Source of the DNA: Actinocorallia herbida
GTDB lineage: Bacteria > Actinomycetota > Actinomycetes > Streptosporangiales > Streptosporangiaceae
Direction of reading: 5' to 3'
DNA length: 64,000 nt
NCBI RefSeq assembly: GCF_003751225.1
Contig: NZ_RJKE01000001.1
Coordinates: 4,030,001-4,094,000 of the forward strand
Shown: one piece after another, positions 1 through 64,000 of the stretch
Layout of the letters: each line of letters opens with the position of its first letter
How positions within the stretch are numbered: position 1 is the first letter of the stretch
Position numbers and translations under genes: made by a program
Notes under the pieces: model-generated
What the model was told of the DNA's origin: nothing
The model's database searches: none
The model's input: the letters and a program-made list of their open reading frames with translations, nothing else

Positions 1-912
1 GTCATGGAACTGCTCGACGGGCGGGCGCTGGACGAGGTGATCGCCGAGCGGGGCGGGCTGCCGCCGGAGGAGGTCGCCGCGATCGGCAGGGGCGTGCTGC
101 GGGCGCTGCGGCACGCGCACCGCCAGGGCGTCGTGCACCGCGATGTGAAGCCGGCCAACGTGTTCGTCCGCCCCGACGGACGGATCGTGCTCACCGACTT
201 CGGGATCTCCAGCCTCGACGGGGAGGACAGGCTGACGGCCACGGGCTTCGCGATCGGGACGCCGGGGTTCGTCGCGCCCGAGCGGCTGCGTCACGCCGAC
301 CTGCCGCCGGAGCCCGCGGCCGACCTGTTCTCGCTCGGCGCGCTCCTCTACATGGCGCTCACGGGCACCGCCCCGTTCGCCCGCGCGACCCCGCTGGCGT
401 CGCTCACCGCGCCGCTGACGGACCGGCCCGCCCGTCCGGCCGGCCCGCCCGCGCTCGTCGCGGCGATCCTCGGCATGCTGTCCGCGGACCCGGGCAGACG
501 TGCCGCGGCCGCGCACCGGCTGACCGAGCCGCGCGTCACCGCGCCCGCCCGCGAGGCGTTCCGGGGAGTCCGGTTGCTCGGGGCGGTGCTGACCGGCAAG
601 GTCACCGTCCGCGAAGCGCTCCGGCCGGCCCGCGAGCTCAGAGGCGTGCTGATCGGAGTGGTCGCCGTCGCCTCGGTGATGGGGCTCGGCTACGCGCTGC
701 GCGGCGTCCCCGACCCCTCCGGAGACCCCGCTTCGCCCAGCCCGAGTTCCTCGTCCTCGCTCTCGCCCCGGTCGCCGCTCCCCGCTTCCACCCCGGTCCT
801 CGACTTCCCCGTCCCCACCCTTGACCCGGACGACCTGGAATCCCTCATGCCGACCCGGACCTTCGACCTCCCCACGGTGGACGTATGCGACATACAGCCC
901 GACTTGTGCTGA
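1..912 (+). CDS. Ser/Thr protein kinase, C-terminal part (5' truncated by window)
   Basis: Hanks-type Ser/Thr kinase that would phosphorylate cytosolic targets from the membrane. The reading frame is open at base 1, and the first residues (VMELLDGRALDEV) match the kinase hinge, so the ATP-binding N-lobe lies outside the window. Counting from the ATG at 4: catalytic loop HRDVKPAN at about 45-52, DFG at 65-67, APE at 91-93. One membrane segment lies at about 213-232, followed by a Pro/Ser-rich tail of about 70 residues presumably outside the cell. No PASTA repeats are seen. The stop overlaps the start of the next small membrane protein by about 28 bp, so the two are probably co-transcribed. Kinase identity is firm; the substrate is unknown. 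Confidence 0.93.
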   Translation, partial: VMELLDGRALDEVIAERGGLPPEEVAAIGRGVLRALRHAHRQGVVHRDVKPANVFVRPDGRIVLTDFGISSLDGEDRLTATGFAIGTPGFVAPERLRHADLPPEPAADLFSLGALLYMALTGTAPFARATPLASLTAPLTDRPARPAGPPALVAAILGMLSADPGRRAAAAHRLTEPRVTAPAREAFRGVRLLGAVLTGKVTVREALRPARELRGVLIGVVAVASVMGLGYALRGVPDPSGDPASPSPSSSSSLSPRSPLPASTPVLDFPVPTLDPDDLESLMPTRTFDLPTVDVCDIQPDLC

Positions 913-1250
913 CCGCCCTTCGCCTCCACACCTGGCTCGCCGTGCTGCTCGCGGCGGCCGCCGGCTACCCGCTGGCCGCGGCCGTCGGCGTCCCCTACGC
1001 CGAAGACGGCCGCTTTCACGACCTCGGCGCCTTCCTCCTCCTGGCCGCCGCCACCTCGGCCGTCCTCACCCGCCTGATCCGCCGCGCCATCCGCCGCCAC
1101 TGGCTCCTCGCCGCGGCCGCCCACCTGCTCGTCCTGACGGTCCTGCTCAAGGCCGCCCTCTTCACCGGCCCCGCCTACGCCTGGCTCCCCGCCCTCCCCG
1201 TCCTCGCCATGACCGCCTTCCTGACGGTGACCGCCTTCTCCCTGCGCTGA
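885..1250 (+). CDS. small four-helix membrane protein, unknown function
   Basis: Predicted 121-residue integral membrane protein. After a short charged N-terminus (MRHTAR) it is almost entirely hydrophobic, with about four membrane segments separated by short charged loops (one is RRAIRRHW). I do not recognise a family. Its start lies inside the end of the kinase gene, indicating translational coupling; a GTG at 906 is an alternative start that would reduce the overlap. Position next to a membrane kinase suggests, but does not show, a functional link. Its codon use is strongly GC3-biased like the neighbours, supporting a real gene. Confidence 0.65.
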   Translation: MRHTARLVLTALRLHTWLAVLLAAAAGYPLAAAVGVPYAEDGRFHDLGAFLLLAAATSAVLTRLIRRAIRRHWLLAAAAHLLVLTVLLKAALFTGPAYAWLPALPVLAMTAFLTVTAFSLR

Positions 1251-1280
1251 CTCACACCGAACGGCCCGGCATCGAGGACG

Positions 1281-1463
1281 TCATCCCCGGCGGTACTCGG
1301 CGAAGAGAACGGCCAGGTGCGTCGGAGCGCAGCGCAGGTTCCGGCCCCTTGGCGTTTTCGAGTCGCGCACCTCGATGAACGTGCCATCGCGTTTGAGTTC
1401 CACGCACTCGTCGTGCATGGCGGAATAGGTCGACCTTCTGAAGGAGTTCCGGCCTCGGCGCAT
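1281..1463 (-). CDS. DUF397 domain small protein
   Basis: A 60-residue protein with the DUF397 pattern: STYS near the N-terminus, then CVEL, VRDSKTP and a C-terminal hydrophobic stretch ending in YRRG. DUF397 proteins are abundant in filamentous actinomycetes, usually next to Scr1-like XRE regulators, and are thought to act with them in regulation or toxin-antitoxin-like pairs. No XRE gene is visible here; instead the gene starts 8 bp after the stop of the NB-ARC/TPR ATPase, so it should belong to that operon. A GGTAGGG sequence just upstream can serve as ribosome binding site. The usual Trp near the N-terminus is absent (NSFRRSTYS), so the start could be slightly off. Confidence 0.72.
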   Translation of the reverse strand: MRRGRNSFRRSTYSAMHDECVELKRDGTFIEVRDSKTPRGRNLRCAPTHLAVLFAEYRRG

Positions 1464-1471
1464 GCGGTGCC

Positions 1472-3625
1472 CTACCCGGCGGACCTGAGCTCGGCGAGCG
1501 CCCGCTCCGTCTTGAGCGTGCCCGGATGGTCGGTGCCGAGCACGCGGCGCTGTATCGGGCCGAGCTCCTCGAGTCGCTTTCTCGCAGTTCTTCTTCTGCC
1601 CCGTTCCAGAAGAATCTTCGCCAATTCATAGCGAGTGCTCAGGACGTGTCCGTGCTCAACGCCGAAACCACGGACGAGTCCGGGAAGAACCGCCTGGTAT
1701 TCGTCCTCCGCCGCGGTGAGCCGTCCCTGCCGGTGGAGGACGGCCGCGATGCGCTTGCGCGTGACCAGGGTGTCGGGATGGTCGGAGCCTAGAATGCGTG
1801 ATTGGTCGGCGTGGACGTCACGGCATTCGCGTTCTGCCTCGTCGAGTAGTTCGGACGTGCGCGAGTGCAGATGCGCGAGAACGGCTCTGGCGATCAACGT
1901 ATCGGGATGGTCCGCGCCGAGGGTCGCGTGCCGCCGCCTGATCACTTCCCGATACTGCTCCTCGGCCGTTGCCGTCTTTCCCTGACCGGCCAGACACAAC
2001 CCGAGTTCGTGACGGGTCGCCAGGGTGCCGGGACCGTCGGCCCCAAGGGATCTCTCGCGGAACACCAGAACTTCACGGACGATGCGCTCGGCGCTTCCCG
2101 GATCACCGAGCAACCGGGTCGTCTGCGCCTGGACCAGGCGAAGCGAAAGGACGACCGGATGCTCGTCGCCGAGTCTTGCGGTGGCCTTCAACGTTTCCTC
2201 GATGAGCTGGGACGCGGTGAAGTACCGGCTGTTCCAGCCCAGGGCGGCCGCGATCTTCTCGGCGACCTCCGCGGCCTGTGCCAAGGAGGGGTCGTCTCCA
2301 TGGGAGGCCTTCGCCTGAAGTAGCTCGGCCAGGTGGGGAAGGAAGGACGACCATGCCGGGGAATGCTCGGGATTTCGGAATTCGAGGCGGGCGACCGCCG
2401 CGGCCAGCAGGTCGAGGCAGACGTTCTCGTGGCGGTCCGGCTCGTCGTCGTCGAGGCGCAGGATCTCCACGACCAGCGGATGGACGGTCAGCGTTTCGGC
2501 ACCGGATCCCGACGATCCCAGGGTGATCAGGCCCGTGTGCGCCAGCGCCCGCAGACCCGCGGCGCTCCGTGTCCCGTCGTCCAGGCCGCATCCGCGGGCG
2601 AAGACCTCGTGGTCGAGCAGTTCGCATGGGAAGGGCACGCCGCCCGCGAGCCTGGCGAGGACCCGCATCTGTGCGCCGGCGGAGGGATGCCCGTTCGCGA
2701 CGAGCGCATCCAGGGTCAATCGCCAGGTGCTCCGCACAATGGATCGATCGTCGGCGCCGACCGCCATCAGCTGGGGAAACCGCTCGGTGAGCGCCTGGGC
2801 GTAAGAGGTGAAGGAGCGTTCGGGATTGAACGGCGAGGTGAGGTGGAGTCCGGCATGATGCAGTGCCAAAGGCAGTCCGCCCAGCCGGTCGGAGAGGTCG
2901 CGGGCCTCCTGAAAGGATCCCGCTCGGGGGGCGAAGTCACACAGGATCCGCGCGCCCTGTTCGGCGGGAAGCCAGCCGACGGTGTGCGGGGTGACATGCC
3001 GTCCCCAGGCCAGGGGGTCGCTGTTGCGGCTGGTGACCAGGATGAGGCCCGCAGAGGTGGGCCGGATCCAGCCCGAGTTGTCCTGTACCGCGCGTCCGTG
3101 TCGGGACAGCGTGTGCGGGTCGTCCACATTGTCGATGACCAGGAGCCAGCCGTTCCGAGATTCCAGGAACCGCCACAGCAGGTCCGCGGGATCACGTCTG
3201 CCCTGCGACACCGCCTCGACGTCCTGGGCCGTGGCGCCCAGGGACTGCGCCAGGGACATCAGATCCGAGAACAGGGAATGCGCTTCCGCTCCGGAGACCC
3301 ACCACACATCGCACCCCGCGGAAAGGCGCTCATCGGCGATCTGGAGCGCGATGGTCGTCTTTCCGGTGCCGCCCAATCCACCCAGGAGATGCACTGCCTG
3401 GTCGGGTCGCTGTGCGAGGGCGCGGAGCACACCGAGGATCTCCGATCTGCCGCGCACCTGTGCGGGAAGCCTGCCGGTCGGAGGGCGGAGAATTCCCCGG
3501 GGCGCACCGGAATCGGCCGGCCGTTCCGAGGCATTCGGTGTGCGCCGCAATTGGCCCCAGGCGATCAATGTCGTCGCCATCGCGACCAGAAGACCTCCCG
3601 CAGCGATCACCGACTCGAGATCCAT
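1472..3625 (-). CDS. NB-ARC/TPR STAND ATPase, membrane-anchored
   Basis: A 717-residue signal-transduction ATPase of the STAND class. One N-terminal membrane helix (about 7-24) is followed by an NB-ARC-type NTPase with P-loop GGLGGTGKTT at about 82-91 and a Walker B-like LLVIDNVDD. The C-terminal third holds at least four tetratricopeptide repeats of the kinesin-light-chain type, recognisable from recurring LGxDHPxTLxTR strings. STAND proteins act as switch-like sensors: repeats bind a trigger and the ATPase oligomerises. No separate effector domain is fused, so output may depend on the TM anchor or on the DUF397 protein encoded 8 bp downstream. ATG start at 3625; the 70 bp upstream separate it from a gene on the same strand. 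Confidence 0.9.
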   Translation of the reverse strand: MDLESVIAAGGLLVAMATTLIAWGQLRRTPNASERPADSGAPRGILRPPTGRLPAQVRGRSEILGVLRALAQRPDQAVHLLGGLGGTGKTTIALQIADERLSAGCDVWWVSGAEAHSLFSDLMSLAQSLGATAQDVEAVSQGRRDPADLLWRFLESRNGWLLVIDNVDDPHTLSRHGRAVQDNSGWIRPTSAGLILVTSRNSDPLAWGRHVTPHTVGWLPAEQGARILCDFAPRAGSFQEARDLSDRLGGLPLALHHAGLHLTSPFNPERSFTSYAQALTERFPQLMAVGADDRSIVRSTWRLTLDALVANGHPSAGAQMRVLARLAGGVPFPCELLDHEVFARGCGLDDGTRSAAGLRALAHTGLITLGSSGSGAETLTVHPLVVEILRLDDDEPDRHENVCLDLLAAAVARLEFRNPEHSPAWSSFLPHLAELLQAKASHGDDPSLAQAAEVAEKIAAALGWNSRYFTASQLIEETLKATARLGDEHPVVLSLRLVQAQTTRLLGDPGSAERIVREVLVFRERSLGADGPGTLATRHELGLCLAGQGKTATAEEQYREVIRRRHATLGADHPDTLIARAVLAHLHSRTSELLDEAERECRDVHADQSRILGSDHPDTLVTRKRIAAVLHRQGRLTAAEDEYQAVLPGLVRGFGVEHGHVLSTRYELAKILLERGRRRTARKRLEELGPIQRRVLGTDHPGTLKTERALAELRSAG

Positions 3626-3696
3626 GGCTGAATCATAGGGCGGGACGGGTTCGAATCCGAGGTCTTGTCAACGCTTCGAAATGGGCGCTGCGCGCG

Positions 3697-4704
3697 CTAG
3701 GGGACCAGGACGGCGGCGCCGTTGACGCGGTCGGCGGCGAGGTCGGTGAGGGCACGGTCGGCTTCCGCGAGCGGGTAGGTGACGGTCTCGACGCGGAGGG
3801 GGAGGCGGGCGGCGAGGCGGAGGAACTCCTCGCCGTCGGCGCGGGTGTTGGAGGTGACGGAGGTGATGCGGCGTTCCTGGAAGAGATGGCGCCGGTAGTC
3901 GAGGGCGGGGACGTCGGTCAGATGGATGCCCGCGACGGCCAGGGTGCCGCCGCGGTCGAGACGTGCGAGCGCGGCGGGGACCAGGTCGCCCGCGGGAGCG
4001 AAGATGATCGCGGAGTCCAGGGGCTCGGGTGCCGGGTCGAAGGAGCCGGCCGCGGAGTCCGCGCCCAGGTCCAGGGCCAGGCGCCGGGCGGGCTCGGCGC
4101 GGGTGAAGACGTGGACGCGGGCGCCCTGGGCGAGGGCGATCTGGGCCGCCAGGTGTGCCGAACCGCCGAAGCCCCAGAGGCCGAGGCGGCCTCCCGGAGG
4201 CAGGGCCGCCAGGCGCAGCGCCCGATAGCCGATGATGCCCGCGCACAGGAGCGGAGCCGCCTCGACGTCGCCGAGTCCCTCGGGAAGGGCGTAGACGTAG
4301 GCGTCCTCGGCCAGCGCGTATTCGGCGTAGCCCCCGTGCGCGTCCCATCCGGTGTACTGCGAGTGCGGGCACAGGTTCTCGGCGCCGCGCCGGCAGTATC
4401 CGCACCGTCCGCAGGTCGAGCGGAGCCACGCGGCGCCCACCCGGTCGCCGACCGCGTGGTGCGCGCCGGGTCCGGCCGCGACGACCTCGCCGACGATCTC
4501 GTGGCCGGGCGTCACCGCGGCGAGGTGGACCGGCAGGTCCCCTTCGGCCACGTGCAGGTCGGTCCGGCACACTCCGCACGCCAGGACCCTGAGCAGTAGT
4601 TCGCCCGCGCCCGGTGCGGGCACGTCCCGCTCGACCGGTACCAGCGGTCCCGACGCCATCGGCCCCGGCCGCCGGACACTCCACGCCCGCATCCGCGTCA
4701 CCAT
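3697..4704 (-). CDS. zinc-dependent alcohol dehydrogenase
   Basis: MDR-family alcohol dehydrogenase of 335 residues, expected to oxidise an alcohol or reduce an aldehyde with NAD(P). It has the catalytic zinc motif (GVCRTDLH followed by GHEIVGEV), the structural-zinc loop with four cysteines (CGRCGYC then a further Cys in GAENLC), and a nucleotide-binding turn GFGGSAH that departs from canonical GxGxxG, as in the class sometimes called zinc-binding YahK/AdhP-like. The frame is open far upstream, but [10 protein letters not shown] at 4704 is the natural N-terminus and overlaps the stop of the Nudix gene by 7 bp, indicating an operon. Confidence 0.9.
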
Positions 4705-5288
4705 CCCCCCGGCACCGCACCGAGCGACGCGACCTTGCCCAGGAACCGGCCGACCGAGGGGTCCGAGTCCGCCTCCCACGTGGGCGCCTCGGCGACGGGG
4801 AACCAGCGGGTCGCGCAGATCTCCCCGGGGTCGGGGACGAGCGGGGCCGTCGCGTCGGCGGCGAAGAGGAACCACAGGCAGACGTCGGTGTGCGCGTGCG
4901 GAGGCACGAACTCGTTGATGGCGAGGAAGACCGGGGCGGCCCCGGCGGACGGGTGGAAGGGTGGGCGGAGTCCGAGTTCCTCGCGGAGTTCGCGGAGGAC
5001 GGCGAGGCGGGGGTCCTCGTCGTAGTCCACATGTCCGCCGGGTGGAAGCCACAGGCCCGATTTGAGGTGCTCGACCAAGAGGAGGGCGCCCGCGGACTCG
5101 TCAAGGAGCGCCGCATAGACGACGAGGTGCTTGTGCGAGGTCGCGGGTCCGTCCGTGCGGAAGATCGGCGCGCCCGAGTCGAGCCACGCCAGGGTCCGCG
5201 CCAGGTGGACGGCCTCGGTGTCGTCGCCGGGCGGGATGGCCCGCACGAGGGTTCTGACGGTCTCGCGGGGGTCGCTGTCGGGGGTCAT
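4698..5288 (-). CDS. Nudix hydrolase
   Basis: A 196-residue Nudix hydrolase that should cleave a nucleoside diphosphate linked to another moiety. The box fits GX5EX7REUXEEXGU exactly (GHVDYDE, seven residues, RELREELGL). The ATG at 5288 (MTPDSDP) is preferred because the frame upstream reads as arginine-rich shadow of the methyltransferase gene. It overlaps the downstream alcohol dehydrogenase and lies 50 bp after the methyltransferase gene on the same strand, so all three may share a transcript. Substrate not predictable from sequence. Confidence 0.9.
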
Positions 5289-5338
5289 GCTGCACGCCTC
5301 CTGTCGGCGGGAGTCGGGCCGGTCGCGGCGGTGCGCGA

Positions 5339-6595
5339 TCACCGCGGCGCGCGGGCCGGAGGGACGAGCGCGCTGCGGGACGGCAGCGGCGTCGGGTCGG
5401 GCGGGTCGAGGTGGACGGCGACCGTGGTGCGCCGCTTGGGCACGGTCCAGGTCGCGTCGGACGGGGCTGCGCCGCGGGGGTGGGCGTCGATCCGCAGCAC
5501 GTGATGGCGGGTGCGGTCCCAGGCTCGGACGAGGTCGGCGAGCCGGGCGACGAGGTCGGCGGAGGCCGGGCCGCGGGCGCTGACGCCGATCTCGGCGGTG
5601 TCCCCGATGCCGCGCCGGGCGAGATAGGCGAAGGTGTCGCCGGTGGCGGCGCCCATGCTGCCCCACGGGTAGAGCGCCGCGGTGAAGGCACCGGAGCGCA
5701 CGGCGTCGAGGTCGGGCATGACCCGGCAGCACTCGGGCAGCGCGGCGAGGCCGAAGTCGAGGTGGTTCTCGCCACCCGGCGGCCGGACACCCGTCCAGAC
5801 CAGCGTCTCGGATCGGTCCAATGCCCGCTGGAGCACGGCCTCGTCGAGCGCGCGGTCCTCGTCGGCGCGGATCCGCAGGACGGGCGGGTCGCCGAGGACG
5901 ACCTGGTGCTCGGCGACCTCGTCGTCGCCGCGCAGCGGGACGAACCCGCAGGAAAGGGCGCCGTGCCCGGTCCAGACGCCGTCGCGGCGGGTGAACGCGA
6001 CGGACCGGGTGACGCCCCGCAGCCGCAGCGGCACGACGAGGACGCCGCCGGGCGCGAGCTGTTCGGCCCAGGCCGCCGGCAGGTCCCACGCGCCCCCGGT
6101 GACGATGATGCGGTCGTAGGGCGCTCCGTCGGGGTGGCCGAGCCGCCCGTCGGCCACGACCGTCTCGACGTGGGCGTATCCGGCGCGCGCGAGGCCGCGG
6201 CGGGCCACGGCGACGGCCCCGGGCAGGATGTCGACCGACGTGACGTGCCCTTGTGGCCCGGTGAGGCGGGACAGCAGCGCCGCGTTGTACCCGGTGCCCG
6301 TCCCGACCTCCAGGACGCGGTGTCCGGGCCGGACGTCGAGCTGCTCCAGCATCGCCGCGACGAGCCCCGGCTCGGACAGGGAGCTGAGCGCCGCGCCGGA
6401 CTCGTCCCGGTACGTCACGACGGCTTCGTGGCCGTACGCGCGGGCCAGGGGGACCCCGGGGACGAAGAGGTGCCTGGGGACCGCGCGCAGCGCGCCGTCC
6501 ACCGCCTCGCCTTGGACGAGCCCGTGCCGTCGCAGCGCGTCCACGAGGGTGCCGCGCATGGCTTCGGCGCTTCCGGATTCGATGCTGATGCCCAC
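5339..6595 (-). CDS. FxLD-type/PCMT-like SAM methyltransferase
   Basis: Protein-L-isoaspartate O-methyltransferase homologue of about 418 residues with a long C-terminal extension. The SAM-binding motif is VLEVGTGTGYNAALL, and the family signature for repair methyltransferases is visible around PRHLFVP and LSEPGLVAAML. The length and C-terminal half resemble the methyltransferases of FxLD-type lanthipeptide systems, where they modify an Asp in the precursor. No precursor peptide or dehydratase gene is seen nearby, so this copy is an orphan and may act on another peptide or protein. I chose the GTG at 6595 because a TAACGT hexamer ends 7 nt before it (leaderless pattern); an ATG at 6559 (MRGTLVDAL) is the alternative. 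Divergent from the Rieske gene. Confidence 0.82.
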   Translation of the reverse strand: MGISIESGSAEAMRGTLVDALRRHGLVQGEAVDGALRAVPRHLFVPGVPLARAYGHEAVVTYRDESGAALSSLSEPGLVAAMLEQLDVRPGHRVLEVGTGTGYNAALLSRLTGPQGHVTSVDILPGAVAVARRGLARAGYAHVETVVADGRLGHPDGAPYDRIIVTGGAWDLPAAWAEQLAPGGVLVVPLRLRGVTRSVAFTRRDGVWTGHGALSCGFVPLRGDDEVAEHQVVLGDPPVLRIRADEDRALDEAVLQRALDRSETLVWTGVRPPGGENHLDFGLAALPECCRVMPDLDAVRSGAFTAALYPWGSMGAATGDTFAYLARRGIGDTAEIGVSARGPASADLVARLADLVRAWDRTRHHVLRIDAHPRGAAPSDATWTVPKRRTTVAVHLDPPDPTPLPSRSALVPPARAPR

Positions 6596-6602
6596 TACGC
6601 AG

Positions 6603-6608
6603 ACGTTA
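6603..6608 (-). promoter_or_regulatory. -10 hexamer of putative leaderless methyltransferase mRNA
   Basis: TAACGT on the minus strand, seven bases before the GTG at 6595. No Shine-Dalgarno sequence intervenes, matching the leaderless arrangement common in Actinobacteria. Confidence 0.4.
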
Positions 6609-6678
6609 CCTTTCGGCACGCCCCGTGACACGGGACTCGCCGGATCGGCCGGTTCCGGGATCTTTTCGTACGGACGCG

Positions 6679-6746
6679 CCATGGTGAGCAAAGCAAGCGT
6701 TCACTCACCATGGGTCGCCCGCCCTTGTAGAGTGAGTGATTACTTG
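6679..6746. promoter_or_regulatory. operator region with palindrome and two copies of a shared 16-bp box
   Basis: Between the divergent methyltransferase and Rieske genes. CCATGGTGAG (6679-6688) and CTCACCATGG (6704-6713) form a perfect 10-bp inverted repeat with a 15-nt spacer. Inside it begins the box CAAGCGTTCACTCACC (6694-6709, + strand). A second copy, CAAGTAATCACTCACT, lies on the - strand at 6731-6746, immediately before the Rieske -10 hexamer. The same box occurs twice at 9498-9589. The placement over the promoter suggests a repressor, probably TetR-type; that is inference. Confidence 0.6.
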
Positions 6747-6747
6747 T

Positions 6748-6753
6748 TAGCGT
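6748..6753 (+). promoter_or_regulatory. -10 hexamer of putative leaderless Rieske mRNA
   Basis: TAGCGT, six bases before the GTG start at 6760, with no ribosome binding site between. The - strand regulatory box at 6731-6746 ends just before it, so a bound protein would block RNA polymerase. Confidence 0.45.
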
Positions 6754-6759
6754 CCAGGT

Positions 6760-7920
6760 GTGGATAGGGAAGCCCTTGAGCGCGGTCTCGTCCGCCGTCT
6801 GCTGGACCACATCGCGCATCGCACCACCGACCTCACCGACGCCGTGCTCGAGCTGCCCGCCGACATCTACTCGGCCGAGCGGCACCTTGAGGAGGCCGAG
6901 GTCCTCTTCCGGGACCAGCCCCTCGTGCTCTGTCTGTCCGGCGCGCTGCCGGAGCCCGGCTCGTTCCGGACCGTCGATCTGCTCGGCACGCCGGTCCTGC
7001 TGACCCGGGACAACGACGGGCAGGTGCACGCGCTGCTGAACGCGTGCCGTCACCGGGGCGTCCGGGTGGCCGACGGGGCGGGGGAGGCGGTCCGGCTCAC
7101 CTGCCCGTTCCACGCCTGGACCTACAACCTCAAGGGCGACCTGCTGCGGATGCCGTCGGCGTCGTCCTTCGAGGGCATGTGCAAGGAGGACAAGGGCCTG
7201 ATCGAGCTGCCCGTCGCCGAAGGGCACGGGCTCATCATCGGACGGCTGCGGCCCGGCCCGCTCCCGGAGGTCGAGGAGTTCCTCGGCCCCGGCCTCGCCG
7301 ACGAGCTGGCGATGCTCGACTTCGGCACCTGGCTCCCGCACGGCGAACCCCATGTGCACCCGGTGCGGGCCAACTGGAAGGTCACCCTCGACACCTTCCG
7401 CGAGAACTACCACTTCGACTACCTGCACCGGAAGACGCTCGCCACCTACGCCTACGGCGGCGTCCTCACCTTCGACCCCTTCGGCCGCCACCTGCGCAAC
7501 TGCTCCGCGCTGCGCTCGATCGACGCGCTCAAGGACGTCCCCGAGGAAGAGTGGGGCGACGTAGGGCAGCACTTCAGCTACCAGTACGCGCTGTTCCCCA
7601 ACACCAGCCTCACCCTCGACGCCCGCCACGCCGAACTGTGGCAGATCGTCCCCGTCGATGAGGCGACGTCCGAGGTCGTCCACACCTCCTACTTCCGCCC
7701 GGATCTCGGCGAGGCCGAACTCGCGAAGGCCGCCGAGATGGCCCCCTGGATCTGCGAGACCGTCGTCGACGGCGAGGACTTCTGGGTCGCGGGCCGCACC
7801 GAGCCGGGCGTCCGCGCCGGCCTCCTCGACACCGTCGTCTTCGGCCGCAACGAGCCGGCCCCCCAGCACCTCCACCGGGGCTTCGAAGACGCCCTGCGCG
7901 AGGCCCGGGAAGGTCGCTGA
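6760..7920 (+). CDS. Rieske non-heme iron oxygenase, alpha subunit
   Basis: Ring-hydroxylating or related Rieske oxygenase of 386 residues. The [2Fe-2S] ligands are C96 and H98 (CRHRG) and C115 and H118 (CPFHAW). The mononuclear iron site is seen in ENYHFDYLH (H218, H223), with the carboxylate ligand probably in GEDFW near residue 355. Such enzymes use O2 and electrons from a separate reductase/ferredoxin; none is encoded here. The GTG at 6760 is supported by a TANNNT hexamer six bases upstream. The gene converges with ALDH across a strong terminator and shares operator boxes with ALDH and the P450 operon. A substrate of aromatic or N-methyl/quaternary amine type is possible; not determinable from sequence. 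Confidence 0.9.
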   Translation: MDREALERGLVRRLLDHIAHRTTDLTDAVLELPADIYSAERHLEEAEVLFRDQPLVLCLSGALPEPGSFRTVDLLGTPVLLTRDNDGQVHALLNACRHRGVRVADGAGEAVRLTCPFHAWTYNLKGDLLRMPSASSFEGMCKEDKGLIELPVAEGHGLIIGRLRPGPLPEVEEFLGPGLADELAMLDFGTWLPHGEPHVHPVRANWKVTLDTFRENYHFDYLHRKTLATYAYGGVLTFDPFGRHLRNCSALRSIDALKDVPEEEWGDVGQHFSYQYALFPNTSLTLDARHAELWQIVPVDEATSEVVHTSYFRPDLGEAELAKAAEMAPWICETVVDGEDFWVAGRTEPGVRAGLLDTVVFGRNEPAPQHLHRGFEDALREAREGR

Positions 7921-7942
7921 GGCCCGCCGCGCGGCGGGCCTC
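7919..7942. terminator. bidirectional terminator between Rieske and ALDH genes
   Basis: Perfect 11-bp inverted repeat GAGGCCCGCCG / CGGCGGGCCTC separated by two bases, beginning in the Rieske stop codon and ending 13 bp before the ALDH stop. It can terminate both convergent transcripts; no clear U-tract, as usual in high-GC actinomycetes. Confidence 0.75.
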
Positions 7943-7955
7943 GGCGCCGTCGGCC

Positions 7956-9443
7956 TCAGGCGGTGTCGATCCAGACGGATTTGGTGTCGAGGTACTCCTC
8001 CAGGGCGTGGGCGCCCATCTCGCGGCCGTAGCCGCTCATCTTCTGGCCGCCGAAGGGGACCGCGGGGTCGAACAGCAGCATGGTGTTGACCCAGACGGTG
8101 CCGGTGCGCAGCTCGCGGGCCATGCGGTGGGCCTTGCCGACGTCACGGGTCCAGACGCCGCCGGACAGGCCGTAGGACGAGTCGTTGGCTCGGGCGGCGG
8201 CCTCCTCCAGGGTGTCGAAGGGCAGGACGGACGCGACGGGGCCGAAGATCTCCTCGCGGGCGATCCGCATGTCGTCGCGGACGTCGGCGAAGACGGTCGG
8301 GGCGACGAAGTAGCCGTCGGCGAGGGCGCCCTCCTCCAGGCGGGTCCCCCCGGCCGTCGTCCGGGCACCCTCCTCGCGGCCGAGGTCGAGGTAGCCGGTG
8401 ACGCGCTTGAGCTGCTCGGCCGAGACCAGGGGACCGATCTTCGTCGCGGGGTCGAGACTGTCGCCGACCTTGAGGTTCGCGGCGAACGCCGACATGCCCT
8501 CCACGAACTCGTCGTACACGGGCCGCTCGACGTACACACGGGTGCCCGCGCAGCAGATCTGGCCGGAGTTGGAGAACACCCCCCACGCCGCGCCGGGGAT
8601 CGCCTTCGCGAGGTCGGCGTCGGCGAAGACGATGTCGGGGGACTTGCCTCCGAGCTCCAGGGACAGCCGCTTGAGGTTGCCGGCCGAGGCCCGGACGATC
8701 TCCTGCCCGACCGCCGTGGACCCCGTGAACGCGACCTTGTCGACGCCGGGGTGCGCGACGAGCGCCGCCCCGACCGTCTCGCCGAACCCGGTGAGGACGT
8801 TGACGACCCCGTCGGGCACGCCCGCCTCGGTCAGCAGCTCGCCGAGCCGGACGGCGGCCAGGCACGCCTCCTCCGCGGGCTTGAGCACCATCGTGCAGCC
8901 GGTGGCCAGAACCGGCGCGAGTTTCCAGATGGCGTTGCTCACCGGCCGGTTCCACGGCACGATCGCGGCGACCACCCCGACGGGCTCGCGCAGCGTGTAG
9001 CTGAACACCTCGCCGGGCAGCGAGTTCGGGATCGTCTCGCCGTGGATCTTGGTGGCCCAGCCCGCGAAGTACCGGAGGACCTCGGCCTCCCACGCGGGGC
9101 TGCGGCCGGAGCGCGGCCTGCCGATGGGGGAGCCCATGTCGAGGGCCTCGAGCAGCCGCAGTTCGTCGTAGTGGGCGTCGACGAGGTCGGCGATCCGCAG
9201 CAGCAGCGCCTGCCTGTCGCGCGGTCTGGCCCGGCCCCACGGCCCGTCGAGCGCGGCGCGCGCGGCGGCGACGGCCCGGTCGGCGTCACGCGCGCCGGCC
9301 TCGGCGAGCGCGGCGATGACCTCCCCGTTCGACGGGTTGAGGCTGGGGAAGGTCCGGCCGGAGGCGGCCTCCTCCCAGCGGCCGCCGATGAGCAGCTTCT
9401 TGGGCGGACCGCCGACGAGCGAGGCGGGTGCGGGTGCCGGCAT
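7956..9443 (-). CDS. aldehyde dehydrogenase (NAD(P)-dependent)
   Basis: A 495-residue member of the aldehyde dehydrogenase superfamily, oxidising an aldehyde to the acid. Visible are the cofactor-contact sequence VPWNRPVSNAIWKLAPVLATG, the glutamate motif LELGGKSPD and the catalytic cysteine in NSGQICCAGTRVYV, with the family's GGQKMSGYGRE near the C-terminus. Start at the ATG 9443 (MPAPAPASL), preceded by GAAGGAG; the open frame further upstream crosses the promoter and is not used. It is divergent from the P450 operon, sharing the 162-bp regulatory region, which places it in the same catabolic regulon. Confidence 0.93.
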   Translation of the reverse strand: MPAPAPASLVGGPPKKLLIGGRWEEAASGRTFPSLNPSNGEVIAALAEAGARDADRAVAAARAALDGPWGRARPRDRQALLLRIADLVDAHYDELRLLEALDMGSPIGRPRSGRSPAWEAEVLRYFAGWATKIHGETIPNSLPGEVFSYTLREPVGVVAAIVPWNRPVSNAIWKLAPVLATGCTMVLKPAEEACLAAVRLGELLTEAGVPDGVVNVLTGFGETVGAALVAHPGVDKVAFTGSTAVGQEIVRASAGNLKRLSLELGGKSPDIVFADADLAKAIPGAAWGVFSNSGQICCAGTRVYVERPVYDEFVEGMSAFAANLKVGDSLDPATKIGPLVSAEQLKRVTGYLDLGREEGARTTAGGTRLEEGALADGYFVAPTVFADVRDDMRIAREEIFGPVASVLPFDTLEEAAARANDSSYGLSGGVWTRDVGKAHRMARELRTGTVWVNTMLLFDPAVPFGGQKMSGYGREMGAHALEEYLDTKSVWIDTA

Positions 9444-9497
9444 GGGGGCTCCTTCGGGGAGGGTGGGCCGGTGAGCGGCTTCCGACGTGGAGATAAA

Positions 9498-9589
9498 AGA
9501 ATGCTCACTTACTAGATACCGTCTCCCGGGGGTCGGCACCAGAGGTCAGCGTCATGGCACAGGCGGTCTCTAGAAAGTGATCGCTCACC
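9498..9589. promoter_or_regulatory. divergent promoter with two copies of the shared 16-bp box
   Basis: AGAATGCTCACTTACT (9498-9513) and AAAGTGATCGCTCACC (9574-9589), both read on the + strand, lie between ALDH and P450. With the two copies at 6694-6746 they give a consensus close to AAGTRNTCRCTCACY. One copy sits next to each gene, as expected for co-regulation of both directions by one protein. Confidence 0.6.
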
Positions 9590-9593
9590 CTGT

Positions 9594-9599
9594 TATGTT
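9594..9599 (+). promoter_or_regulatory. -10 hexamer of putative leaderless P450 mRNA
   Basis: TATGTT, six bases before the ATG at 9606; the regulatory box at 9574-9589 lies immediately upstream of it. Confidence 0.45.
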
Positions 9600-9605
9600 G
9601 CGGGC

Positions 9606-10850
9606 ATGGAGAAGCCCACCCCGCCTCCCACCCCCTCGACGGCCATGGCCCTGTCTGATGAGTGGTGTTCGCGGCACTTCGACCATCTCTCCCCGGAACT
9701 TGCCGCCACCATGCCCGCGACGATGGCCCGGATGCGGGAACTGCACCCGGTCGCCCGCAGCGAGGAGCACGGCGGTTTCTGGGTCGTCAGCGGGTACGAG
9801 GAGGCCCTGACCGTCGCGCAGGACTGGGAGGTGTACAGCTCGGCGCACGGGCTCGGCATCCCCCGCGCTCCGCTCGTCGTGCGGAACCTGCCCGTCCAGG
9901 CCGATCCGCCCGAGCAGCGGATCTTCAAGCGGCTCATCAACCCGTTCTTCACCCCCGCGGCCGTCGCGCCCTGGGAGGCGGCCACCCGCGCGCTGGCCGA
10001 CCGGCTCATCGACGCCTTCATCGAGACGGGCCGGTGCGAGTTCATGAACGAGTTCGCCCGCCCGTTCCCGAGTCTCGCCTTCTTCCAGCTCGCGATCAAC
10101 GCCCCGGAGACGGACCTGGAGAAGGTCGCCTACATGGCGTCGAAGTCCTCCACGCCCGACGACCCCGAGGCGCGCGAATGCTGGCAGGGGCTCTACGCGT
10201 GGATCCGCGACTTCACCCGGGCCAGGAAGGCGGCCCCTCCGCTCGGCGACGTGGTGGACGCGGTCGTGCACGCCGAGGTCGACGGCCGTCCGATCACCGA
10301 GGAGGAGGTCATCGGCACCGTCCAGCTCCTCATCCTGGGCGGGCTGGAGACCACCGCGGGCGCGCTCGGGCTGATGCTCGACAGGTTCTGCGCTGACCCG
10401 TCGATCCCCGCGCTGCTGCGGGAGCGCCCCGGGCTGATCCCGATCGCGTCGCTGGAACTGCTGCGGCTCGATCCGTCGTTCGTCGCCGTCGGCCGGACCG
10501 CGATGCGCGACGCCGAGCTCGGAGGCTGCCCGGTGAAGGCGGGGGACAGGGTGCTCATCCACTGGGCGTCGGCGAACCGGGACCCCGGCGAGTTCTCCGA
10601 AGCCGACTCCTTCGACCCGGGCCGCGAGCGCAACCGGCACCTCAGCTTCGGCGCGGGGCCGCACCGCTGCGCGGGGTCGAACCTCGCCCGGATGAACCTG
10701 AAGGTCGCGCTGGAGCGGGTGCTGGACCGGATGCAGAACATCCGCCTCGCGGAAGGGGCGACGGTGAAGTACCACCGCGGCCTCACCCGCTCCCCGGACA
10801 CCTTGCCCATCACCTTCACCCCCGGTCCGCGTCTGACCCCGGCCGTCTGA
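9606..10850 (+). CDS. cytochrome P450
   Basis: Bacterial class I P450 of 414 residues, a soluble monooxygenase needing ferredoxin and reductase partners. The I-helix oxygen-activation motif is GGLETT (245-250), the K-helix ExxR is E284-R287, and the heme-binding loop FGAGPHRCAG has the thiolate Cys at about 355. It begins an operon continuing with amidohydrolase (5 bp gap), an indolepyruvate oxidoreductase-like enzyme and an EthD protein. No ferredoxin gene is adjacent. The start ATG has a TATGTT hexamer six bases upstream and no Shine-Dalgarno sequence. The substrate is unknown; co-regulation with Rieske oxygenase and ALDH implies an oxidative catabolic route. Confidence 0.95.
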   Translation: MEKPTPPPTPSTAMALSDEWCSRHFDHLSPELAATMPATMARMRELHPVARSEEHGGFWVVSGYEEALTVAQDWEVYSSAHGLGIPRAPLVVRNLPVQADPPEQRIFKRLINPFFTPAAVAPWEAATRALADRLIDAFIETGRCEFMNEFARPFPSLAFFQLAINAPETDLEKVAYMASKSSTPDDPEARECWQGLYAWIRDFTRARKAAPPLGDVVDAVVHAEVDGRPITEEEVIGTVQLLILGGLETTAGALGLMLDRFCADPSIPALLRERPGLIPIASLELLRLDPSFVAVGRTAMRDAELGGCPVKAGDRVLIHWASANRDPGEFSEADSFDPGRERNRHLSFGAGPHRCAGSNLARMNLKVALERVLDRMQNIRLAEGATVKYHRGLTRSPDTLPITFTPGPRLTPAV

Positions 10851-10855
10851 CGCGC

Positions 10856-12103
10856 ATGGCCGAGCGCATCCTCCTCACCAACGCACGGGTCCTCGCCTGC
10901 ACCGGAGGGGCCGACGAACGGCCGGTGGCCGCCGACGTCCTCATCGAGGGCGACCGCATCGTCCGGGTCGCGCCGGGGGTCCTCCTCGATCCCGGCGCGG
11001 CCCGGGTCGTCGACCTGCGCGGGGCCACGGTCCTGCCCGGCCTCGGCGACGCGCACGTCCACCTGAGCTGGCCGCTGGACTTCGTCTTCGACCACCAGGC
11101 CATCGCGAAGACCCCGCCGGGCGAGCACATGCTCGACGTCGCCGCGGTCGTCCGCACGTTCCTGGAGAGCGGCTACACCTTCGTCATCGGCGCCGGCACC
11201 ACCCAGCCGCAGGACGACCTGCTCATAGACGACGCGATCCGGCGCGGCCTCGTCCCGGGGCCGCGGATCGTGCCGAGCGGGCCGATGATCGCCGAGGTGG
11301 GCGGGCTCGGCGGCGACGGCGAGATGATGGAGGTCGCCGCCGACGCGAAGAGCCTGCGCGAGATCGTCGCCCGCCAGTGCGACCAGGGCGTGCGCGCGCT
11401 CAAGCTGTTCATCTCCGGCGACGGGGTCGTGCCGGAGTTCCCCTCGGAAGACGTCTACATGAACGACGCGATGCTCTCCGCGGCCGTCGCCGAGGCGGAC
11501 AGGCACGGGGCGTTCCTCACCGTGCACGCGCGCGGCTCGGCGAGCGTCGCGATGGCCGCGCGGACCGGGGTCCGGATCGTGCACCACGCCTGCTTCCTCG
11601 ACGACGCGGCGGTGAAGGCGCTCGAAGCCCGGCGCGACGACCTGTGGGTCTGTCCCGGTCTGCACTACCTGTACGCGATGGTCAGCGGCCACGCCGAGCC
11701 CTACGGGATGACGCCGGAGAAGATCGAGGCGTCCGGGTACCACGCGGAATTCGCGTCCCAGATCGAGGGGATGCGCCGGCTGCGCGAGGCGGGCATCGGC
11801 ATCCTGTCCGGCGGGGACTTCGGCCACCAGTGGACGCGGCACGGCACCTATGCGGCCGAACTGCGGCGCTATGTGGAGTTCGCCGGGATGACCCCGGTCG
11901 AGGCGATCCACACCGCGACCCGGAACATGGGCGGGGTCTCCGGCCTGCCCATCGGGCAGGTCCGCGAAGGGTTCCTCGCCGACCTCCTGGTGGTGGACGG
12001 CGACCCATCCGCCGACATAGGAGTCCTCCTGGATCCGGCCCGGCGCAGGGCGGTCCTCAAAGACGGGGACTTCGCTTACGTCAACCCGGGGCTGTATCCG
12101 TGA
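10856..12103 (+). CDS. amidohydrolase superfamily metal-dependent hydrolase
   Basis: A 415-residue amidohydrolase of the imidazolonepropionase/prolidase-like group, expected to open a lactam, cyclic imide or amide by metal-activated water. Visible metal-site residues: HVH in GDAHVHLSW, a lysine in ALKLFISG that may be carboxylated, His in TVHARG and IVHHACF, and the Asp in SGGDFGH. The composite N- and C-terminal beta-sandwich typical of the family is present (VLIEGDRIVRVAPG; FLADLLVVDGDPS). Five bases after the P450 stop; its own stop overlaps the next start (GTGA), so translation is coupled. Confidence 0.9.
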   Translation: MAERILLTNARVLACTGGADERPVAADVLIEGDRIVRVAPGVLLDPGAARVVDLRGATVLPGLGDAHVHLSWPLDFVFDHQAIAKTPPGEHMLDVAAVVRTFLESGYTFVIGAGTTQPQDDLLIDDAIRRGLVPGPRIVPSGPMIAEVGGLGGDGEMMEVAADAKSLREIVARQCDQGVRALKLFISGDGVVPEFPSEDVYMNDAMLSAAVAEADRHGAFLTVHARGSASVAMAARTGVRIVHHACFLDDAAVKALEARRDDLWVCPGLHYLYAMVSGHAEPYGMTPEKIEASGYHAEFASQIEGMRRLREAGIGILSGGDFGHQWTRHGTYAAELRRYVEFAGMTPVEAIHTATRNMGGVSGLPIGQVREGFLADLLVVDGDPSADIGVLLDPARRRAVLKDGDFAYVNPGLYP

Positions 12104-15100
12104 CCGCCGTCCTGTCGGGGGTCGACGCCCTCGTGCGGCTGCTCGTGCTGCGCCGCATCCTGGACGAGCGCGACGGCCTCAAGACCGCGACCATGGTCTC
12201 CGGCTACCCGGGATCGCCGCTCGGCACCTTCGACCTCGCGCTCGACGGGCTCGGCGACGCCCTCACCGAGAACCGGATCGTGCACCGGCCGGGACTCAAC
12301 GAGGAACTCGCCGCCGCCATCGTCTGGGGCAGCCAGATGGGCGCGGCGGTCGCCTACGACGGCGTCGACGGGGTCGCGGGCGTCTGGTACGGCAAGGGGC
12401 CCGGCCTGGACCGCAGCGGCGACGCGCTCAAACACGCCAACGCGATGGGCGCGGGCCCGCACGGGGGTGCCGTCCTGTTCTGCGGCGACGACCCCGCAGC
12501 GAAGTCCTCCACTCTCGCCTGCGACAGCCAGTACGCCTTCCAGGACGCGTGCGTGCCCGTCCTCGTGCCCGGCGACCAGCAGGACGTGCTCGACCTCGGC
12601 GTCCACGCGTTCCGGATGTCCAGGTACGCGGGCGCGTGGGTCGGGCTCCGGGTCGTCACGGCGGTCGCGGACGGCGTCGGGACGCTCGATCCCGAACCCG
12701 GGAGGCACACGCCGCGCGACCCCGAGGGCGTCGTCATCGACGGATCGCCGTGGCGGCACGTCCCGCAGCGGACGATCGGGCCGCACGCGGTCCCCGGCCA
12801 GGAGGCGCTGGTCGCCGAGCACAGGCTGCGCGCGGCCCGCGCCTACGCCCGGCACAACGGGATCGACCGGGTCAGCGGAGCCGCGCCGGGTGCGCGGCTC
12901 GGGGTGATCTGCTCGGGAAAGACCTACTTCGACCTGCGGCAGGCCTGCGCGGACCTCGGCACGACCCCTGAACGACTGGGCATGCGCGTCCTCAAGCTCG
13001 GCATGGTCTTCCCGCTGGTCGAGGAGACCGTGCTGGAGTTCGCGGAGTCCGTCGCGGAACTCGTGGTCATCGAGGAGAAGCGGGCGTTCGTGGAGACGCA
13101 GGTCCGGGCCGTGCTCCACGAGGCCGGGCGCACCGTGCCGGTGCGGGGCAAGCGGGACGCGTCAGGAAAGCCGCTGGTGCCCGTGGCGGGGGAACTGGAC
13201 GCGGGCGCCGTCGCGGGCGTCCTCGTGCGGCTGGCGCCCGACGCCGCGCCCGAGCCCGCGCGGCGTCCGCCGCTGCCGCTGCTCCAGCTCGCCGGACGGG
13301 CCCCCGGCTACTGCAGCGGGTGCCCGCACAACCGCTCGACCGTCGTGCCGGAAGGGGCGCTGGCCGGGGGCGGCGTCGGCTGCCACGGGATCCTCTACTT
13401 CGAGGCGCGGCAGGAGGCTTTGCGACGGCTGCCCCCGACGCCCATGGGCGCGGAGGGCGTCCCGTGGATCGGGCTCGCCCCCTTCGTCGCCGAACCGCAT
13501 CTCATCCAGAACCTCGGCGACGGCACCCTCAGCCACTCCGGGACGCTCGCCATCCGGGCCGCGGTCGCCGCGCGCGCACCCGTCACGTTCAAGATCCTCT
13601 ACAACGCCGCGGTGGCGATGACCGGAGGCCAGGACGTCACGGGGCTGCTCGACGTGCCGTCGCTCACCCGCGCGCTGGAGGCCGAGGGCGTCGGGAAGAT
13701 CGTGGTGTGCGCGGAGGAGCCCGGCAGGTACGGGCGGCGGGCCCGATGGGCGCCGGGGGTCGAGGTCCTGCACCGGGACGCGCTCGACGCGACGCAGGAG
13801 CGGCTGCGCCGCGAGCCCGGCGTCACCGTGATCGTGTACGACCAGCGCTGCGCGGCCGAATCGCGCCGGCTGCGCAAGCGCGGGCTGCTGCCCGAGCCGC
13901 CGCGCCGGGTCGTCATCAACGAGGCGGTGTGCGAGGGCTGCGGGGATTGCAGCGCGAAGAGCAACTGCCTGTCCGTGCTGCCCGTCGAGACGGAATTCGG
14001 GATCAAGCGCCAGATCCACGACCCGTCCTGCAACCGTGACTACACCTGCCTGGACGGCGACTGCCCCTCGTTCGTCACGCTCGAGCCCGTCCGGCGAGGG
14101 CGGCGGCGCGCCCGCAAGGACGCCCGCCCGGTCCTGCCCTCCGGGCACCTCCCGACGCCCGAGCCGGCCCGGATCGAGGGACGGTTCGGCGTCTACTTCA
14201 CCGGAATCGGCGGGACCGGCGTGATCACCGCGGTCCGGGCCGTCGCGCGCGCGGCCGAGATCGCGGGGCTCGCCGTCGGCGGGATGGACCAGACCGGGCT
14301 CTCCCAGAAGGCAGGGGCCGTCGTGTCGCACCTGCACCTCGCCCCGGACCGGCACGCGCTCGGCGCGGCGGCCGTCAGCGAGGGCGGGGCCGACCTCTAC
14401 CTGTCGGGCGACATCCTCCAGGCGGCGTCGGCCGCGCACCTCGCGAAGGTGCGGCCCGGCCGGAGCCTCGCCGTCGTCGACCCGGCCCTGACGCCCACCG
14501 CGGCGATGCTCCAGCGGGACGACGCGGGCGCCGACGTCGCTGACCTGCGTGCCGCGATCGGCGGGCGGACCGGGGCGGATCGGACGGTCTTCGTCGACGC
14601 GCGGCGGATCGCGGAACGGGTCTTCGCCGACCACCTTCCGGCGAACATCGTGCTGCTCGGCGCGGCCTTCCAGCGCGGTGGGCTGCCGGTGCCGCTCACC
14701 GCGATCGAGGCGGCGCTGGGCGCCGGCCGTGCGGGGGAGGCCGGCCTCGCCGCGTTCGCGTGGGGGCGCTGGGCCGTGCACGATCCGGCCGCCGTGGAGA
14801 GCGCGCTCTCGGGTGCGGCGGGCGGCGGTCTGACCGATCCCTCCGCGAAGGCGCTCGCCGGGGCACGCGCCCTGATGGAGGGCGGTGATCTGCCCGCCGA
14901 ACTGGAAGGCCTCCTGTTGCGCAGGACCGCCCAGACCATCGACTACCAGGACGCCGGGAGGGGGCGCCGCTACCTGTCGCTCGTCTCCCGCACCGCCCGG
15001 CAGGACAGCCCCGAGCAAGGCTGGGCGTTCACCCGCGCGGCCGCGGAGTCCTGGTTCAAGCTGCTCACCTACAAGGACGAGTACGAGGTGGCCCGCCTGC

Positions 15101-15489
15101 ACCTCAAGGTCGACTACGACGCGCTGGCCGCGGACATGGGCATCGAAGGCGCCTACAAGGTCGTCTTCCAGCTGCATCCGCCGATCCTCCGCCGCCTCGG
15201 CCTCGACCACAAGCTCCCCCTCGGCCGCCCCTACGAACTGGGCTTCCACCTGCTCCGCCGCATGCGCCGCCTGCGCGGCACCCACTTCGACCCCTGGGCC
15301 TTCGACCGGGACCGCCGCCTCGAACGCGCGCTGATCAAGGAGTACGAGGCGCTCATCGACGACGTCCTCGCGGGCGACCTCCCGTATGCCGATCGGGTCG
15401 CGGCGGCCGCGTCGGCCTTGGACATCAAGGGCTACAGCACCATCAAGGAGGCGGCCGCGGCGGCCTGGCGCGCGAAGGTCCGCGCGTGA
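12100..15489 (+). CDS. fused indolepyruvate:ferredoxin oxidoreductase-like enzyme
   Basis: A 1129-residue single-chain 2-oxoacid:ferredoxin oxidoreductase related to indolepyruvate oxidoreductase (IorAB fusion with a DUF6537-like C-terminus). It should convert an aryl or branched 2-oxoacid and CoA to the acyl-CoA, reducing ferredoxin. In order: pyrimidine-binding TPP domain (SGYPGSPLGTFD), TPP/pyrophosphate domain (CSGCPHNRST, NLGDGTLSHSG), an Fe-S segment with CEGCGDC and CNRDYTCLDGDC, and a gamma-type domain beginning GIGGTGVITAV. The GTG at 12100 overlaps the amidohydrolase stop by 4 bp, excluding the much earlier in-frame starts. Such enzymes are oxygen-sensitive in other systems, so pairing with oxygenases is notable. 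Confidence 0.9.
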   Translation: MTAVLSGVDALVRLLVLRRILDERDGLKTATMVSGYPGSPLGTFDLALDGLGDALTENRIVHRPGLNEELAAAIVWGSQMGAAVAYDGVDGVAGVWYGKGPGLDRSGDALKHANAMGAGPHGGAVLFCGDDPAAKSSTLACDSQYAFQDACVPVLVPGDQQDVLDLGVHAFRMSRYAGAWVGLRVVTAVADGVGTLDPEPGRHTPRDPEGVVIDGSPWRHVPQRTIGPHAVPGQEALVAEHRLRAARAYARHNGIDRVSGAAPGARLGVICSGKTYFDLRQACADLGTTPERLGMRVLKLGMVFPLVEETVLEFAESVAELVVIEEKRAFVETQVRAVLHEAGRTVPVRGKRDASGKPLVPVAGELDAGAVAGVLVRLAPDAAPEPARRPPLPLLQLAGRAPGYCSGCPHNRSTVVPEGALAGGGVGCHGILYFEARQEALRRLPPTPMGAEGVPWIGLAPFVAEPHLIQNLGDGTLSHSGTLAIRAAVAARAPVTFKILYNAAVAMTGGQDVTGLLDVPSLTRALEAEGVGKIVVCAEEPGRYGRRARWAPGVEVLHRDALDATQERLRREPGVTVIVYDQRCAAESRRLRKRGLLPEPPRRVVINEAVCEGCGDCSAKSNCLSVLPVETEFGIKRQIHDPSCNRDYTCLDGDCPSFVTLEPVRRGRRRARKDARPVLPSGHLPTPEPARIEGRFGVYFTGIGGTGVITAVRAVARAAEIAGLAVGGMDQTGLSQKAGAVVSHLHLAPDRHALGAAAVSEGGADLYLSGDILQAASAAHLAKVRPGRSLAVVDPALTPTAAMLQRDDAGADVADLRAAIGGRTGADRTVFVDARRIAERVFADHLPANIVLLGAAFQRGGLPVPLTAIEAALGAGRAGEAGLAAFAWGRWAVHDPAAVESALSGAAGGGLTDPSAKALAGARALMEGGDLPAELEGLLLRRTAQTIDYQDAGRGRRYLSLVSRTARQDSPEQGWAFTRAAAESWFKLLTYKDEYEVARLHLKVDYDALAADMGIEGAYKVVFQLHPPILRRLGLDHKLPLGRPYELGFHLLRRMRRLRGTHFDPWAFDRDRRLERALIKEYEALIDDVLAGDLPYADRVAAAASALDIKGYSTIKEAAAAAWRAKVRA

Positions 15490-16148
15490 TCCGCCGCGTT
15501 CGCTGCACCACCCGGGCGGCGGGCGTCACCCGGGTCGAGTTCGCCGCGGCGTGGCCCGCCGCGGTGGCCGCGGCCGCGCGCGCCCCCGCCGGGGTCCGCC
15601 CGCTGCGGCTCGCGGTCAACACCGTGCTGCCCGAGGCCGCCGACCCGAGGCACGACGGAGTGGAGATCGGCTGGTTCACCGATCGGGCGCACGCGGCCCG
15701 TTATGCCGCCTGGCAAGGCCCCCGGGAAGGGGACGTCACCCGCTCGGCCTCGCCGGTGTTCCTCGCGCGGGAGTCCGTGATGCGCGGGGACGACTGGCTC
15801 GCGGGGCGCTGGGCGGACCCGTCCTCCCGGCTGAAGCACCTCGCCCTGGCCACCCGTGCCGCGGACCTCACCCCCGCCGGGTTCTCCGCGCGCTGGCAGG
15901 CTCACGCGGGCCATGTCCGGCCCCAGGTCCCGATCCCCGCCGAAGCCCGCGGCCTCGCTTACGTCCAGTCCCATCCCCTGGAAGACGCCCCCCGGCCTTA
16001 CGATGCCCTCACCGAGGTCTACTTCACCACCCCGGAAGCGCTGGCCGCTCGCGTCGCCTGGTTCGCCGCCGCCCCTGCGGCCGACCCCGCGCTGTTCTCC
16101 GGCTCCTGGCTCCTGCCCGCGCACGAGACCCTGATCCCGCTGGACTGA
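15486..16148 (+). CDS. two-repeat EthD/dimeric alpha-beta barrel protein
   Basis: A 220-residue protein made of two similar halves. Each starts with a strand (RRVRCTTRAAG; KHLALATRAAD), has a helix with a conserved Trp (FAAAWPAAV; FSARWQAHAG), and ends with a strand and helix (VEIGWFTDRAHAARYAAW; LTEVYFTTPEALAARVAWF). This is the EthD-like ferredoxin fold, normally a dimer, here fused in tandem. EthD proteins accompany P450 degradation systems (ethR-ethABCD), where the role is unclear, or act as cyclases and decarboxylases. GTG start overlaps the preceding stop by 4 bp; last gene of the P450 operon. Confidence 0.75.
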   Translation: MIRRVRCTTRAAGVTRVEFAAAWPAAVAAAARAPAGVRPLRLAVNTVLPEAADPRHDGVEIGWFTDRAHAARYAAWQGPREGDVTRSASPVFLARESVMRGDDWLAGRWADPSSRLKHLALATRAADLTPAGFSARWQAHAGHVRPQVPIPAEARGLAYVQSHPLEDAPRPYDALTEVYFTTPEALAARVAWFAAAPAADPALFSGSWLLPAHETLIPLD

Positions 16149-16548
16149 GCGGCCCGGGCGGACGGCACGGACGGCCGTCCGGCCGCGCTCAGAGGGCTCC
16201 GGCCCCGCCTTCGAGTCCGAGCCGTCCCGACGCCGGGAGGCAGGGCGGAAGGACCGCGCGGGTTCTTGACGGGCGACGGCCTTGCGGTGCAGGTCGAGCA
16301 AGGCCATCGCAGCGCGGGCGAGGGCGATCCGGTGGCCGGACAGCGCGCGGTCGGTGGGGAGGACAGGGGCTCGAGCCCCGCCACCGGCTGGGCACGGTAA
16401 GCCCCGACGAGGGGGTCGTGGTGGACGCGGACAGGGGTGAAGGTCTCGAGTCCCGCCGACCGCCGCGTCGTGCCGGGATCCGGAAGGGCCGCAGGTCTAG
16501 GGTGTGGTGCGACGTCACCACCTGGCACCGGACACCGCAGGGGACACC
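16149..16548. other. 400-bp intergenic region with palindromes
   Basis: No convincing gene. It contains the perfect 14-bp palindrome GGGGCTCGAGCCCC (16366-16379) and, near the DUF899 start, GTGGTG-CGACGT-CACCAC (16504-16521), whose centre is itself palindromic. The first could belong to the end of the P450 operon; the second is placed as an operator for the DUF899 gene. Confidence 0.5.
16504..16521. promoter_or_regulatory. palindrome upstream of DUF899 gene
   Basis: GTGGTG and CACCAC flank CGACGT, giving an 18-bp near-perfect dyad 28 bp before the ATG at 16549. Candidate operator; no regulator gene is adjacent. Confidence 0.35.
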
Positions 16549-17328
16549 ATGACGACCTCGTCGGATGACGCGAACGCGCTACCGGGCCGCCCGCCCGTGG
16601 TGGACCTGGCCACCTGGCAGGCCGCCCGGGACGAACTGCTGGTCCGCGAGAAGGCGCACACCCGCGAGGGCGACGCCATCGCCGCGGCCCGCCGCCGGCT
16701 GCCGATGGTGGAGTTCGACGGGACGGTCGAGGTCGTCGGGCCCGACGGCCCCGTCCCGTTCCTCGACCTGTTCCAGGGCCGCGAAGAGCTCGTCGCCTAC
16801 AAGCACATGTGGTACGACGGCGCGCCGCACCAGGGGCAGTGCGAGGGCTGCACCGACGCGGCCTGGAACTTGAAGGACGCCGTCTACCTGAACGCCCGCG
16901 GTGTCTCGTTCGCCATTCTGACGACGGGCCCGTGGGAAGAGGTGGCCGCCTTCGTCGAGTTCATGGGCTACGCCCAGCCCTGGTACTCGGTGCGCGACGT
17001 GGAGGGGCCGGCCGGCGGCGAGATGGGCTACCTCACCGGCTACCTGCGCGAGGGCGACCGCGTGTTCCTCACCTACTCCACGACGGGCCGCGGTATCGAG
17101 CCCGCCAACGCGTCCTTCGGTGTGCTCGACATGACGCCCTACGGCCGCGGCGAGGCGTGGGAGGACAAGCCGGAGGGCCGGCCCGAGGGGAACGCCCCGT
17201 GCTGGTACTGGCGCTCGGACGCCGACGGCAACGCCACCTGGGGCCCGACCAGCCGCCCCGTGCCGCAGTGGACCCGCCCCGGCGCGACCCCCGTGGAGTC
17301 CCTCGGCCGATACGGCCCCCACCACTGA
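16549..17328 (+). CDS. DUF899 thioredoxin-fold family protein
   Basis: A 259-residue DUF899 protein, a family with a thioredoxin-like fold but no demonstrated reaction. It shows the conserved signature block LVAYKHMWYDGAPHQGQCEG with two Cys (QCEGC) and the C-terminal PCWYWRSDADGNATWGPTSRP. Start at the ATG 16549 with GGGG upstream. Members are often next to regulators that control stress responses, but here the neighbours (EthD operon, SUKH-like gene) give no clear hint. A large inverted repeat directly after the stop ends transcription. Confidence 0.88.
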   Translation: MTTSSDDANALPGRPPVVDLATWQAARDELLVREKAHTREGDAIAAARRRLPMVEFDGTVEVVGPDGPVPFLDLFQGREELVAYKHMWYDGAPHQGQCEGCTDAAWNLKDAVYLNARGVSFAILTTGPWEEVAAFVEFMGYAQPWYSVRDVEGPAGGEMGYLTGYLREGDRVFLTYSTTGRGIEPANASFGVLDMTPYGRGEAWEDKPEGRPEGNAPCWYWRSDADGNATWGPTSRPVPQWTRPGATPVESLGRYGPHH

Positions 17329-17329
17329 C

Positions 17330-17400
17330 GCACCGCCGCCGGCGGAGCCGACGAGCACACCGGGTTCCGGTGGCCCCGTCCGGTTCCGCCGCGGCGGTGC
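17330..17400. terminator. large stem-loop terminator between convergent genes
   Basis: GCACCGCCGCCGGCGGA (17330-17346) pairs with TCCGCCGCGGCGGTGC (17385-17400) with one bulge. The loop holds a second hairpin, CACCGG-GTT-CCGGTG (17358-17372). Located between the convergent DUF899 and SUKH-like genes, so likely bidirectional. Confidence 0.7.
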
Positions 17401-17405
17401 CGTTG

Positions 17406-18368
17406 TCAGCTCTCGGCGGGGAGGTCGGCGTTCCAGGTGGCGGGGAGCGGCCCGTCGCAGACGGCGCAGCGATAGTCCTCGTCCTTCACGAGGTTGAGCT
17501 GGTGGCAGGCGGGACAGCGGCGGAACACGACCGGGCAGGTGAACGCCGCAGGACGGGCGAGCCCGACCCGGTCGAGGGCCGCGGCGACGGCCGCCCATGA
17601 GGTCGTGTCGGGGCAGTATCCCGTGGACTGGTTGCTGATCTCGCTGACGGACCAGGACCGGACGCCGGTGCGGGCGAAGGTGATCTCGCCGGCCCCGAGG
17701 ACGGGTTCGCCGCCCGCGCACGCGACGTGCTCGCTCCGTCGTGGAGCCAGGAGCAGCGCGCCGGTCACGTCCACGACATAGGTGAACGGTTCCTCGTGGT
17801 CCGGCTCCCGGACGAGAAAGCCCGTCAGGCCGACCTGCGAGGTGATCGCGCGCCCGCGCGGCTGCGCCCGCGCCCGGTCGCCGATCTCCGCCGGACCGAC
17901 GTACCGGTGGCGCCGGAACGGCGCGAGCCCGAGCGTGGCGGCGAAGTCGGTGAACGCCGGCGCGACGACGCGCCAGGAGCACTGGTGCGGGTCGGTCCAG
18001 AGGTCGCTGCCGACGACCCGGGGATCCGCCCGGTCGGTGCGGTAGTCCAGGGCGAGTGCGATGTCCTCGCCGAGGTGCCGGTTCACGGCGATGAGCACGG
18101 CGAGGTCGGTGTCCAGCCAGGGTGGTTCGACGGGAGTGCCTCGCCCGCGAACCAGCCGAAAGAGACCGTCGCCCGGATCGTCCCTGCTCAGCCGGGAGAG
18201 CGTCCCGGACTCCCGGCGCATGGCATGGATGTCCGCCAGGAAGTCCAGGGGCTCCGGGAACCAGGGGACCATCGCGCGCAGCACCTCGTCACCCGGATGA
18301 CGCCAGCTCCCATCGGCCAGCAGGTCGAGGAGAAGCGCGGGCAGCCGCAGTCCGTTCACGAAGGACAA
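17406..18368 (-). CDS. SUKH/SMI1-like protein with C-terminal zinc ribbon
   Basis: A 320-residue protein I cannot place firmly. The middle (LAVLIAVNRHLGEDIALALDYR, then WRVVAPAFTDFAATLGL) follows the pattern of SMI1/KNR4 (SUKH) domains, which serve as immunity proteins in polymorphic toxin systems. The C-terminus has two CxxC pairs (CPAC and CAVC, 15 residues apart), a zinc-ribbon arrangement, suggesting nucleic-acid or protein binding. I selected the TTG at 18368 because AGGAGG lies five bases before it; a GTG at 18398 is possible. The frame stays open far upstream only as shadow of the aldo/keto reductase gene. If a SUKH immunity protein, no cognate toxin is visible. Confidence 0.68.
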   Translation of the reverse strand: MSFVNGLRLPALLLDLLADGSWRHPGDEVLRAMVPWFPEPLDFLADIHAMRRESGTLSRLSRDDPGDGLFRLVRGRGTPVEPPWLDTDLAVLIAVNRHLGEDIALALDYRTDRADPRVVGSDLWTDPHQCSWRVVAPAFTDFAATLGLAPFRRHRYVGPAEIGDRARAQPRGRAITSQVGLTGFLVREPDHEEPFTYVVDVTGALLLAPRRSEHVACAGGEPVLGAGEITFARTGVRSWSVSEISNQSTGYCPDTTSWAAVAAALDRVGLARPAAFTCPVVFRRCPACHQLNLVKDEDYRCAVCDGPLPATWNADLPAES

Positions 18369-18590
18369 CGCGACCTCCTGACGGATCGGTTCGGCCACCG
18401 ACCCTGCCACGGCCGCGCCACCGCGTCGACCCGCCCGGTCAGGGGCGGCCGCTCGGTCGTTCGCGCCGCGTCTCCGGCGACGGTGCCGGGTGCTCGCGGG
18501 GCCGGATGATGAGATGCGGACCCGGGTGGTCGCGACGTATGGTCGAGGTGCTGTGGGTGGGGTCTCGGGTGACGGAGAGGCGGGGTTCGG

Positions 18591-19367
18591 ATGGGTGCGG
18601 GGGAGTTCCTGATCGGCGGGGAGATCGCGGTCGGTCGTCGGCGGGCGGTGGAGCTCGGGGTGACGCTGATCGACACGGCGCACCTGTACGGGTGGGGGGC
18701 GAACGAGGAGCTGTTGGCGGAGGCGCTGTACCCGTATCCGGCGGAGTTGCTGATCGCGACGAAGGTGGGGGTGGCGCCGGCGGGGCCGGATCGCGAGATC
18801 GAGCTGTGCGGGCGGCCGGAGTTCCTGCGCGAGCAGGTCGACGAAGGGCTGCGGCGGTTGCGGGTGGAGCGGCTGGACCTGCTTCAGCTGCATCGGGTCG
18901 ATCCCGAGGTTCCGCTCGCCGACCAGGTCGGGACGCTGCGGGAACTGCGGGACACGGGGAAGATCGGCCACATCGGGCTGTCGGAGGTCTCGGTGGCGCA
19001 GCTGGCGGAGGCGCGCGGGATCGTGGAGATCGCGAGCGTGCAGAACCGCTACAGCCTCCTCGACCGCGAGCACGAGCCGGTCGTGGCGGCGTGCGAGGAG
19101 GCGGGGATCGCCTTCCTGCCGTGGCGGCCGGTCCACCCGGCGACGCTGTCGGGTGAGGCGGACGCCGTCCGCGAGGTCGCGGCCGAACTCGGCGCCACCG
19201 CCGCGCAGGTCGCCCTGGCCTGGCTCCTGCACCGCTCCCCGGTGAGCCTTCCCATCCCGGGCACCACCTCCCTCACCCACCTCGCCGAGAACGTCGCCGC
19301 CGCTTCCCTGACCCTCACCGACCCCCGATTCCGAGCCCTCACCCCGGCACCGGCCACCGAGTCGTAG
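18591..19367 (+). CDS. aldo/keto reductase, short N-terminus
   Basis: NADPH-dependent aldo/keto reductase of 258 residues, reducing a carbonyl. The catalytic tetrad is present: Asp and Tyr in DTAHLYG, Lys in IATKVG and His in LLQLHRVD; the NADPH-binding C-terminal motif IPGTTS is also seen. The first 20-30 residues of the family (bottom beta-hairpin, usually RLGFGAMR-like) are missing: the frame is closed by a TGA at 18570, so an upstream start is impossible without a frameshift. Either the protein is naturally short or the 5' end is damaged. Divergent from the SUKH-like gene. Confidence 0.85.
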   Translation: MGAGEFLIGGEIAVGRRRAVELGVTLIDTAHLYGWGANEELLAEALYPYPAELLIATKVGVAPAGPDREIELCGRPEFLREQVDEGLRRLRVERLDLLQLHRVDPEVPLADQVGTLRELRDTGKIGHIGLSEVSVAQLAEARGIVEIASVQNRYSLLDREHEPVVAACEEAGIAFLPWRPVHPATLSGEADAVREVAAELGATAAQVALAWLLHRSPVSLPIPGTTSLTHLAENVAAASLTLTDPRFRALTPAPATES

Positions 19368-19714
19368 CGGGCTTCCCGAGACCGGCGCCGAGAGGTCGGT
19401 GAGGTCCGCGTCCGTCAGGAAGAAGGGCGACGTCGCCGTCCGCTCTTGGACGGTACGGGCTGCCCGGTGAGGACGCGGTCGGCGGCACCAGGGTGCGGCG
19501 ACGCGCGCTCCTGATGACGGGATCCGGTTCCGCTCCGATGGGATTGGGACAGGTCCGCGGCGATGGTGCACCACGCCGGAAATAGGGACGTGCAGAGAAT
19601 GGAGTGGTGCAAATGGTGTGAATGGGTCGGGAACAATAAGGGCAGTGTGGGGTCGGTTACGGGTTCTGTGGCATAAGCCATGAATCTGTCGGTGTGGTGA
19701 AATAGTCTGTCTGC
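19368..19714. other. 347-bp upstream region of the conflict operon
   Basis: No supported gene. The stretch becomes AT-richer from about 19590, consistent with a promoter region, and ends with the leaderless-type hexamer TAGTCT. A short - strand open frame (19415-19681) lacks coding character. Confidence 0.5.
19703..19708 (+). promoter_or_regulatory. -10 hexamer of putative leaderless EACC1 mRNA
   Basis: TAGTCT, six bases before the GTG at 19715; no Shine-Dalgarno sequence is present, so transcription probably starts at the GTG. Confidence 0.45.
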
Positions 19715-20080
19715 GTGAGAATTGATATCAAGATCGAGGGTCTGGACGCCGACGATGAACTCGCCTCACTCGCGGATTGGCTAGAAGGGGACCCCGCGGT
19801 GAGTGCCGGCGTCCGTGTCGAACGCCGGATGGGTGCGGGGGGCGAGGAGGACCTGGGGCTCGGCACCCTTGAACTGCTCCAGTTGATCATCGAGAACGGG
19901 TTCGACCTGGGCGACCTGCTGCTCGGCTATGGCGCGTGGCGGCTGGCCCGGCGCTCGCGCGCGACCGTGGTCTTCCGGCGCGGAGACAGGGAGATCCAGC
20001 TCACCGACATCGACCCGGACGACATCGACCGGGTCATCGCCGGGCTCGAAGAGGGCGAAGAGGGCGAAGCAGAGGCATGA
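19715..20080 (+). CDS. EACC1 (effector-associated constant component 1) protein
   Basis: A 121-residue protein matching the EACC1 family: N-terminal strand, LASLADWLEGDPAV, a Gly-rich turn followed by LGTLELLQLIIENGFDLGDLL, then the WRLARRSRATVVFRRGDREIQL hairpin and a final helix. EACC1 is a small constant partner of variable effectors, often caspase-like peptidases, in predicted actinobacterial conflict systems; it may couple effector recruitment to a common trigger. It overlaps the caspase gene by 4 bp (ATGA), so the two are produced together. GTG start supported by the hexamer at 19703. Confidence 0.85.
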   Translation: MRIDIKIEGLDADDELASLADWLEGDPAVSAGVRVERRMGAGGEEDLGLGTLELLQLIIENGFDLGDLLLGYGAWRLARRSRATVVFRRGDREIQLTDIDPDDIDRVIAGLEEGEEGEAEA

Positions 20081-21783
20081 CCGCGGCACCCGACCCCCGG
20101 CGGACGTGGGCGGTGCTGATCGGCACGGGCGAGTACGACCACGCCGGGCCGTCGCTGCCCCGGATCCCCGCGGCGGCCGGCAACCTGGCGGACCTGCGTG
20201 CGGCGCTCTGCTCGCCCCTGATCCTCGGCGTCCCGCGCGAGCAGTGCCTCGTGGTCGAGAACCCCTCGACACCGGACGACCTGCTGAACCCCGTCCGGGA
20301 GGCGGCCGGGCAGGACGCGGATCTGCTCCTGGTCTACTACACCGGGCACGGACTGGTCAGCCGCCACCGACTCGGTGAGCTGTATCTGGCCCTGCGCGGG
20401 ACGGATCCGGAGGTCGTCGCGGGCGGCGTCGAATTCAAGCACGTCGGGGCGGAGGTCGCCGGGGCCGGCGCGGCGAGCCGGATCCTCATGCTCGACTGCT
20501 GCTTCAGCGCGAAGGCGACCCTCGATCTGGTGGGCGCGACCAGCCGACTGTTCAGCAAGACGGGCGACCTGGCGATCATCGGGGCCTCCGAACGGGCGGC
20601 CCGCGCGCCGAAGGGCGCACGCAACACGGCTTTCACCGGGACCCTGCTGGAGGTCGTCCGCGAGGGCGTCGACGACCCATCGCCCTATCTGACCCTCTCC
20701 CAGACGATCACGCTGACGGGGGAGCGCCTTGCCGCATCGGGCCAGCCCAAGCCCGCACCGTTCGTCTGGGGCTCGACCTGGATGCTGCCCTTCGTCCGGA
20801 ACAGGGGCCACCGTTCCGTTCCGGTTCCCGCGGCCCCCGCCGCGGCGGGGGCCGCCCATCGCCGGCGTGACTTCACCCCGCCCGTCCGGGGACCCGTGGT
20901 CGGCATGGACCTGTCCTCGGCGGTGCCCGTGGCGGCGGTGCTCGGCAGGAAGGGCCCGCAGCGGATCCACCGCGCCGCCGGGCCCGCCCCGAGCGCGCCG
21001 GATCGGCCGCTCGCGGAGATCCTCGCCGGGGTGCGCAAGGACGCCTCGGCCCATCTGGGCCAGTTCGCGAGCGATGCGGTGATCGCGGTACCGGCCCGGT
21101 GGGCGGCCGCCGAAGTCGACGCGGTGTGCGACGCCGCCGAGGCGGCGGGCTGGAACGTGCTGGCGGCCCCCGGGGTCTCCGTCTGCGCGTTCGTCGCGCA
21201 CCACCTTCACACGCGGGCCGGGACGACGGCGCTCGTGCTGCATCTGGGCGCGCGGCACTGCGAGGTGAGCCTCGTCGGCTCCGGTTTCGGCTCGGAGGTC
21301 GCGGTGCACGCGGATCACCATGATCCGGAGCTCGGTGGGGACCGGTGGACGGCGTGCGTCGTCGCATGGATCATCACGTCGCTGGAGGACTCCGGCCTGT
21401 CCGGGATCCGCGAGCGGTTCGGCGACGGGCTGGAGGCGGTGGCGGAGGACGCGATGGCGGTCCTGTGCGAAGGCGAGTCGGCGGTGCTGCGGCCGGCCCC
21501 TGCGGACGGGGGCGAACCCGTCGCGCTGGAACTCGGGCGCGGGGAGTTCGAGGAGGCGACGAAGGAGTTGCGCGACCGGCTCGCCGGGCTTGTGCGCCGT
21601 GTCGTCGCGGAGAAGGGGGAATTCGACATCGACGAGGTCGTGCTGTCGGGAGCGGGTGCGAGAATGCCCGCAATTCGCGATCTTGTGGAGGCGGCCACGG
21701 GGATTCGTGATCGCGGCGGACTGGCCCCGGAACTCGTCGTGGCATTCGGTGCCTGCGCCTACCCGGCCGGACCGGAGAAATGA
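20077..21783 (+). CDS. caspase-like peptidase fused to Hsp70-like ATPase domain
   Basis: A 568-residue two-domain effector. Residues 1-240 are a caspase-fold peptidase: catalytic His H91 in YYTGHG and Cys C142 in LDCCFS, preceded by the WAVLIGTGEY strand. After a Pro/Ala linker, residues about 265-565 follow the Hsp70/actin plan: VVGMDLSSA at the phosphate-1 site, LVLHLGARH at phosphate-2, and VVLSGAGARMPAIRDLVE at the adenosine motif. The first two lack the usual GTT and DLGGGT residues, so ATP hydrolysis may be weak or absent while the fold is kept for peptide or nucleotide sensing. It probably cleaves host or invader proteins when triggered. ATGA overlap with EACC1; 168 bp precede VMAP. 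Confidence 0.88.
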   Translation: MTAAPDPRRTWAVLIGTGEYDHAGPSLPRIPAAAGNLADLRAALCSPLILGVPREQCLVVENPSTPDDLLNPVREAAGQDADLLLVYYTGHGLVSRHRLGELYLALRGTDPEVVAGGVEFKHVGAEVAGAGAASRILMLDCCFSAKATLDLVGATSRLFSKTGDLAIIGASERAARAPKGARNTAFTGTLLEVVREGVDDPSPYLTLSQTITLTGERLAASGQPKPAPFVWGSTWMLPFVRNRGHRSVPVPAAPAAAGAAHRRRDFTPPVRGPVVGMDLSSAVPVAAVLGRKGPQRIHRAAGPAPSAPDRPLAEILAGVRKDASAHLGQFASDAVIAVPARWAAAEVDAVCDAAEAAGWNVLAAPGVSVCAFVAHHLHTRAGTTALVLHLGARHCEVSLVGSGFGSEVAVHADHHDPELGGDRWTACVVAWIITSLEDSGLSGIRERFGDGLEAVAEDAMAVLCEGESAVLRPAPADGGEPVALELGRGEFEEATKELRDRLAGLVRRVVAEKGEFDIDEVVLSGAGARMPAIRDLVEAATGIRDRGGLAPELVVAFGACAYPAGPEK

Positions 21784-21815
21784 ATAGAGAAGGGCCACGG
21801 CGTAACCGGGATGCA

Positions 21816-21845
21816 TGGTCAAGCGCAGATACTCTCGCCTAATAT
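21816..21845 (+). promoter_or_regulatory. candidate internal promoter before VMAP gene
   Basis: TGGTCA (21816-21821), 18-nt spacer, TAATAT (21840-21845), about 107 bp before the VMAP start. It lies in the only sizeable gap of the + strand conflict cluster and could let VMAP-MoxR-vWA be expressed separately from EACC1-caspase. Confidence 0.35.
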
Positions 21846-21951
21846 GGTGCGCGCGTTGAAGTGGGACTCGGGGGCATTCGAGGGGGTGGGCGTTGGGTGT
21901 TCCTGAACGTGGAGACTTCGCGTCGCGCTGCCGACGTGCCGGGGCGGTCCG

Positions 21952-23789
21952 GTGAGCTGGGAATTCCCGGAGGATCCGCGAGGGCTCATCAAGTGCGTCG
22001 TTCCGCGTGACGCCGGGGATCTGACCGGCCCGGAGTTCACCGGAGGCGAGGCCGAGCGGGTGTATTCGAGGCTGCGCGCATACCGGCTCGCTTACGCGCC
22101 GCCGGTCGTGCAGGGGTCTTCGCTCACGCGAATCCGGAGCCTGGACGAGGTACGGGAAGGGGAGGTCCCGGCCACCCGTCTGGAACTCGCGCTCATTTAC
22201 GCGGGGCTCGCCGGGCGACGCGGTCTGCGGCCTTTCCTGATGCTGCCGCCGCCTTATTCCGAGGCCGCGCTGGAACGCTTCGAGAACGCGGTCGTCGTCA
22301 TCCCGGCGCGGCCGATCGACGCGCTTCCGGCCTGGGCCGTGCACGGCGCCGCGGAGATCCGGCCGGAGATCAAGGCGCGGCTGGCCCTGGACATCGGCGC
22401 GGAGCGGTTCCTGGCCCTCGACCCGGCGGGCGCGGGCTCGGGACAGGGTTTCGCCGAGGCGTGCAGGGAAGGCGCGCTGAGGCTGACCGACGGCCTTTTC
22501 CGCCCGGAGTTCTCCGGCGCCGCCATCCTCGACGTCGAGGCAGCGTGGCGGCGGAGCGCCCTTGCCCCCGTCGTACGCCGTCCCCTGCCCGCGAGACGGG
22601 ACGACCGGCCCCGGCCCTTCGACGTCAGACGGGACCGCAGATGGATGAACCCGCTGCTGGTGCAGTACCACCCGGACGCCCAGGCCGCCATGCCCGCGTT
22701 CCGCGCGGTGGGCGGTCTGGATCCGGGCCTCGCGGAGCTCAAGCGCCTCTACTACCGGCTGATGGGGAGCCGCTGGCCCGAAGCGGAGACGGAGTTCGAC
22801 CTGCTGTGCCACGCGGCGATGGCGCAGAACCTTCCGGGTCCCCTCGGGGGACTCGAGCGATTCGTCCTCGGGGTCGCGGCGCGCAACGGGGCGGGCCTCG
22901 AGGAACCCGTCCTGCTGTCCTGGCTGCGGAGCAGAGCGGTGGATCTCGCCGCGGCCCGCGCCTTCTCCGACGAGCTCCGGGTCCAGGAGCTGTGGGCCGT
23001 CATCACGATCGGTGAGGACGTGCTGCACCACTCTCCGCTTCCCGGGCACATCACCGTCGACCTCTACCCCGATTCCGGGGACTTCGATCTGGGCGAACCG
23101 TGTGCGGAGGAGCGGCTGATCGAGCCGGTGCTGCGGAAGATCGTCGCGGAGCTCCAGCACAGGGCCGAGGGGAGAAAGCTCGTGGTCGACCTGGTCCTCC
23201 CGATGTCCTACCTGGAGAAGGGCATCAGAATCGTGGACCTCGCCGTCGTCCCGGACGGGAACGGCGGCTACACCGCGCTCTCCGACAGCCTGGAGCCGAG
23301 GCTGCGCTGGTCGCAGCACTATCGGGACCACGGTGTCAAGAACTACTACTTCAGCTACAGGCAGCGGAGCGGCGCGGGCCGATGGGAAGCGGACCCCGTG
23401 GTGCTCACCGAGGAGGACATGAAAGACGAGCCGACCTTTCGCAAGCGCCTGCTGGACGCGGCGGAGGCGCCCTGCCTGATCGCCGGAAAGAGCAGGCGCT
23501 TCAAACAGGCGGTGCTGCGCCGGATCCTGATGGAGGGATTCGGCTATGTCGTCTGGGACTACGGGGGCCAGCACGAGCAGGCCGCCACGGACCTGCTGGC
23601 CCGCTGGGCGGCGATTCCCGACCGGGACCTGCGCCGGAAGCGCATGCCGGAGGAGTGGTCCCGGCCGAACGGCCGCGGCGCCCGGCCGGGCGCACGGCGC
23701 GCGGTCATCTGGGCGGACGTGGACGGGCGAGGCGACATTCGGCTTCCCCCGCGGAACCCGTTGACGGATCCGAGTGGAAATGAGGCACA

Positions 23790-23793
<4 letters not shown>
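21952..23793 (+). CDS. VMAP: vWA-MoxR-associated protein
   Basis: A 613-residue protein occupying the place of VMAP in MoxR-vWA ternary systems. No enzymatic motif is evident. Two parts are visible: an N-terminal region (1-200) with the recurring conflict-system block TRLELALIYAGLAGRRGLRPFLML, and a C-terminal VMAP-C-like region (about 380-600) with DLYPDSGDFDLG, LPMSYLEKGIRIVDLAVV, PVVLTEEDM and a final GFGYVVWDYGG strand. In the published model VMAP links the MoxR/vWA chaperone couple to an effector. GTG start at 21952; stop overlaps the MoxR start by 4 bp. Family assignment rests on context and C-terminal pattern. Confidence 0.78.
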
Positions 23794-24745
<952 letters not shown>

Positions 24746-24749
<4 letters not shown>

Positions 24750-27700
24750 TCGAGGCGCTGGCGAAGGCACTCGCGCGGGTGGGGTCGAGCCTCGGAGGGC
24801 CCGAGCTCACCGCGGACGAGATCGCGGACATCCTGCTCCTGACGGCCCGGTGGCCGACCTCCGACGACACCGGGCCGAGGGACTTCGCCGAAGCGCCCGC
24901 CTCGCCGTCGCGCGCCGTCGCCCTGCCCGGTGAGGCGGCGGAGACGCTCGTGGAGCCTGTTCCGGCGCCGCACCGCGTGCCGGACCAGCTCGTCCGTGCC
25001 CGGCGCGGCCGGACGCTCGTCGGGCTGGAACGGGCCCCGCGCACGAACCGCGCCCTCCTGGCCGGTGGCTCCCGCCGGCCGCCCCCCGGCGCGATCCGGC
25101 CGCGTGACTCGCTGGCCCTCGCCGAGGCGCTGACCCGGTTCAAGCGGCTGACCGGGCCGGGACGGCTCGAGGTGGACGTCGAGGCGACCATCGAGGCCAT
25201 CGCGCACACCGGCGGGTGGGTGGTCGTGACGCACCGCCCTCCGGCGCGGCGCTCGTTCGACCTGGCCCTCGTCGTCGACGAGGGCCTTTCCCTGGGCATG
25301 TGGGAGGAGACGGCGTCCGTCCTGTCCGAGCACCTTCTGCAGAGCGGCGCCTTCAAATCCGTCACACGGTGGACGATGCGGGTCGAGGACGGCGCGGCCC
25401 GGTTGCGGATCGCGGACGGCGGGCCGGGCGCGCACACCGTCTCCCCGGACGCCCTGATCGAGCCGTCCGGGCGCCGGATCGTCCTCGTCATGACGGACGC
25501 GGTGGGCGACCGCTGGTACGGCGACGCCCCGTGGCGGGCGCTGGAGCTGTGGGCGCGTGCGATGCCCACGGCGCTGCTGCACATGCTGCCCCAGCGCTAC
25601 TGGCCGGACACCGCGGTGGGCGAGCCCTACGCCCTGGCCAGGGCGACCAGGGCCGGTGAGGCCAACATCGACTATCTGAAGAAGTTCGCGTGGTGGGCGA
25701 GCCCGGACTCCGCTTCCGCGGGGGTTGCGGGCGCTCTGGTGGAACGCAGTGAGAGAGGCGTGGTCCTGCCCGTCGTCGGGCTGGACCCCCGGGATCTGGC
25801 GCGGTGGGCGGCTTCCGCGGCGGGCGGCGCGCACTGGGTCAAGGCGATCACGACGAGCAGGCCGGTGGGCGTGCCGGCGCCGAGCACCGTCGCGGTCACC
25901 CCGGAGGAACGGGTCCGCAGTTTCCGGCACCGCGCCTCGCCCGGGGCGCTCAGGCTCGCCCAGGCCCTGTCGCACGCGCGGGAACTGAACATCCCGCTCA
26001 CCGACGTCCTGCAGCGGGAGCTGATCGGCGACTCCGGGTTCGGGCATCGCGCCGAGGTGCTGGTCAGCGGGCTGGTCGAGGTGACCGAGGAGGCGACGCG
26101 CAGCTACCGGTTCGTCCCTGAGGCCGTGGGCGCCCTGCAGGAGGGCGTGACGCCGTTGGAGCAGGCGCACTGCTTCGAGACCGCGCGGCACGCGCTGACC
26201 GGCGGAGATCCGGACCTCGACGACAAGCTCGACCGGATGCTGCGGGACGACTCGGCGCTCGACGACCTGCGTCCGGAAGTGCGCCCGTTCGTGGTTCTGG
26301 CCAGGGACATGGCCGCGCAGATCGGCGTGGCCATGGGTGAGCCCGCCCGTGACCGGGAGAGGGAGGCGGCGGCCGCGGCGGCGCCCGGCGAGGAGTTCAC
26401 GGAGACCCCGGCCGGGTCGTTGCGCGAGGTGCTCGCCGCGTGCCTCGCGCGCCTCGAACCGAAGGGGGTCGTCAGCGTCCTGCACCTCGACGGGGCCGCG
26501 ATCACCACCCACGTCCTGGAACGCGACGGCGTCGAGGTGCCGCGCGCGACCAGGGCCGCGCAGACGCTCTGGCGGCGGCTCGAATCCGCCGCGGATCCCG
26601 CCGAATCGGTCAGGGCCGCGGTCCGGCGGATGGGCGAAGCGCCCCTGGTCGTGGTGGTGACGGTACGACGGCACCCGATGGCCGGCCGGACCGTGGGATG
26701 GCTGCGCGAAGAGCGCCCCGACGCGATGGTGGTCTTCGAGGAGAACGCCGATGTGGCCGGCGAGCTGGCAGGGGCCGTCGAGAACGAGCCGCTGCGGATC
26801 GCCTACGACCTGGTCACGTTGGAGGAGGCCGGCGGGGTGTTCACGCTGCGTCCGATCCCGCTGTTCGAGCGCGGCGCGCGTCCGGGCGAGACCCGGACCG
26901 ATCTGCCGGTGCGCACAGGGCCCGCGCGCGAGGGTGTGGTCCTCGCGGTCCTGCCTCGCGGGCACCGTCCGGGGGAGAGGTTCGTGGCGGTGGGGAGGGC
27001 CCGGGGGCACCCCGGCGGCAGGCTCTTCGCGACCCTGGTCCGCCCCGGCGAGGTCGCCTTCTCCGGGGCGGGCGAGGTGGTGCCGGAATCACGGGGCTGG
27101 GAGACCGTCACCGCCTCGGTGCCTCGCACGATGCGCGCGTGGTCGGTGCCGACCCGCGTCGTCCTCGCCGTCGAGCTGAGCGGCCCCGCCGAGACCGTCG
27201 CCGCACGGCTGCGCTGCGCCCGGCGGGTCATCGGGGTCCTCGGCGCCGAACTGCTCGGCGATCTCACGTTCACCCTCATCGCCTACGGGCAGCATGTCTT
27301 CGGGCGCGACCGACGTCGCGGGCAGCCCGACGTCCTCGACTGGCCCGCCGTGTCCCAGGACGCGGCGGTGCTAGCGATCCACACGTTGGAAGAGGCGGAG
27401 CCCCTCGCCGAGACGTACCGCGGCCACGCGATGGTCGAGGACGCGCTGGCGAGGGTGGCCGAACTCGGCACGGCCGCCGTGCCCGGCCGTGACGCGCTGG
27501 TGCTGATCGGGGACGGGCTGCCGCACCCGCCGCAGGCGAGCCCGTCGGACGTCCTGCCCTGCCCGGAGCGCCACGACTGGCAGGGCGTCCTCACCGAGAT
27601 CGTCGAGGGACGTCCGGGTCTGCGGGTCGGGGCGGTCACCGAGCGGCCGACCGAGGACTTCTGGCGTGAGATCGGGCAGGACGCGCTCGCCCGCCCGGCC

Positions 27701-27790
27701 ACCGTGGACGTCCGCGAGTTCTGCGCGGATCTCGGGCTGGTCCCGGCGGAGCCGCCGCGGCTCATGTTCCCGATCCGCGTCGGGCGGTGA
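24746..27790 (+). CDS. SAV_2336-type protein with two vWA-like domains
   Basis: A 1014-residue partner of MoxR. The N-terminus (about 1-40, ELTADEIADILLL) matches SAV_2336 N-terminal-related proteins. A first vWA-like domain (about 165-330) contains FDLALVVDEGLSL in the MIDAS position, where DxSxS is replaced by DxxxS, and IVLVMTDAVGDRW at the fourth strand. A middle region (500-790) is low in recognisable motifs. A second vWA-like domain near the C-terminus (about 810-930) has VVLAVELSGP and ALVLIGDGLPHP and resembles the C-terminus of the protein at 32625-34046. Degenerate metal sites suggest protein-protein binding. GTG start with 4-bp overlap with MoxR. Confidence 0.8.
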
Positions 27791-27795
27791 CGTCA
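27788..27795. other. palindromic convergent stop codons
   Basis: TGACGTCA contains the TGA of the vWA gene (+) and, reversed, the TGA of the GAP1 gene (-), with 2 bp between. No hairpin terminator is evident between them, so transcripts of the two operons probably overlap. Confidence 0.6.
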
Positions 27796-29496
27796 GGCCC
27801 CGCCGCCGTCACGCTTCCAGAAGCCGCGCAGGCTCCCGTTGCCGCGGCCTCGCCGCCGCGCGCCGCCCGGCCCCCCTTGCCCCGGAGGGCCGCCTCCCGT
27901 CGGGGGCTGGCCGGGCTGCGACGCCAGGGCGCGCTTCATGGCCGGCGCGCCCTGCACCGCGTTGAGTATGCGTTGCGTGTGCTCGGCGAGCATGGCGCCC
28001 GGGTAGGCGGCCACGACCAGGCCGCGCAGCGCCTCGGCCTGGGTGCCGATCGCGCCGGGGTAGAGCAGGGCCACGGTTCCGGTGAGATGGTGATGGGCGT
28101 GCAGCGCCAGCCGGAAGGGTTCCGGAGTCCGGTCGGCCCCCTCCCGGATCAGGTCGAGGGCCATCGAGGCGATCTCAGGGTGGACCGGCTGCCGCGCCGC
28201 GGTCGCGACGAGTTCATACGGATCGAGCCCGCGCAGCCATTCCACGAGTTCGTAGATGCGCTTTCCCTGGACAGAGCCGTCCTCGTACGGCATCTCCAGG
28301 AGCCGGGCGAACAGGTCGCTCGACTTGGGGCGCGCCGCCTTCAGGGCCCGGGTCAGGCTCTTGGACGTCAGGCGCGGGCCGTAACCGACGCGCAGTACCA
28401 CCCTCAGGAGGTGCTCGCGCAGGTCGTCGGGGAGATCGTCGCGGCGGGCCAGCAGCGCGCCGTTCTTGATGATCTCGTGCGCCTGGTCGTGGTCGGGACG
28501 TCCGCCCGACTCCCAGAGCGCCTCCAGGTCGGCGAGATGCCGGCGCAGCGCGGCGTGGTGCTCCCTCCACAGCGCCTCGGCGCAGGCGGCCAGCAAGGTC
28601 TCGTACTTCGGCTGCGGGGCCTGGGGCGGACGTGGAGGCGGCGGCTGCGGTGGAGGGAAGCCGGGGTCGCGCCGGTCTGGCCGCTGCGCGCCGCGGGCGA
28701 CCCGCAGCGCCTCCGCCGGGTTGGCGTACGGGGAGGACGGGGCGAGGCTGTCGGCCAGCGCGGAGAGCAGGTCGGGAAGGTCGTGCGCCCGGTCGAGGAG
28801 GTCGAAGTACTCGCGGGCAGCCGGGGGGTCGGAGGGCGGCTCCACCGGCCCGTCCCACGCCAGCGAGTGGAAGTTCGCCCGAGCGTGGGGCGAGAAGGCG
28901 AGCCGGAAACGGTGGTCGCTGACGCTGTCGGCCCAGGTCGTCGCGCTGAACTTGGTGCGTGCGCCGTAGGGCAGCAGAGCCGCGACGGTGTCGAGGAAAC
29001 GCAGCCGCTCCGGGAAGGTGAGCTCCTCCGCGCCCGTCACGCAGACCTGTCGGCCGGTCAGCAGCAGAGCCGCCGTCGCCTTGGCGAACCCGGTGACGCG
29101 ATCGGCGATCCGCATCGGGTCGAGGACGGGGACGTCGACGACGACCGGATCCGTTCCGCGCAGCTCGCGGCCCGCCAGCGCCACGTACAGGTCCTCGTAG
29201 GAGACCGGCCGGGTGAGGTCGGCGTAGGCGATCGCGAAGTGCCGCGTGGCGGCGCCTTGCGGGGCGCCGTCGAGCTGGACGGACCCATCGGCGATGGTGA
29301 TCACCATCCGGGTCTTGGGGCCGGGGTAGAGCCAGCTCACCGCCGCCTGGGGGATCCTGCGATGGTGGCTGGTGGGGAACTCGTGGGGAATGTCCTCGAA
29401 GGTCGAGGGAGTGAGGGCTCCCCGGGCGCACCGCGTCACACGATGACCCGTGGTCCACAGGGCCCATTGGGCGGACAGCCGCAACGTCTCCGCCAT
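27793..29496 (-). CDS. GAP1-like (GTPase-associated protein 1), soluble paralogue
   Basis: A 567-residue GAP1 family protein from GTPase-centred conflict systems. The N-terminal domain (about 1-110) carries the FAIAYADLTRPVSYEDLY segment; the middle domain has LLLTGRQVCVTG and the highly conserved block LLPYGARTKFSATTWADSV shared with the next gene. A helical C-terminal region (from about 290) follows a Pro-rich linker. It ends in a Gly/Pro/Arg-rich tail without a membrane helix. It starts one base after the stop of the larger paralogue, so it is the last gene of a GTPase-GAP1-GAP1 operon. The biochemical role of GAP1 is unproven; it is presumed to sense or transmit GTPase state. Confidence 0.82.
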   Translation of the reverse strand: MAETLRLSAQWALWTTGHRVTRCARGALTPSTFEDIPHEFPTSHHRRIPQAAVSWLYPGPKTRMVITIADGSVQLDGAPQGAATRHFAIAYADLTRPVSYEDLYVALAGRELRGTDPVVVDVPVLDPMRIADRVTGFAKATAALLLTGRQVCVTGAEELTFPERLRFLDTVAALLPYGARTKFSATTWADSVSDHRFRLAFSPHARANFHSLAWDGPVEPPSDPPAAREYFDLLDRAHDLPDLLSALADSLAPSSPYANPAEALRVARGAQRPDRRDPGFPPPQPPPPRPPQAPQPKYETLLAACAEALWREHHAALRRHLADLEALWESGGRPDHDQAHEIIKNGALLARRDDLPDDLREHLLRVVLRVGYGPRLTSKSLTRALKAARPKSSDLFARLLEMPYEDGSVQGKRIYELVEWLRGLDPYELVATAARQPVHPEIASMALDLIREGADRTPEPFRLALHAHHHLTGTVALLYPGAIGTQAEALRGLVVAAYPGAMLAEHTQRILNAVQGAPAMKRALASQPGQPPTGGGPPGQGGPGGARRRGRGNGSLRGFWKRDGGGA

Positions 29497-29497
29497 T

Positions 29498-31681
29498 TCA
29501 GTCTCCGCCCAGATTGACCATGAAGATGGCGACCCTGGAAAGGATCACGAGGCCGACCAGACAGAACCCGACTCCCACCACGAGGCGGACGGCCGGGGCG
29601 CCGCCGCGGTGCCGCTCACGGTGCCGGGCCCGAGGCCGCCAGAACCGCTTCCGCCAGAACGGGCGGGGCGTCTTCGGCGGCACGCCGGGATCGGACGGGA
29701 GGATCTGTGTCACGGCGCCGCCCTGGCCGTCGTCGTCCGGGCCTCGCGGAGGTTCGGGGGCGTCCTGATCGTTCTGGCCGCCCTGGCCGCCCTGGCCGCC
29801 CTGGCCACTCTGGCCGTCCGTGCTCTCATCGGAAGGAGGCTCGTCGTCCAGGAGCCGCTCGATGCGGCGCTTCGTCTCCGCCTCCAGCCGTGCGCGCGCC
29901 ACAGGCTCCTCCACGAGGATCGTCCAGGGGGAGTAGCCCTTCAAGGTCCCGATCCGTTCGAGGGCGGCGAGCCTGAGCAGGGCCCGGTCGGGCTCCGCGT
30001 ACAGACCGGTCATCCGGTTGAGCGAACCGGCGCGTGGGGCGTCCCCGTACGCCAGCCTGAGGAGCTCGCGAAGGCGCGTGTACGCGGCCTCGTCGGCCGC
30101 CGCAGGCTTCCTCGGGTCGGGCGGGGGGCTCAGGTGGAAGATCGCCGCCGAGAGGAAGTAATGCCTCTCCAGCAGCTCGATGATCTCCCCCGGGACCTCC
30201 GGGCGGAGGGCGGAGAGGTCGCGTTCCAACCGGTCGATGATCCGCGCATTGATCTGCACGGCCTTCGGCCAGCGGGTGGCGAAGGCGATCAGGTCGGTGA
30301 GGGCCATGTTGGCGAAGGCGGTGCGCGCGGCCCCGGCCGGGAGCAGGTTCGCGACGATGAGATCGACGTCCTGCGTCTTCTCGCCCATCCGCAGCATCGC
30401 GGACAGGAGTTCCTCGCGGAGCCCTCCGGCCATGCCCGAGATCTCGTCGATGTGCTTCTCGGTCAGCGGCGAGAACACCGCGGCGAGGATCGCGTCGAGG
30501 ATCTGGGACCGCACGTGCGGGTCGGTCTTGTCCAGCGTGCCCTCCTGGAGGATCTGCGTCTCCCTGACCGACTCGACGGCGTCGTCGCGCTCGGTCCGGG
30601 TGGGCGAACGCGCCGCGAGACGCGTGATCTCCGTCAGCGCGTTGTCGATGCTCGGGCGGTTCCGGTTCCTGACCGCGACATTGAGCGCGGAGATCAGGAA
30701 CTGGAGGGTGGGCGCGGCCTCGGTGACCGGTGGACGCACCGCGGGATGCCCCTCGACGTCCACGACGGTCTGGGCCGGTTCCTTCGGCCGGTGCGCGTGC
30801 TGGAGGAGTTCGAGGGCCCGGGCGCCGTCCTGGAGCCGGAGCGGTTCGTTCACCCGGGTCAGCAGCTCGATGGGCTCGGCGGGGTCGTCGAACGAACGGA
30901 GCCAGTCGTGGTACTGCCGGGCGACGGGGTACTCGGCGGGCACCTCCGCGGGCTCGCCGAACAGGAGATTGTGGGCGCCGGAGCGCTTGTCGTGGGCGAA
31001 GGTCAGTCTGAGGCTGTGGTCGGAGACACTGGACGCCCAGGTCGCCGCCGAGTACCTGGTGCGCATGCCGTAGGGCAGGAGCGACGCCACCACGTCGAGG
31101 AACTTGAGGCGTTCGTCCAGCGGCACGTAGTCGCAGCCGTACACGACGACCTGCCGCCCGGTCAGCAGCAGGGCGGCCGCGCTGCGGGCCTGCGCGGTGA
31201 CGGCGGGCCCGATCAGCGCGGCGTTCATCGGCGCGAGCGAGCACCTTGCGGGATCGCGGTTCTCCGGCTGGTCGAGGCCCCGGATCCCGCGGTAGAACTC
31301 GGTGTAGGTGACGGGCCGGTCGGCGACATCGGCGTAGGGGAAGCAGAAGTAGCGGGTGTAGGCGAAGGCCCGGCCGAAGCCGTCGACCTGCCCTGGCGGC
31401 GCCGCCTCCTGGATGGCCATGCCGATACGGCCCTGTTCCTGTTCCCTGCCCGCCCAGCTCAGGACGATCTGGGGCAGATGTTCCGGTGTCCCGGTGCTGA
31501 ACCGGTGCAGGATCTCCGCGTAACCGTCGGCGTCGATGTCCCCGGTGCTGCAGGCGAGGATCTGGTAGTCGGTGCCGGGGCGCTTGCCGTGCAGGGCCCA
31601 CTGGCAGTCGAGTTCGACGGGGCGGGCTCCGTCGTTCACACGCCTGGTCCGGAATCTGCCGCCAATTTTCCGCCCAGCCAT
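29498..31681 (-). CDS. GAP1-like protein with C-terminal membrane anchor
   Basis: A 727-residue paralogue of the preceding protein. N-terminal domain contains FCFPYADVADRPVTYTEFY; the middle domain has LLLTGRQVVVYG and LLPYGMRTRYSAATWASSV; a long helical region spans about 290-620. A low-complexity acidic/Gly-Gln linker (GGQ repeats) leads to one membrane helix (GVGFCLVGLVILSRVAIFMV) at the extreme C-terminus, so the body is cytosolic and tail-anchored. The ATG at 31681 (MAGRKIGG) lies 46 bp inside the GTPase gene end, showing tight coupling. The membrane anchor is the main difference from the second paralogue. Confidence 0.84.
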   Translation of the reverse strand: MAGRKIGGRFRTRRVNDGARPVELDCQWALHGKRPGTDYQILACSTGDIDADGYAEILHRFSTGTPEHLPQIVLSWAGREQEQGRIGMAIQEAAPPGQVDGFGRAFAYTRYFCFPYADVADRPVTYTEFYRGIRGLDQPENRDPARCSLAPMNAALIGPAVTAQARSAAALLLTGRQVVVYGCDYVPLDERLKFLDVVASLLPYGMRTRYSAATWASSVSDHSLRLTFAHDKRSGAHNLLFGEPAEVPAEYPVARQYHDWLRSFDDPAEPIELLTRVNEPLRLQDGARALELLQHAHRPKEPAQTVVDVEGHPAVRPPVTEAAPTLQFLISALNVAVRNRNRPSIDNALTEITRLAARSPTRTERDDAVESVRETQILQEGTLDKTDPHVRSQILDAILAAVFSPLTEKHIDEISGMAGGLREELLSAMLRMGEKTQDVDLIVANLLPAGAARTAFANMALTDLIAFATRWPKAVQINARIIDRLERDLSALRPEVPGEIIELLERHYFLSAAIFHLSPPPDPRKPAAADEAAYTRLRELLRLAYGDAPRAGSLNRMTGLYAEPDRALLRLAALERIGTLKGYSPWTILVEEPVARARLEAETKRRIERLLDDEPPSDESTDGQSGQGGQGGQGGQNDQDAPEPPRGPDDDGQGGAVTQILPSDPGVPPKTPRPFWRKRFWRPRARHRERHRGGAPAVRLVVGVGFCLVGLVILSRVAIFMVNLGGD
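29774..29818 (-). repeat. 9-bp coding minisatellite (GGQ repeats)
   Basis: Five head-to-tail copies of a 9-bp unit (CTGGCCGCC on the + strand), three perfect, within the linker of the membrane-anchored GAP1 gene. They encode Gly-Gln-Gly repeats and could vary in copy number by slippage without breaking the frame. Confidence 0.7.
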
Positions 31682-32625
31682 ATCAGGGGCTCCATCACGT
31701 TGATCGGGCTGACCTTCCCGCGGATGACCGGTCGGGCATCGGCGGGGTCGGGGTTCGGCATGGTGTTCTGGTAGTCGTGTTCGTCGAAGAGGTTCGACGG
31801 GCCGGTGTAGAAGCCGATCGCCGAGGTGACGAAGAACTTGACCCGGTCCGGATGGAAGTTGGCCTTGATCTCGTTGATCATCTCCGCGCCGTACCCGTCG
31901 GCGGCGATGTCGCACAGCCGCTTGAAGAGCTTCTCCGCCTCGTGGTCGGCGACGCTGGGGAACCCGTGCCTGTCGTCGGGGTCGTAGGTGATGAGCCCAC
32001 TGCGCAGCGCGGTCTGCATCACCCGGACGGAGTCGAACTTCGTGACGCAGACCGCCATGTGGTGCGGCAGGTACCCGTTCACGAAGTCCGCCGGGTCGGT
32101 CCGCTGGTTGAGCTGCCCGATCACGCCGTGGAAGTACTCGAAGGCGTCTCCCCGGTCGTACTCCCGGATCGGGTCGAAGAGGAAGATGATGCCGCGGCTC
32201 TCGGCGAGGTCCTCGACCAGCGCGTCCTGCCCCCGCGACGGCACGTCCCTCGACAGGTAGAGCTCCCCGCTCACGTCGACGAGGTCCAGGCTGATCCTGA
32301 CGGTCCGGCTGCGGGCCTGCTTGCGGCCCCAGCCACCGACGCGCTCCACCGAATTGCCCTGCAGGATCCAGCTGTAGCGGTCGATGTTCTGGGTGGGGCT
32401 CGGGAAGGTCCTGACCTCGGCGATCATGGAGTTCGTCAGGCGCCGGAGCGCGCCGTCGGAGGCGGGGTCCCGCCCGAACAGACGCCAGGTGGAGGCGCCC
32501 GTCTTGCTGCTGAGCGCGAGTTTGAGCGCGGCGAGGAAGGTGGTCTTCCCGCTGCCGGGGGTGCCCCACATGGCGATCCGGCGCTGCGGGGCGTCCTCGC
32601 CCGGGGTCATCGGCGGCTCGCTCAT
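31636..32625 (-). CDS. P-loop GTPase of the GAP1-associated conflict system
   Basis: A 329-residue GTPase with P-loop GTPGSGKT at 21-28 (MWGTPGSGKTTFLAAL), a G3-like strand SLDLVDVSGELY in place of DxxG, and a base-recognition strand HMAVCVTKFDS where TKxD replaces NKxD. Family members operate as the switch in GTPase-GAP1 systems. The ATG at 32625 overlaps the stop of the vWA-like gene by one base (TGATG), and the 3' end overlaps the membrane-anchored GAP1 gene by 46 bp. This places it second in a four-gene operon. Cytosolic; likely recruited to the membrane by tail-anchored GAP1. Confidence 0.87.
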   Translation of the reverse strand: MSEPPMTPGEDAPQRRIAMWGTPGSGKTTFLAALKLALSSKTGASTWRLFGRDPASDGALRRLTNSMIAEVRTFPSPTQNIDRYSWILQGNSVERVGGWGRKQARSRTVRISLDLVDVSGELYLSRDVPSRGQDALVEDLAESRGIIFLFDPIREYDRGDAFEYFHGVIGQLNQRTDPADFVNGYLPHHMAVCVTKFDSVRVMQTALRSGLITYDPDDRHGFPSVADHEAEKLFKRLCDIAADGYGAEMINEIKANFHPDRVKFFVTSAIGFYTGPSNLFDEHDYQNTMPNPDPADARPVIRGKVSPINVMEPLIWLGGKLAADSGPGV

Positions 32626-34046
32626 CAGGGCACCTCGATCGGGAACGGGACCCGCAGGAGCGGGTCGGCGGTCAGTCCCAGGTCGGCGATGAGCGCTGCC
32701 ACGTCCACGGCCTCGGCGCTGTACGGGGTCCCGGACCCCAGCCGTCCCCACGCGGGTCCCGGCGAGCCGGACGTCTTGTCCAGCAGCGCCGCGAACCGCA
32801 TCCCCGGCCTGGCGTCCAGCGCGTCCGCGAGGTCCGACCAGTCGAGGCGGGACGGGCAGGGCAGCACCTCTTCGGCGTTGACCCGGGCGGGGTGCGGCGG
32901 TCTGGCGCCGACGAACAGCAGCGCGGTCAGATCGTGGAAGGGCTCCTCCGGCAGCCGCTCGTGGACCGTGTCGAGGACGCACTCGACCGCCGCCGCATGC
33001 GGGTAGCCCTGCTCGATCCCCGTGCGCTCCTCCAGCAGATGGAGCTGCTTGAGCGTCTGCTCGGGGGTCTTCCGCCAGGTCACGGGCTGCACCGGCACGT
33101 CGGAGTGGCGGCGGCGGTACTCGTGGGGGCGGTAGGAGATCAGCGAGGTCTCGGTGTTCGGGGCGTTGCGCACCTCGTGCAGGATCTGGGCGGTCCTGCG
33201 CAGCCGCTCGTCCACGTGCTCCTGCGGTCCGCTCATCTCCACGGCGCAGATGAGGTGCGCGGTCCGGCCGGCGAGGGAGGGCACGCGCATGGGCATGTCC
33301 TGCATCAGCGCGTCGAGGACGGGGCGGGTCCCGCCGGGGCTTCCCGGGAGCCCGTGGAAGCGGACCCTGCCCGGGCGCAGCAGTTCGGCCTCGAAGGTGT
33401 GCTCGCCCGAGGGGAGGATCCAGCTCTCCGCCGAGACCTCCTCGTACCTGTCGAAGCCGTCTCGGCTGACCACGACGAAGGCGGTCCCCTCCGCGGGGCT
33501 CTCCCGTGCGATCCGCACGGTGTGGAGGACCCGGGCCCCCTGCCGGGTGCCCTGGCGGAAGAGCTGGATGCCCGTCGGCTCCATGCCGCCGCTCTCGTCC
33601 GGGCGCAGGACCATCAGTTCGTAGACGCGGGTGAGGCGCTCCCGGGAGATCACGTCGCGGAGCACGTCGCCGGTGCGCAGACCGTGCCCGCCGATCAGCC
33701 GCGAGCGCGTGGCCGTGACCTCGCGCAGCCAGCGGAGGGCAGGGCCGGGCAGGGAGCCGTCAGGCGTGGACTGGACGCAGATGACCCCGATATCTGGCGA
33801 TAGTGCACCAAATCCCCCTGCATCTACGGCACTTCCCCAGGTGTCGGCGAGTTCCGCCATGAGTTCTGCCCAGGGAATGGTCGCCCGGTAGCGGCAGCGC
33901 GGGACCCCGGCGGGATTGCGCCAGATCTCGAAATGGGTGATTCCCTCGGTGGCGATGTCCGAGACGACGAGGCGTTGGTTGTCCGCGAGGTCGAGAATCG
34001 CGCCGGCGAGTGCCTCGTGTGTCAGGGACTCATCCGGTCGGGTCAA
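32625..34046 (-). CDS. vWA-like domain protein, first gene of GTPase-GAP1 operon
   Basis: A 473-residue protein of unassigned N-terminal half. The C-terminal part (from about 260) is a vWA-like domain with HLICAVEMSGPQ, a middle TSLISYRPHEY, and LLFVGARPPHP, followed by VLPCPSRLDWSDLADALDARPGMRFAALL. The same order (AVELSGP, DGLPHP, VLPCPERHDWQGVLTEIVEGRPGLRVGAV) ends the MoxR-linked protein at 24746-27790, so these domains are homologous. I chose the TTG at 34046 because AGGAGG lies upstream at proper distance; ATG codons at 34139 and 34160 lack such a site. Likely the adaptor that links the GTPase arm with the MoxR arm. Confidence 0.75.
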   Translation of the reverse strand: MTRPDESLTHEALAGAILDLADNQRLVVSDIATEGITHFEIWRNPAGVPRCRYRATIPWAELMAELADTWGSAVDAGGFGALSPDIGVICVQSTPDGSLPGPALRWLREVTATRSRLIGGHGLRTGDVLRDVISRERLTRVYELMVLRPDESGGMEPTGIQLFRQGTRQGARVLHTVRIARESPAEGTAFVVVSRDGFDRYEEVSAESWILPSGEHTFEAELLRPGRVRFHGLPGSPGGTRPVLDALMQDMPMRVPSLAGRTAHLICAVEMSGPQEHVDERLRRTAQILHEVRNAPNTETSLISYRPHEYRRRHSDVPVQPVTWRKTPEQTLKQLHLLEERTGIEQGYPHAAAVECVLDTVHERLPEEPFHDLTALLFVGARPPHPARVNAEEVLPCPSRLDWSDLADALDARPGMRFAALLDKTSGSPGPAWGRLGSGTPYSAEAVDVAALIADLGLTADPLLRVPFPIEVP

Positions 34047-34195
34047 CGACGCCCTCCTGTCACCCGGTTCGGGATATTCCCACAGGTATGGTAGATCAGC
34101 ATAGGGGCTGGAAGGCAAGTGGCGCTCTCGGGGTTCCATGGAATTCGTGTTACGTTCCACAGATGTCCTTATCCGGCCAATGCTCGAATTTGATC

Positions 34196-34226
34196 TTGAT
34201 GTGCTGTCGCGGGAATCCCGATATTA
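34196..34226 (+). promoter_or_regulatory. candidate promoter of DUF4407 gene
   Basis: TTGATT (34196-34201), 19-nt spacer and TATTAT (34221-34226) lie about 64 bp before the DUF4407 ATG in an AT-rich stretch of the divergent intergenic region. The spacer is slightly long, so activation by another factor is possible. Confidence 0.4.
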
Positions 34227-34289
34227 TGCCTGAGCATGGTTTCCCGCCCTCCTGGGTCCGTGTTTCGGTGCCGTCTCGAAGAGGATTCG

Positions 34290-35828
34290 ATGGAGAACCG
34301 AGATTTCCTGATCAGACTCTCCGGTGCGCGGACCGAAATCTTGGCGCAATGTCCGGCCGAGCGGGCGAGATTCCAGGGCGTGGGTGGGGCGATCCTGACC
34401 ACGAGCGTCCTGGCCGGGCTGTCGATGGCGTTCGCGCTCACCACGGCGGTCGGGCTCTCCGTGGTCCTCGCCGTTCCCGCGGCCGTGCTCTGGGGCCTGG
34501 CAATTCTCAGTCTGGACAGATGGCTGGTCGCGTCCATTCCGGGATCGGGCCCGCGCCGCTTGCGCATCGCGCTTCCCCGGCTGCTGCTGGCGCTCCTGCT
34601 GGGATTTGTGATCTCCACCCCGCTGGTGCTGCAGATCTTCCATTCCGAGATCGATGCCCAGATCGTGGAGATCCAGCAGCGGGAGGCCGAGTCCTTCGCC
34701 AAGGTGCAGCAGGAGGGTGAGGTCGGCAAGGAGGTGGCGACATTGCGCGCCTCCGTCACGGAGTTGCAGTCCGTCATCGACTCCAACGGCGAGAAGGTCA
34801 GCGATCCGGCGCAGGATCCGAAGCTGAAGGCGCTGACCGCCGAGCTGGCCGAGCAGCAGGGGCTCAAGGACGACTATTACCGGGAGTGGCAGTGCCAGCT
34901 CTACGGCGGAGACGGGTGCGCCAAGCCGGGGAATGGTCCCCTCGCCGTCGACAGTAAAGCGAATTACGACAAGGCCAAAAATCGGGTGGACGATCTCACC
35001 ACCCAGATAGAGGACCGTAAGCAACAGCTCACCTCGACCGATGCGGAGGCCAGGGAATCCAGGCTCGCCGCCGCGAAGGAGGAACTCCCGGGCGTGCGGA
35101 ACCGGCTCGGCGTGGCTCTCGAGAGGCAGGCCGATCTACAGGAGGCGTTCGACGCGCAGAACCACGCGAACAACGGCCTGTTGATCAGGCTCCAGGCGCT
35201 CAACGAGGTCTCCGGCAAGGACGCGACCCTGAACGTCGCCCGCCTGCTGCTGTTCCTGCTCTTCCTCGTCATCGAGTGCCTGCCGGTCGCCGTCAAGCTC
35301 ATGCAGAAGGAGGGGAGCTACGAGAGGTTCGCCAGACTCGACGACGAGAAGAGGATACGGGAGGCGAGAAGCGCGCAGTCCGCTCCGGCGCGGGCGCCGG
35401 TCACCGGCGGCCCGCCCTCCGTGGCCCCGACGCGAGTACGGCGCGGAGGACGCGTCGCCGACGGCCCCGGGGCCGATCTGCTCGACCTCTGGGAACGGGG
35501 ACCGAGACACGAGTACGCGTCCGCGCCGACCGTCGTGCCCGTCGAGGACGCGCGGGAGACCGAGGTCGTCGACACCCAGGCCGACGGTGACCCGTGGCCG
35601 GAGTCCGAGCCGCGGCAGGACCGAGGGATCTGGGGGATCAGGGCGCGGCCGTCAGACCGGGAGGAGCAGGACGACGGGGAGGCGCGCGACCTATTCGCCG
35701 AGGAGGAGCTCGCCGCCACCGGAGACCGCAGGGCCGCGGACTCCGGCGGCCTGCGCGACGGGAAGGCCGAACGCCCTCCGCAGTCCGGCGGGCATCCGGT
35801 CTTCGAACTGTTCCCCGAAGATGAATAG
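34290..35828 (+). CDS. DUF4407 membrane protein with periplasmic/extracellular coiled coil
   Basis: A 512-residue DUF4407 protein. Membrane helices lie at about 31-53, 55-74, 96-117 and 310-330; between the third and fourth runs a roughly 190-residue charged helical/coiled-coil segment (two Cys flank YGGDG). The C-terminal 170 residues are acidic, disordered and cytosolic. DUF4407 proteins resemble sensors or scaffolds; the function is unknown. ATG at 34290 with GAGGA upstream is preferred over an earlier in-frame ATG. It is divergent from the GTPase-GAP1 operon and 12 bp before the kinase gene, so kinase and membrane protein likely form a signalling pair. Confidence 0.85.
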   Translation: MENRDFLIRLSGARTEILAQCPAERARFQGVGGAILTTSVLAGLSMAFALTTAVGLSVVLAVPAAVLWGLAILSLDRWLVASIPGSGPRRLRIALPRLLLALLLGFVISTPLVLQIFHSEIDAQIVEIQQREAESFAKVQQEGEVGKEVATLRASVTELQSVIDSNGEKVSDPAQDPKLKALTAELAEQQGLKDDYYREWQCQLYGGDGCAKPGNGPLAVDSKANYDKAKNRVDDLTTQIEDRKQQLTSTDAEARESRLAAAKEELPGVRNRLGVALERQADLQEAFDAQNHANNGLLIRLQALNEVSGKDATLNVARLLLFLLFLVIECLPVAVKLMQKEGSYERFARLDDEKRIREARSAQSAPARAPVTGGPPSVAPTRVRRGGRVADGPGADLLDLWERGPRHEYASAPTVVPVEDARETEVVDTQADGDPWPESEPRQDRGIWGIRARPSDREEQDDGEARDLFAEEELAATGDRRAADSGGLRDGKAERPPQSGGHPVFELFPEDE

Positions 35829-35840
35829 GGCACGGCCCGA

Positions 35841-37331
35841 GTGAGCGCCCCGGGCCGGACGCTCAACGGCCGCTACCAGATGCTCCGTCCGCTGGGCACG
35901 GGGGGCATGGGGAGCGTCTGGCTCGCCCGCGACCTGCGCTTCGGCCGTGAAGTCGCGCTCAAGGCGCTGCGCGAGTACGGACCCGCCGACGCCGTGGACG
36001 AGCGGAGGCGGCGGGCGGCGCGTGAGGCCAACGCGCTCGCCGCGCTCGACCACCCCGCGGTCGTCAAGATCCACGACGTGTTCTGGGAGCGCGACGACCC
36101 CTGGATCGTCATGGAGTACCTCGCGGGCCGGCCACTCGCCGAACCGATCGCCGACGGCCCGGTCGACCGGGCCCAGGCGGCGCGCATAGGGCTCGACGTC
36201 CTCGGCGGGCTGGAGGCCGCGCACGCGGCGAAGATCATGCACCGCGACGTCAAGCCCGCGAACATCATCGTCGAGAGGGAGCCCGCCGTCCTCGTCGATT
36301 TCGGGCTCGCCTGGATGGCGGGGGCCTCGTCGCTGACCGCCACCAACACCATCATGGGCACCCCGGAGTACATGGCGCCCGAGCGCTTCGCCGACGGACG
36401 GGCGGGACCGGCCTCTGACCTGTGGTCGCTCGCGGTCACCCTGTTCCACGCCATCGAGGGGTACTCGCCGTTCCGCAAGGGAGACCAGGGGTTCGGCTCG
36501 ACGATCTGGGCGGTCATGAACGAGCCGGCGCCGGAGGCCGTCCGGGCGGGGCCGCTGGCCGGCTGCCTCGCCGCGTTCCTCCACAAGGATCCGGAGAGCC
36601 GTCCGCCGGCGTCGGCGTTCCGCAACGCCCTGCGCGACACCATCGCCCAGAGCATGGAGCGACCCGGGAGATCCGCCACCCGCCGGCTGCGGAGGCAGGA
36701 ACGCGTGCCGCCGGGTTCCGGCCCGCCACGCGGGTCGGCGAAGGCAGGACCGGAGGGTTCCGCGGCCCGCGAGGCCGCCGACCTCGCGGTGCTGCCGCCG
36801 AGCAGACTGCGGGACGCGCTGCTGCGCACGGATCCGGCGAAGACGGGCATGGTGCTGCTGGCCCTGCCCAGGCCCGTCGTCGCGGAGGTGCTGTCCGTCA
36901 CCGCGCCGGAGGAGGCCGCGTCGCTCCTCACCGCGATGTCGGCGGGCCCGGTCGAGGCGGCGCGCGCCCTCCAGATGCTGGCGGTGGTGCCCGCGGCCCG
37001 CATCCTCGACCACATGGACGCGCCGGCCGCGGGCCGGGTCGTCGCCGCCCTCGTCCCGGTGGGCGACGCGGCGCGCATCCTGGCCAGAGTCGACCCGAGG
37101 GCCGCGGCGGCGGTGCTCCAGGCGCTGCCGCACGCCGCCGCGCTCGGTCTGGTGAAGGCCATGCGCGAGGCGAGATCGGGACGGGTCCTCGGATTCCTTC
37201 CCCCGGAGCACGCGGCCCGGCTGCTGCGCGACCTGGATGAGGGGCTCCGCGACCGTCTGCTCACCGGGTTGGACGGCTCGGCGCGGGCGCCGGTGCGGCG
37301 GCATCTGCACGAGGATCAGTCGAAGTCGTAG
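35841..37331 (+). CDS. Ser/Thr kinase with MgtE-N-like helical repeat C-terminus
   Basis: A 496-residue soluble kinase. Glycine loop GTGGMGSV (19-26), catalytic Lys K41, HRDVKPAN with D136, DFG at D153, APE at about 179-181: all active-site residues are present. After residue 310 come repeated short helices of the MgtE N-domain/superhelical type (LPPSRLRDALLRTDP, LLALPRPVVAEVLS, LLTAMSAGPVEAARAL, ILDHMDAPAAGRVV). In magnesium channels and FliG such repeats bind partners. No membrane helix. GTG start 12 bp after the DUF4407 stop, so co-transcribed. The 3' end overlaps the convergent ammonium transporter gene by 16 bp. Confidence 0.9.
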   Translation: MSAPGRTLNGRYQMLRPLGTGGMGSVWLARDLRFGREVALKALREYGPADAVDERRRRAAREANALAALDHPAVVKIHDVFWERDDPWIVMEYLAGRPLAEPIADGPVDRAQAARIGLDVLGGLEAAHAAKIMHRDVKPANIIVEREPAVLVDFGLAWMAGASSLTATNTIMGTPEYMAPERFADGRAGPASDLWSLAVTLFHAIEGYSPFRKGDQGFGSTIWAVMNEPAPEAVRAGPLAGCLAAFLHKDPESRPPASAFRNALRDTIAQSMERPGRSATRRLRRQERVPPGSGPPRGSAKAGPEGSAAREAADLAVLPPSRLRDALLRTDPAKTGMVLLALPRPVVAEVLSVTAPEEAASLLTAMSAGPVEAARALQMLAVVPAARILDHMDAPAAGRVVAALVPVGDAARILARVDPRAAAAVLQALPHAAALGLVKAMREARSGRVLGFLPPEHAARLLRDLDEGLRDRLLTGLDGSARAPVRRHLHEDQSKS

Positions 37332-38566
37332 GGCTTCTCACCGTGGATGGACCAGTCCAGGCCAGGTGTCTCCTGGTCGTCGGTGACCCTGGCGCCCCGG
37401 GAGAGGAACTCCTGGAGTGCCGCGATGCCCAGGGTCGCCGCGAACGCGAACGCGGTGACCGCGGCCACGACGACGGCCTGGTCGATGAGCAGGTCGATCC
37501 CGCCCCCGAAGAAGAGACCGTCCCTGCCCGCGGGGTTGATGGACCTGTCGGCGAACAGCCCGACGGACAGCGCGCCGACGACGCCGCCTATCAGGTGGAT
37601 GCCGGCCACGTCCGCGGCGTCGTCGACGAAGCCGCCGATCACATGGACGGCCAGGGCGCAGAGCCCGCCCGCGAGGAGCCCGACGGCCAGCGCGCTCCGC
37701 GGGCCGACGAAGCCCGCGCAGGGCGTGATGGCGACGAGCCCCGCGATCGCCCCGGAGGCCGCGCCGACGGACGTGGCGCGGCGGCCTTCGATGACGAAGC
37801 GCTCCATCGCCAGCCAGGAGAGCATCGCGGCGCAGGCCGCGGCGTTCGTGTTGACGAACGCGTAGCCCGCCAGTTCGTTGGCGTTCAGGGCGGACCCGGC
37901 GTTGAAGCCGAACCAGCCGAACCAGAGGAGCGCGGCGCCCATCATGACGAAGGGCTTGTTGTGCCCGTCGATGTCGGCGTCCCTCGGCTCGCGCTTGCCG
38001 AGGACGAACGCCAGCGCGAGCCCGCATGCCCCGGCGTTGCAGTGCACGACCGTGCCGCCGGCGAAATCGAGCGAGCCCATGCTCGCCGCCCAGCCGTGGG
38101 GTGAGAACACCCAGTGGGCGATCGGGGCGTAGACGAGGAGTGACCATACGGCGAGGAAGACGACGCAGGAGCCGAAGCGCCAGCGTTCCGCGGCCGAACC
38201 GGTGAGCAGGGCGCCGGTGATGACGGCGAACATCATCTGGAAGCCGACGAAGACGATCGGGGGAATGGCGAGGGCGGAGTCCCCCTCGAATCCGGGCACC
38301 GGCGCGCCCATGTCGGAGAGGCCCGCGAAGTCCAGGCCGCCGAAGAACGGATTGGCGTCGCCGAAGGCCAGTGAGTACCCGAGGGCGATCCAGCAGACGC
38401 CGACGACGGCCATCGCGATGAAGCTCATCATCATCGTGGACAGGACGTTCTTCGACCTGACCATTCCGCCGTAGAGGAACGCGACGCCCGGGGTCATGAG
38501 CAGCACCAGCGCGCTACTGGCGAGGACCCAGGCCGTGGCACCGGTATCGAACCCGTCAAGCGTCAT
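37316..38566 (-). CDS. amt: ammonium transporter Amt
   Basis: A 416-residue Amt/Rh channel moving ammonium into the cell, with about 11 membrane helices. The N-terminal signature MTPGVAFLYGGMVRSKNVL and the two pore histidines (in DIDGHNKP-like context is not the pore; candidates lie in VVHCNAGACG and VAGIHLIGGVVGAL) are seen. No PII gene (glnK) follows, unlike common operons; the downstream neighbour is the convergent kinase gene. Upstream lies a 247-bp region containing the end of the oxidoreductase operon. I found no convincing GlnR box. Possibly linked to amine catabolism encoded upstream, which would release ammonium. Confidence 0.93.
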   Translation of the reverse strand: MTLDGFDTGATAWVLASSALVLLMTPGVAFLYGGMVRSKNVLSTMMMSFIAMAVVGVCWIALGYSLAFGDANPFFGGLDFAGLSDMGAPVPGFEGDSALAIPPIVFVGFQMMFAVITGALLTGSAAERWRFGSCVVFLAVWSLLVYAPIAHWVFSPHGWAASMGSLDFAGGTVVHCNAGACGLALAFVLGKREPRDADIDGHNKPFVMMGAALLWFGWFGFNAGSALNANELAGYAFVNTNAAACAAMLSWLAMERFVIEGRRATSVGAASGAIAGLVAITPCAGFVGPRSALAVGLLAGGLCALAVHVIGGFVDDAADVAGIHLIGGVVGALSVGLFADRSINPAGRDGLFFGGGIDLLIDQAVVVAAVTAFAFAATLGIAALQEFLSRGARVTDDQETPGLDWSIHGEKPYDFD

Positions 38567-38757
38567 CGTCAGCGCCCGTCGCTTTCATTCGCTCGCACCC
38601 GTGTCGCTCGTCAGGGGAATTTTTCCCTATGCGAGGGCCAATGATCTTGCCGGGGAAACGGCCGACGCTGGCCATTCTTCACGGGGCATTCCGGTAACGC
38701 CGGGGATTGTTCTGCCGGGTGCCCTTGTGTCCCTTTCTGCAATTGCGGGGTGCTGGT

Positions 38758-38799
38758 CCGCTTCGTGCCGCCGGGACGGTGGCCGACGGCACGAAGCGG
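38758..38799 (-). terminator. stem-loop terminator of the FAD oxidoreductase operon
   Basis: CCGCTTCGTGCCG (38758-38770) and CGGCACGAAGCGG (38787-38799) form a perfect 13-bp stem with a 16-nt loop, 15 bp beyond the stop of the oxidoreductase at 38814. It separates this operon from the ammonium transporter gene. Confidence 0.8.
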
Positions 38800-38813
38800 T
38801 GCTCGGGGGCGGG

Positions 38814-39959
38814 TCAGGCGCCGGGTCGGAAGCGGGGTGGGGTGGGGTCGATGCCGAGGACGTGGTCGGCGGTGAGGCGGCCGAGGAGTGGGGCGAATTT
38901 GGCGGCGTGGCCGGAGCAGGCGGCGAGGAGGGTGAGGTGGTCGGCGGTGTCGATGACGAAGTCCTCGGTGGGGGTGCTGGTGAAGAGGCAGGCGGCTTCG
39001 GCGTAGGGTTCGGGGTGGAGGCCGGGGAGGAATTCCTGGACGTAGGCGGTGACCCGGGCGCGGTTCGAAGGGTCGATGGTGCGGTCCGGGTCGGCGGCGG
39101 AGGACAGGACGGGCCCGCCGCTGAACTCGGCGACCTTCTGCCCGGCGAAGCCCGCGTCGCGGCCACCGGGCAGGCCGTACGTCTGCATCCCAGGCTCCTT
39201 GTGGATGAAGGTCGGCCAGTCGGCCCGGGGGTCGCGCCAGCGGAAGTGGAAGACCTGCTCCTTGCGGACCTCGAACGACGGAAGGCCCGCCCGGAAGGCG
39301 TCCGGGAGGGGAAGCCGCGCCAGCAGGTCGGGGAGGAACCCGCCCGCGGCCACCACCACGTCCGTGGCGTGCAGGGTCTCCCCGGCGGTGTCCGCGAGAC
39401 CGGAGCCCGTCGAGGCGACGTCGACCGAGAACCCCGGTCCCGTCCGCCGGACCGCGACCGCCTCGGTGCCCGTCCGGACCTCGGCCCCGGCCTTCGCCGC
39501 CAGGCGCGTCATCGCCTCCGCCGCGGTCCGCGCGTCGAGAGCGCCCGCGTCCGGGTGCCACAGGACGGGCGTGGTGAACGCCATGTGCGGCCACCGGCGC
39601 CGCGCCTCCTCGGGGGGAAGCACCTCATTGCGGATGCCCAGCGACGTCAGCAGCTCCGACAACCGGGGGGCGTCCCGCATCGACCCGTGGTCCACCGCCC
39701 CGTGGACCGTGAGCAGCGGGACCCCCGCGGCCTCCTCGAGATCGGCCCAATCGGCCCGGGCCCGTCGCACGAGGTCCGCGTAGAACGGGTCGGGATAGGC
39801 GTAGCGGAAGATCCGCGACGATCCGTGCGAACTCCCGGACGTGCTCGCCGGAACGTCCCGCTCCAGCAGTGTCACCGGGACCCCGCGCCGGGCGAGCTGC
39901 CAGGCCGTCGCCGATCCGGTGAGCCCGGCCCCGATGACGAGGACGCGCCGCCCGCCCAT
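38814..39959 (-). CDS. FAD-dependent amine/amino-acid oxidase, sarcosine-oxidase-like
   Basis: A 381-residue DAO-family flavoprotein related to monomeric sarcosine oxidase and N-methyltryptophan oxidase, expected to oxidise a C-N bond with O2, releasing H2O2. FAD-binding VLVIGAGLTGSATAWQLARRG at the N-terminus; SGSSHGSSRIFRYAY matches the family's substrate-side motif; the flavinylation-type cysteine/C-terminal CSGHAAKFAPLLG is present. ATG at 39959 overlaps the flavin reductase stop by one base. Last gene of an IclR-boxed operon. It is one of two DAO-family enzymes in the operon, so two successive oxidative dealkylations are conceivable. Confidence 0.88.
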   Translation of the reverse strand: MGGRRVLVIGAGLTGSATAWQLARRGVPVTLLERDVPASTSGSSHGSSRIFRYAYPDPFYADLVRRARADWADLEEAAGVPLLTVHGAVDHGSMRDAPRLSELLTSLGIRNEVLPPEEARRRWPHMAFTTPVLWHPDAGALDARTAAEAMTRLAAKAGAEVRTGTEAVAVRRTGPGFSVDVASTGSGLADTAGETLHATDVVVAAGGFLPDLLARLPLPDAFRAGLPSFEVRKEQVFHFRWRDPRADWPTFIHKEPGMQTYGLPGGRDAGFAGQKVAEFSGGPVLSSAADPDRTIDPSNRARVTAYVQEFLPGLHPEPYAEAACLFTSTPTEDFVIDTADHLTLLAACSGHAAKFAPLLGRLTADHVLGIDPTPPRFRPGA

Positions 39960-40453
39960 CACGCCGCCGCCAGCTGACGGAACCCGCTGGCGTGGAACAC
40001 CAGCGGATCCCGGTGCGGCTCGGCGTCGACGGCGCGCACCCGCATCAGGACGATCCGGTGGTCTCCGGCCGGAAGGCAGGCCTCGACCGCGCACTCCAGC
40101 CAGGCCGGCGCGCCCCGGAGCAGCACCGCGCCGCTCGGGGTGGCGTACAGGTCGAGTCCGGCGAACCGGTCGGCCCCCCGCGCCGCCAGGGCCCGGCACG
40201 CGGGGCCCTGGTCCGCGCCCAGGACGCTGACGCCGAGGCACGGCGCGTCCTGGAGCAGCTCCCAGGTTCGTGACTCGTTGGCCACGCACACCGAGACCAG
40301 CGGCGGATCGAGCGAGACCGAGGTGAACGAGCTGGCCGCCATGCCGACGGGCTCGCCATCGACGATCGCGCACAGCGCCGTCACCCCGCTGGGGAAGCAG
40401 CTGAACGCGGTGCGCAGCAGGGGCGCGTCGGCGCCCGGGACGATGGGGATCAA
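39959..40453 (-). CDS. flavin reductase (two-component monooxygenase partner)
   Basis: A 164-residue flavin reductase-like protein supplying reduced FMN/FAD to a partner monooxygenase. Family features: N-terminal FSCFPSGVTALCAIVDGEPVGMAASSF, SLDPPLVSVCV, and the C-terminal GDHRIVLMRVRAVDAEP with the conserved Asp-His. The TTG at 40453 is chosen because AAGGAG lies five bases upstream; no ATG fits. It follows the acyl-CoA-dehydrogenase-fold gene by 47 bp, the expected partner order. Confidence 0.88.
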   Translation of the reverse strand: MIPIVPGADAPLLRTAFSCFPSGVTALCAIVDGEPVGMAASSFTSVSLDPPLVSVCVANESRTWELLQDAPCLGVSVLGADQGPACRALAARGADRFAGLDLYATPSGAVLLRGAPAWLECAVEACLPAGDHRIVLMRVRAVDAEPHRDPLVFHASGFRQLAAA

Positions 40454-40500
40454 CGGAACTCCTTGTCCAGACGAGGGGTGCGGTGCGGGGAGCCGGGCCT

Positions 40501-41676
40501 TCAGTTCGCGACCGCGGTGATGCCGCCGTTGCCCTTGACGGCGTAGCCGTCGGCGATCATCGCGGCGCCCAGCTCCCGGGTGTAGTTGTCGACCCGGTAG
40601 TGGAGGGTGAACGTGCGGGTGTCGCGGTAGATGCGCTCGAGCTCGTAGGACTTGAACATCGACCGGGCACCGCACACGTCGAGCGCGCGCTGGGTGATCT
40701 CCAGGGAGATCCGCTTGGCCACGGTCAGCGCCTGCACCGAGGCGTACTCGGCGGCGGCCGGGTCGTCGCCCTCCCACAGCCGCGCCGCCGCGAACAGCGC
40801 CTCGCGCGCGGCGAACAGGTCCGCCGACATCTCGCCGAGCTGGAACTGGATCAGCTCGCTGCCCGCGAGGTTCGGCCGGTCGCGCACCCACGCGGTCGCG
40901 AAGTTCAGCGCGCCGCGCGCGGAGCCGATGTGGTTGGAGGCGAAGCCGAGGGTGAAGGTGCGCGGGTCGTGGGTCTCCCACCAGCCGGGCTCGCCGAAGA
41001 CGGCGTCGGCCGGGATGGTCATGCCGGTGATCCGGATGCCCTGGCTGACCGTGGCGCGCATGCCGAGGGTGTCCCAGTTGTCGATCATCTCGACCTCGGG
41101 CGCGTGCCGGTCCACCAGGACGGCGACGCTGCGGTGGTCGTAGTCCTCGGTGCCGGGGACGGCGAGCCAGATGATGAAGTGATCGGCGCCCGGGCCGAGC
41201 GAGGCGAAGTGCTTCTCGCAGGTGAGCGACCAGGTGCCGTCGGCGTTGCGGGTCAGCTCGGAGGTCGACGCGCCCGCGCCCTTCTTGCCGGGCACCGACT
41301 CGCTGCCGACCGACGCGACGCGCCTGCCCGCCTCGACGATCGGGATCAGGTACTTCCGCGCCTGCTCCTCGGTCGCCGCGTGCGCGAGCATGCCGATCGC
41401 GTGCAGGTGGACCTGGAGGAGCTGGGCGGTCGGGGCGTCGATGCTCGCGAGGTGCTCCAGGACCTCGTAGTACTCGACGAAGCCTTCGTCGCCCCACAGG
41501 CCCTGGCCGCCCCACTTGACGGGCAGGGTCAGCGCCAGGATCCCGGCGGCGTGCAGGTCGCGGAAGTTCTCCTCGGGGAACACCGCGTCCCGGTCGAGCT
41601 GCGGGGCGCGGGCGCGGAAGGACTCGGCCAGGCCGTCGAGGGCTTCGATCCGCTTGGTCTGCTCAGGCGTGCGCAT
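40501..41676 (-). CDS. flavin-dependent monooxygenase of acyl-CoA dehydrogenase fold
   Basis: A 391-residue protein of the acyl-CoA dehydrogenase superfamily. Given the adjacent flavin reductase it is more likely a group D two-component monooxygenase (DszC/HpaB relatives) than a true dehydrogenase. N-terminal helical domain (FPEENFRDLHAAGILALTLPVKWGG), middle beta-domain (WSLTCEKHFASLGPGADHFIIW), and C-terminal helices (ALDVCGARSMFKSYELERIYRDTRTF, where the dehydrogenase catalytic Glu position is not evident). The start overlaps MmgE/PrpD by 14 bp. It would hydroxylate N or C of the operon's substrate. Confidence 0.85.
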   Translation of the reverse strand: MRTPEQTKRIEALDGLAESFRARAPQLDRDAVFPEENFRDLHAAGILALTLPVKWGGQGLWGDEGFVEYYEVLEHLASIDAPTAQLLQVHLHAIGMLAHAATEEQARKYLIPIVEAGRRVASVGSESVPGKKGAGASTSELTRNADGTWSLTCEKHFASLGPGADHFIIWLAVPGTEDYDHRSVAVLVDRHAPEVEMIDNWDTLGMRATVSQGIRITGMTIPADAVFGEPGWWETHDPRTFTLGFASNHIGSARGALNFATAWVRDRPNLAGSELIQFQLGEMSADLFAAREALFAAARLWEGDDPAAAEYASVQALTVAKRISLEITQRALDVCGARSMFKSYELERIYRDTRTFTLHYRVDNYTRELGAAMIADGYAVKGNGGITAVAN

Positions 41677-43030
41677 GGAGGGTCTCCTTGTCGTCAGGGG
41701 TCTGCGCGGCGGGGCCGCGGAGGGGGTAGGTGAGGGCCGACCTGAGGTCGGCGAGGCCGAGTCCGCCGAGTGCGGCGGAGCCCGGTTCCGGGTCGAGTCC
41801 CCGTGAGACGAGGCGCAACCGGTCGGCGGCGCTCAGTTTGGCCAGCACGACCGAGGTCCAGCCGGGGTCGTCGGCGTCGCCCGCGGCGGCCGTCTCGCCG
41901 GAGGCGACGGTGCGGCCGTCGGTCAGGGTGACGGTCACCTCGCTGCGCCGGACGTGCGGGAAGCGCGCGGTGAGCGCCGGGTCGACGACGATCTCGACGC
42001 GGGACATCAGCGCCGCGACGTCGGGATCGCCGAGCCCCGTCGTGACGTCGGCGAGGCCGAAACCCCCGGTGGCGAGCATGCAGGCGATGGGCCAGGGAAG
42101 GTTGAACTGCGCCTCCTCCGACGTCCTGGGCACCCCGCGCGAGAGGCCCGCGGCCGCCTCGAAGGTGCGCACCTCGATCCGCGCGACGTCCTCGGCCCGC
42201 AGACCGGGGACGCCGAGCCCGGTCAGCAGCGAGCGCGCGGCGGCGAGCGCCGGGTGCGCCCAGCGGCAGCACGGGAACGGCTTCACGTAGACGTCGAGGA
42301 TCTCCCAGCGGGAGCCGAGGCCGTCCTCCGCGCGTCCCTCCAGGAACTCTGAGCGGTGCGCGGTGAAGCCCTCGGCGGCCAGCAGCGCCGCCGCGACGCC
42401 GGCCTGCGCGCCCCAGCCCATGGCGTCCTTGGCCATGGAGGGCGCCGCGACGGCCCGCATGATGAGGTCGGTCGGGGAGTGGTACTCGGCGAGGCCGAGC
42501 GCGCTGTCGGTCCGCGCCGCGTCGAGCCCGAGCAGGCGGGCCGCCGCCGCGGCGGCCGCGACGGTGCCCCAGGTGCCGGTGGAGTGGAACAGCGGCCAGC
42601 GGTCGTGCTGCTGGACCGCGGCCCGGACGCCGACCTCGTAGCCGACGACCACCGCGGTCACGAGCTCGGTGAGGTCGGCGCCGACGTGTTCGGCGACCGC
42701 CAGGGCCGCCGGGATGACGACGGCCCCGGGGTGGCCCTTGGCCAGCGGGTGACCGTCGTCGAAGTCGAGCGCGTTCATGAGGGTGCCGTTGGCCCACGCG
42801 GCGCCGGGGGCCGACACCTTGCGTCCGTCGTACAGGCAGGTCGAGGCGGAGCCGCCGTACGCGGCGGAAGCGAAGTCGGCGGCTATGCGCGCGGCTTCGA
42901 GGCCGCGCGCCTGCTCGGCCGCGACGGAGGCGTCGAGGAAGAGCCAGGCGACGCGTTCGCGGACGGAATCCGGGACGTCTTCCCAGGTGAGGCCGCCGAT
43001 GAAGGCGAGGGTCCGGTCGATCGGGGTCAT
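41663..43030 (-). CDS. MmgE/PrpD family protein
   Basis: A 455-residue MmgE/PrpD protein. The family includes 2-methylcitrate dehydratase, cis-aconitate decarboxylase and uncharacterised hydro-lyases. Recognisable: NALDFDDGHPLAKGHPGAVVIPAALAVAE with the conserved DDxH-like region and the HSTGTWGTVAAAAAAARLLGL block. There are no other methylcitrate-cycle genes, so it more likely dehydrates an intermediate of the pathway encoded here. Its ATG overlaps the upstream oxidase stop by 4 bp (ATGA). Confidence 0.9.
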   Translation of the reverse strand: MTPIDRTLAFIGGLTWEDVPDSVRERVAWLFLDASVAAEQARGLEAARIAADFASAAYGGSASTCLYDGRKVSAPGAAWANGTLMNALDFDDGHPLAKGHPGAVVIPAALAVAEHVGADLTELVTAVVVGYEVGVRAAVQQHDRWPLFHSTGTWGTVAAAAAAARLLGLDAARTDSALGLAEYHSPTDLIMRAVAAPSMAKDAMGWGAQAGVAAALLAAEGFTAHRSEFLEGRAEDGLGSRWEILDVYVKPFPCCRWAHPALAAARSLLTGLGVPGLRAEDVARIEVRTFEAAAGLSRGVPRTSEEAQFNLPWPIACMLATGGFGLADVTTGLGDPDVAALMSRVEIVVDPALTARFPHVRRSEVTVTLTDGRTVASGETAAAGDADDPGWTSVVLAKLSAADRLRLVSRGLDPEPGSAALGGLGLADLRSALTYPLRGPAAQTPDDKETLHAHA

Positions 43031-44211
43031 CGGTGGTACCTCGCGGCGAAACCGGGGTCGGTGAGCGCCGGGCGGTCGAGGGCGAACGCCCCGATCGGGT
43101 GCGGGGTCGTCCCGCTCGCGCTCACGTCGGCGAGGATCCTGCCGAGCAGGCTCGCGAACTTGAACGCGTGCCCGGCGCCGACGAAGACCGTGACGCGCGG
43201 GTCGGTCTCCAGCGGGCCGAGGATGAAGTGCTGGTCCGGCGGGATCGTGTAGAGGCAGGTCTTGGTGTACAGCTCGGGGCCGAGGAAGTCCGGTACGTGC
43301 GCGGCGAGGAACTCCCGCTGCCGCTCCCGCCGGACGGGGTCGGGCTCGAACGTCCGGGAGTCCGCCGTCACCTCGTGCCCGCCGAGGTGCTCGCCCAGTT
43401 TGGTCGCGACCTCGCCGTAGATGGGGAAGCCGTAGAAGTTGTGCTCCCCGTGCCACATGAAGACCGGGAAGTTCTCCGGGCTGAACCGCTTGAGGTGGGG
43501 GGTGGCGTAGTACGTCACCTGCTCCTGGGTGACCTTCAGGGGGAACGGGCGCGCGCCGTCGGGGAGCAACCGGTTGGTCCAGGCGTCGGCGGCCGTGATG
43601 ACGCGGTCGACGAGGTAGGTCTCGGTGTCGGTGACGACCTCGATCCCGGCCGGGGTCGGCACCAGCCTGCGCACGGGGGTGCGCTCCAGGATCGCCGCGC
43701 CGTGCGCGCGGGCGAGGGAGATGTGGACGGCGTTGGCGCGGCCGGCGTCGACGATCGCCGAGTCCCGCTGCCAGAGGATCCGCTCGGTGCCCTTGAAGCG
43801 GAACTGGGGGAAGCGCTCGGCGGCCCGCGCGGCGTCCCAGAGCTCGTATTCGACGCCGTGCCGGTCGAACAGTTCGGTGTAGCCGCCGATGTTGCGGCTG
43901 CCGGTGTCGAGGCCGGTGCGGGCCTCGACGTCCTCGATGACCAGGCCGCCCGTCTTGGTGAGGATGCGCTGCCCGGACGCCTCCTCGACGTCCGCCCAGG
44001 TCGCGTAGGCGGCGGGGGCGAGGGACGCGTAAGGCTCCTCGTGCTGGGCGAGCCGGATGATGCGCGAGTGGTCCTGGGACGCGCCGCGCGAGTGGAAGAG
44101 CTCGAACTGCTCGAAGCCGACGACGTCCTCGCCCGTGACGGCCGACCAGTAGAGCGCGGCTGAGCCGATCCCGCCCAAGCCGACCACCGCGGTGCGGAAG
44201 CTGCGGTTCAT
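43027..44211 (-). CDS. FAD-dependent N-methyltryptophan/sarcosine oxidase-like enzyme
   Basis: A 394-residue DAO-family oxidase, first gene of the operon. FAD-binding AVVGLGGIGSAALYWSA; the substrate-side motif RGASQDHSRIIRLAQHEEPYASLA is close to that of N-methyl-L-tryptophan oxidase; the C-terminal GAGHAFKFASLLGRILAD is conserved. Covalent flavin would be carried by a Cys in KTCLYTIPPDQHFILG. GGAGG precedes the ATG at 44211. Directly upstream is the IclR-type box at 44222-44245 covering the promoter. Confidence 0.92.
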   Translation of the reverse strand: MNRSFRTAVVGLGGIGSAALYWSAVTGEDVVGFEQFELFHSRGASQDHSRIIRLAQHEEPYASLAPAAYATWADVEEASGQRILTKTGGLVIEDVEARTGLDTGSRNIGGYTELFDRHGVEYELWDAARAAERFPQFRFKGTERILWQRDSAIVDAGRANAVHISLARAHGAAILERTPVRRLVPTPAGIEVVTDTETYLVDRVITAADAWTNRLLPDGARPFPLKVTQEQVTYYATPHLKRFSPENFPVFMWHGEHNFYGFPIYGEVATKLGEHLGGHEVTADSRTFEPDPVRRERQREFLAAHVPDFLGPELYTKTCLYTIPPDQHFILGPLETDPRVTVFVGAGHAFKFASLLGRILADVSASGTTPHPIGAFALDRPALTDPGFAARYHR

Positions 44212-44221
44212 CTGACCTCCC

Positions 44222-44266
44222 GAGTTGTTGTCATATTTGCAACTCGATTCTTCATAGTGACAACTC
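44222..44266 (-). promoter_or_regulatory. IclR-type operator of the oxidase operon
   Basis: GTTGTCATATTTGCAAC (44227-44243) is embedded in the inverted repeat GAGTTG...CAACTC (44222-44245), 15 bp before the oxidase ATG. A further half-site, GTTGTCACTAT on the - strand (44264-44254), lies upstream. The 17-mer recurs at 52718 and, relaxed, at 52833 near the IclR gene. Confidence 0.65.
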
Positions 44267-44320
44267 ATTTTTGACCTGCGTGAGCCCGTTGCGCAAGACG
44301 GGATTTCTGCGGCTTGGATC

Positions 44321-44785
44321 TCAGTCGTGCGGATAAGGCGCGAAACCGAGTACACGCCCCGGCACACCGTCCGGGTTGGGGCCGTAAACGGCGAGCATGC
44401 GGGCATACCCCGGCGCCGCATAGGTGCCGACGCGCCCTGCCGGAACCTCGATGAGGTCGCCCACCACACCGCGCACGGTCACCCCGTCGCACGTCACGTG
44501 GAGCTCCCCTTCGAGGACGTAGTTCAGCTCCACATGCGCGTGGGCGTCGGCGAACACCTCCCCGCGCAACTCCCACTCGGTCACCGCGACCCCGGCCCAC
44601 CCTCCGGCCGACGGCGGGATGAACGCGTGGTTCGCCGGCCCGCCCCGTCCGGCCCCGAGCGCCCCGCCCCGCCGCAACACGGGTCCGGGCACGGCTCCCG
44701 GGACGGGATCCGGCAGAGGGATCGGAACGGGTTCGGGCGGGGGCTCCTGATCGGGATGGGGCGGGGAGCCCGGAGGGGCGGTCAT
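44321..44785 (-). CDS. cupin-domain protein
   Basis: A 154-residue protein with one cupin barrel preceded by a Pro-rich N-terminus. The core has HAHVELNYVLEGELHV (His pair and Glu of cupin motif 1) and GDLIEVPAGRVGTY (motif 2, lacking the final His), so metal binding may be partial. Likely an isomerase, hydrolase accessory or ligand-binding protein. Last gene of the ABC transporter operon; ATG overlaps the M20 peptidase stop by 4 bp. Confidence 0.82.
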   Translation of the reverse strand: MTAPPGSPPHPDQEPPPEPVPIPLPDPVPGAVPGPVLRRGGALGAGRGGPANHAFIPPSAGGWAGVAVTEWELRGEVFADAHAHVELNYVLEGELHVTCDGVTVRGVVGDLIEVPAGRVGTYAAPGYARMLAVYGPNPDGVPGRVLGFAPYPHD

Positions 44786-46068
44786 GGCACGACCCCGTCG
44801 GATGCGACGGCCTCCGCGGCGCGGCTGAGAAGGCAGGAGAGGAGGGCCGTTCTGGGGATGATGCTCGGGACCTCGACGGTCTCGCGTCTGCTGCACTGGT
44901 CGAAGGCGAGCGGGCCCATGCCGTCGATGGCGGCCGGGGCGAACCGGGCGACGAAGCTGGCGTCGGAGCCGCCCATCTCGGCGACGCGGCGCAGGGGAAG
45001 GCCCACCGGGGCGGTGAGTTCCCCGGCCAGGGCGAACAGGCGGTCCGAGACGGTCGCGGGCATGGCCGGACGGGTGACCCCGCCCGTCACCTCGATCGTG
45101 ACGCCGGGGGTCGCTCGGGCGGCGGCCAGGTCGGCCACGCGGGCGGCGAGGGCGTCGCCGGCGGAGGTGGTGGGAGCGCGCAGGTCCACGTGGACTTCCG
45201 CGAGGTCGGGGACGACCTGGCGGGCCGTCCCGGAACGCAGGATGCCGACCGTGCAGATCGTGCGCGCTGCCCGGTTCGTCAGGGCCTCAAGGCTCTCGAC
45301 CAAAGGGGCCACCGCCGCTAGCGCGCTTGCGCCGGTCGTCTCGGTCGAGTGCGCGGTGCGCCCGCGCGCGGTGAGCACCATGGCGCCGACGGAGCCGCGC
45401 GAGGTGATGACGCCGCCGCCGTCGAGGCCGGCCTCCAGGGTGAAGCACACATCGGTGCGGCGGCCGAGGTCCTCGATCCACGCCCGGCTGCCGACGCTGC
45501 CCAGTTCCTCGTCGGGCACCAGCGCGTAGGTGATCCGGCCGACGCCGGGCATCCCGGCCTCCAGCGCGGCCCCGATCGCCGAGACCGCCATCGCCAGCGC
45601 GCACTTCATGTCGCCGACGCCGGGCCCGGACAGCACGTCGCCTTCCCTGGTGAAGGGCCACTCGGCCGCCGTGCCCGCGGGCCACACCGTGTCGGCGTGC
45701 CCGAGCACCAGCACCGAGACGCCCTCGCCGAGCGTCAGCGTCGCCTCGAAGCAGCCGCCCCGGTCCGGGCCGATCGACGTGCTCGACACCGCGAACCCGA
45801 GCGGCAGAAGATACGCGCCGATCAGCCCGCTGACCGCGTCGACCCCGACGGGGTCATGCGACCCGCTGTCGGTCTCCACCAGCGCGCGGGTCCGCTCCAG
45901 GATCAGCGGAAGCTCCCCCGCCAACCGGGCGATCCGCTCCGCCAGCATGTCCGCCACGGAGACCTCCGACTTCCTCTCGAACGGCCCGGACCCGACCGTG
46001 CCGACCTCGAACGTGCCGACCTCGGACGGTGCGGGAACAGATGGTCGGGACGGGGTGGGATCAGACAT
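44782..46068 (-). CDS. M20-family metallopeptidase with altered C-terminal ligand
   Basis: A 428-residue M20 peptidase (carboxypeptidase G2/ArgE-like) that would hydrolyse an amide or peptide bond. Seen: HADTVWP (metal His and catalytic Asp), GPGVGDMKCA (bridging Asp), VPDEELGS (catalytic Glu pair). The last metal ligand, usually His in a GLGPxGGGAH-like motif, aligns with Cys in GMGPLAFDQC. Cys can bind zinc, so activity may persist or specificity change. I chose ATG 46068 (MSDPTPS), overlapping the hydrolase stop by 8 bp; ATG 46098 is an alternative. Confidence 0.86.
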   Translation of the reverse strand: MSDPTPSRPSVPAPSEVGTFEVGTVGSGPFERKSEVSVADMLAERIARLAGELPLILERTRALVETDSGSHDPVGVDAVSGLIGAYLLPLGFAVSSTSIGPDRGGCFEATLTLGEGVSVLVLGHADTVWPAGTAAEWPFTREGDVLSGPGVGDMKCALAMAVSAIGAALEAGMPGVGRITYALVPDEELGSVGSRAWIEDLGRRTDVCFTLEAGLDGGGVITSRGSVGAMVLTARGRTAHSTETTGASALAAVAPLVESLEALTNRAARTICTVGILRSGTARQVVPDLAEVHVDLRAPTTSAGDALAARVADLAAARATPGVTIEVTGGVTRPAMPATVSDRLFALAGELTAPVGLPLRRVAEMGGSDASFVARFAPAAIDGMGPLAFDQCSRRETVEVPSIIPRTALLSCLLSRAAEAVASDGVVP

Positions 46069-48079
46069 GGTCGCGGCCCGTCGTGTGGGTGTAGTCACGG
46101 GTGAAGATCTCGTGGTCGCCCTCCCAGGCCGTCACCGACGACCACAGGGTGAACTCGGTCGCGGTGCTCGTCATGCGGGTCCGGACGCGGATGCGGGTCC
46201 GCCAGTCGGCGCGGCCGATGCGGATCGTGCGGTCGAGGTCCACGGACGCCGAGAGAGGGTCGTCGGGGTGGATCGAGAAGTCGCAGCGCTCGTCGTCGGC
46301 GTAGCGCAGCCCGGAGGGGAAGACCCGGTCGCCGTTGAGGTCGCGGACCAGGCGGAACGTGCGCCGTCCGGATTCCGGGTCGAAGCCCGGCGTCATCTCG
46401 GGCTCGTGCGCGCGCAGGGACGAGACCGGGGGAGGGGCCGCGATCCGCGGCGGCCCGAAGGACACCGGCGCGTCGTCCGGCACGGTCGTCGGCAGCAGCA
46501 GGCGGCTTCCCTCGCCGAGCCGCACGCCCAGGGTCGGCGTCTCGGGCGCGGGCCAGATCCACGGCCAGTACTGCGTCGACAGCGCGACCCGCAGCCGGTG
46601 CCCGGCCGGGATCCGCTCGCCGACCCCGCTGAGCGGCACCCGCACGCGGTACTCCCGGCCTGGCTCCAGCGGCTCCGGCGCGGCGTGCCCGTCCCGGTGC
46701 GTCAGGTTGAGCACGCCCCGGGCGACCAGGCTCGACGCCCCGTCCGGCGCGACCGCGCACAGCCGCGCGACGACCGTCGCCACCGGCCGGTCCGCGGAGA
46801 CCACGAGGTCAAGGACGGGCTCCCCGAAGACGATCGTGTCCTCGGCCAGCACGGCCGAGTCGAACGACAACGAGAGCGCGTCGTCCTCGCGCTGGTCGGT
46901 GGGCAGGTCCGTCAGGGTGCCGTAAGGAAGCCAGGAACCCGCGCTCGCCCCCAGCGTCAGCGCGCTGGAGTGCGAGACGGTACGGCCGTCGCCCGGCGCG
47001 ACCGGATCAAGCCCGGCCTCCGTGAGGTACCAGGCAGAACCGGCCCCGGGCGAAGGCACCTCATCGGTCCCGTACCAGCGACCGCCGCGCGATGTCAGGT
47101 CGGCGCGCGGCTCCGCCGTGTCCTGCGCGAACCAGCGCAGCAGCGGCTCGTTCTCGACCCCGTTCGGGACGTCCTTCAGCCACCGGTCCCACCACCGGAC
47201 CGTCTCCTGCAGGAAGCCGATGGACGGGCCGGGCACGGCGCGCTCCGGCCACGTGTGCCCCCACGGCCCGATGATCCCGCGGCGCACCCCGGGCAGGTCC
47301 CGGACCAGCCGCAGCGCCGAGTCGGTGTAGGCGTCCGACCACCCGCCCACGACGAGCATCGGCACCTCGATCGCGCCGGGATCGTCCCGGACCGAGAACC
47401 GCGACCAGTAGGCGTCCCGCCGCTGATGCCCGATCCGCTCGAACGAGAACGGGACATTCGCCTCGAGCCGCTCCAGCCACATCGCCCGCCAGGCGTCGCC
47501 GACCACGGCCGGGTCCGGCGTCCGGGCGTTGAAGGAGAGCATCACATGCCCCCACACCGCCAGGTAGAACGCCAGGACCGCGCCGCCCATGTAGTGGATG
47601 TCGTTGCCGTAGTGGTCGTCGGCGGAGTAGACGCTGATCGCGGCCTTGAGCGCTGGCGGCCGCCGCGCGGCGAGGTGCAGCGTGTTGCACCCGCTCCACG
47701 ACATTCCGGTCATCCCGACCGCGCCGGTGCACCAGGTCTGCGCGGCGAGCCACCCGATGACCTCGGCGATGTCCTCCTGCTCCTGCGGGTGGTACTCGCC
47801 GAGCAGCACGCCCTCGGAATTGCCGCTGCCGCGCAGGTCCATCCGGGCGCACGCGTACCCGTGGCCCGCGACATAGGCCATCCGCACGTGGTCGTCGGAG
47901 AGCGCGACGTCGTCCTTGCGGTAGGGCATCGCCTCCAGCACCGCGGGGACGGGCCCGGCGCCCACCGGCAGCCACAGCTTGAGCGAGACCGAGACCCCGT
48001 CGCCCATCTCGACCGGTACATGCTCGCGGACCTCGACCTCGTAGGGCAGGCCGGTGATGATCTCAGGCTCCTCGGACAC
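46061..48079 (-). CDS. CocE/NonD-type alpha/beta hydrolase (X-Pro dipeptidyl-peptidase fold)
   Basis: A 672-residue serine hydrolase of the CocE family, cleaving an ester or amide. The nucleophile lies in GMTGMSWSG, the acid probably in GGWSDAYTD and the base in GPWGHTWPE; a C-terminal jelly-roll domain (from about 380) contains HRLRVALSTQYWP typical of the family. It is cytosolic: no signal peptide. The GTG at 48079 (VSEEPEIITG) fits the overlap with the DUF1028 gene (17 bp); upstream ATG frames are shadows. Confidence 0.88.
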   Translation of the reverse strand: MSEEPEIITGLPYEVEVREHVPVEMGDGVSVSLKLWLPVGAGPVPAVLEAMPYRKDDVALSDDHVRMAYVAGHGYACARMDLRGSGNSEGVLLGEYHPQEQEDIAEVIGWLAAQTWCTGAVGMTGMSWSGCNTLHLAARRPPALKAAISVYSADDHYGNDIHYMGGAVLAFYLAVWGHVMLSFNARTPDPAVVGDAWRAMWLERLEANVPFSFERIGHQRRDAYWSRFSVRDDPGAIEVPMLVVGGWSDAYTDSALRLVRDLPGVRRGIIGPWGHTWPERAVPGPSIGFLQETVRWWDRWLKDVPNGVENEPLLRWFAQDTAEPRADLTSRGGRWYGTDEVPSPGAGSAWYLTEAGLDPVAPGDGRTVSHSSALTLGASAGSWLPYGTLTDLPTDQREDDALSLSFDSAVLAEDTIVFGEPVLDLVVSADRPVATVVARLCAVAPDGASSLVARGVLNLTHRDGHAAPEPLEPGREYRVRVPLSGVGERIPAGHRLRVALSTQYWPWIWPAPETPTLGVRLGEGSRLLLPTTVPDDAPVSFGPPRIAAPPPVSSLRAHEPEMTPGFDPESGRRTFRLVRDLNGDRVFPSGLRYADDERCDFSIHPDDPLSASVDLDRTIRIGRADWRTRIRVRTRMTSTATEFTLWSSVTAWEGDHEIFTRDYTHTTGRDHV

Positions 48080-48761
48080 CGACGCCGCCTTCCGCCACGG
48101 GCGCGAGCCCTGTCGCCCCGTCGGGAAGCAGCGCCCGCCGGACGTACTCACCGACCGAGGGCGCGTACATCTCCCACAGTCTCCGCAGCTCCGTCAGCGG
48201 CTCGCCGTGGTCGTCGACCCGCAGGTCCACCAGCGGGAACGGCTGCTCCCCGTGGACGACCAGGGCGGCCGACCGCAACGGATCGTCCTCCCCGCCCGCG
48301 GCGAGCCCCGCCTCCAGCGCCGCGACGAGCCGGGCCGCCAGCTCCGCCGAAGGATCGGCCAGGAACGCCGCGCTCACCGCGGGCCCGACCTCAGGCGTCG
48401 CGAGGATGTTGCCCACCACCGCGTGGTCGTCGGCGAGAACCGTCGTCGCGGCCGAGGCGTCGATCCGTTCCCCGGTGAAGGCCGCCGCCGGTCCCGTCAC
48501 CCCGATCGCGGCGAGCTGCCGCCAGACCGCGTCCGGCGTGGACCCGACGGTCGCGCGCACCGCGTCGGCGGCGGTCGCGCCCGCGGCGAGGACGTCCAGC
48601 ATCCGCGGCCCGAGCCGGGGATCGGTCCGGTGCTGCGTCACCGTGGCGCCGACGCCGCTGCGCACCCAGGGCACCCGTGCGCCGACCGCCATGTCGGAGG
48701 TCGCCGTGGCGACGCCCAGCCGCCCCGTCCTGGCGCAGCGGGCGATGATCGAGTAGGTCAT
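48063..48761 (-). CDS. DUF1028 family protein
   Basis: A 232-residue DUF1028 protein beginning [23 protein letters not shown], with the conserved GVGATVTQHRTDPRLG block. The fold is thought to resemble Ntn hydrolases, which would make the residue after Met the nucleophile; here it is Thr. This is inference from the family. ATGA overlap with the ABC ATPase gene upstream. It probably processes the imported compound, in line with the hydrolases next to it. Confidence 0.85.
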   Translation of the reverse strand: MTYSIIARCARTGRLGVATATSDMAVGARVPWVRSGVGATVTQHRTDPRLGPRMLDVLAAGATAADAVRATVGSTPDAVWRQLAAIGVTGPAAAFTGERIDASAATTVLADDHAVVGNILATPEVGPAVSAAFLADPSAELAARLVAALEAGLAAGGEDDPLRSAALVVHGEQPFPLVDLRVDDHGEPLTELRRLWEMYAPSVGEYVRRALLPDGATGLAPVAEGGVGVRGA

Positions 48762-49900
48762 CGGGCCACCAGCCACAGGTCGCGGGCCTGCCAGCCGACC
48801 CGGGCGGTCTCGCCGGGCCGCAGCGAGGCCGGAAGGTTCCGGCTCGGCATCTCCGCCTTGACCGAGCGCCCGTCGGGCAGCGCGATCCGCACCGAGGTCT
48901 GCGCGCCGAGGAACGAGATGTCCTCGACGGTCCCCGCACAGTGGAAGTCCGTGGCTTCCGCCGGTTCGATCGCCACGACCTCGGGCCGCAGGATGACGGT
49001 GGCGGTGGCGCCCGCGGAGACCTCGCCCCGGCCGGGGATCCGCGCTCCGCCCAGCCCGGCGATCTCGACGTCGTAATGACCGTCCGAGCTGCCGGTGACC
49101 TTGGCCTCCAGCGTGTTGGAGGCGCCCACGAAGTTCGCCGCGAACAGCGTCGCGGGCTCGTGGTAGACCTCCTGCGGCCCGCCCACCTGGATGAGCTCGC
49201 CGTTCTGCATGATGCCGACCCGGTCGGACATCGCGAACGCCTCCTCCTGGTCGTGCGTGACATAGACGAAGGTGATGCCGAGCTCGTGCTGAACCGACTT
49301 GAGCAGCACCTGCATCTGGCGGCGCATCCGCAGATCGAGCGCGCCGAGCGGCTCGTCCAGCAGCAGCACGCGCGGGCTGAGCACCAGCGAGCGCGCGAGC
49401 GCCACCCGCTGCTGCATGCCGCCGCTGAGCTGGCGCGGCCGCAGCCGCTCCCGCCCGCCGAGTTCGACCAGCTCCAGCATCGAGGAGACCTTCTCCTCGA
49501 TCTCGGCCGCGCCCGCGCGCCGCTCCTTCAGGCCGAAGGCGACGTTGTCGTAGACGCTGAGGTGCGGGAACAGCGCGTAGTTCTGAAAGACGGTGTGCAC
49601 CGGACGCCGGTGCGGCGGCGCGTCCTGGATCTCGGCGCCGTCGAGCAGGATGCGCCCGCTCGTCGCCTGCTCCAGACCCGCGATCATGCGCAGGGTCGTC
49701 GTCTTCCCGCAGCCGCTCGGGCCGAGCAGGGAGAAGAACTCACCGCCCCGGATCTCGAGGTCCACGCTCTTCACGACGGGATTGTCCGCGCCGAACGAGC
49801 AGCACAGGGCGTCGAGTTCGAGGGAGGCGCTGCCCTCGGCGGCCTGCGCGGCCTTGCGGCTCCGCCTTCCGGCGAGGGGAGAGGTCGATGCCCCGATCAT
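48758..49900 (-). CDS. ABC transporter ATP-binding protein, PotA-like
   Basis: A 380-residue ATPase of the polyamine/thiamine/Fe type ABC importers. Walker [11 protein letters not shown]-loop [13 protein letters not shown], signature [10 protein letters not shown], Walker [13 protein letters not shown], switch His in VTHDQEEA; a C-terminal TOBE domain (about 290-380) follows. Forms the importer with the two permeases and lipoprotein upstream. ATGA overlaps at both ends. Confidence 0.95.
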
Positions 49901-50718
49901 TGGGAGTCCTTTCTCGCGGTGCCGCCCTGTACCGAACGGCTCCGCCACCAGGAGGCGAGGCCGAACAGGGCCAGGGCGAGCATGGTGACGGCCATGAACG
50001 AGACGGCGATGGCGTTGACGTCCGGCGACACGCCCTGCCGGGACATGCCGAGGATGAGGATCGGCAGCGTCTCGGTCTCGGGTCCGGCGAGGAACACCGT
50101 GGAGACCACGTCGTCGAAGGAGAAGGTGAAGGACAGCAGGGAGCTGATGGCGATGGCGGGCAGCAGCATCGGCAGCAGCACCCGCACGAACGCGCGCCAC
50201 GGGGGCGCGCCGAGGTCGGCGGCGGCCTCGTCGTAGGTCCCCTTCAGGGTGGCGAACCTGGCCTGGATCACCAGGGTCGCGTACGCCGAGCAGAAGATGA
50301 CGTGCCCGGCGACGACCGACCACAGGCCGAGGGTCAGGTCGAGCCGCCGGATGAGCAGCAGCAGGCCGACCGCGATGACGACCTCGGGCAGCATCATCCG
50401 GGCGTAGGTGAGGGTCTGGAGCCTGCGGCGCGAGCTCTGCGAGAGCTTGGCCGCGCCCATGACCGCGGTGACCGAGAGGACCACCGCGATGACCGTCGAG
50501 AGGCCCGCGATCGAGGCGCTGGTGAGGAAGTCGTCGCGGACGCGCTCGCTGCCGAGCGCCTCCCGGAACCAGCGGAGCGTGGCTCCGCCCCAGGTGTTGA
50601 GCGACTCGTCGGCGTTGAACGCGTTGACGATCACCTTGCCGATGGGCACGTAGAAGAAGACGAGGACGGCGACCAGCATGACGTGCGGCAGGCTGACGCG
50701 GAAGCGGCGGCGTTTCAC
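49897..50718 (-). CDS. ABC transporter permease, PotC-like
   Basis: A 273-residue permease with six membrane helices. The EAA loop, contacting the ATPase, is YDEAAADLGAPPWRAFVRVLLPMLLP. GTG start at 50718 overlapping the previous stop by 4 bp (GTGA). Together with the PotB-like subunit it forms the channel for a small cationic or amine-type solute. Confidence 0.94.
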   Translation of the reverse strand: MKRRRFRVSLPHVMLVAVLVFFYVPIGKVIVNAFNADESLNTWGGATLRWFREALGSERVRDDFLTSASIAGLSTVIAVVLSVTAVMGAAKLSQSSRRRLQTLTYARMMLPEVVIAVGLLLLIRRLDLTLGLWSVVAGHVIFCSAYATLVIQARFATLKGTYDEAAADLGAPPWRAFVRVLLPMLLPAIAISSLLSFTFSFDDVVSTVFLAGPETETLPILILGMSRQGVSPDVNAIAVSFMAVTMLALALFGLASWWRSRSVQGGTARKDSQ

Positions 50719-51629
50719 GCGATGTCCTCCAACTGGTCGAGGCGGCGCCGCGACAGGAACATCACGACGAGCATGATCGCCATCAGTGCCGAGCCGATGG
50801 CCGCGCCGAACGGGAAGTTGCCGGTGCCGAGGAACTGGTCGGCGGCGACGTTGCCCGCCATCAGCGTCTTCTCGCCGCCGAGGATCGCCGGGATCGTGTA
50901 CTCGCCCGTCGCCGGGATGCCGACGAGGAGCGCGCCCGCGATCGTGCCGGGCATGGCGAGCGGCACGATGATCTTCCAGAACACCTTGGCCCGGCCGAGC
51001 CCGAGGTCGTATCCGGCCTCGATCATCGCCGGGTCGATCCGTTCGAGCGCGACGTAGATCGGCAGGATCATCAGCGGCAGGTAGCCGTAGACCATGCCGA
51101 CGGCGATCGCGAACGTGGTGTACCGCAGTTCGGTGCCGTCGGGGATGAGGTGGAGCGCGGTCAGGAACTCGTTGACGAGTCCGTTCGGCGCGAGCAGGTC
51201 GAGCCAGGCGTAGGTGCGGACGACGAAGCTGATCCAGTACGGCACGACCACGCCGACGAGGCAGAGCGTGCGCAGGGGGCCGCGCAGCCGGCTGATGGCC
51301 AGGGCGACGGGGAAGCCGATGGCGACGCAGACGAGGGTCGCGGTGACGGTCAGCGCGAGCGACCTGACGATGGCGCCGACGTACACGCCGTCGACGAGCG
51401 CCCGGTAGTTGTCCAGGGTCCAGCCGAAGGACACCTCGAACGTCAGGACGTCGATCCTGCCGAGGCTGTAGACCAGCAGCAGGATCAGCGGCGCGACGAA
51501 GAACAGCACGACGTACAGCGACATCGGCGTGATGAGGAGGCGGGCCCGCCAGGCCTGGAGGCGAGGGCCGCCCCTCCGCCGCGTCGACGCTGACGGGGCG
51601 GAGGGGGAGCCGGTCTTGAGGAGCGTCAT
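50715..51629 (-). CDS. ABC transporter permease, PotB-like
   Basis: A 304-residue permease with six predicted helices after a short basic N-terminus. EAA loop: MIEAGYDLGLGRAKVFWKIIVPLAMP. The ATG at 51629 overlaps the stop of the binding protein by one base (TGATG). The long loop around LDLLAPNGLVNEFL resembles PotB/PotH-type subunits. Confidence 0.94.
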   Translation of the reverse strand: MTLLKTGSPSAPSASTRRRGGPRLQAWRARLLITPMSLYVVLFFVAPLILLLVYSLGRIDVLTFEVSFGWTLDNYRALVDGVYVGAIVRSLALTVTATLVCVAIGFPVALAISRLRGPLRTLCLVGVVVPYWISFVVRTYAWLDLLAPNGLVNEFLTALHLIPDGTELRYTTFAIAVGMVYGYLPLMILPIYVALERIDPAMIEAGYDLGLGRAKVFWKIIVPLAMPGTIAGALLVGIPATGEYTIPAILGGEKTLMAGNVAADQFLGTGNFPFGAAIGSALMAIMLVVMFLSRRRLDQLEDIA

Positions 51630-52693
51630 CAGGACGCCTTGACGCGCTGCCACATCGCGTTGCGCGCCTCTTCGGTCTTGGTGTCGAGGAACTCCTCGGC
51701 GAGGAAGGGAGAGGTGTCGCTGGGCTTGAGCGCGACGTTGTCGAGGATCTTCTTGTCGATCGAGCCTTCGGCGTCCTTCATCAGGAAGGAGGCGCCGGTG
51801 GTGTTGATGAATCCGGCGTAGTTCACCGGGTCGAGGTGGAAGTCGAGGAACTTCATCGACGCCGCGGTGCTCTTCGCGCCGGCGACGGGCACGACGCCCT
51901 CGATGTAGCCGGGGGTGCCCTCGGCCGGGGAGATCCAGCCGATCTTGTCGCTTTCGGCGCCCGCGTAGGTGTAGTCGTACAGGACGGCGATCGCGGCGGA
52001 ACCGCCGATCAGGGGCTTGTCCTGGTCGGAGGAGGCGAAGGCGAGGAGCTTGGGCTTCATGTCGATGATGAGCTTCTCCGCCTTGGCGAGCTCATCGGTG
52101 TCGGTCGAGTTGAGGTCGTAGCCGAGGGACAGGAGGGCGATGGAGATGACGTCCCTGTCGTAGTCGGGGAAGACGATCTTGCCCTTGAACTCGTCGGCGC
52201 GGTCGAAGAGTTCCTTCCAGGACTTCGGCGGATTCGGGACCAGCGCCTTGTTGTAGGCGATGCCCACCTTGCCGGTGTTGGTCGGGACGCCCCACGGGAA
52301 GGCGTCGCGGTACTCCTGCGGGATCTTCGCCAGGTTCGGCACGCTCGCCGGGTCGAACTCGCCGAGCAGTTTGCCCTGGTCCAGGCGCTTCGCGGTGACA
52401 TTGCCGGCGAGCACGAGGTCGTAGGCGCCCTTGTTCTGGGCGAGCTGGCTGGCCAGGGCCGCCGAGCCGCCTTCCGCGATCGCGGTCTCCTTGACCGTGA
52501 TGCCGGAGTTGGCCTTCTGGAAGTCGGCGATCTCGGTCTCGCCGATCCACCCGGGGTAGTTCAGGAAGGAGACCGCAGCCGAGTCGGCGGAGCCCTCTTG
52601 CGAGTCCCCGCCTCCGCCGCAGGCGGCGAGGACAGCGGTCATCGCGAGTGCTCCCGCGACGGAACCCAGCTTCCGCAAAGACGGTCGGCGCAT
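51629..52693 (-). CDS. ABC transporter substrate-binding lipoprotein, PotD-like
   Basis: A 354-residue binding protein of the polyamine-type family. Lipoprotein signal peptide with lipobox LAAC at about 22-25 followed by GGGG linker anchors it outside the membrane. Body features: FLNYPGWIGETEIADFQ at the N-domain and WGVPTNTGKVGIAYN at the hinge. First gene of an eight-gene operon whose downstream members are hydrolases. The acidic residues that bind polyamine amines were not verified, so the ligand could be a different amine or peptide. An IclR-type box lies upstream at 52718. Confidence 0.93.
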   Translation of the reverse strand: MRRPSLRKLGSVAGALAMTAVLAACGGGGDSQEGSADSAAVSFLNYPGWIGETEIADFQKANSGITVKETAIAEGGSAALASQLAQNKGAYDLVLAGNVTAKRLDQGKLLGEFDPASVPNLAKIPQEYRDAFPWGVPTNTGKVGIAYNKALVPNPPKSWKELFDRADEFKGKIVFPDYDRDVISIALLSLGYDLNSTDTDELAKAEKLIIDMKPKLLAFASSDQDKPLIGGSAAIAVLYDYTYAGAESDKIGWISPAEGTPGYIEGVVPVAGAKSTAASMKFLDFHLDPVNYAGFINTTGASFLMKDAEGSIDKKILDNVALKPSDTSPFLAEEFLDTKTEEARNAMWQRVKAS

Positions 52694-52717
52694 GGAACCT
52701 CCAGGTTCGATCAGTGC

Positions 52718-52734
52718 GTTGCCATAGCTACAAC
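52718..52734 (-). promoter_or_regulatory. IclR-type box upstream of ABC operon
   Basis: GTTGCCATAGCTACAAC, 25 bp before the binding-protein ATG. It matches the box at 44227-44243 at both GTTG and CAAC ends and the central CATA, so both operons should respond to one regulator. Confidence 0.65.
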
Positions 52735-52832
52735 CGATGTTGGTGTTGTGGCATGGAGGCTATGGTTCGCGTTAGCTCGTGCCAAGGTCGGTTCTGTTAA
52801 GAATTGGTTTCGTTGCACTAGAGGCAAATGGA

Positions 52833-52849
52833 GTTGTCATAATGACATC
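52833..52849 (+). promoter_or_regulatory. IclR-type box upstream of the iclR-like gene
   Basis: GTTGTCATAATGACATC contains the perfect dyad TGTCAT-A-ATGACA (52835-52847), 60 bp before the regulator's ATG. A CATAAT hexamer inside it could be the -10 element, implying autorepression. It departs from the other two boxes in the last arm (CATC instead of CAAC). Confidence 0.6.
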
Positions 52850-52908
52850 AGTCCCGCAGCGTCCTCCCCGGTGCGCTGCGCTTCCCACGGCGAACGAGTG
52901 AGGTGGCG

Positions 52909-53691
52909 ATGGCGCCCGAGCGCGACACAAGCATCAGAAGGGGCCTTGACGTCCTGGCCGTCCTCGAGTCGGCCGAGGCGCTCACCAAGGGCGGTCTCGG
53001 CGTCACCCGGATCGCGAACATCCTGGACAAGGACAAGAGCCAGATCTCGCGCAGCCTCAAGGTGCTCGCCGAGTACGGGCTGATCGACCGCGACCCGAAG
53101 ACCCTCGCCTACCGGCTGGGCTGGCGCATCTACTCGATGGCCCGGCGCAGTGGCGACCACCGGCTGCTGGCGTCGGCGGAACCCGTGCTCGACGACCTCC
53201 TCGCGGCGACGAACGAGTCGGTCTACCTGTCCGTCATGTCGAACTACGAGGCGCTCACCGTGCTGGAGCGGGTGCCGAACCACGCGGTGCAGGCGACGAG
53301 CGGCATCTGGCCGGTGTTCTCCACGTCCGTCGGCCGGGTGCTTCTAGGCGGGATGCAGGATGCGGACATAAGGCGCATGTACGACGGAACGCCCGTCCAA
53401 ACGCGAGGTCTGCGCGGCATCGACGGGATCGACGACCTCCTGTCCCGCATCGCGGACGTCCGCCGCGACGGTTACGCCATCGTCACCGACGAGTTCGAAG
53501 AGGGCCTGACCGCCGTCGGCGCCCCCGTGCACGACCATCGCGGTGACGTCATCGCGGCGCTGGGCGTCTCCGGCCCGTCGTTCCGCTTCGCGGGCCGGGC
53601 CGGAGCGGCGGCCATCGCCGTGCGGGAGGCCGCCAGGCGCATCGAGGAACGCTTCGTCGAACCGCACGGCCCGGCCGTCGTCGATGAGTGA
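52909..53691 (+). CDS. IclR-family transcriptional regulator
   Basis: A 260-residue IclR regulator. Winged helix at about 8-70 (TRIANILDKDKSQISRSLKVLAEYGLIDRD), linker helix, then an effector domain with LERVPNHAVQATSGIWPVFSTSVGRVLLG and YAIVTDEFEEGLTAVGAPVHD. IclR proteins bind a small catabolite and usually regulate the neighbouring catabolic operon. Divergent from the ABC operon and overlapping the nitrilase gene by 8 bp. ATG 52909 preferred over GTG 52903 because GAGG lies five bases upstream of it. Confidence 0.93.
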   Translation: MAPERDTSIRRGLDVLAVLESAEALTKGGLGVTRIANILDKDKSQISRSLKVLAEYGLIDRDPKTLAYRLGWRIYSMARRSGDHRLLASAEPVLDDLLAATNESVYLSVMSNYEALTVLERVPNHAVQATSGIWPVFSTSVGRVLLGGMQDADIRRMYDGTPVQTRGLRGIDGIDDLLSRIADVRRDGYAIVTDEFEEGLTAVGAPVHDHRGDVIAALGVSGPSFRFAGRAGAAAIAVREAARRIEERFVEPHGPAVVDE

Positions 53692-54517
53692 ACCCGCCAT
53701 GACCCGGGTGGCGGTCTGCCAGACGGAACCGGTGCTGCTCGACCTGGCGGCCAATGTCCGGCACACCACGGAGACCGTGCGCGGGTGCGTCGCGCGCGGC
53801 GCGGACGTCATCGTGCTGCCGGAGCTCGCGACGTCCGGGTACCTGTTCGACGGCGCCGACGAGGTCCGCTCGATGGCGCTGCCGCTGACCCATTCCGTCT
53901 TCGACGGCTGGCGGGCGGCGCTGGGGGAGGGCGACGCGGTTCTCGTCGCGGGCTTCCCCGAGGCGGGTGCGTCCGGGAAGGTCTACAACAGCGCCGTGGT
54001 CCTCGACCGCGCGGGGATCCGCGCCGTCTACCGCAAGACCCACCTGTGGCATCGCGAGAAGCGCTTCTTCACCCCCGGCGACCATCCTCCGCCCGTCGTG
54101 GAGACGGTCCACGGCCGGATCGGCGTGCTCGTCTGCTATGACCTCGAGTTCCCCGAGATGCCCCGCTCCCTCGCCCTCGCGGGCGCCGACCTCATCGCCG
54201 CCCCCACCAACTGGTCCCGCGCTGAGATCCGCTCCGGCACCGAACCCCCACAGGTCCTCGTGGCCCGCGCCGCCGCCCGCGCCAACCACGTCTTCCTGGC
54301 CGCCTGCGACCGCAGGGGCACCGAACGCGCCCAGCCCTTCACCGGCGGCAGCATCATCATCGACCCCGACGGCTGGCCCCTCGCCACCCCCGCCGCCGAT
54401 CACATCGCCATCGCCGACCTCCCCCTCCCCGCCGCCCGCGACCGCGCCCTTTCCCCCGTCAACCACGTCTTCACCGACCGCCGCCCCCACCTCTACGCCC
54501 TGAACACCCCCTCCTGA
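53684..54517 (+). CDS. carbon-nitrogen hydrolase (nitrilase superfamily amidase)
   Basis: A 277-residue amidase/nitrilase superfamily enzyme hydrolysing a non-peptide amide or related C-N bond, releasing ammonia or amine. The triad is clear: Glu in VLPELATSG, Lys in YRKTHLW and Cys in VLVCYDLEFPE. The ATG at 53684 lies 8 bp inside the IclR stop, so the two genes form an operon, tying the amidase to the regulon. A strong hairpin follows the stop. Confidence 0.93.
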   Translation: MSEPAMTRVAVCQTEPVLLDLAANVRHTTETVRGCVARGADVIVLPELATSGYLFDGADEVRSMALPLTHSVFDGWRAALGEGDAVLVAGFPEAGASGKVYNSAVVLDRAGIRAVYRKTHLWHREKRFFTPGDHPPPVVETVHGRIGVLVCYDLEFPEMPRSLALAGADLIAAPTNWSRAEIRSGTEPPQVLVARAAARANHVFLAACDRRGTERAQPFTGGSIIIDPDGWPLATPAADHIAIADLPLPAARDRALSPVNHVFTDRRPHLYALNTPS

Positions 54518-54529
54518 GCCCCCACCCGA

Positions 54530-54561
54530 GCGAAGCAGCCCGGTTCCCGGGCTGCCTTCGC
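54530..54561 (+). terminator. terminator of the IclR-amidase operon
   Basis: GCGAAGCAGCCCGG (54530-54543) pairs with CCGGGCTGCCTTCGC (54547-54561) with one bulged base and a three-base loop, 12 bp after the amidase stop. Confidence 0.8.
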
Positions 54562-54590
54562 GTCCGGGCTGCCTTCGCGTCCGGGCTGCC
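54547..54590. repeat. 17-bp direct repeat, 2.6 copies
   Basis: CCGGGCTGCCTTCGCGT occurs at 54547-54563 and 54564-54580, followed by a partial third copy to 54590. The first copy is also the right arm of the terminator stem, so alternative hairpins can form. Confidence 0.85.
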
Positions 54591-54609
54591 GCGGTCGGGA
54601 GGGGGCGGG

Positions 54610-54861
54610 TCAGCGCCAGTAGTGGTTCGCGGCGGCTATGGTCTGGAACTCCATGCTGACGGTCTGGACGGCGGCGATGAGCTCGCCGGCGTCGGTGGCG
54701 TACTGGGCCCGGCCGGCCTGGAGCGCCTCCAGCTCCGGCTGGATCGTGTGGACGGTGTTGCGGACCATCGCGATGGCCAGGGCGCGGCCTTCCTCGGGGG
54801 TCTCGGTGATCAGGGTGCCACCGGGAACCAGGATGAGTCCCTCGTCGGGAACACGAGTCAT
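54610..54861 (-). CDS. 83-residue hypothetical protein
   Basis: A small soluble acidic protein I do not recognise. It starts MTRVPDEGLILVPGGTLITETPEEG and continues as two predicted helices (ALAIAMVRNTVHTIQPELEALQAG and AGELIAAVQTVSMEFQTIAAAN), ending in HYWR. The ATG at 54861 has GAGAGAGG upstream. No Cys, no membrane helix. It stands alone between the amidase terminator and the TetR gene. Coding bias supports it as real. Confidence 0.7.
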   Translation of the reverse strand: MTRVPDEGLILVPGGTLITETPEEGRALAIAMVRNTVHTIQPELEALQAGRAQYATDAGELIAAVQTVSMEFQTIAAANHYWR

Positions 54862-55044
54862 GTCGCTGCCTCTCTCAGGGGTGCTGCGGACCGCCCCATC
54901 GTCGCCGCGAAGACGCCTGCCGCGCGTCGCACATCCGATGGATATCCGAGACGCCGCGCGGGCGCCCCGGCGCCAGCCCTCCCATGGTCATGGCGTCCTG
55001 CCTCTCACGCCTCCCTCAGCCGAGTGATATCCCGGCCGCTCCAT

Positions 55045-55662
55045 TCACGGGGGCGTCGTCAGGTAGCGGACCAGCATGGTGACGAGTTCGTTCTCGAAGC
55101 GGTCGGTCGGTTCGGACGGGTCGCGGGCGATGAAGCGGTGGACTGAGGACTCGATCGTGGTGACCGTCAGGAAGGCCGCCATCGGGACGTCCGCGACGGT
55201 GACGGTCGGATCGGCGCCCAGGAGCGCGGCGGCGGTCTCGACGGCGCCGCGTTCGGCGTCGCGGAGGAAGGCGGCGAACTCGGGCGGGCGGGGCGCCTGT
55301 TCGAAGAGGACCGCGTGGAGGGCGGGGTCGTCGCGGTGGTTGTCCAGGGCGGCCTGGACGAACAGGCGGATCCGGTCGTCCAGCGCGTCCGGCAGTCCTT
55401 CCGCGAGGCGCTGCTCGATCGCGGAGATCCCCGCACGGGCGTGCGCGGACGCGAGCTCGAGCAGGATCGCGTCCTTGTTCGGGAAGTACTGGTAGAGCGA
55501 GCCGATGGAGTGCCCTGCCTCCTCGGCGATCCGGTTGGTGGTGCCGGCGGCGTATCCGTGCGCGGCGAAAACGCGAGCAGCCGCTTCGAGCAGCCGTCCA
55601 CGCGTCTCGAGCGCACGCAGCTGACCAGGGACTTTACGCGGTTTCAGGCGCCTTTCCGGCAT
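55045..55662 (-). CDS. TetR-family transcriptional regulator
   Basis: A 205-residue TetR repressor. HTH at about 20-65 (LLEAAARVFAAHGYAAGTTNRIAEEAGHSIGSLYQYFPNKDAILLEL); the rest is a helical ligand domain. ATG 55662 (MPERRLKPRK) with GGAGG upstream is taken; the earlier frame runs into the promoter. Divergent from the isoprenylcysteine-type methyltransferase gene with a 98-bp intergenic region that contains a dyad, so it probably controls that gene and itself. Confidence 0.93.
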   Translation of the reverse strand: MPERRLKPRKVPGQLRALETRGRLLEAAARVFAAHGYAAGTTNRIAEEAGHSIGSLYQYFPNKDAILLELASAHARAGISAIEQRLAEGLPDALDDRIRLFVQAALDNHRDDPALHAVLFEQAPRPPEFAAFLRDAERGAVETAAALLGADPTVTVADVPMAAFLTVTTIESSVHRFIARDPSEPTDRFENELVTMLVRYLTTPP

Positions 55663-55713
55663 GTCTGGAACCTCCGTGAAAGCGAGTAGCCGCACGCCCG
55701 CGCGCGTGCCCAG

Positions 55714-55735
55714 AATCGTGGTCGGAAGACCGATT
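55714..55735. promoter_or_regulatory. candidate TetR operator
   Basis: AATCG (55714-55718) and CGATT (55731-55735) flank GGTC-GGAA-GACC (55720-55731), an imperfect dyad 26 bp before the methyltransferase ATG, in the divergent intergenic region. Confidence 0.4.
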
Positions 55736-55760
55736 GAACACTCTGCGGAGGAGGACCGCC

Positions 55761-56345
55761 ATGGCGGTGACCGCACTTGCCGTCTTCACGATCTGGGCCC
55801 TCGTCGGGTTCGGGCTGCGCGCCTGGATCCAGCTGCGGAGCACGGGCGACACGGGCTTCCGCGTCGGTGGCGTCACGGGTGCCCAGCGCGCGGTGGCCGC
55901 CCTCCTGGCCGTCGGCCTGCTCTGCTGCGCGGCCGGGCCCGTCGCCGCGCTGGCCGGCCTCGGCGGCCTCGACCATCCGGCGCTCGCCTTCCCGGGCATG
56001 GTCGTCGCGGTGTGCGGGATCGCGGCGACGCTCGCGGCCCAGCTCTCGATGGGTCCCTCCTGGCGCGTCGGCGTCGATCCGGGCGAACGGACCCACCTCG
56101 TCACCGATGGCCCGTTCGCCCATGTCCGCAACCCCATCTACACCGCGATGCTCGCCACCCTCGCCGGCCTGGCCGCCATGACCCCGAACCTCCCGTCCCT
56201 CGTCGGCCTGGCCCTGGTCCTGCTCGCGATCGAAGTCCAGGTCCGTGCCGTCGAGGAGCCGCACCTCCGCCGGATCCACGGCGTCGCCTACACCGCCTAC
56301 GCCGCCAGGACCGGCCGCTTCCTTCCGGCCGTCGGCCGAGGCTGA
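55761..56345 (+). CDS. isoprenylcysteine/phospholipid methyltransferase-like membrane protein
   Basis: A 194-residue membrane protein with about five helices and the ICMT/PEMT C-terminal signature: LVTDGPFAHVRNPIYTAM, then a two-residue acidic motif EEPHLRRIHGVAYTAYAARTGRFLP. These enzymes methylate small lipids or thiols with SAM; bacterial substrates are mostly unknown. GGAGGAGG stands before the ATG at 55761. Divergent from the TetR gene, which is its likely repressor. Confidence 0.85.
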   Translation: MAVTALAVFTIWALVGFGLRAWIQLRSTGDTGFRVGGVTGAQRAVAALLAVGLLCCAAGPVAALAGLGGLDHPALAFPGMVVAVCGIAATLAAQLSMGPSWRVGVDPGERTHLVTDGPFAHVRNPIYTAMLATLAGLAAMTPNLPSLVGLALVLLAIEVQVRAVEEPHLRRIHGVAYTAYAARTGRFLPAVGRG

Positions 56346-56395
56346 CGGGCTCCGCCGGTGGGCGGGCCGCGCATCGGGCGTGGTTGGGTGGCGTC

Positions 56396-56863
56396 ATGGC
56401 TTACGAGCTGCGGGCGGTACTCGCATCGGGGGACGTGCTGTCCGGGCGGGCGGAGGCGCCGGGGACGCTCGGGCAGGGGCTCGCGCTCCTCCCGGTGACC
56501 GACAGGCTGCGCGATGCCTTCGGCGGGGCTGCCGCGTTGGGCTTCTGGGACTTGCCGGACGGCCTCGCGGCGGAACTGGCACGTTGGTCGATAGACGGGC
56601 CGGTGGCTTACGTCGAGGCGGAGTACTTCGGCGGCACGGGCGCACAGCGCGCCGTGGTGTGGCAGGCTGGCCGTCTGGAGTGGGGTCCCGTCCACGTCGC
56701 GGAGGGCGAGCGGTTCCCGGTGGAGGGAAGCCCGATCTCCCAGGCGCTCCGCCGACTGGGCGCTGTGCGCGGCACGGAGTTCGACGAGTTCGCGGCAGTA
56801 GGGCTCGGACGGCATCGGTGGACTTCGGGATGGATCGGAGCCGACCCCGTCGAAGGGGCCTGA
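56396..56863 (+). CDS. 155-residue hypothetical protein
   Basis: Soluble protein of unknown family. It begins MAYELRAVLASGDVLSG, has a central LARWSIDGPVAYVEAEYFGG segment and VVWQAGRLEWGP strand, and ends with HRWTSGWIGADPVEGA. The pattern of a short beta hairpin, LGQGLALLPVTDRLRDAF helix and two aromatic-rich strands is seen in small actinobacterial proteins that I cannot name. No membrane helix. It follows the methyltransferase gene by 50 bp and could share its transcript; converges with the TetR gene at 56887. Confidence 0.68.
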   Translation: MAYELRAVLASGDVLSGRAEAPGTLGQGLALLPVTDRLRDAFGGAAALGFWDLPDGLAAELARWSIDGPVAYVEAEYFGGTGAQRAVVWQAGRLEWGPVHVAEGERFPVEGSPISQALRRLGAVRGTEFDEFAAVGLGRHRWTSGWIGADPVEGA

Positions 56864-56886
56864 CGGCGGCCGGATGTCGCGATCGG

Positions 56887-57465
56887 TCAGGGGCGGAGGG
56901 CGTTGAGGGAGAGGACGGCGTAGCGGCGCCACTGGCGGCGGTCGCGGATGCCGAGCTCGATCAGGACGCGGCAGCAGCCGCTGATGAGGATCTTGATGTC
57001 CTGGGACGTGGCGTCTTCGCGCAGGGTGCCCTGGCGGCGGGCGGCGTCCAGGAGGCCTTCGACGCGGTCCTGGTGGCCGGTGCCGTCCGTCAGCCGGGTC
57101 TTGGGCAGGATCTCGGCGAGGACCCGGTTCTCCGCGACGCGTTCGACGATGTCGGCGAGCAGGTCGCGCAGGGCGGTGAAGGCGTCGTCGTCGGGCGTGG
57201 CGGCGATCCGCCGGGTGAGCCAGGCGATCTCGTGGCGGGCGACGGCGGCGACGAGGTCGTCCTTGGTGGGGAAGCTGCGGTAGACGGTGGCCTTGCCCAC
57301 CCCGGCGCGTGCGGCGACCTCGGGGACGGTGGCCTCCAGGCCCCGCTCTGCGAAGACCTCGAGCGCCGCGGCGACGACCCGCTCGTGGTTGCGGCGGGCG
57401 TCGGCGCGGCGGTCGGACCAGTCGGCGGTGACGGGGTCCGCGTCGTGCGGGGGCGCTGGAGACAT
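56887..57465 (-). CDS. TetR-family regulator linked to MFS exporter
   Basis: A 192-residue TetR repressor. HTH: VVAAALEVFAERGLEATVPEVAARAGVGKATVYRSFPTKDDLVAAVA (about 30-75). ATG at 57465 (MSPAPPHD). It lies 43 bp after the MFS stop on the same strand, so both would be transcribed from the promoter upstream of the MFS gene, where two GGACC-type palindromes are found. A drug or metabolite-responsive repressor with autoregulation is likely. Confidence 0.93.
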   Translation of the reverse strand: MSPAPPHDADPVTADWSDRRADARRNHERVVAAALEVFAERGLEATVPEVAARAGVGKATVYRSFPTKDDLVAAVARHEIAWLTRRIAATPDDDAFTALRDLLADIVERVAENRVLAEILPKTRLTDGTGHQDRVEGLLDAARRQGTLREDATSQDIKILISGCCRVLIELGIRDRRQWRRYAVLSLNALRP

Positions 57466-57508
57466 GATCCCTAGTCTGCCGTCTCCCGGGGCGCGCCGTG
57501 ACCTGCGA

Positions 57509-58918
57509 TCACGCGGCGAGGACCGTGGTGGGGGAGGACTTGCGGGGGATGAGAAGGCTCGCGAGCGCGGCGAGGGCGAGTCCTCCGGCGCCGAGCCAGA
57601 ACGCATGCCCGTAGGCGGCGTCGGTCGGGACGTGGCCGGCGAGGGTCACGCTTCCGGCCAGAAGGGTCGCGACGATCTGGCTGCCGAGGGACGAGCCGAG
57701 TGACCGGATCAGGGAGTTCACGCCGGTGGCCTGTCCGCTCATCTCCCGGGGGCACGCCTCGACGATGATGTTCGGGATCGCCGCCATGCCGAGGCCGATG
57801 CCGCCGAACAGGACGGTCGACCAGCCGATCACCGCGGCCTGCGAGCCGTGCGACAGGGCGAGCGCGGCGAGCCCGACCGAGGCCAGCACGGCGCCGGTGG
57901 TCACGGTGACCCTCGGTCCGGTCTTCATCGCGATCGCCCCGGCCAGGCCGCCCGCGACGAGCATCACGAGGCAGCCGGGGAGCATCAGCAGGCCCGCGCC
58001 CGTGGCGTTGAGGCCCAGTCCGTAGCCGACGGCCCGGGGGGTCTGGGCGAGCTGTGGGATCAGCATGAACGCACCGAACATCCCGAATCCGAACATGAGC
58101 ATCGTGATGTTGGTGGTCAGTACCGCCGGACGGCCCAGGACCCGCATGTCGACCAGGGGGTCGGCGGTGCGCCGCTCGTAGAGGACGAAGACGACGAGCA
58201 CCGCGAGGCCGCCGAGGATGAGGCCGAGGGTGCGGGTGTCGCCCCAGCCCCAGGTCGACGTCCGGGTCAGCGCGAACAGCGGTGCGACGAGCCCGACCGT
58301 CAGCAGGACCAGGCCGCCGAAGTCGATCCGGCCGGGCGTGCGGGCCCCGTCGCCGGGCAGGAGCAGCGAGCCGAGCGCCGCGGCGACGCCCATCAGCGTG
58401 CCGCTCCAGAAGATCCACGGCCAGGAGGCGTGGTCGATGAGCAGGCCGCCCATGACCAGGCCGCCGCCCGCGCCGATGCCCGCGGTCGCGCCCACGATGC
58501 CCAGCGCCATCGGACGCCGCCGCGGTGAGAACGTGTCGCTGATGATCCCCATGCAGAGCGGGATGATGCCGCCGCCCGCGCCCTGCACGATCCGCGCGGC
58601 CACCAGCACCCACACGTTCGGGGCGAGCGCCGCGACCGCGCTGGACACCGCGAACAGCACGAGCGCCGCGATGAGCAGCCGTCGCTTCCCGTACATGTCG
58701 CCGAGCCTGCCGAACACCGGCGTCAGCACCGCCGCCGAGAGCAGATATCCGCTCATCACCCACGACATGTCCGTCGCGGACGCTCCGAGTTCCCCGCCCA
58801 GTACGCCGATCCCGGGCAGTACCGCCGTCTGCGCCAGCGCGAACGCGGCGGCGGCGAGCGCCAGGATCACCACCAGCAGCCCCTCGCGCCCGCCCTTCGG
58901 CGTCTCCTTCTCGCCCAC
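57509..58918 (-). CDS. MFS drug:H+ antiporter (DHA2, 14-TM)
   Basis: A 469-residue EmrB/QacA-type exporter with about 14 membrane helices. Seen: LPGIGVLGGELGAS in helix 1, the loop 2-3 motif GRLGDMYGKRRLLI, and motif C in helix 5 region (GATAGIGAGGGLVMGG). Exports hydrophobic cationic or other toxic compounds. GTG at 58918 with AGGAG upstream. First gene of an operon with the TetR repressor downstream. Confidence 0.93.
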   Translation of the reverse strand: MGEKETPKGGREGLLVVILALAAAAFALAQTAVLPGIGVLGGELGASATDMSWVMSGYLLSAAVLTPVFGRLGDMYGKRRLLIAALVLFAVSSAVAALAPNVWVLVAARIVQGAGGGIIPLCMGIISDTFSPRRRPMALGIVGATAGIGAGGGLVMGGLLIDHASWPWIFWSGTLMGVAAALGSLLLPGDGARTPGRIDFGGLVLLTVGLVAPLFALTRTSTWGWGDTRTLGLILGGLAVLVVFVLYERRTADPLVDMRVLGRPAVLTTNITMLMFGFGMFGAFMLIPQLAQTPRAVGYGLGLNATGAGLLMLPGCLVMLVAGGLAGAIAMKTGPRVTVTTGAVLASVGLAALALSHGSQAAVIGWSTVLFGGIGLGMAAIPNIIVEACPREMSGQATGVNSLIRSLGSSLGSQIVATLLAGSVTLAGHVPTDAAYGHAFWLGAGGLALAALASLLIPRKSSPTTVLAA

Positions 58919-58943
58919 CCGCGACTCCTCACTCCGTCGATGC

Positions 58944-59005
58944 GGACCTACGGGTCCACTTAGCAGCCGAGACGCTACCGCAGAACCGGACCCTATGGTC
59001 CGGTT
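58944..59005. promoter_or_regulatory. two GGACC palindromes upstream of MFS-TetR operon
   Basis: GGACC-TACG-GGTCC (58944-58957) and the larger AACCGGACC (58984-58992) / GGTCCGGTT (58997-59005) with a CTAT spacer, a perfect 9-bp dyad. The shared core is GGACCNNNNGGTCC, spaced 40 bp centre to centre. Expected binding sites of the TetR encoded at 56887. Confidence 0.7.
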
Positions 59006-59058
59006 TTGTGATCCGGATCGCCCGCCTCAGGTCGGGAGCCGCCGCGGGCGCATCGGAG

Positions 59059-59087
59059 TTGACAATTCCGGCGGCGTTCCGTGTAAT
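59059..59087 (+). promoter_or_regulatory. sigma-70-type promoter for nitroreductase gene
   Basis: TTGACA (59059-59064), 17-nt spacer and TGTAAT (59082-59087): the best consensus match seen in the window. Transcription would start near 59094, leaving a leader of about 237 nt before the nitroreductase ATG. The MFS operator ends 54 bp upstream. Confidence 0.6.
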
Positions 59088-59330
59088 TGTCGGCGTGCAG
59101 CGTGACGCCGGCCGAAGAGCAGTGGGCAGGCCGGCGATCGGGCCAGCACCTTTCCGCCTGAGGGGCGATTCCATGAGCGTGTATCCCGTGCGCCGCGTCT
59201 GATCCGACGTTCTCCTGGCGCGCTGCTTCGTCGCGTGCCAGCGCGCTGACCTTGCTTTCCACTCATCCGCCAGGGGCGAACTTCGCCGTGCGCGCGATTC
59301 CCTTCGGTACTTTTTAGATTTGGATTTGAC

Positions 59331-59759
59331 ATGCCCGCATCGTTCAACCAGCAGATCATCGACGAGTTCCGTGCCCATTCCGGAAAGGTCGGCGGCCCGT
59401 TCGAGGGTGGCGACCTGCTCCTGCTCACCACCATTGGCGCGAGATCCAGGGCGCCGCACACCGTGCCGCTCGGCTATGTCCGGGACGGCGACCTCCTCCT
59501 GGTCGTCGGCTCCGCGGGCGGCGCCCACCGGCACCCCGCCTGGTACCACAACCTGGTCGCGCACCCCCGGGTCGAGGTGGAGATCGGCGCCGAACGCCAC
59601 GAGGCCGTCGCCGTCCCCGCCGAGGGCGAACGCCGGGACACGCTGTTCCGCCACGTCGTGCGCGTTGCCCCGGGGTACGGCGGCTACCAGGCGCAGACGT
59701 CGCGCACCCTGCCCGTCGTCGTCCTGGAGCTCACGCCCGACACCGCGCCCGGGGCCTGA
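59331..59759 (+). CDS. F420-type (Ddn-like) nitroreductase family protein
   Basis: A 142-residue split-barrel protein of the deazaflavin-dependent nitroreductase family. Motifs: LLLLTTIGARSRAPHTVPLGYV, the cofactor-contact block HRHPAWYHNLVAHPRVEVEIG and the final RTLPVVVLELTP. Such enzymes reduce quinones or nitro compounds with F420H2. ATG at 59331; no clear ribosome binding site, and the long structured leader upstream may set expression. Confidence 0.9.
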   Translation: MPASFNQQIIDEFRAHSGKVGGPFEGGDLLLLTTIGARSRAPHTVPLGYVRDGDLLLVVGSAGGAHRHPAWYHNLVAHPRVEVEIGAERHEAVAVPAEGERRDTLFRHVVRVAPGYGGYQAQTSRTLPVVVLELTPDTAPGA

Positions 59760-59805
59760 CCGGCGCCTCCCGCGCGGGCGGCCGGGAAGGCGAGAGGATG
59801 CGGGG

Positions 59806-60537
59806 ATGACCGAGACGCGGGATGGATCGCAGGACGTCGAGCTGCTGGCCGCCCGCCGGGTGCGGCTGGTCGAAGGGCGGCCCCCGGAGCTGCCGGCGGA
59901 GCACCGGCGGGCCATGGACAGGGCGTGGGACGAGGCGGTGACGGCCAATCCCGCCCTGTTCGACGGCCCGATCGTGGTGCTGACGGGGATCCGGCTCGAA
60001 GCGGACCTTCTCGCCCTGACGTGGGCGAGGGCGACCTTCCGGTACGGGGCCCTGCACCGGGTCCCGGGGGCGGCGCCGCTGCCCGGGGTGTACGCCTCGG
60101 TCGTCCAGCCCGCTACGGAGGGCGGTTTCCTGGTCGGGCGGATGGCGGCGTGGACCTCGGTGCCGTCGCGCTGGCTACTGCCGGGCGGCACCGTCGAGCC
60201 GCCCCCGCCCGGCGAGGCCATGGACCTGGCGACCCTGCGCGGGCACGCGGCCAGGGAACTGCGCGAAGAGACCGGGATCGTGACCTCGCCCGACGACCTC
60301 ACGCTGGTCACCGTCGTCCGCGGTATCAGCATCGGGTTCCTCTTCCAGGCCCCGCCCCGGCCCGTCGCGGCCCTTCGCGCCGCCTTCGCGGAGGCCACGG
60401 CCGCCGAGACCGCCGAGGGCCGCACCCCCGAACTCGACGACCTCGTCCTCCTGCGCTCGTCGGACGACCTCGCGGACCTGCCCGGCCACGCCGCCGACTA
60501 CCTCCCCGGCCTCCTCCGCCTCTTCGGGACCCCGTGA
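59806..60537 (+). CDS. Nudix-domain protein with atypical box
   Basis: A 243-residue protein with an N-terminal domain (1-115, ELLAARRVRLVEGRPPEL ... LFDGPIVVLTGIRLEADLLALTWA) and a Nudix domain. The box reads GGTVEPPPPGE, then an insertion, then HAARELREETGI, so the G-to-REUXEE spacing is longer than the canonical one; the catalytic glutamates are kept. The two-domain layout resembles Nudix proteins of the actinomycete NUDT9/ADP-ribose-related type, function uncertain. ATG 59806; 46 bp after the nitroreductase. Confidence 0.82.
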   Translation: MTETRDGSQDVELLAARRVRLVEGRPPELPAEHRRAMDRAWDEAVTANPALFDGPIVVLTGIRLEADLLALTWARATFRYGALHRVPGAAPLPGVYASVVQPATEGGFLVGRMAAWTSVPSRWLLPGGTVEPPPPGEAMDLATLRGHAARELREETGIVTSPDDLTLVTVVRGISIGFLFQAPPRPVAALRAAFAEATAAETAEGRTPELDDLVLLRSSDDLADLPGHAADYLPGLLRLFGTP

Positions 60538-60569
60538 GGTAGAGCCCGCAGGTGGCCCGGCCGAGGGGC

Positions 60570-61436
60570 TCACGCCCGGGCGGGCCTCGCCTGCGGAGCG
60601 GGAGCCGGAGCGCCGAGGACGTCGAGAAGGCGGGCCGCGTACGCGCGCGGGTGGGTGGTGTTGCCGTTGTGCCCGCCGGGGAACTCGGCGAGTTCCGTGC
60701 CGAGCAGGGCGGCGAGGTCTTCGGCGCAGCGGCGGTCGAAGACGGTGGGCGGGGTGGTGCGCCCCGCCGCGGGCACGATCCTGGTGGTGGAGGCGGCCAA
60801 CGCGGAGACGGGGAGTGCGTCGTCGATGACCGCGGTGAAGTCGTGCTCGATGAAGTACCGGAAGTTCGCGACGCGGAGGGGGGTCATCGGCTGCGGGGTG
60901 AGGCCGGGTTCGGCGTCGGGCCGTGCGGGATCGATGCCGAGGGCGTCGGCGATCGCCCTGAGCGCGGGTGCGAGACCATCGCTGCGGTAGAGCCGCCGGA
61001 TGTCGGCGAGTTCGTGTTCGTGGCGGGCGCGCTCCGCGGCGGGAAGCAGGACGGGCGCGACGGGTTCGTGGGCGATGAGGGTGTGCAGCACACCGGGGCG
61101 GTGCGCGGCGAGGCGCAGGCCGATGACGGCGCCGAGGCTGCATCCGAGCATCGCGGCGGGTTCGTCGGTGAGCTCGGCGAGGAGGTGGTGGACGTCGTCG
61201 GCGTGGTCGGCCATCGTCGCCGGGCGGCCGGGGTCGCGCGGCGTGCTGCGGGAGAGGCCGCGGCGGTCGTAGGTGATGACGGTGCGGACGTCGGCGAGCC
61301 GGTCGACCAGGTCGGTGCTGCGGCCGGCGTCGCCCTCGCCGCTCTGCGAGATGAGCAGGATCGGACCGGTGCCGCGCACTTCGTAGTAGAGCGTGGCGCC
61401 GGGAACGGGGAGGTGGCCGGTGATGGCGGCGGACAT
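60570..61436 (-). CDS. alpha/beta hydrolase
   Basis: A 288-residue alpha/beta-fold hydrolase. Oxyanion region GTGPILLISQSGEGDAG, nucleophile Ser in MLGCSLGAVIGLRLA, acid residue not certain, base His in EFPGGHNGN. Probably an esterase or ring-fission hydrolase. Divergent from a MarR gene across a 108-bp region with an AGATACATCA/TGATGCATCT dyad, which indicates MarR control. Confidence 0.9.
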   Translation of the reverse strand: MSAAITGHLPVPGATLYYEVRGTGPILLISQSGEGDAGRSTDLVDRLADVRTVITYDRRGLSRSTPRDPGRPATMADHADDVHHLLAELTDEPAAMLGCSLGAVIGLRLAAHRPGVLHTLIAHEPVAPVLLPAAERARHEHELADIRRLYRSDGLAPALRAIADALGIDPARPDAEPGLTPQPMTPLRVANFRYFIEHDFTAVIDDALPVSALAASTTRIVPAAGRTTPPTVFDRRCAEDLAALLGTELAEFPGGHNGNTTHPRAYAARLLDVLGAPAPAPQARPARA

Positions 61437-61498
61437 GCGGTGGCCTTTCGTGCCGACGGCGGGGTGCCGCGTTCACGATCACCATAATCCATCAAATT

Positions 61499-61522
61499 AG
61501 ATACATCAAGACTGATGCATCT
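61499..61522. promoter_or_regulatory. MarR-type operator
   Basis: AGATACATCA (61499-61508) and TGATGCATCT (61513-61522) form a 10-bp inverted repeat with one mismatch and a 4-nt spacer, between the hydrolase and MarR genes and just upstream of the MarR -10 hexamer. Confidence 0.65.
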
Positions 61523-61531
61523 TCGTGGATG

Positions 61532-61537
61532 TAATCT
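61532..61537 (+). promoter_or_regulatory. -10 hexamer of putative leaderless MarR mRNA
   Basis: TAATCT, six bases before the ATG at 61544, with no ribosome binding site in between. Confidence 0.45.
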
Positions 61538-61543
61538 CGGGGC

Positions 61544-61996
61544 ATGAACGGAGTGGACCTGTTCCTGCTCGGCCGCACGCTGATGAAGATCGGTGAGGAG
61601 ACGCTGGCCGCTGAGGCGCCGGACGGCAAACTCGGCGGTATCCGGACCGTGCTGATCGTGGTCGGCGACATCCGCGCGCACCCGGGCAGCGCGGTCAGCG
61701 AGATCGTCGACCGGACCGGCCTCCCGCAGAGCGCGGTCTCGGCCGCGGTCGCCCGCCTCCGCGATACCGGAGCCGTGGTCTCCGAACCCGACACCCGCGA
61801 CCGGCGCCGCGTCCTCATCCACCCCGCCCCCGGGATCTCCCCCCGTGTCGAAGAGGTCCGCGCCGCGCCGATCGACACCTCCGTGGCCAAGGCCCTGGGC
61901 TCTGCCGACCCGGCCCGGCTCGCCGAGGTCCTCACCCTCCTGGACGAGCTGGCCCGCCATCTGACCCCCCGATCGCTGTCCCGCCTGCGCGACTGA
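61544..61996 (+). CDS. MarR-family regulator
   Basis: A 150-residue winged-helix regulator: helices GIRTVLIVVGDIRAHPGSAVSEIVDRTGLPQSAVSAAVARLRDTGAVV followed by the wing SEPDTRDRRRVLIHPAPG. It lacks a Cys in the N-terminus, so a redox sensor role is unlikely. It probably represses itself and the divergent hydrolase via the dyad at 61499. Confidence 0.87.
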   Translation: MNGVDLFLLGRTLMKIGEETLAAEAPDGKLGGIRTVLIVVGDIRAHPGSAVSEIVDRTGLPQSAVSAAVARLRDTGAVVSEPDTRDRRRVLIHPAPGISPRVEEVRAAPIDTSVAKALGSADPARLAEVLTLLDELARHLTPRSLSRLRD

Positions 61997-62062
61997 CCTC
62001 CGCGCCGGACTTCCGGCCGGCGGCGGGCGTGCCCGGAAGGGTGCGGGTGGGTGTGGGCTCGG

Positions 62063-63022
62063 CTAGGGGGTGAGGTGCCGGTGCCGCCATTGGGCGGGTG
62101 AGGCGCCGTAGGTCCGGCGGAAGAGGCGGGTGAAGCGGGCGGGGTCCGCGAAGCCCCAGGAGCGGGCTATGTCGGTGGCGGGGCGGTGGGCGTGGGCGGG
62201 TGAGGCGAGGTCCGCGCGGGCGCCTTCGAGGCGGTGGTGGGCGATCCACTGGTCCAGGTCGGCGCCGTGGTCGTGGAAGATCCGGTGGAGCGCGGCGACG
62301 GAGAGGTTGTGGACGGCGGCGACGCGCGCGGCGGTCAGGCCGGGGTCGGCGAGGTGGGCGCGGAGGTGGGCGAGGATCCGGGTGTACCGGGTCTCCTCGG
62401 CGACGGACAGGCGGGTCGGCCTCGGCGCGGAGACCGACGCGACGAGCGCGCGGACGAGGGAGACGACGGCGTCGCCGAGGGCCTCGACGCCCGCGTCTCC
62501 GCTGAGCCGTTCGGCGTCTCCCCGCATGGCCTTCAGCTGGGTGAGCAGCATCGGGGCGATCTCGCTGTGCTCGGCCAGCGGCGTCGCGTCGCGGATCATG
62601 CTCCCGGGGAGCCCGAGGCGCTCGGCGTCCAGCATGAAGGCGATGCTCTCGCCGGCGCCGGACCAGCGGGTCTCCCAGTAGCCGGCGCTCTTGCAGGTGA
62701 AGGCGAGGTCCGCGGACGTCAGCGACCGCTGCCGGTCGTTGCAGACGAAGCCACCGGTGCCGTGCACCTGGCTGAAGAGCGAGATGCTGTCCCGTCCGTC
62801 CAGGCGCAGGTGCTGCTCGGTCTGCCAGTAACGCATCCCGGAGCCCGAGTTCGCGAACAGCACGACGGGTCCGAAGTGCCAGATCTCCATGCGTTTGCGG
62901 AACCGGACGCCTTCGTCGAGTTCGTGCTCGATGGAGCAGGCGCCGGAGGTCCCGACGGCCGCGGCGTTGTAGGCGTCGACCCGGTCGCGGCGCGGCAGGT
63001 CGTCGGTGTCCAGGATCAGCAC
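62063..63022 (-). CDS. AraC-family regulator, paralogue 1
   Basis: A 319-residue regulator with an N-terminal AraC-binding-domain-2-like sensor (CSIEHELDEGVRFRKRMEIWHFGP, FANSGSGMRYWQTEQHLRLDG) and a C-terminal double HTH (LTAARVAAVHNLSVAALHRIFHDHG; DIARSWGFADPARFTRLFRRTYGASPAQWR). GTG at 63022. It lies 33 bp after a close paralogue on the same strand; sensor and DNA-binding halves are similar throughout, so a tandem duplication with divergence is likely. Targets unknown. Confidence 0.9.
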   Translation of the reverse strand: MLILDTDDLPRRDRVDAYNAAAVGTSGACSIEHELDEGVRFRKRMEIWHFGPVVLFANSGSGMRYWQTEQHLRLDGRDSISLFSQVHGTGGFVCNDRQRSLTSADLAFTCKSAGYWETRWSGAGESIAFMLDAERLGLPGSMIRDATPLAEHSEIAPMLLTQLKAMRGDAERLSGDAGVEALGDAVVSLVRALVASVSAPRPTRLSVAEETRYTRILAHLRAHLADPGLTAARVAAVHNLSVAALHRIFHDHGADLDQWIAHHRLEGARADLASPAHAHRPATDIARSWGFADPARFTRLFRRTYGASPAQWRHRHLTP

Positions 63023-63055
63023 GGCACGGCCTCCCGGCGCGGGCTCCGCACCGCG

Positions 63056-64000
63056 TCAGTCCTCGCCGCGCCGGCGGCGCCACTGGCTGGGCGTGACGCC
63101 GAAGGTCTGGCGGAAGCGGCGGGAGAAGTAGTTCGGGTTGGTGAAGCCCCAGGCACGGCCGATGGCTTCGATGGTGCGGCGGGCGTGTTCGGGCGCGGTG
63201 AGGTCATGGCGGGCGTGTTCCAGTCGGCGGCGGATGATCCACTGTTCCAGGCTGATGCCGTTGGCCTCGCACAGCCGGTACAGGGTCCGCCGGGAGATGT
63301 TGTGGACGTGGGCGATGCGCTCGGGGGTGAGTTCCGGGTCGGCGAGGTTGGCCCGCACGTAGGCGAGGATCCGCGGGACCAGGGTCTCCTGGGCCACCTC
63401 GCGCCGGGTGCCCGCGTCGGACGTCACGGAGGCGACGAGCGCCCGGCTGAGGGCGACGAGGGAGCCGCCGATGGCCTCCGCGCCCGGGTCCTCAGCGATC
63501 AGGTCGGCGTTCCGGTGCAGGGCGCGCATCTGGTTCAACAGTAGGGGGGCGACCCCGCTGCGGGACGCGAGCGGGATGGCGTCCCGGATCGTGGCCGCGG
63601 GCAGTTCGAGGCGGTCGAAGTCGATCACGCAGGCGAGCATCATGCCGGTGCCCGACCACGTGTACTCGTAGTACGCGTCGGTGCGGTGCTCCAGGTTCAG
63701 CGTCTGCGCGCAGAGGCGGTCCTGGTAGTCGTTCCACACGATCCCGCCGGTGCCGACGGGGTGGGTGAGCAGCGAGATGGAGTGCTTGGAGTCCATCCGC
63801 ATGTGCCGCGGGGTGCGCCGGTAGCGCATCCCGGTGCCGGAGGTGGCGATCATGCTCACCGGGCCGAACTGCCAGACCTCGAGCCGCTGCCAGATCTCCC
63901 CGCGCTCGTCCGGCTCGAACTCGATCGAGCAGGTGCCCGCCTCGCCCTCGGCCACGGCGTGATACGCCTCGGCCCGTTCGGCGTTCGGATGGTCGGCGGT
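63056..64000 (-). CDS. AraC-family regulator, paralogue 2 (5' end outside window)
   Basis: AraC regulator whose frame remains open to the right edge (residues ...ADHPNAERAEAYHAV precede the visible body), so at least 315 residues with the start beyond 64000. Sensor: CSIEFEPDERGEIWQRLEVWQFGP, SGTGMRYRRTPRHMRMDS; DNA-binding domain: LTPERIAHVHNISRRTLYRLCEANG and AIGRAWGFTNPNYFSRRFRQTFGVTPSQWR. Paralogue of the gene at 62063; the two probably arose by duplication. Confidence 0.9.
   Translation of the reverse strand, partial: TADHPNAERAEAYHAVAEGEAGTCSIEFEPDERGEIWQRLEVWQFGPVSMIATSGTGMRYRRTPRHMRMDSKHSISLLTHPVGTGGIVWNDYQDRLCAQTLNLEHRTDAYYEYTWSGTGMMLACVIDFDRLELPAATIRDAIPLASRSGVAPLLLNQMRALHRNADLIAEDPGAEAIGGSLVALSRALVASVTSDAGTRREVAQETLVPRILAYVRANLADPELTPERIAHVHNISRRTLYRLCEANGISLEQWIIRRRLEHARHDLTAPEHARRTIEAIGRAWGFTNPNYFSRRFRQTFGVTPSQWRRRRGED

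Follow-up and report, generated by a model that had tools for sequence, protein, structure and literature searches.

GTPase-centric systems built around a DO-GTPase and a GAP1-N2 protein were predicted to have a role in conflict (Kaur et al. 2020, PMC7159879). In the parts of that paper considered here, GAP1-N, -M and -C are found downstream of the GTPase, together with an FNIII-repeat component and a kinase with PP2C and a standalone vWA protein; an active kinase is present in ~10% of GAP1-N2 neighbourhoods. The main text contains 0 occurrences of MgtE, FliG or DUF4407. In the portions of the literature examined, DUF4407 is mentioned in tables only. A published pairing of DUF4407 with an MgtE_N kinase was not found in a literature search whose scope excluded most subscription papers and all supplements.

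The window, a stretch of 64,000 nucleotides from Actinocorallia herbida, contains a cassette of two divergent arms. The genes for a DUF4407 membrane protein and a kinase lie opposite those for a vWA protein, a DO-GTPase2-like GTPase and GAP1-like proteins, and the region between the arms is presumed to hold their promoters. An NB-ARC/TPR gene is located within the same window, 25 kb from the cassette. The features of the locus are as follows.

34290..35828, + strand: DUF4407 membrane protein, 512 aa (Pfam PF14362, 2.2e-79; hydropathy)
34893..34946, + strand: conserved two-cysteine stretch, DUF4407 codons 202-219, at the midpoint of the predicted external region
35841..37331, + strand: Ser/Thr protein kinase with MgtE_N-like C-terminal superhelix (P0002), 496 aa, GTG start (Pfam, model m5bcdf0212314)
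36750..37325, + strand: superhelix, kinase residues 304-495, 15 predicted helices, MgtE_N in 17/17 homologues
34140..34289, no strand: intergenic region between the divergent arms, 150 bp (gene coordinates)
32625..34139, - strand: vWA protein (P0003; model mee72ac2a79e7)
31636..32625, - strand: divergent DO-GTPase2-like GTPase (P0004), gene start overlapping the vWA gene stop
29498..31639, - strand: GAP1-like protein a (P0005), likely GTG start at 31639, C-terminal hydrophobic segment
27793..29496, - strand: GAP1-like protein b (P0006), paralogue of P0005

Because DUF4407 and the superhelix kinase adjoin and travel with the GTPase switch module, the two are probably the sensing part of a single membrane signalling system of many soil actinobacteria. 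In our judgement there is somewhat better than an even chance that this system is a divergent one of the DO-GTPase/GAP1 type, encoded by a five- or six-gene cassette, and that the pair is its membrane sensor-kinase arm.

The DUF4407 protein matches PF14362 with 267.3 bits against a cut-off of 31.3, covering profile positions 1-294 of 297 (Pfam). Four hydrophobic regions can be observed in the hydropathy plot, with peaks near residues 31-49, 54-72, 98-116 and 319-337, and ~200 residues separate the third from the fourth. This topology would place the acidic tail in the cytoplasm and, together with weak matches to coiled-coil families, points to an extracytoplasmic coiled coil. No solved relative was found by sequence at a meaningful E-value among PDB sequences (best 0.15). 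The residues C202, Q203, L204, Y205, C210, G214, G216 and A219 are invariant in 17/17 aligned DUF4407 proteins, and the two-cysteine stretch that they define is the probable tip of a hairpin. The pattern C[EQ]...C is present in every complete named locus (55/55 close and 21/21 distant, groups defined below). The idea that the two-cysteine tip marks GTPase-linked DUF4407 alone was dropped, since a more widely spaced pair occurs in 10/15 of the DUF4407 proteins with no GTPase in the stretch, while the cassette spacing occurs in 2/15. Envelope sensing by the protein would agree with its predicted topology and the conserved cysteine stretch.

The C-terminal end of DUF4407 is acidic in 33/55 close and 0/21 distant loci, and the strict tail motif EDExLRxM is present in 31/55 and 0/21, respectively. 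The window protein keeps the acidic end and does not contain the LRxMxDTR motif. Since this motif is absent and the strict form is missing in 24/55 close loci, docking of the kinase to the tail may be proposed only weakly.

The kinase gene starts 12 bp downstream of DUF4407 (ORFs 34290-35828 and 35841-37331, both +), as an earlier note on this DNA had stated. Its product contains a kinase domain (Pkinase, 2.7e-43, Pfam), and its model aligns with the PknB chain 5u94 (fold search, Z 30.6, rmsd 2.3, 250 aligned). K41, E62, D136 (HRD) and D153 (DFG) are present in 17/17 kinases of a set comprising the window, L031-L045 and L048; we take these to be the catalytic Lys, Glu, HRD Asp and DFG Asp of Hanks-type Ser/Thr kinases. 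By these residues, P0002 would qualify as an active member of that group. A PASTA kinase (PknB/Stk1 equivalog) was rejected: the NCBIfam entry NF033483 reaches 206.3 bits against a cut-off of 450 over residues 5-228 only, and PASTA is not in the Pfam list. Among the best 25 of 34 PADLOC matches, the kinase hits kinase-domain families; PD-T4-6 and mad6 were discarded, as the matches span the generic kinase domain.

The same note had claimed MgtE_N-like repeats at the kinase C-terminus, and the searches bear this out. MgtE_N (PF03448) matches in two stretches (2.1e-15, 57.5 bits, cut-off 25.9), and with 61.3 bits when the C-terminus is searched alone. FliG_M is below cut-off in the whole protein (6e-5) and reaches 29.2 bits against a cut-off of 25 in the C-terminus alone. 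Both Pkinase and MgtE_N are matched at E <= 0.001 in all 17 kinases picked by position, including that of L042, which was picked by hand and whose stretch holds a stronger generic kinase match elsewhere. A C-terminal profile retrieves MgtE (2yvy, 9e-6) and FliG (3hjl, 3e-5) from PDB sequences. In the model m5bcdf0212314, residues 304-495 fold into 15 short helices, with pLDDT block means of 90-98 except for the last block. Whole-kinase fold searches are filled by kinase domains; the superhelix was judged by sequence and model shape.

It was considered whether the superhelix, like that of MgtE, is a regulatory domain that responds to Mg or binds a ligand; the kinase would then signal the ionic state, with DUF4407 a mere membrane anchor. 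While its best matches are indeed Pfam MgtE_N and PDB MgtE chains, FliG chains match at a nearly equal level, and MgtE_N/FliG-like ARM folds constitute the head domains of dimerising flagellar E-ring proteins in the part of PMC13023049 consulted. The C-terminal part and the linker of the kinase homologues also vary in length. Neither a CBS pair nor a transmembrane Mg2+ channel is listed for P0002 (Pfam, E up to 1), which argues against an MgtE transporter and against ion sensing; we regard this explanation as very unlikely. The superhelix might instead self-associate, as repeats of the FliG/MgtE_N kind may do; clustering of DUF4407 would then lead the kinase to form dimers, rings or filaments beneath the membrane and activate it by assembly, not by tail binding. 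The FliG matches and the 15-helix superhelix are in line with this proposal, as is FlgY, a protein that has an MgtE_N-type head and is dimeric in an E-ring (PMC13023049, same part). We consider this mode of activation improbable, if less so than ion sensing.

The opposite arm begins with the vWA protein. The P0003 model consists of an N-terminal alpha/beta part, a beta-rich part and a vWA fold at approximately residues 290-491, with strands at 173-262, the region considered with regard to an FNIII-repeat component; the best vWA chain is 8ft6 (Z 18.5, rmsd 2.6, 168 aligned). DxSxS is found in 0/17 vWA proteins, and the first metal-site residue is E in 16/17 and D in 1/17. The GTPase P0004 scores 23.5 bits with PF19993, under the curated cut-off of 27, and this family is matched at E <= 0.01 by 15/17 cassette GTPases (best 8e-7). 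G-K-T, D..G and TKxD are invariant in 17/17, while the Walker-B glutamate position holds E in 3/17 (window included), G in 12, D in 1 and R in 1. A profile of these GTPases aligns with canonical DO-GTPase2 (15 rows) over 245 columns with an hhalign probability of 99.2 and an E-value of 7e-20; four unrelated profiles gave 0.17-0.61. Judged by profile comparison, P0004 is a divergent DO-GTPase2 relative.

Assignment of the last two genes is more tentative. Residues 4-287 of P0005 match P0006 at 3e-37. A C-terminal hydrophobic segment is present in 14/17 P0005 homologues; P0006 does not contain a strongly hydrophobic segment (best 19-residue hydropathy 0.92). GAP1-M is detected in 9/17 P0005 homologues (E up to 0.1, best 0.0035) and has no match in the window P0005 itself, and GAP1-N2 and GAP1-C are not listed for the 17 homologues at E up to 0.1. 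Profile comparison with GAP1, from which L161 (start cut) was left out, aligned 48-54 columns with a probability of 8-51% depending on the cut used, and gave no alignment of canonical GAP1-N to P0005. These matches hint weakly at a GAP1 link. In PADLOC, P0004 has weak P-loop matches and DUF4407 matches JetC at 0.04, while P0003, P0005 and P0006 have no match.

The neighbourhood of DUF4407 was followed in 80 named loci, the best 80 of 102 from a scan with two peptide patterns from the cassette alignment, which favours close relatives. They comprise 56 close and 24 distant loci, split at 490 bits, a value set after seeing the score gap (493 to 430). The earlier note had expected the kinase-DUF4407 pair to be kept in relatives: a kinase-superhelix gene directly follows DUF4407 in 47/48 close loci whose sequence extends 2.3 kb or more downstream, L212 being a close locus with no kinase. 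The GTPase lies upstream on the other strand, with GAP and vWA matches in the locus, in all 53 close loci that reach 5 kb or more upstream. Of the 24 distant loci, 19 contain the GTPase, and in 16 it is accompanied by GAP and vWA; the superhelix kinase is present in 0/24, three of which are cut just after DUF4407. In the distant locus L230, DUF4407 and the GTPase module form one co-directional run. In the Frankia-type distant loci L234 and L237, another kinase, encoded on the other strand and with no superhelix, lies immediately upstream of DUF4407; the kinase link may thus predate the superhelix.

Among 296 genomes of the class, with the best 7 and best 11 first-look candidates per genome scored, the full-length superhelix gives 8 matches (162.7-212.4 bits), spread over precisely those 7 genomes of the same family that carry the cassette GTPase. 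The match ranked below them reaches 75 bits over ~100 residues, and 17/24 genomes carrying the cassette GTPase have no superhelix kinase. In a DUF4407 tree of the loci (L204 and L212 left out; 12 of 34 further regions used, and the window), kinase-linked rows fall on one side of a branch with SH-aLRT 95; the 'no kinase' label is uncertain for L220, L224 and L239, which have fewer than 350 bases downstream. The counts in these comparisons are not independent events, the genomes being related and the profiles built from cassette loci. Since distant loci have the GTPase in 19/24 cases and the superhelix kinase in none, DUF4407 is seen as the older partner. DUF4407 and the GTPase module are probably the older unit, to which the superhelix kinase was probably added once; alternatively, it may have been lost a single time elsewhere or have taken the place of an older kinase.

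The pair had been described as attached to a conflict locus. This understated the attachment, as DUF4407 keeps the GTPase genes even in clades with no superhelix kinase; for conflict function, the one supporting point is the divergent DO-GTPase kinship. The cassette could instead be a housekeeping regulator of the envelope or of development with no conflict role, in which DUF4407 senses the state of the wall or septum. Judged by record titles, the close loci span 14 named genera and three MAGs, no toxin-like effector was recognised, and the scanned window flanks contain mainly metabolic genes, as such a role would have it. This has to be set against the DO-GTPase2 kinship, which ties the cassette to predicted conflict systems (PMC7159879, parts considered), the patchy spread of DUF4407, with any match to the window protein in 29/120 relatives, and the NB-ARC/TPR gene mentioned above. 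We find a purely housekeeping role rather unlikely, though the least so of the three alternatives.

Returning to the sensor-kinase arm, we infer sensing, substrates and any defence role as follows. Between hydrophobic segments 3 and 4, DUF4407 would extend outside as an antiparallel coiled-coil hairpin, whose disulphide-capable tip may detect an envelope event. The change would then reach the cytoplasmic tail with its acidic end. As a docking or assembly surface, the superhelix may keep the kinase at the DUF4407 tail or the GTPase complex, and the GTPase switch would be shifted when the kinase phosphorylates the vWA protein, the GTPase/GAP or the tail. No clear effector domain was recognised. 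The complete picture would be a new membrane system for signalling or defence in Streptosporangiaceae and their relatives: the two-cysteine tip of an external coiled-coil hairpin would respond to redox state or a ligand and switch a kinase docked or assembled through its superhelix, and this kinase would in turn set a divergent DO-GTPase-vWA-GAP membrane complex. It is offered tentatively; the odds are against all of it holding.

DUF4407, a domain of unknown function, gains a concrete conserved partner set, and GTPase systems of unknown trigger gain a candidate input in the form of a membrane sensor and a kinase. FliG/MgtE-type repeats would represent an unusual mode of localisation or assembly for a bacterial kinase. 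The cassette is compact enough for transfer into a laboratory host.

Likenesses and differences to known proteins and systems can be summarised. The DUF4407 protein is a near full-length family match (PF14362, 267 bits). The kinase shares fold and catalytic residues with PknB/Stk1-type kinases and differs in having no PASTA listed and an MgtE_N-like superhelix as C-terminus. That C-terminus belongs to the same repeat family as the MgtE N domain and the FliG ARM-like repeats (Pfam, PDB sequence profile), but is fused to a kinase, spans ~190 residues and has no CBS domain or channel listed. In common with DO-GTPase/GAP1-N2 systems, as far as described in the parts of PMC7159879 considered, the cassette has a GTPase followed by a GAP1-like protein, vWA proteins and an actinobacterial distribution, and GAP1-like proteins of those systems are also often fused to C-terminal TM segments. 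In contrast to them, no zinc ribbon was seen in the window GTPase, the Walker-B glutamate is present in just 3/17 cassette GTPases, GAP1-N2 is not detected and GAP1-M is weakly matched. PP2C was not found among the window ORFs scanned with Pfam, some of which are perhaps in wrong frames, while a kinase and a vWA protein are present. The cassette has DUF4407 and the MgtE_N kinase where those systems have the kinase-PP2C-vWA set.

The source genome (actinobacterial; 9.8 Mb, one contig) encodes, in the window at G000:C1:4030001-4094000, a DUF4407 protein and a kinase in adjacent genes, separated by 150 bp from four divergent genes. On the other side of the pair, an ammonium transporter gene abuts the end of the kinase gene.

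34290-35828, + strand: DUF4407 protein, 512 aa (Pfam DUF4407, 2.2e-79)
35841-37331, + strand: kinase, 496 aa, 12 bp 3' of the DUF4407 gene (Pfam Pkinase, 2.7e-43; MgtE_N, 2.1e-15)
Divergent arm, minus strand: vWA protein, then GTPase (its start overlapping the vWA stop), then two GAP1-like paralogues

The earlier note had read an MgtE- or FliG-type repeat in the kinase C-terminus, and this reading holds. The superhelix profile matched the PDB sequences of MgtE and FliG chains, and FliG_M is a further Pfam match of the whole kinase, but under its cut-off. In the predicted model the kinase domain is PknB-like (fold comparison with 5u94: Z 30.6, rmsd 2.3, 250 aligned), residues 276-302 form a low-confidence linker and residues 304-495 comprise 15 short helices, which may serve in docking or assembly. 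The linker between the two parts varies greatly in length in the L031-L048 kinases, and many linkers have a high content of proline, glycine or charged residues. Elsewhere in the window, a kinase fragment (4-912, +) is truncated by the window edge and an NB-ARC and TPR protein is encoded at 1475-3625 (-).

Searching the DUF4407 protein against 120 relatives gave matches in 29 genomes, and 34 regions around these matches were compared with the window for gene content. DUF4407, superhelix kinase, vWA, GTPase and GAP occur together at 17 places (the window, L031-L045 and L048), and all 17 kinases, picked by position, match both Pkinase and MgtE_N. The kinase is missing from L046 and L047, from one genome of the same genus, the latter with the rest of the module a few kb off. 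No GTPase was found within the fetched stretch of L049-L064; in the genome of L050 (G112), such GTPases lie ~11 and ~20 kb from the DUF4407 gene. L031 is a second complete cassette of the source genome, at 0.84 Mb (G000:C1:827000-846999), whose DUF4407 protein is 57% identical to the window copy over residues 4-373.

A single scan of the genome collection yielded a named set, the best 80 of 102 relatives, split at 490 bits into 56 close and 24 distant loci. Within this best 80 of 102, the close loci span 14 named genera and three MAGs; a kinase lies directly 3' of DUF4407 in 54 of 56, and the superhelix is visible in 48. In six close loci with a kinase the sequence stops 846-1235 bp past DUF4407, L204 stops after 77 bp, and L212 has no kinase in 8.8 kb downstream. 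Among close loci with at least 2.3 kb downstream, 47/48 have the superhelix kinase; all 53 with at least 5 kb upstream have the opposite-strand GTPase together with GAP and vWA matches (both best 80 of 102). The superhelix is seen nowhere in the stretch of any of the 24 distant loci, though three of them (L220, L224 and L239) end <350 bp past DUF4407; 19 of the 24 have the GTPase, 16 of these with GAP and vWA too (best 80 of 102).

Across 296 genomes of the class, the kinase C-terminus matched 249 at E <= 1e-5, and only 8 matches, in 7 genomes (two in the source genome), reached 162.7-212.4 bits. The next best scored 75 bits over ~100 residues; the weaker matches are presumably ordinary MgtE domains. 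The GTPase alignment matched 24 genomes. Seven of these, all of family f1, are exactly the genomes with superhelix kinases, and the remaining 17 have no such kinase; the counts describe related genomes and not independent events.

In family f19 (G299, G232, G242, G323) the superhelix kinase is missing while DUF4407 has GTPase, GAP and vWA genes nearby, and in L230 (Actinomadura oligospora) DUF4407, vWA, GTPase and GAP follow in succession on one strand. Two Frankia-type loci (L234:5876-8257 and L237:6260-8413) have an oppositely oriented gene for a non-superhelix kinase shortly upstream of DUF4407, scoring 146 and 149 bits with the kinase profile, so a kinase link of some sort may predate the superhelix. 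In a quick DUF4407 tree of 91 rows, 89 of them distinct, a single branch (SH-aLRT 95) separates the 56 rows linked to a kinase from the rest, requiring one change against a shuffled mean of 28; with an unfixed root and flagged long branches, a single gain of the superhelix kinase is likely rather than certain. The distant, kinase-less loci L217 (3479-8195) and L229 (12519-14900) encode an ATPase matching AAA and AAA_lid_6 twice each; in L217 a 4Fe-4S/radical SAM gene separates it from DUF4407.

Hydropathy places hydrophobic segments of the DUF4407 protein near residues 31-49, 54-72, 98-116 and 319-337, with 3 K/R and zero D/E between the second and third. By the positive-inside rule of membrane protein orientation, this pattern would be consistent with an N-in topology that leaves residues 117-318 outside, probably as an antiparallel coiled-coil hairpin. 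In the middle of this region lies CQLYGG..C..G.GPLA; mean column entropy of residues 201-210 is 0.71, compared with 1.3-1.8 in most surrounding decades. The C[EQ]...C pattern is present in 55/55 close and 21/21 distant complete loci (best 80 of 102). Among 15 DUF4407 proteins with no GTPase in the fetched stretch, two have the cassette spacing, ten a pair 15-19 residues apart, two none, and one is cut there; since most have a pair too, the two-cysteine tip is general to DUF4407 and differs in spacing. The ten are L052, L053, L055-L061 and L064, whose own conserved pair aligns with the cassette tip. The tip may sense a ligand or redox state. In the predicted cytoplasmic tail, EDExLRxM occurs in 31/55 close loci and an acidic end in 33/55, each in 0/21 distant loci (best 80 of 102); the window protein has the acidic end and lacks EDExLRxM.

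The vWA protein (P0003) is assigned from its predicted structure, in which residues ~290-491 can be superposed on vWA domains (Z up to 18.5). DxSxS, the metal motif of these domains, is found in 0/17 homologues; its first position is occupied by E in 16 of them and by D in the other. At 23790-27790 (+), convergent with the GAP1-like operon, a MoxR-like AAA gene (AAA_5, 5e-8) directly precedes one for a protein of 1014 aa; the C-terminus of this large protein shares homology with the vWA protein of the cassette. Next to the other close cassettes, MoxR is matched strongly (59% identity) in 1/57 loci, and the 1014-aa protein is represented by its N-terminal part in 4/57.

Gene content, conservation, active-site residues and predicted folds define the anatomy of the cassette. 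Its best reading is a signal order in which the sensor would act through its tail on the kinase, and the kinase on a GTPase switch, possibly by phosphorylating cassette partners; the cassette may also serve in defence.

The cassette GTPase and canonical DO-GTPase2 profiles align over 245 columns (E 7e-20; four unrelated control profiles, 0.17 to 0.61), and the window GTPase scores under the Pfam DO-GTPase2 cut-off. No zinc-ribbon cysteines precede the P-loop in its sequence. The first GAP1-like protein matches GAP1-M weakly in 9/17 members (best 0.0035), its profile aligns with GAP1 over 48-54 columns (probability 8-51% depending on the cut, controls <1%), and 14/17 members have a strongly hydrophobic C-terminal segment. 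The source genome also carries canonical DO-GTPase2/GAP1-M systems near 2.49 and 7.10 Mb, with two GTPase matches each. We class the cassette among the divergent relatives of DO-GTPase/GAP1 systems and do not count it as an established GAP1-N2 member. The Walker-B glutamate, described as conserved by Kaur et al. (PMC7159879, section 27), is present in just 3/17 cassette GTPases. In Gammaproteobacteria, a DO-GTPase-family protein beside phage-shock operons has a predicted role in membrane-related stress, according to PMC11237479; this would fit, rather than prove, an envelope input to the cassette.
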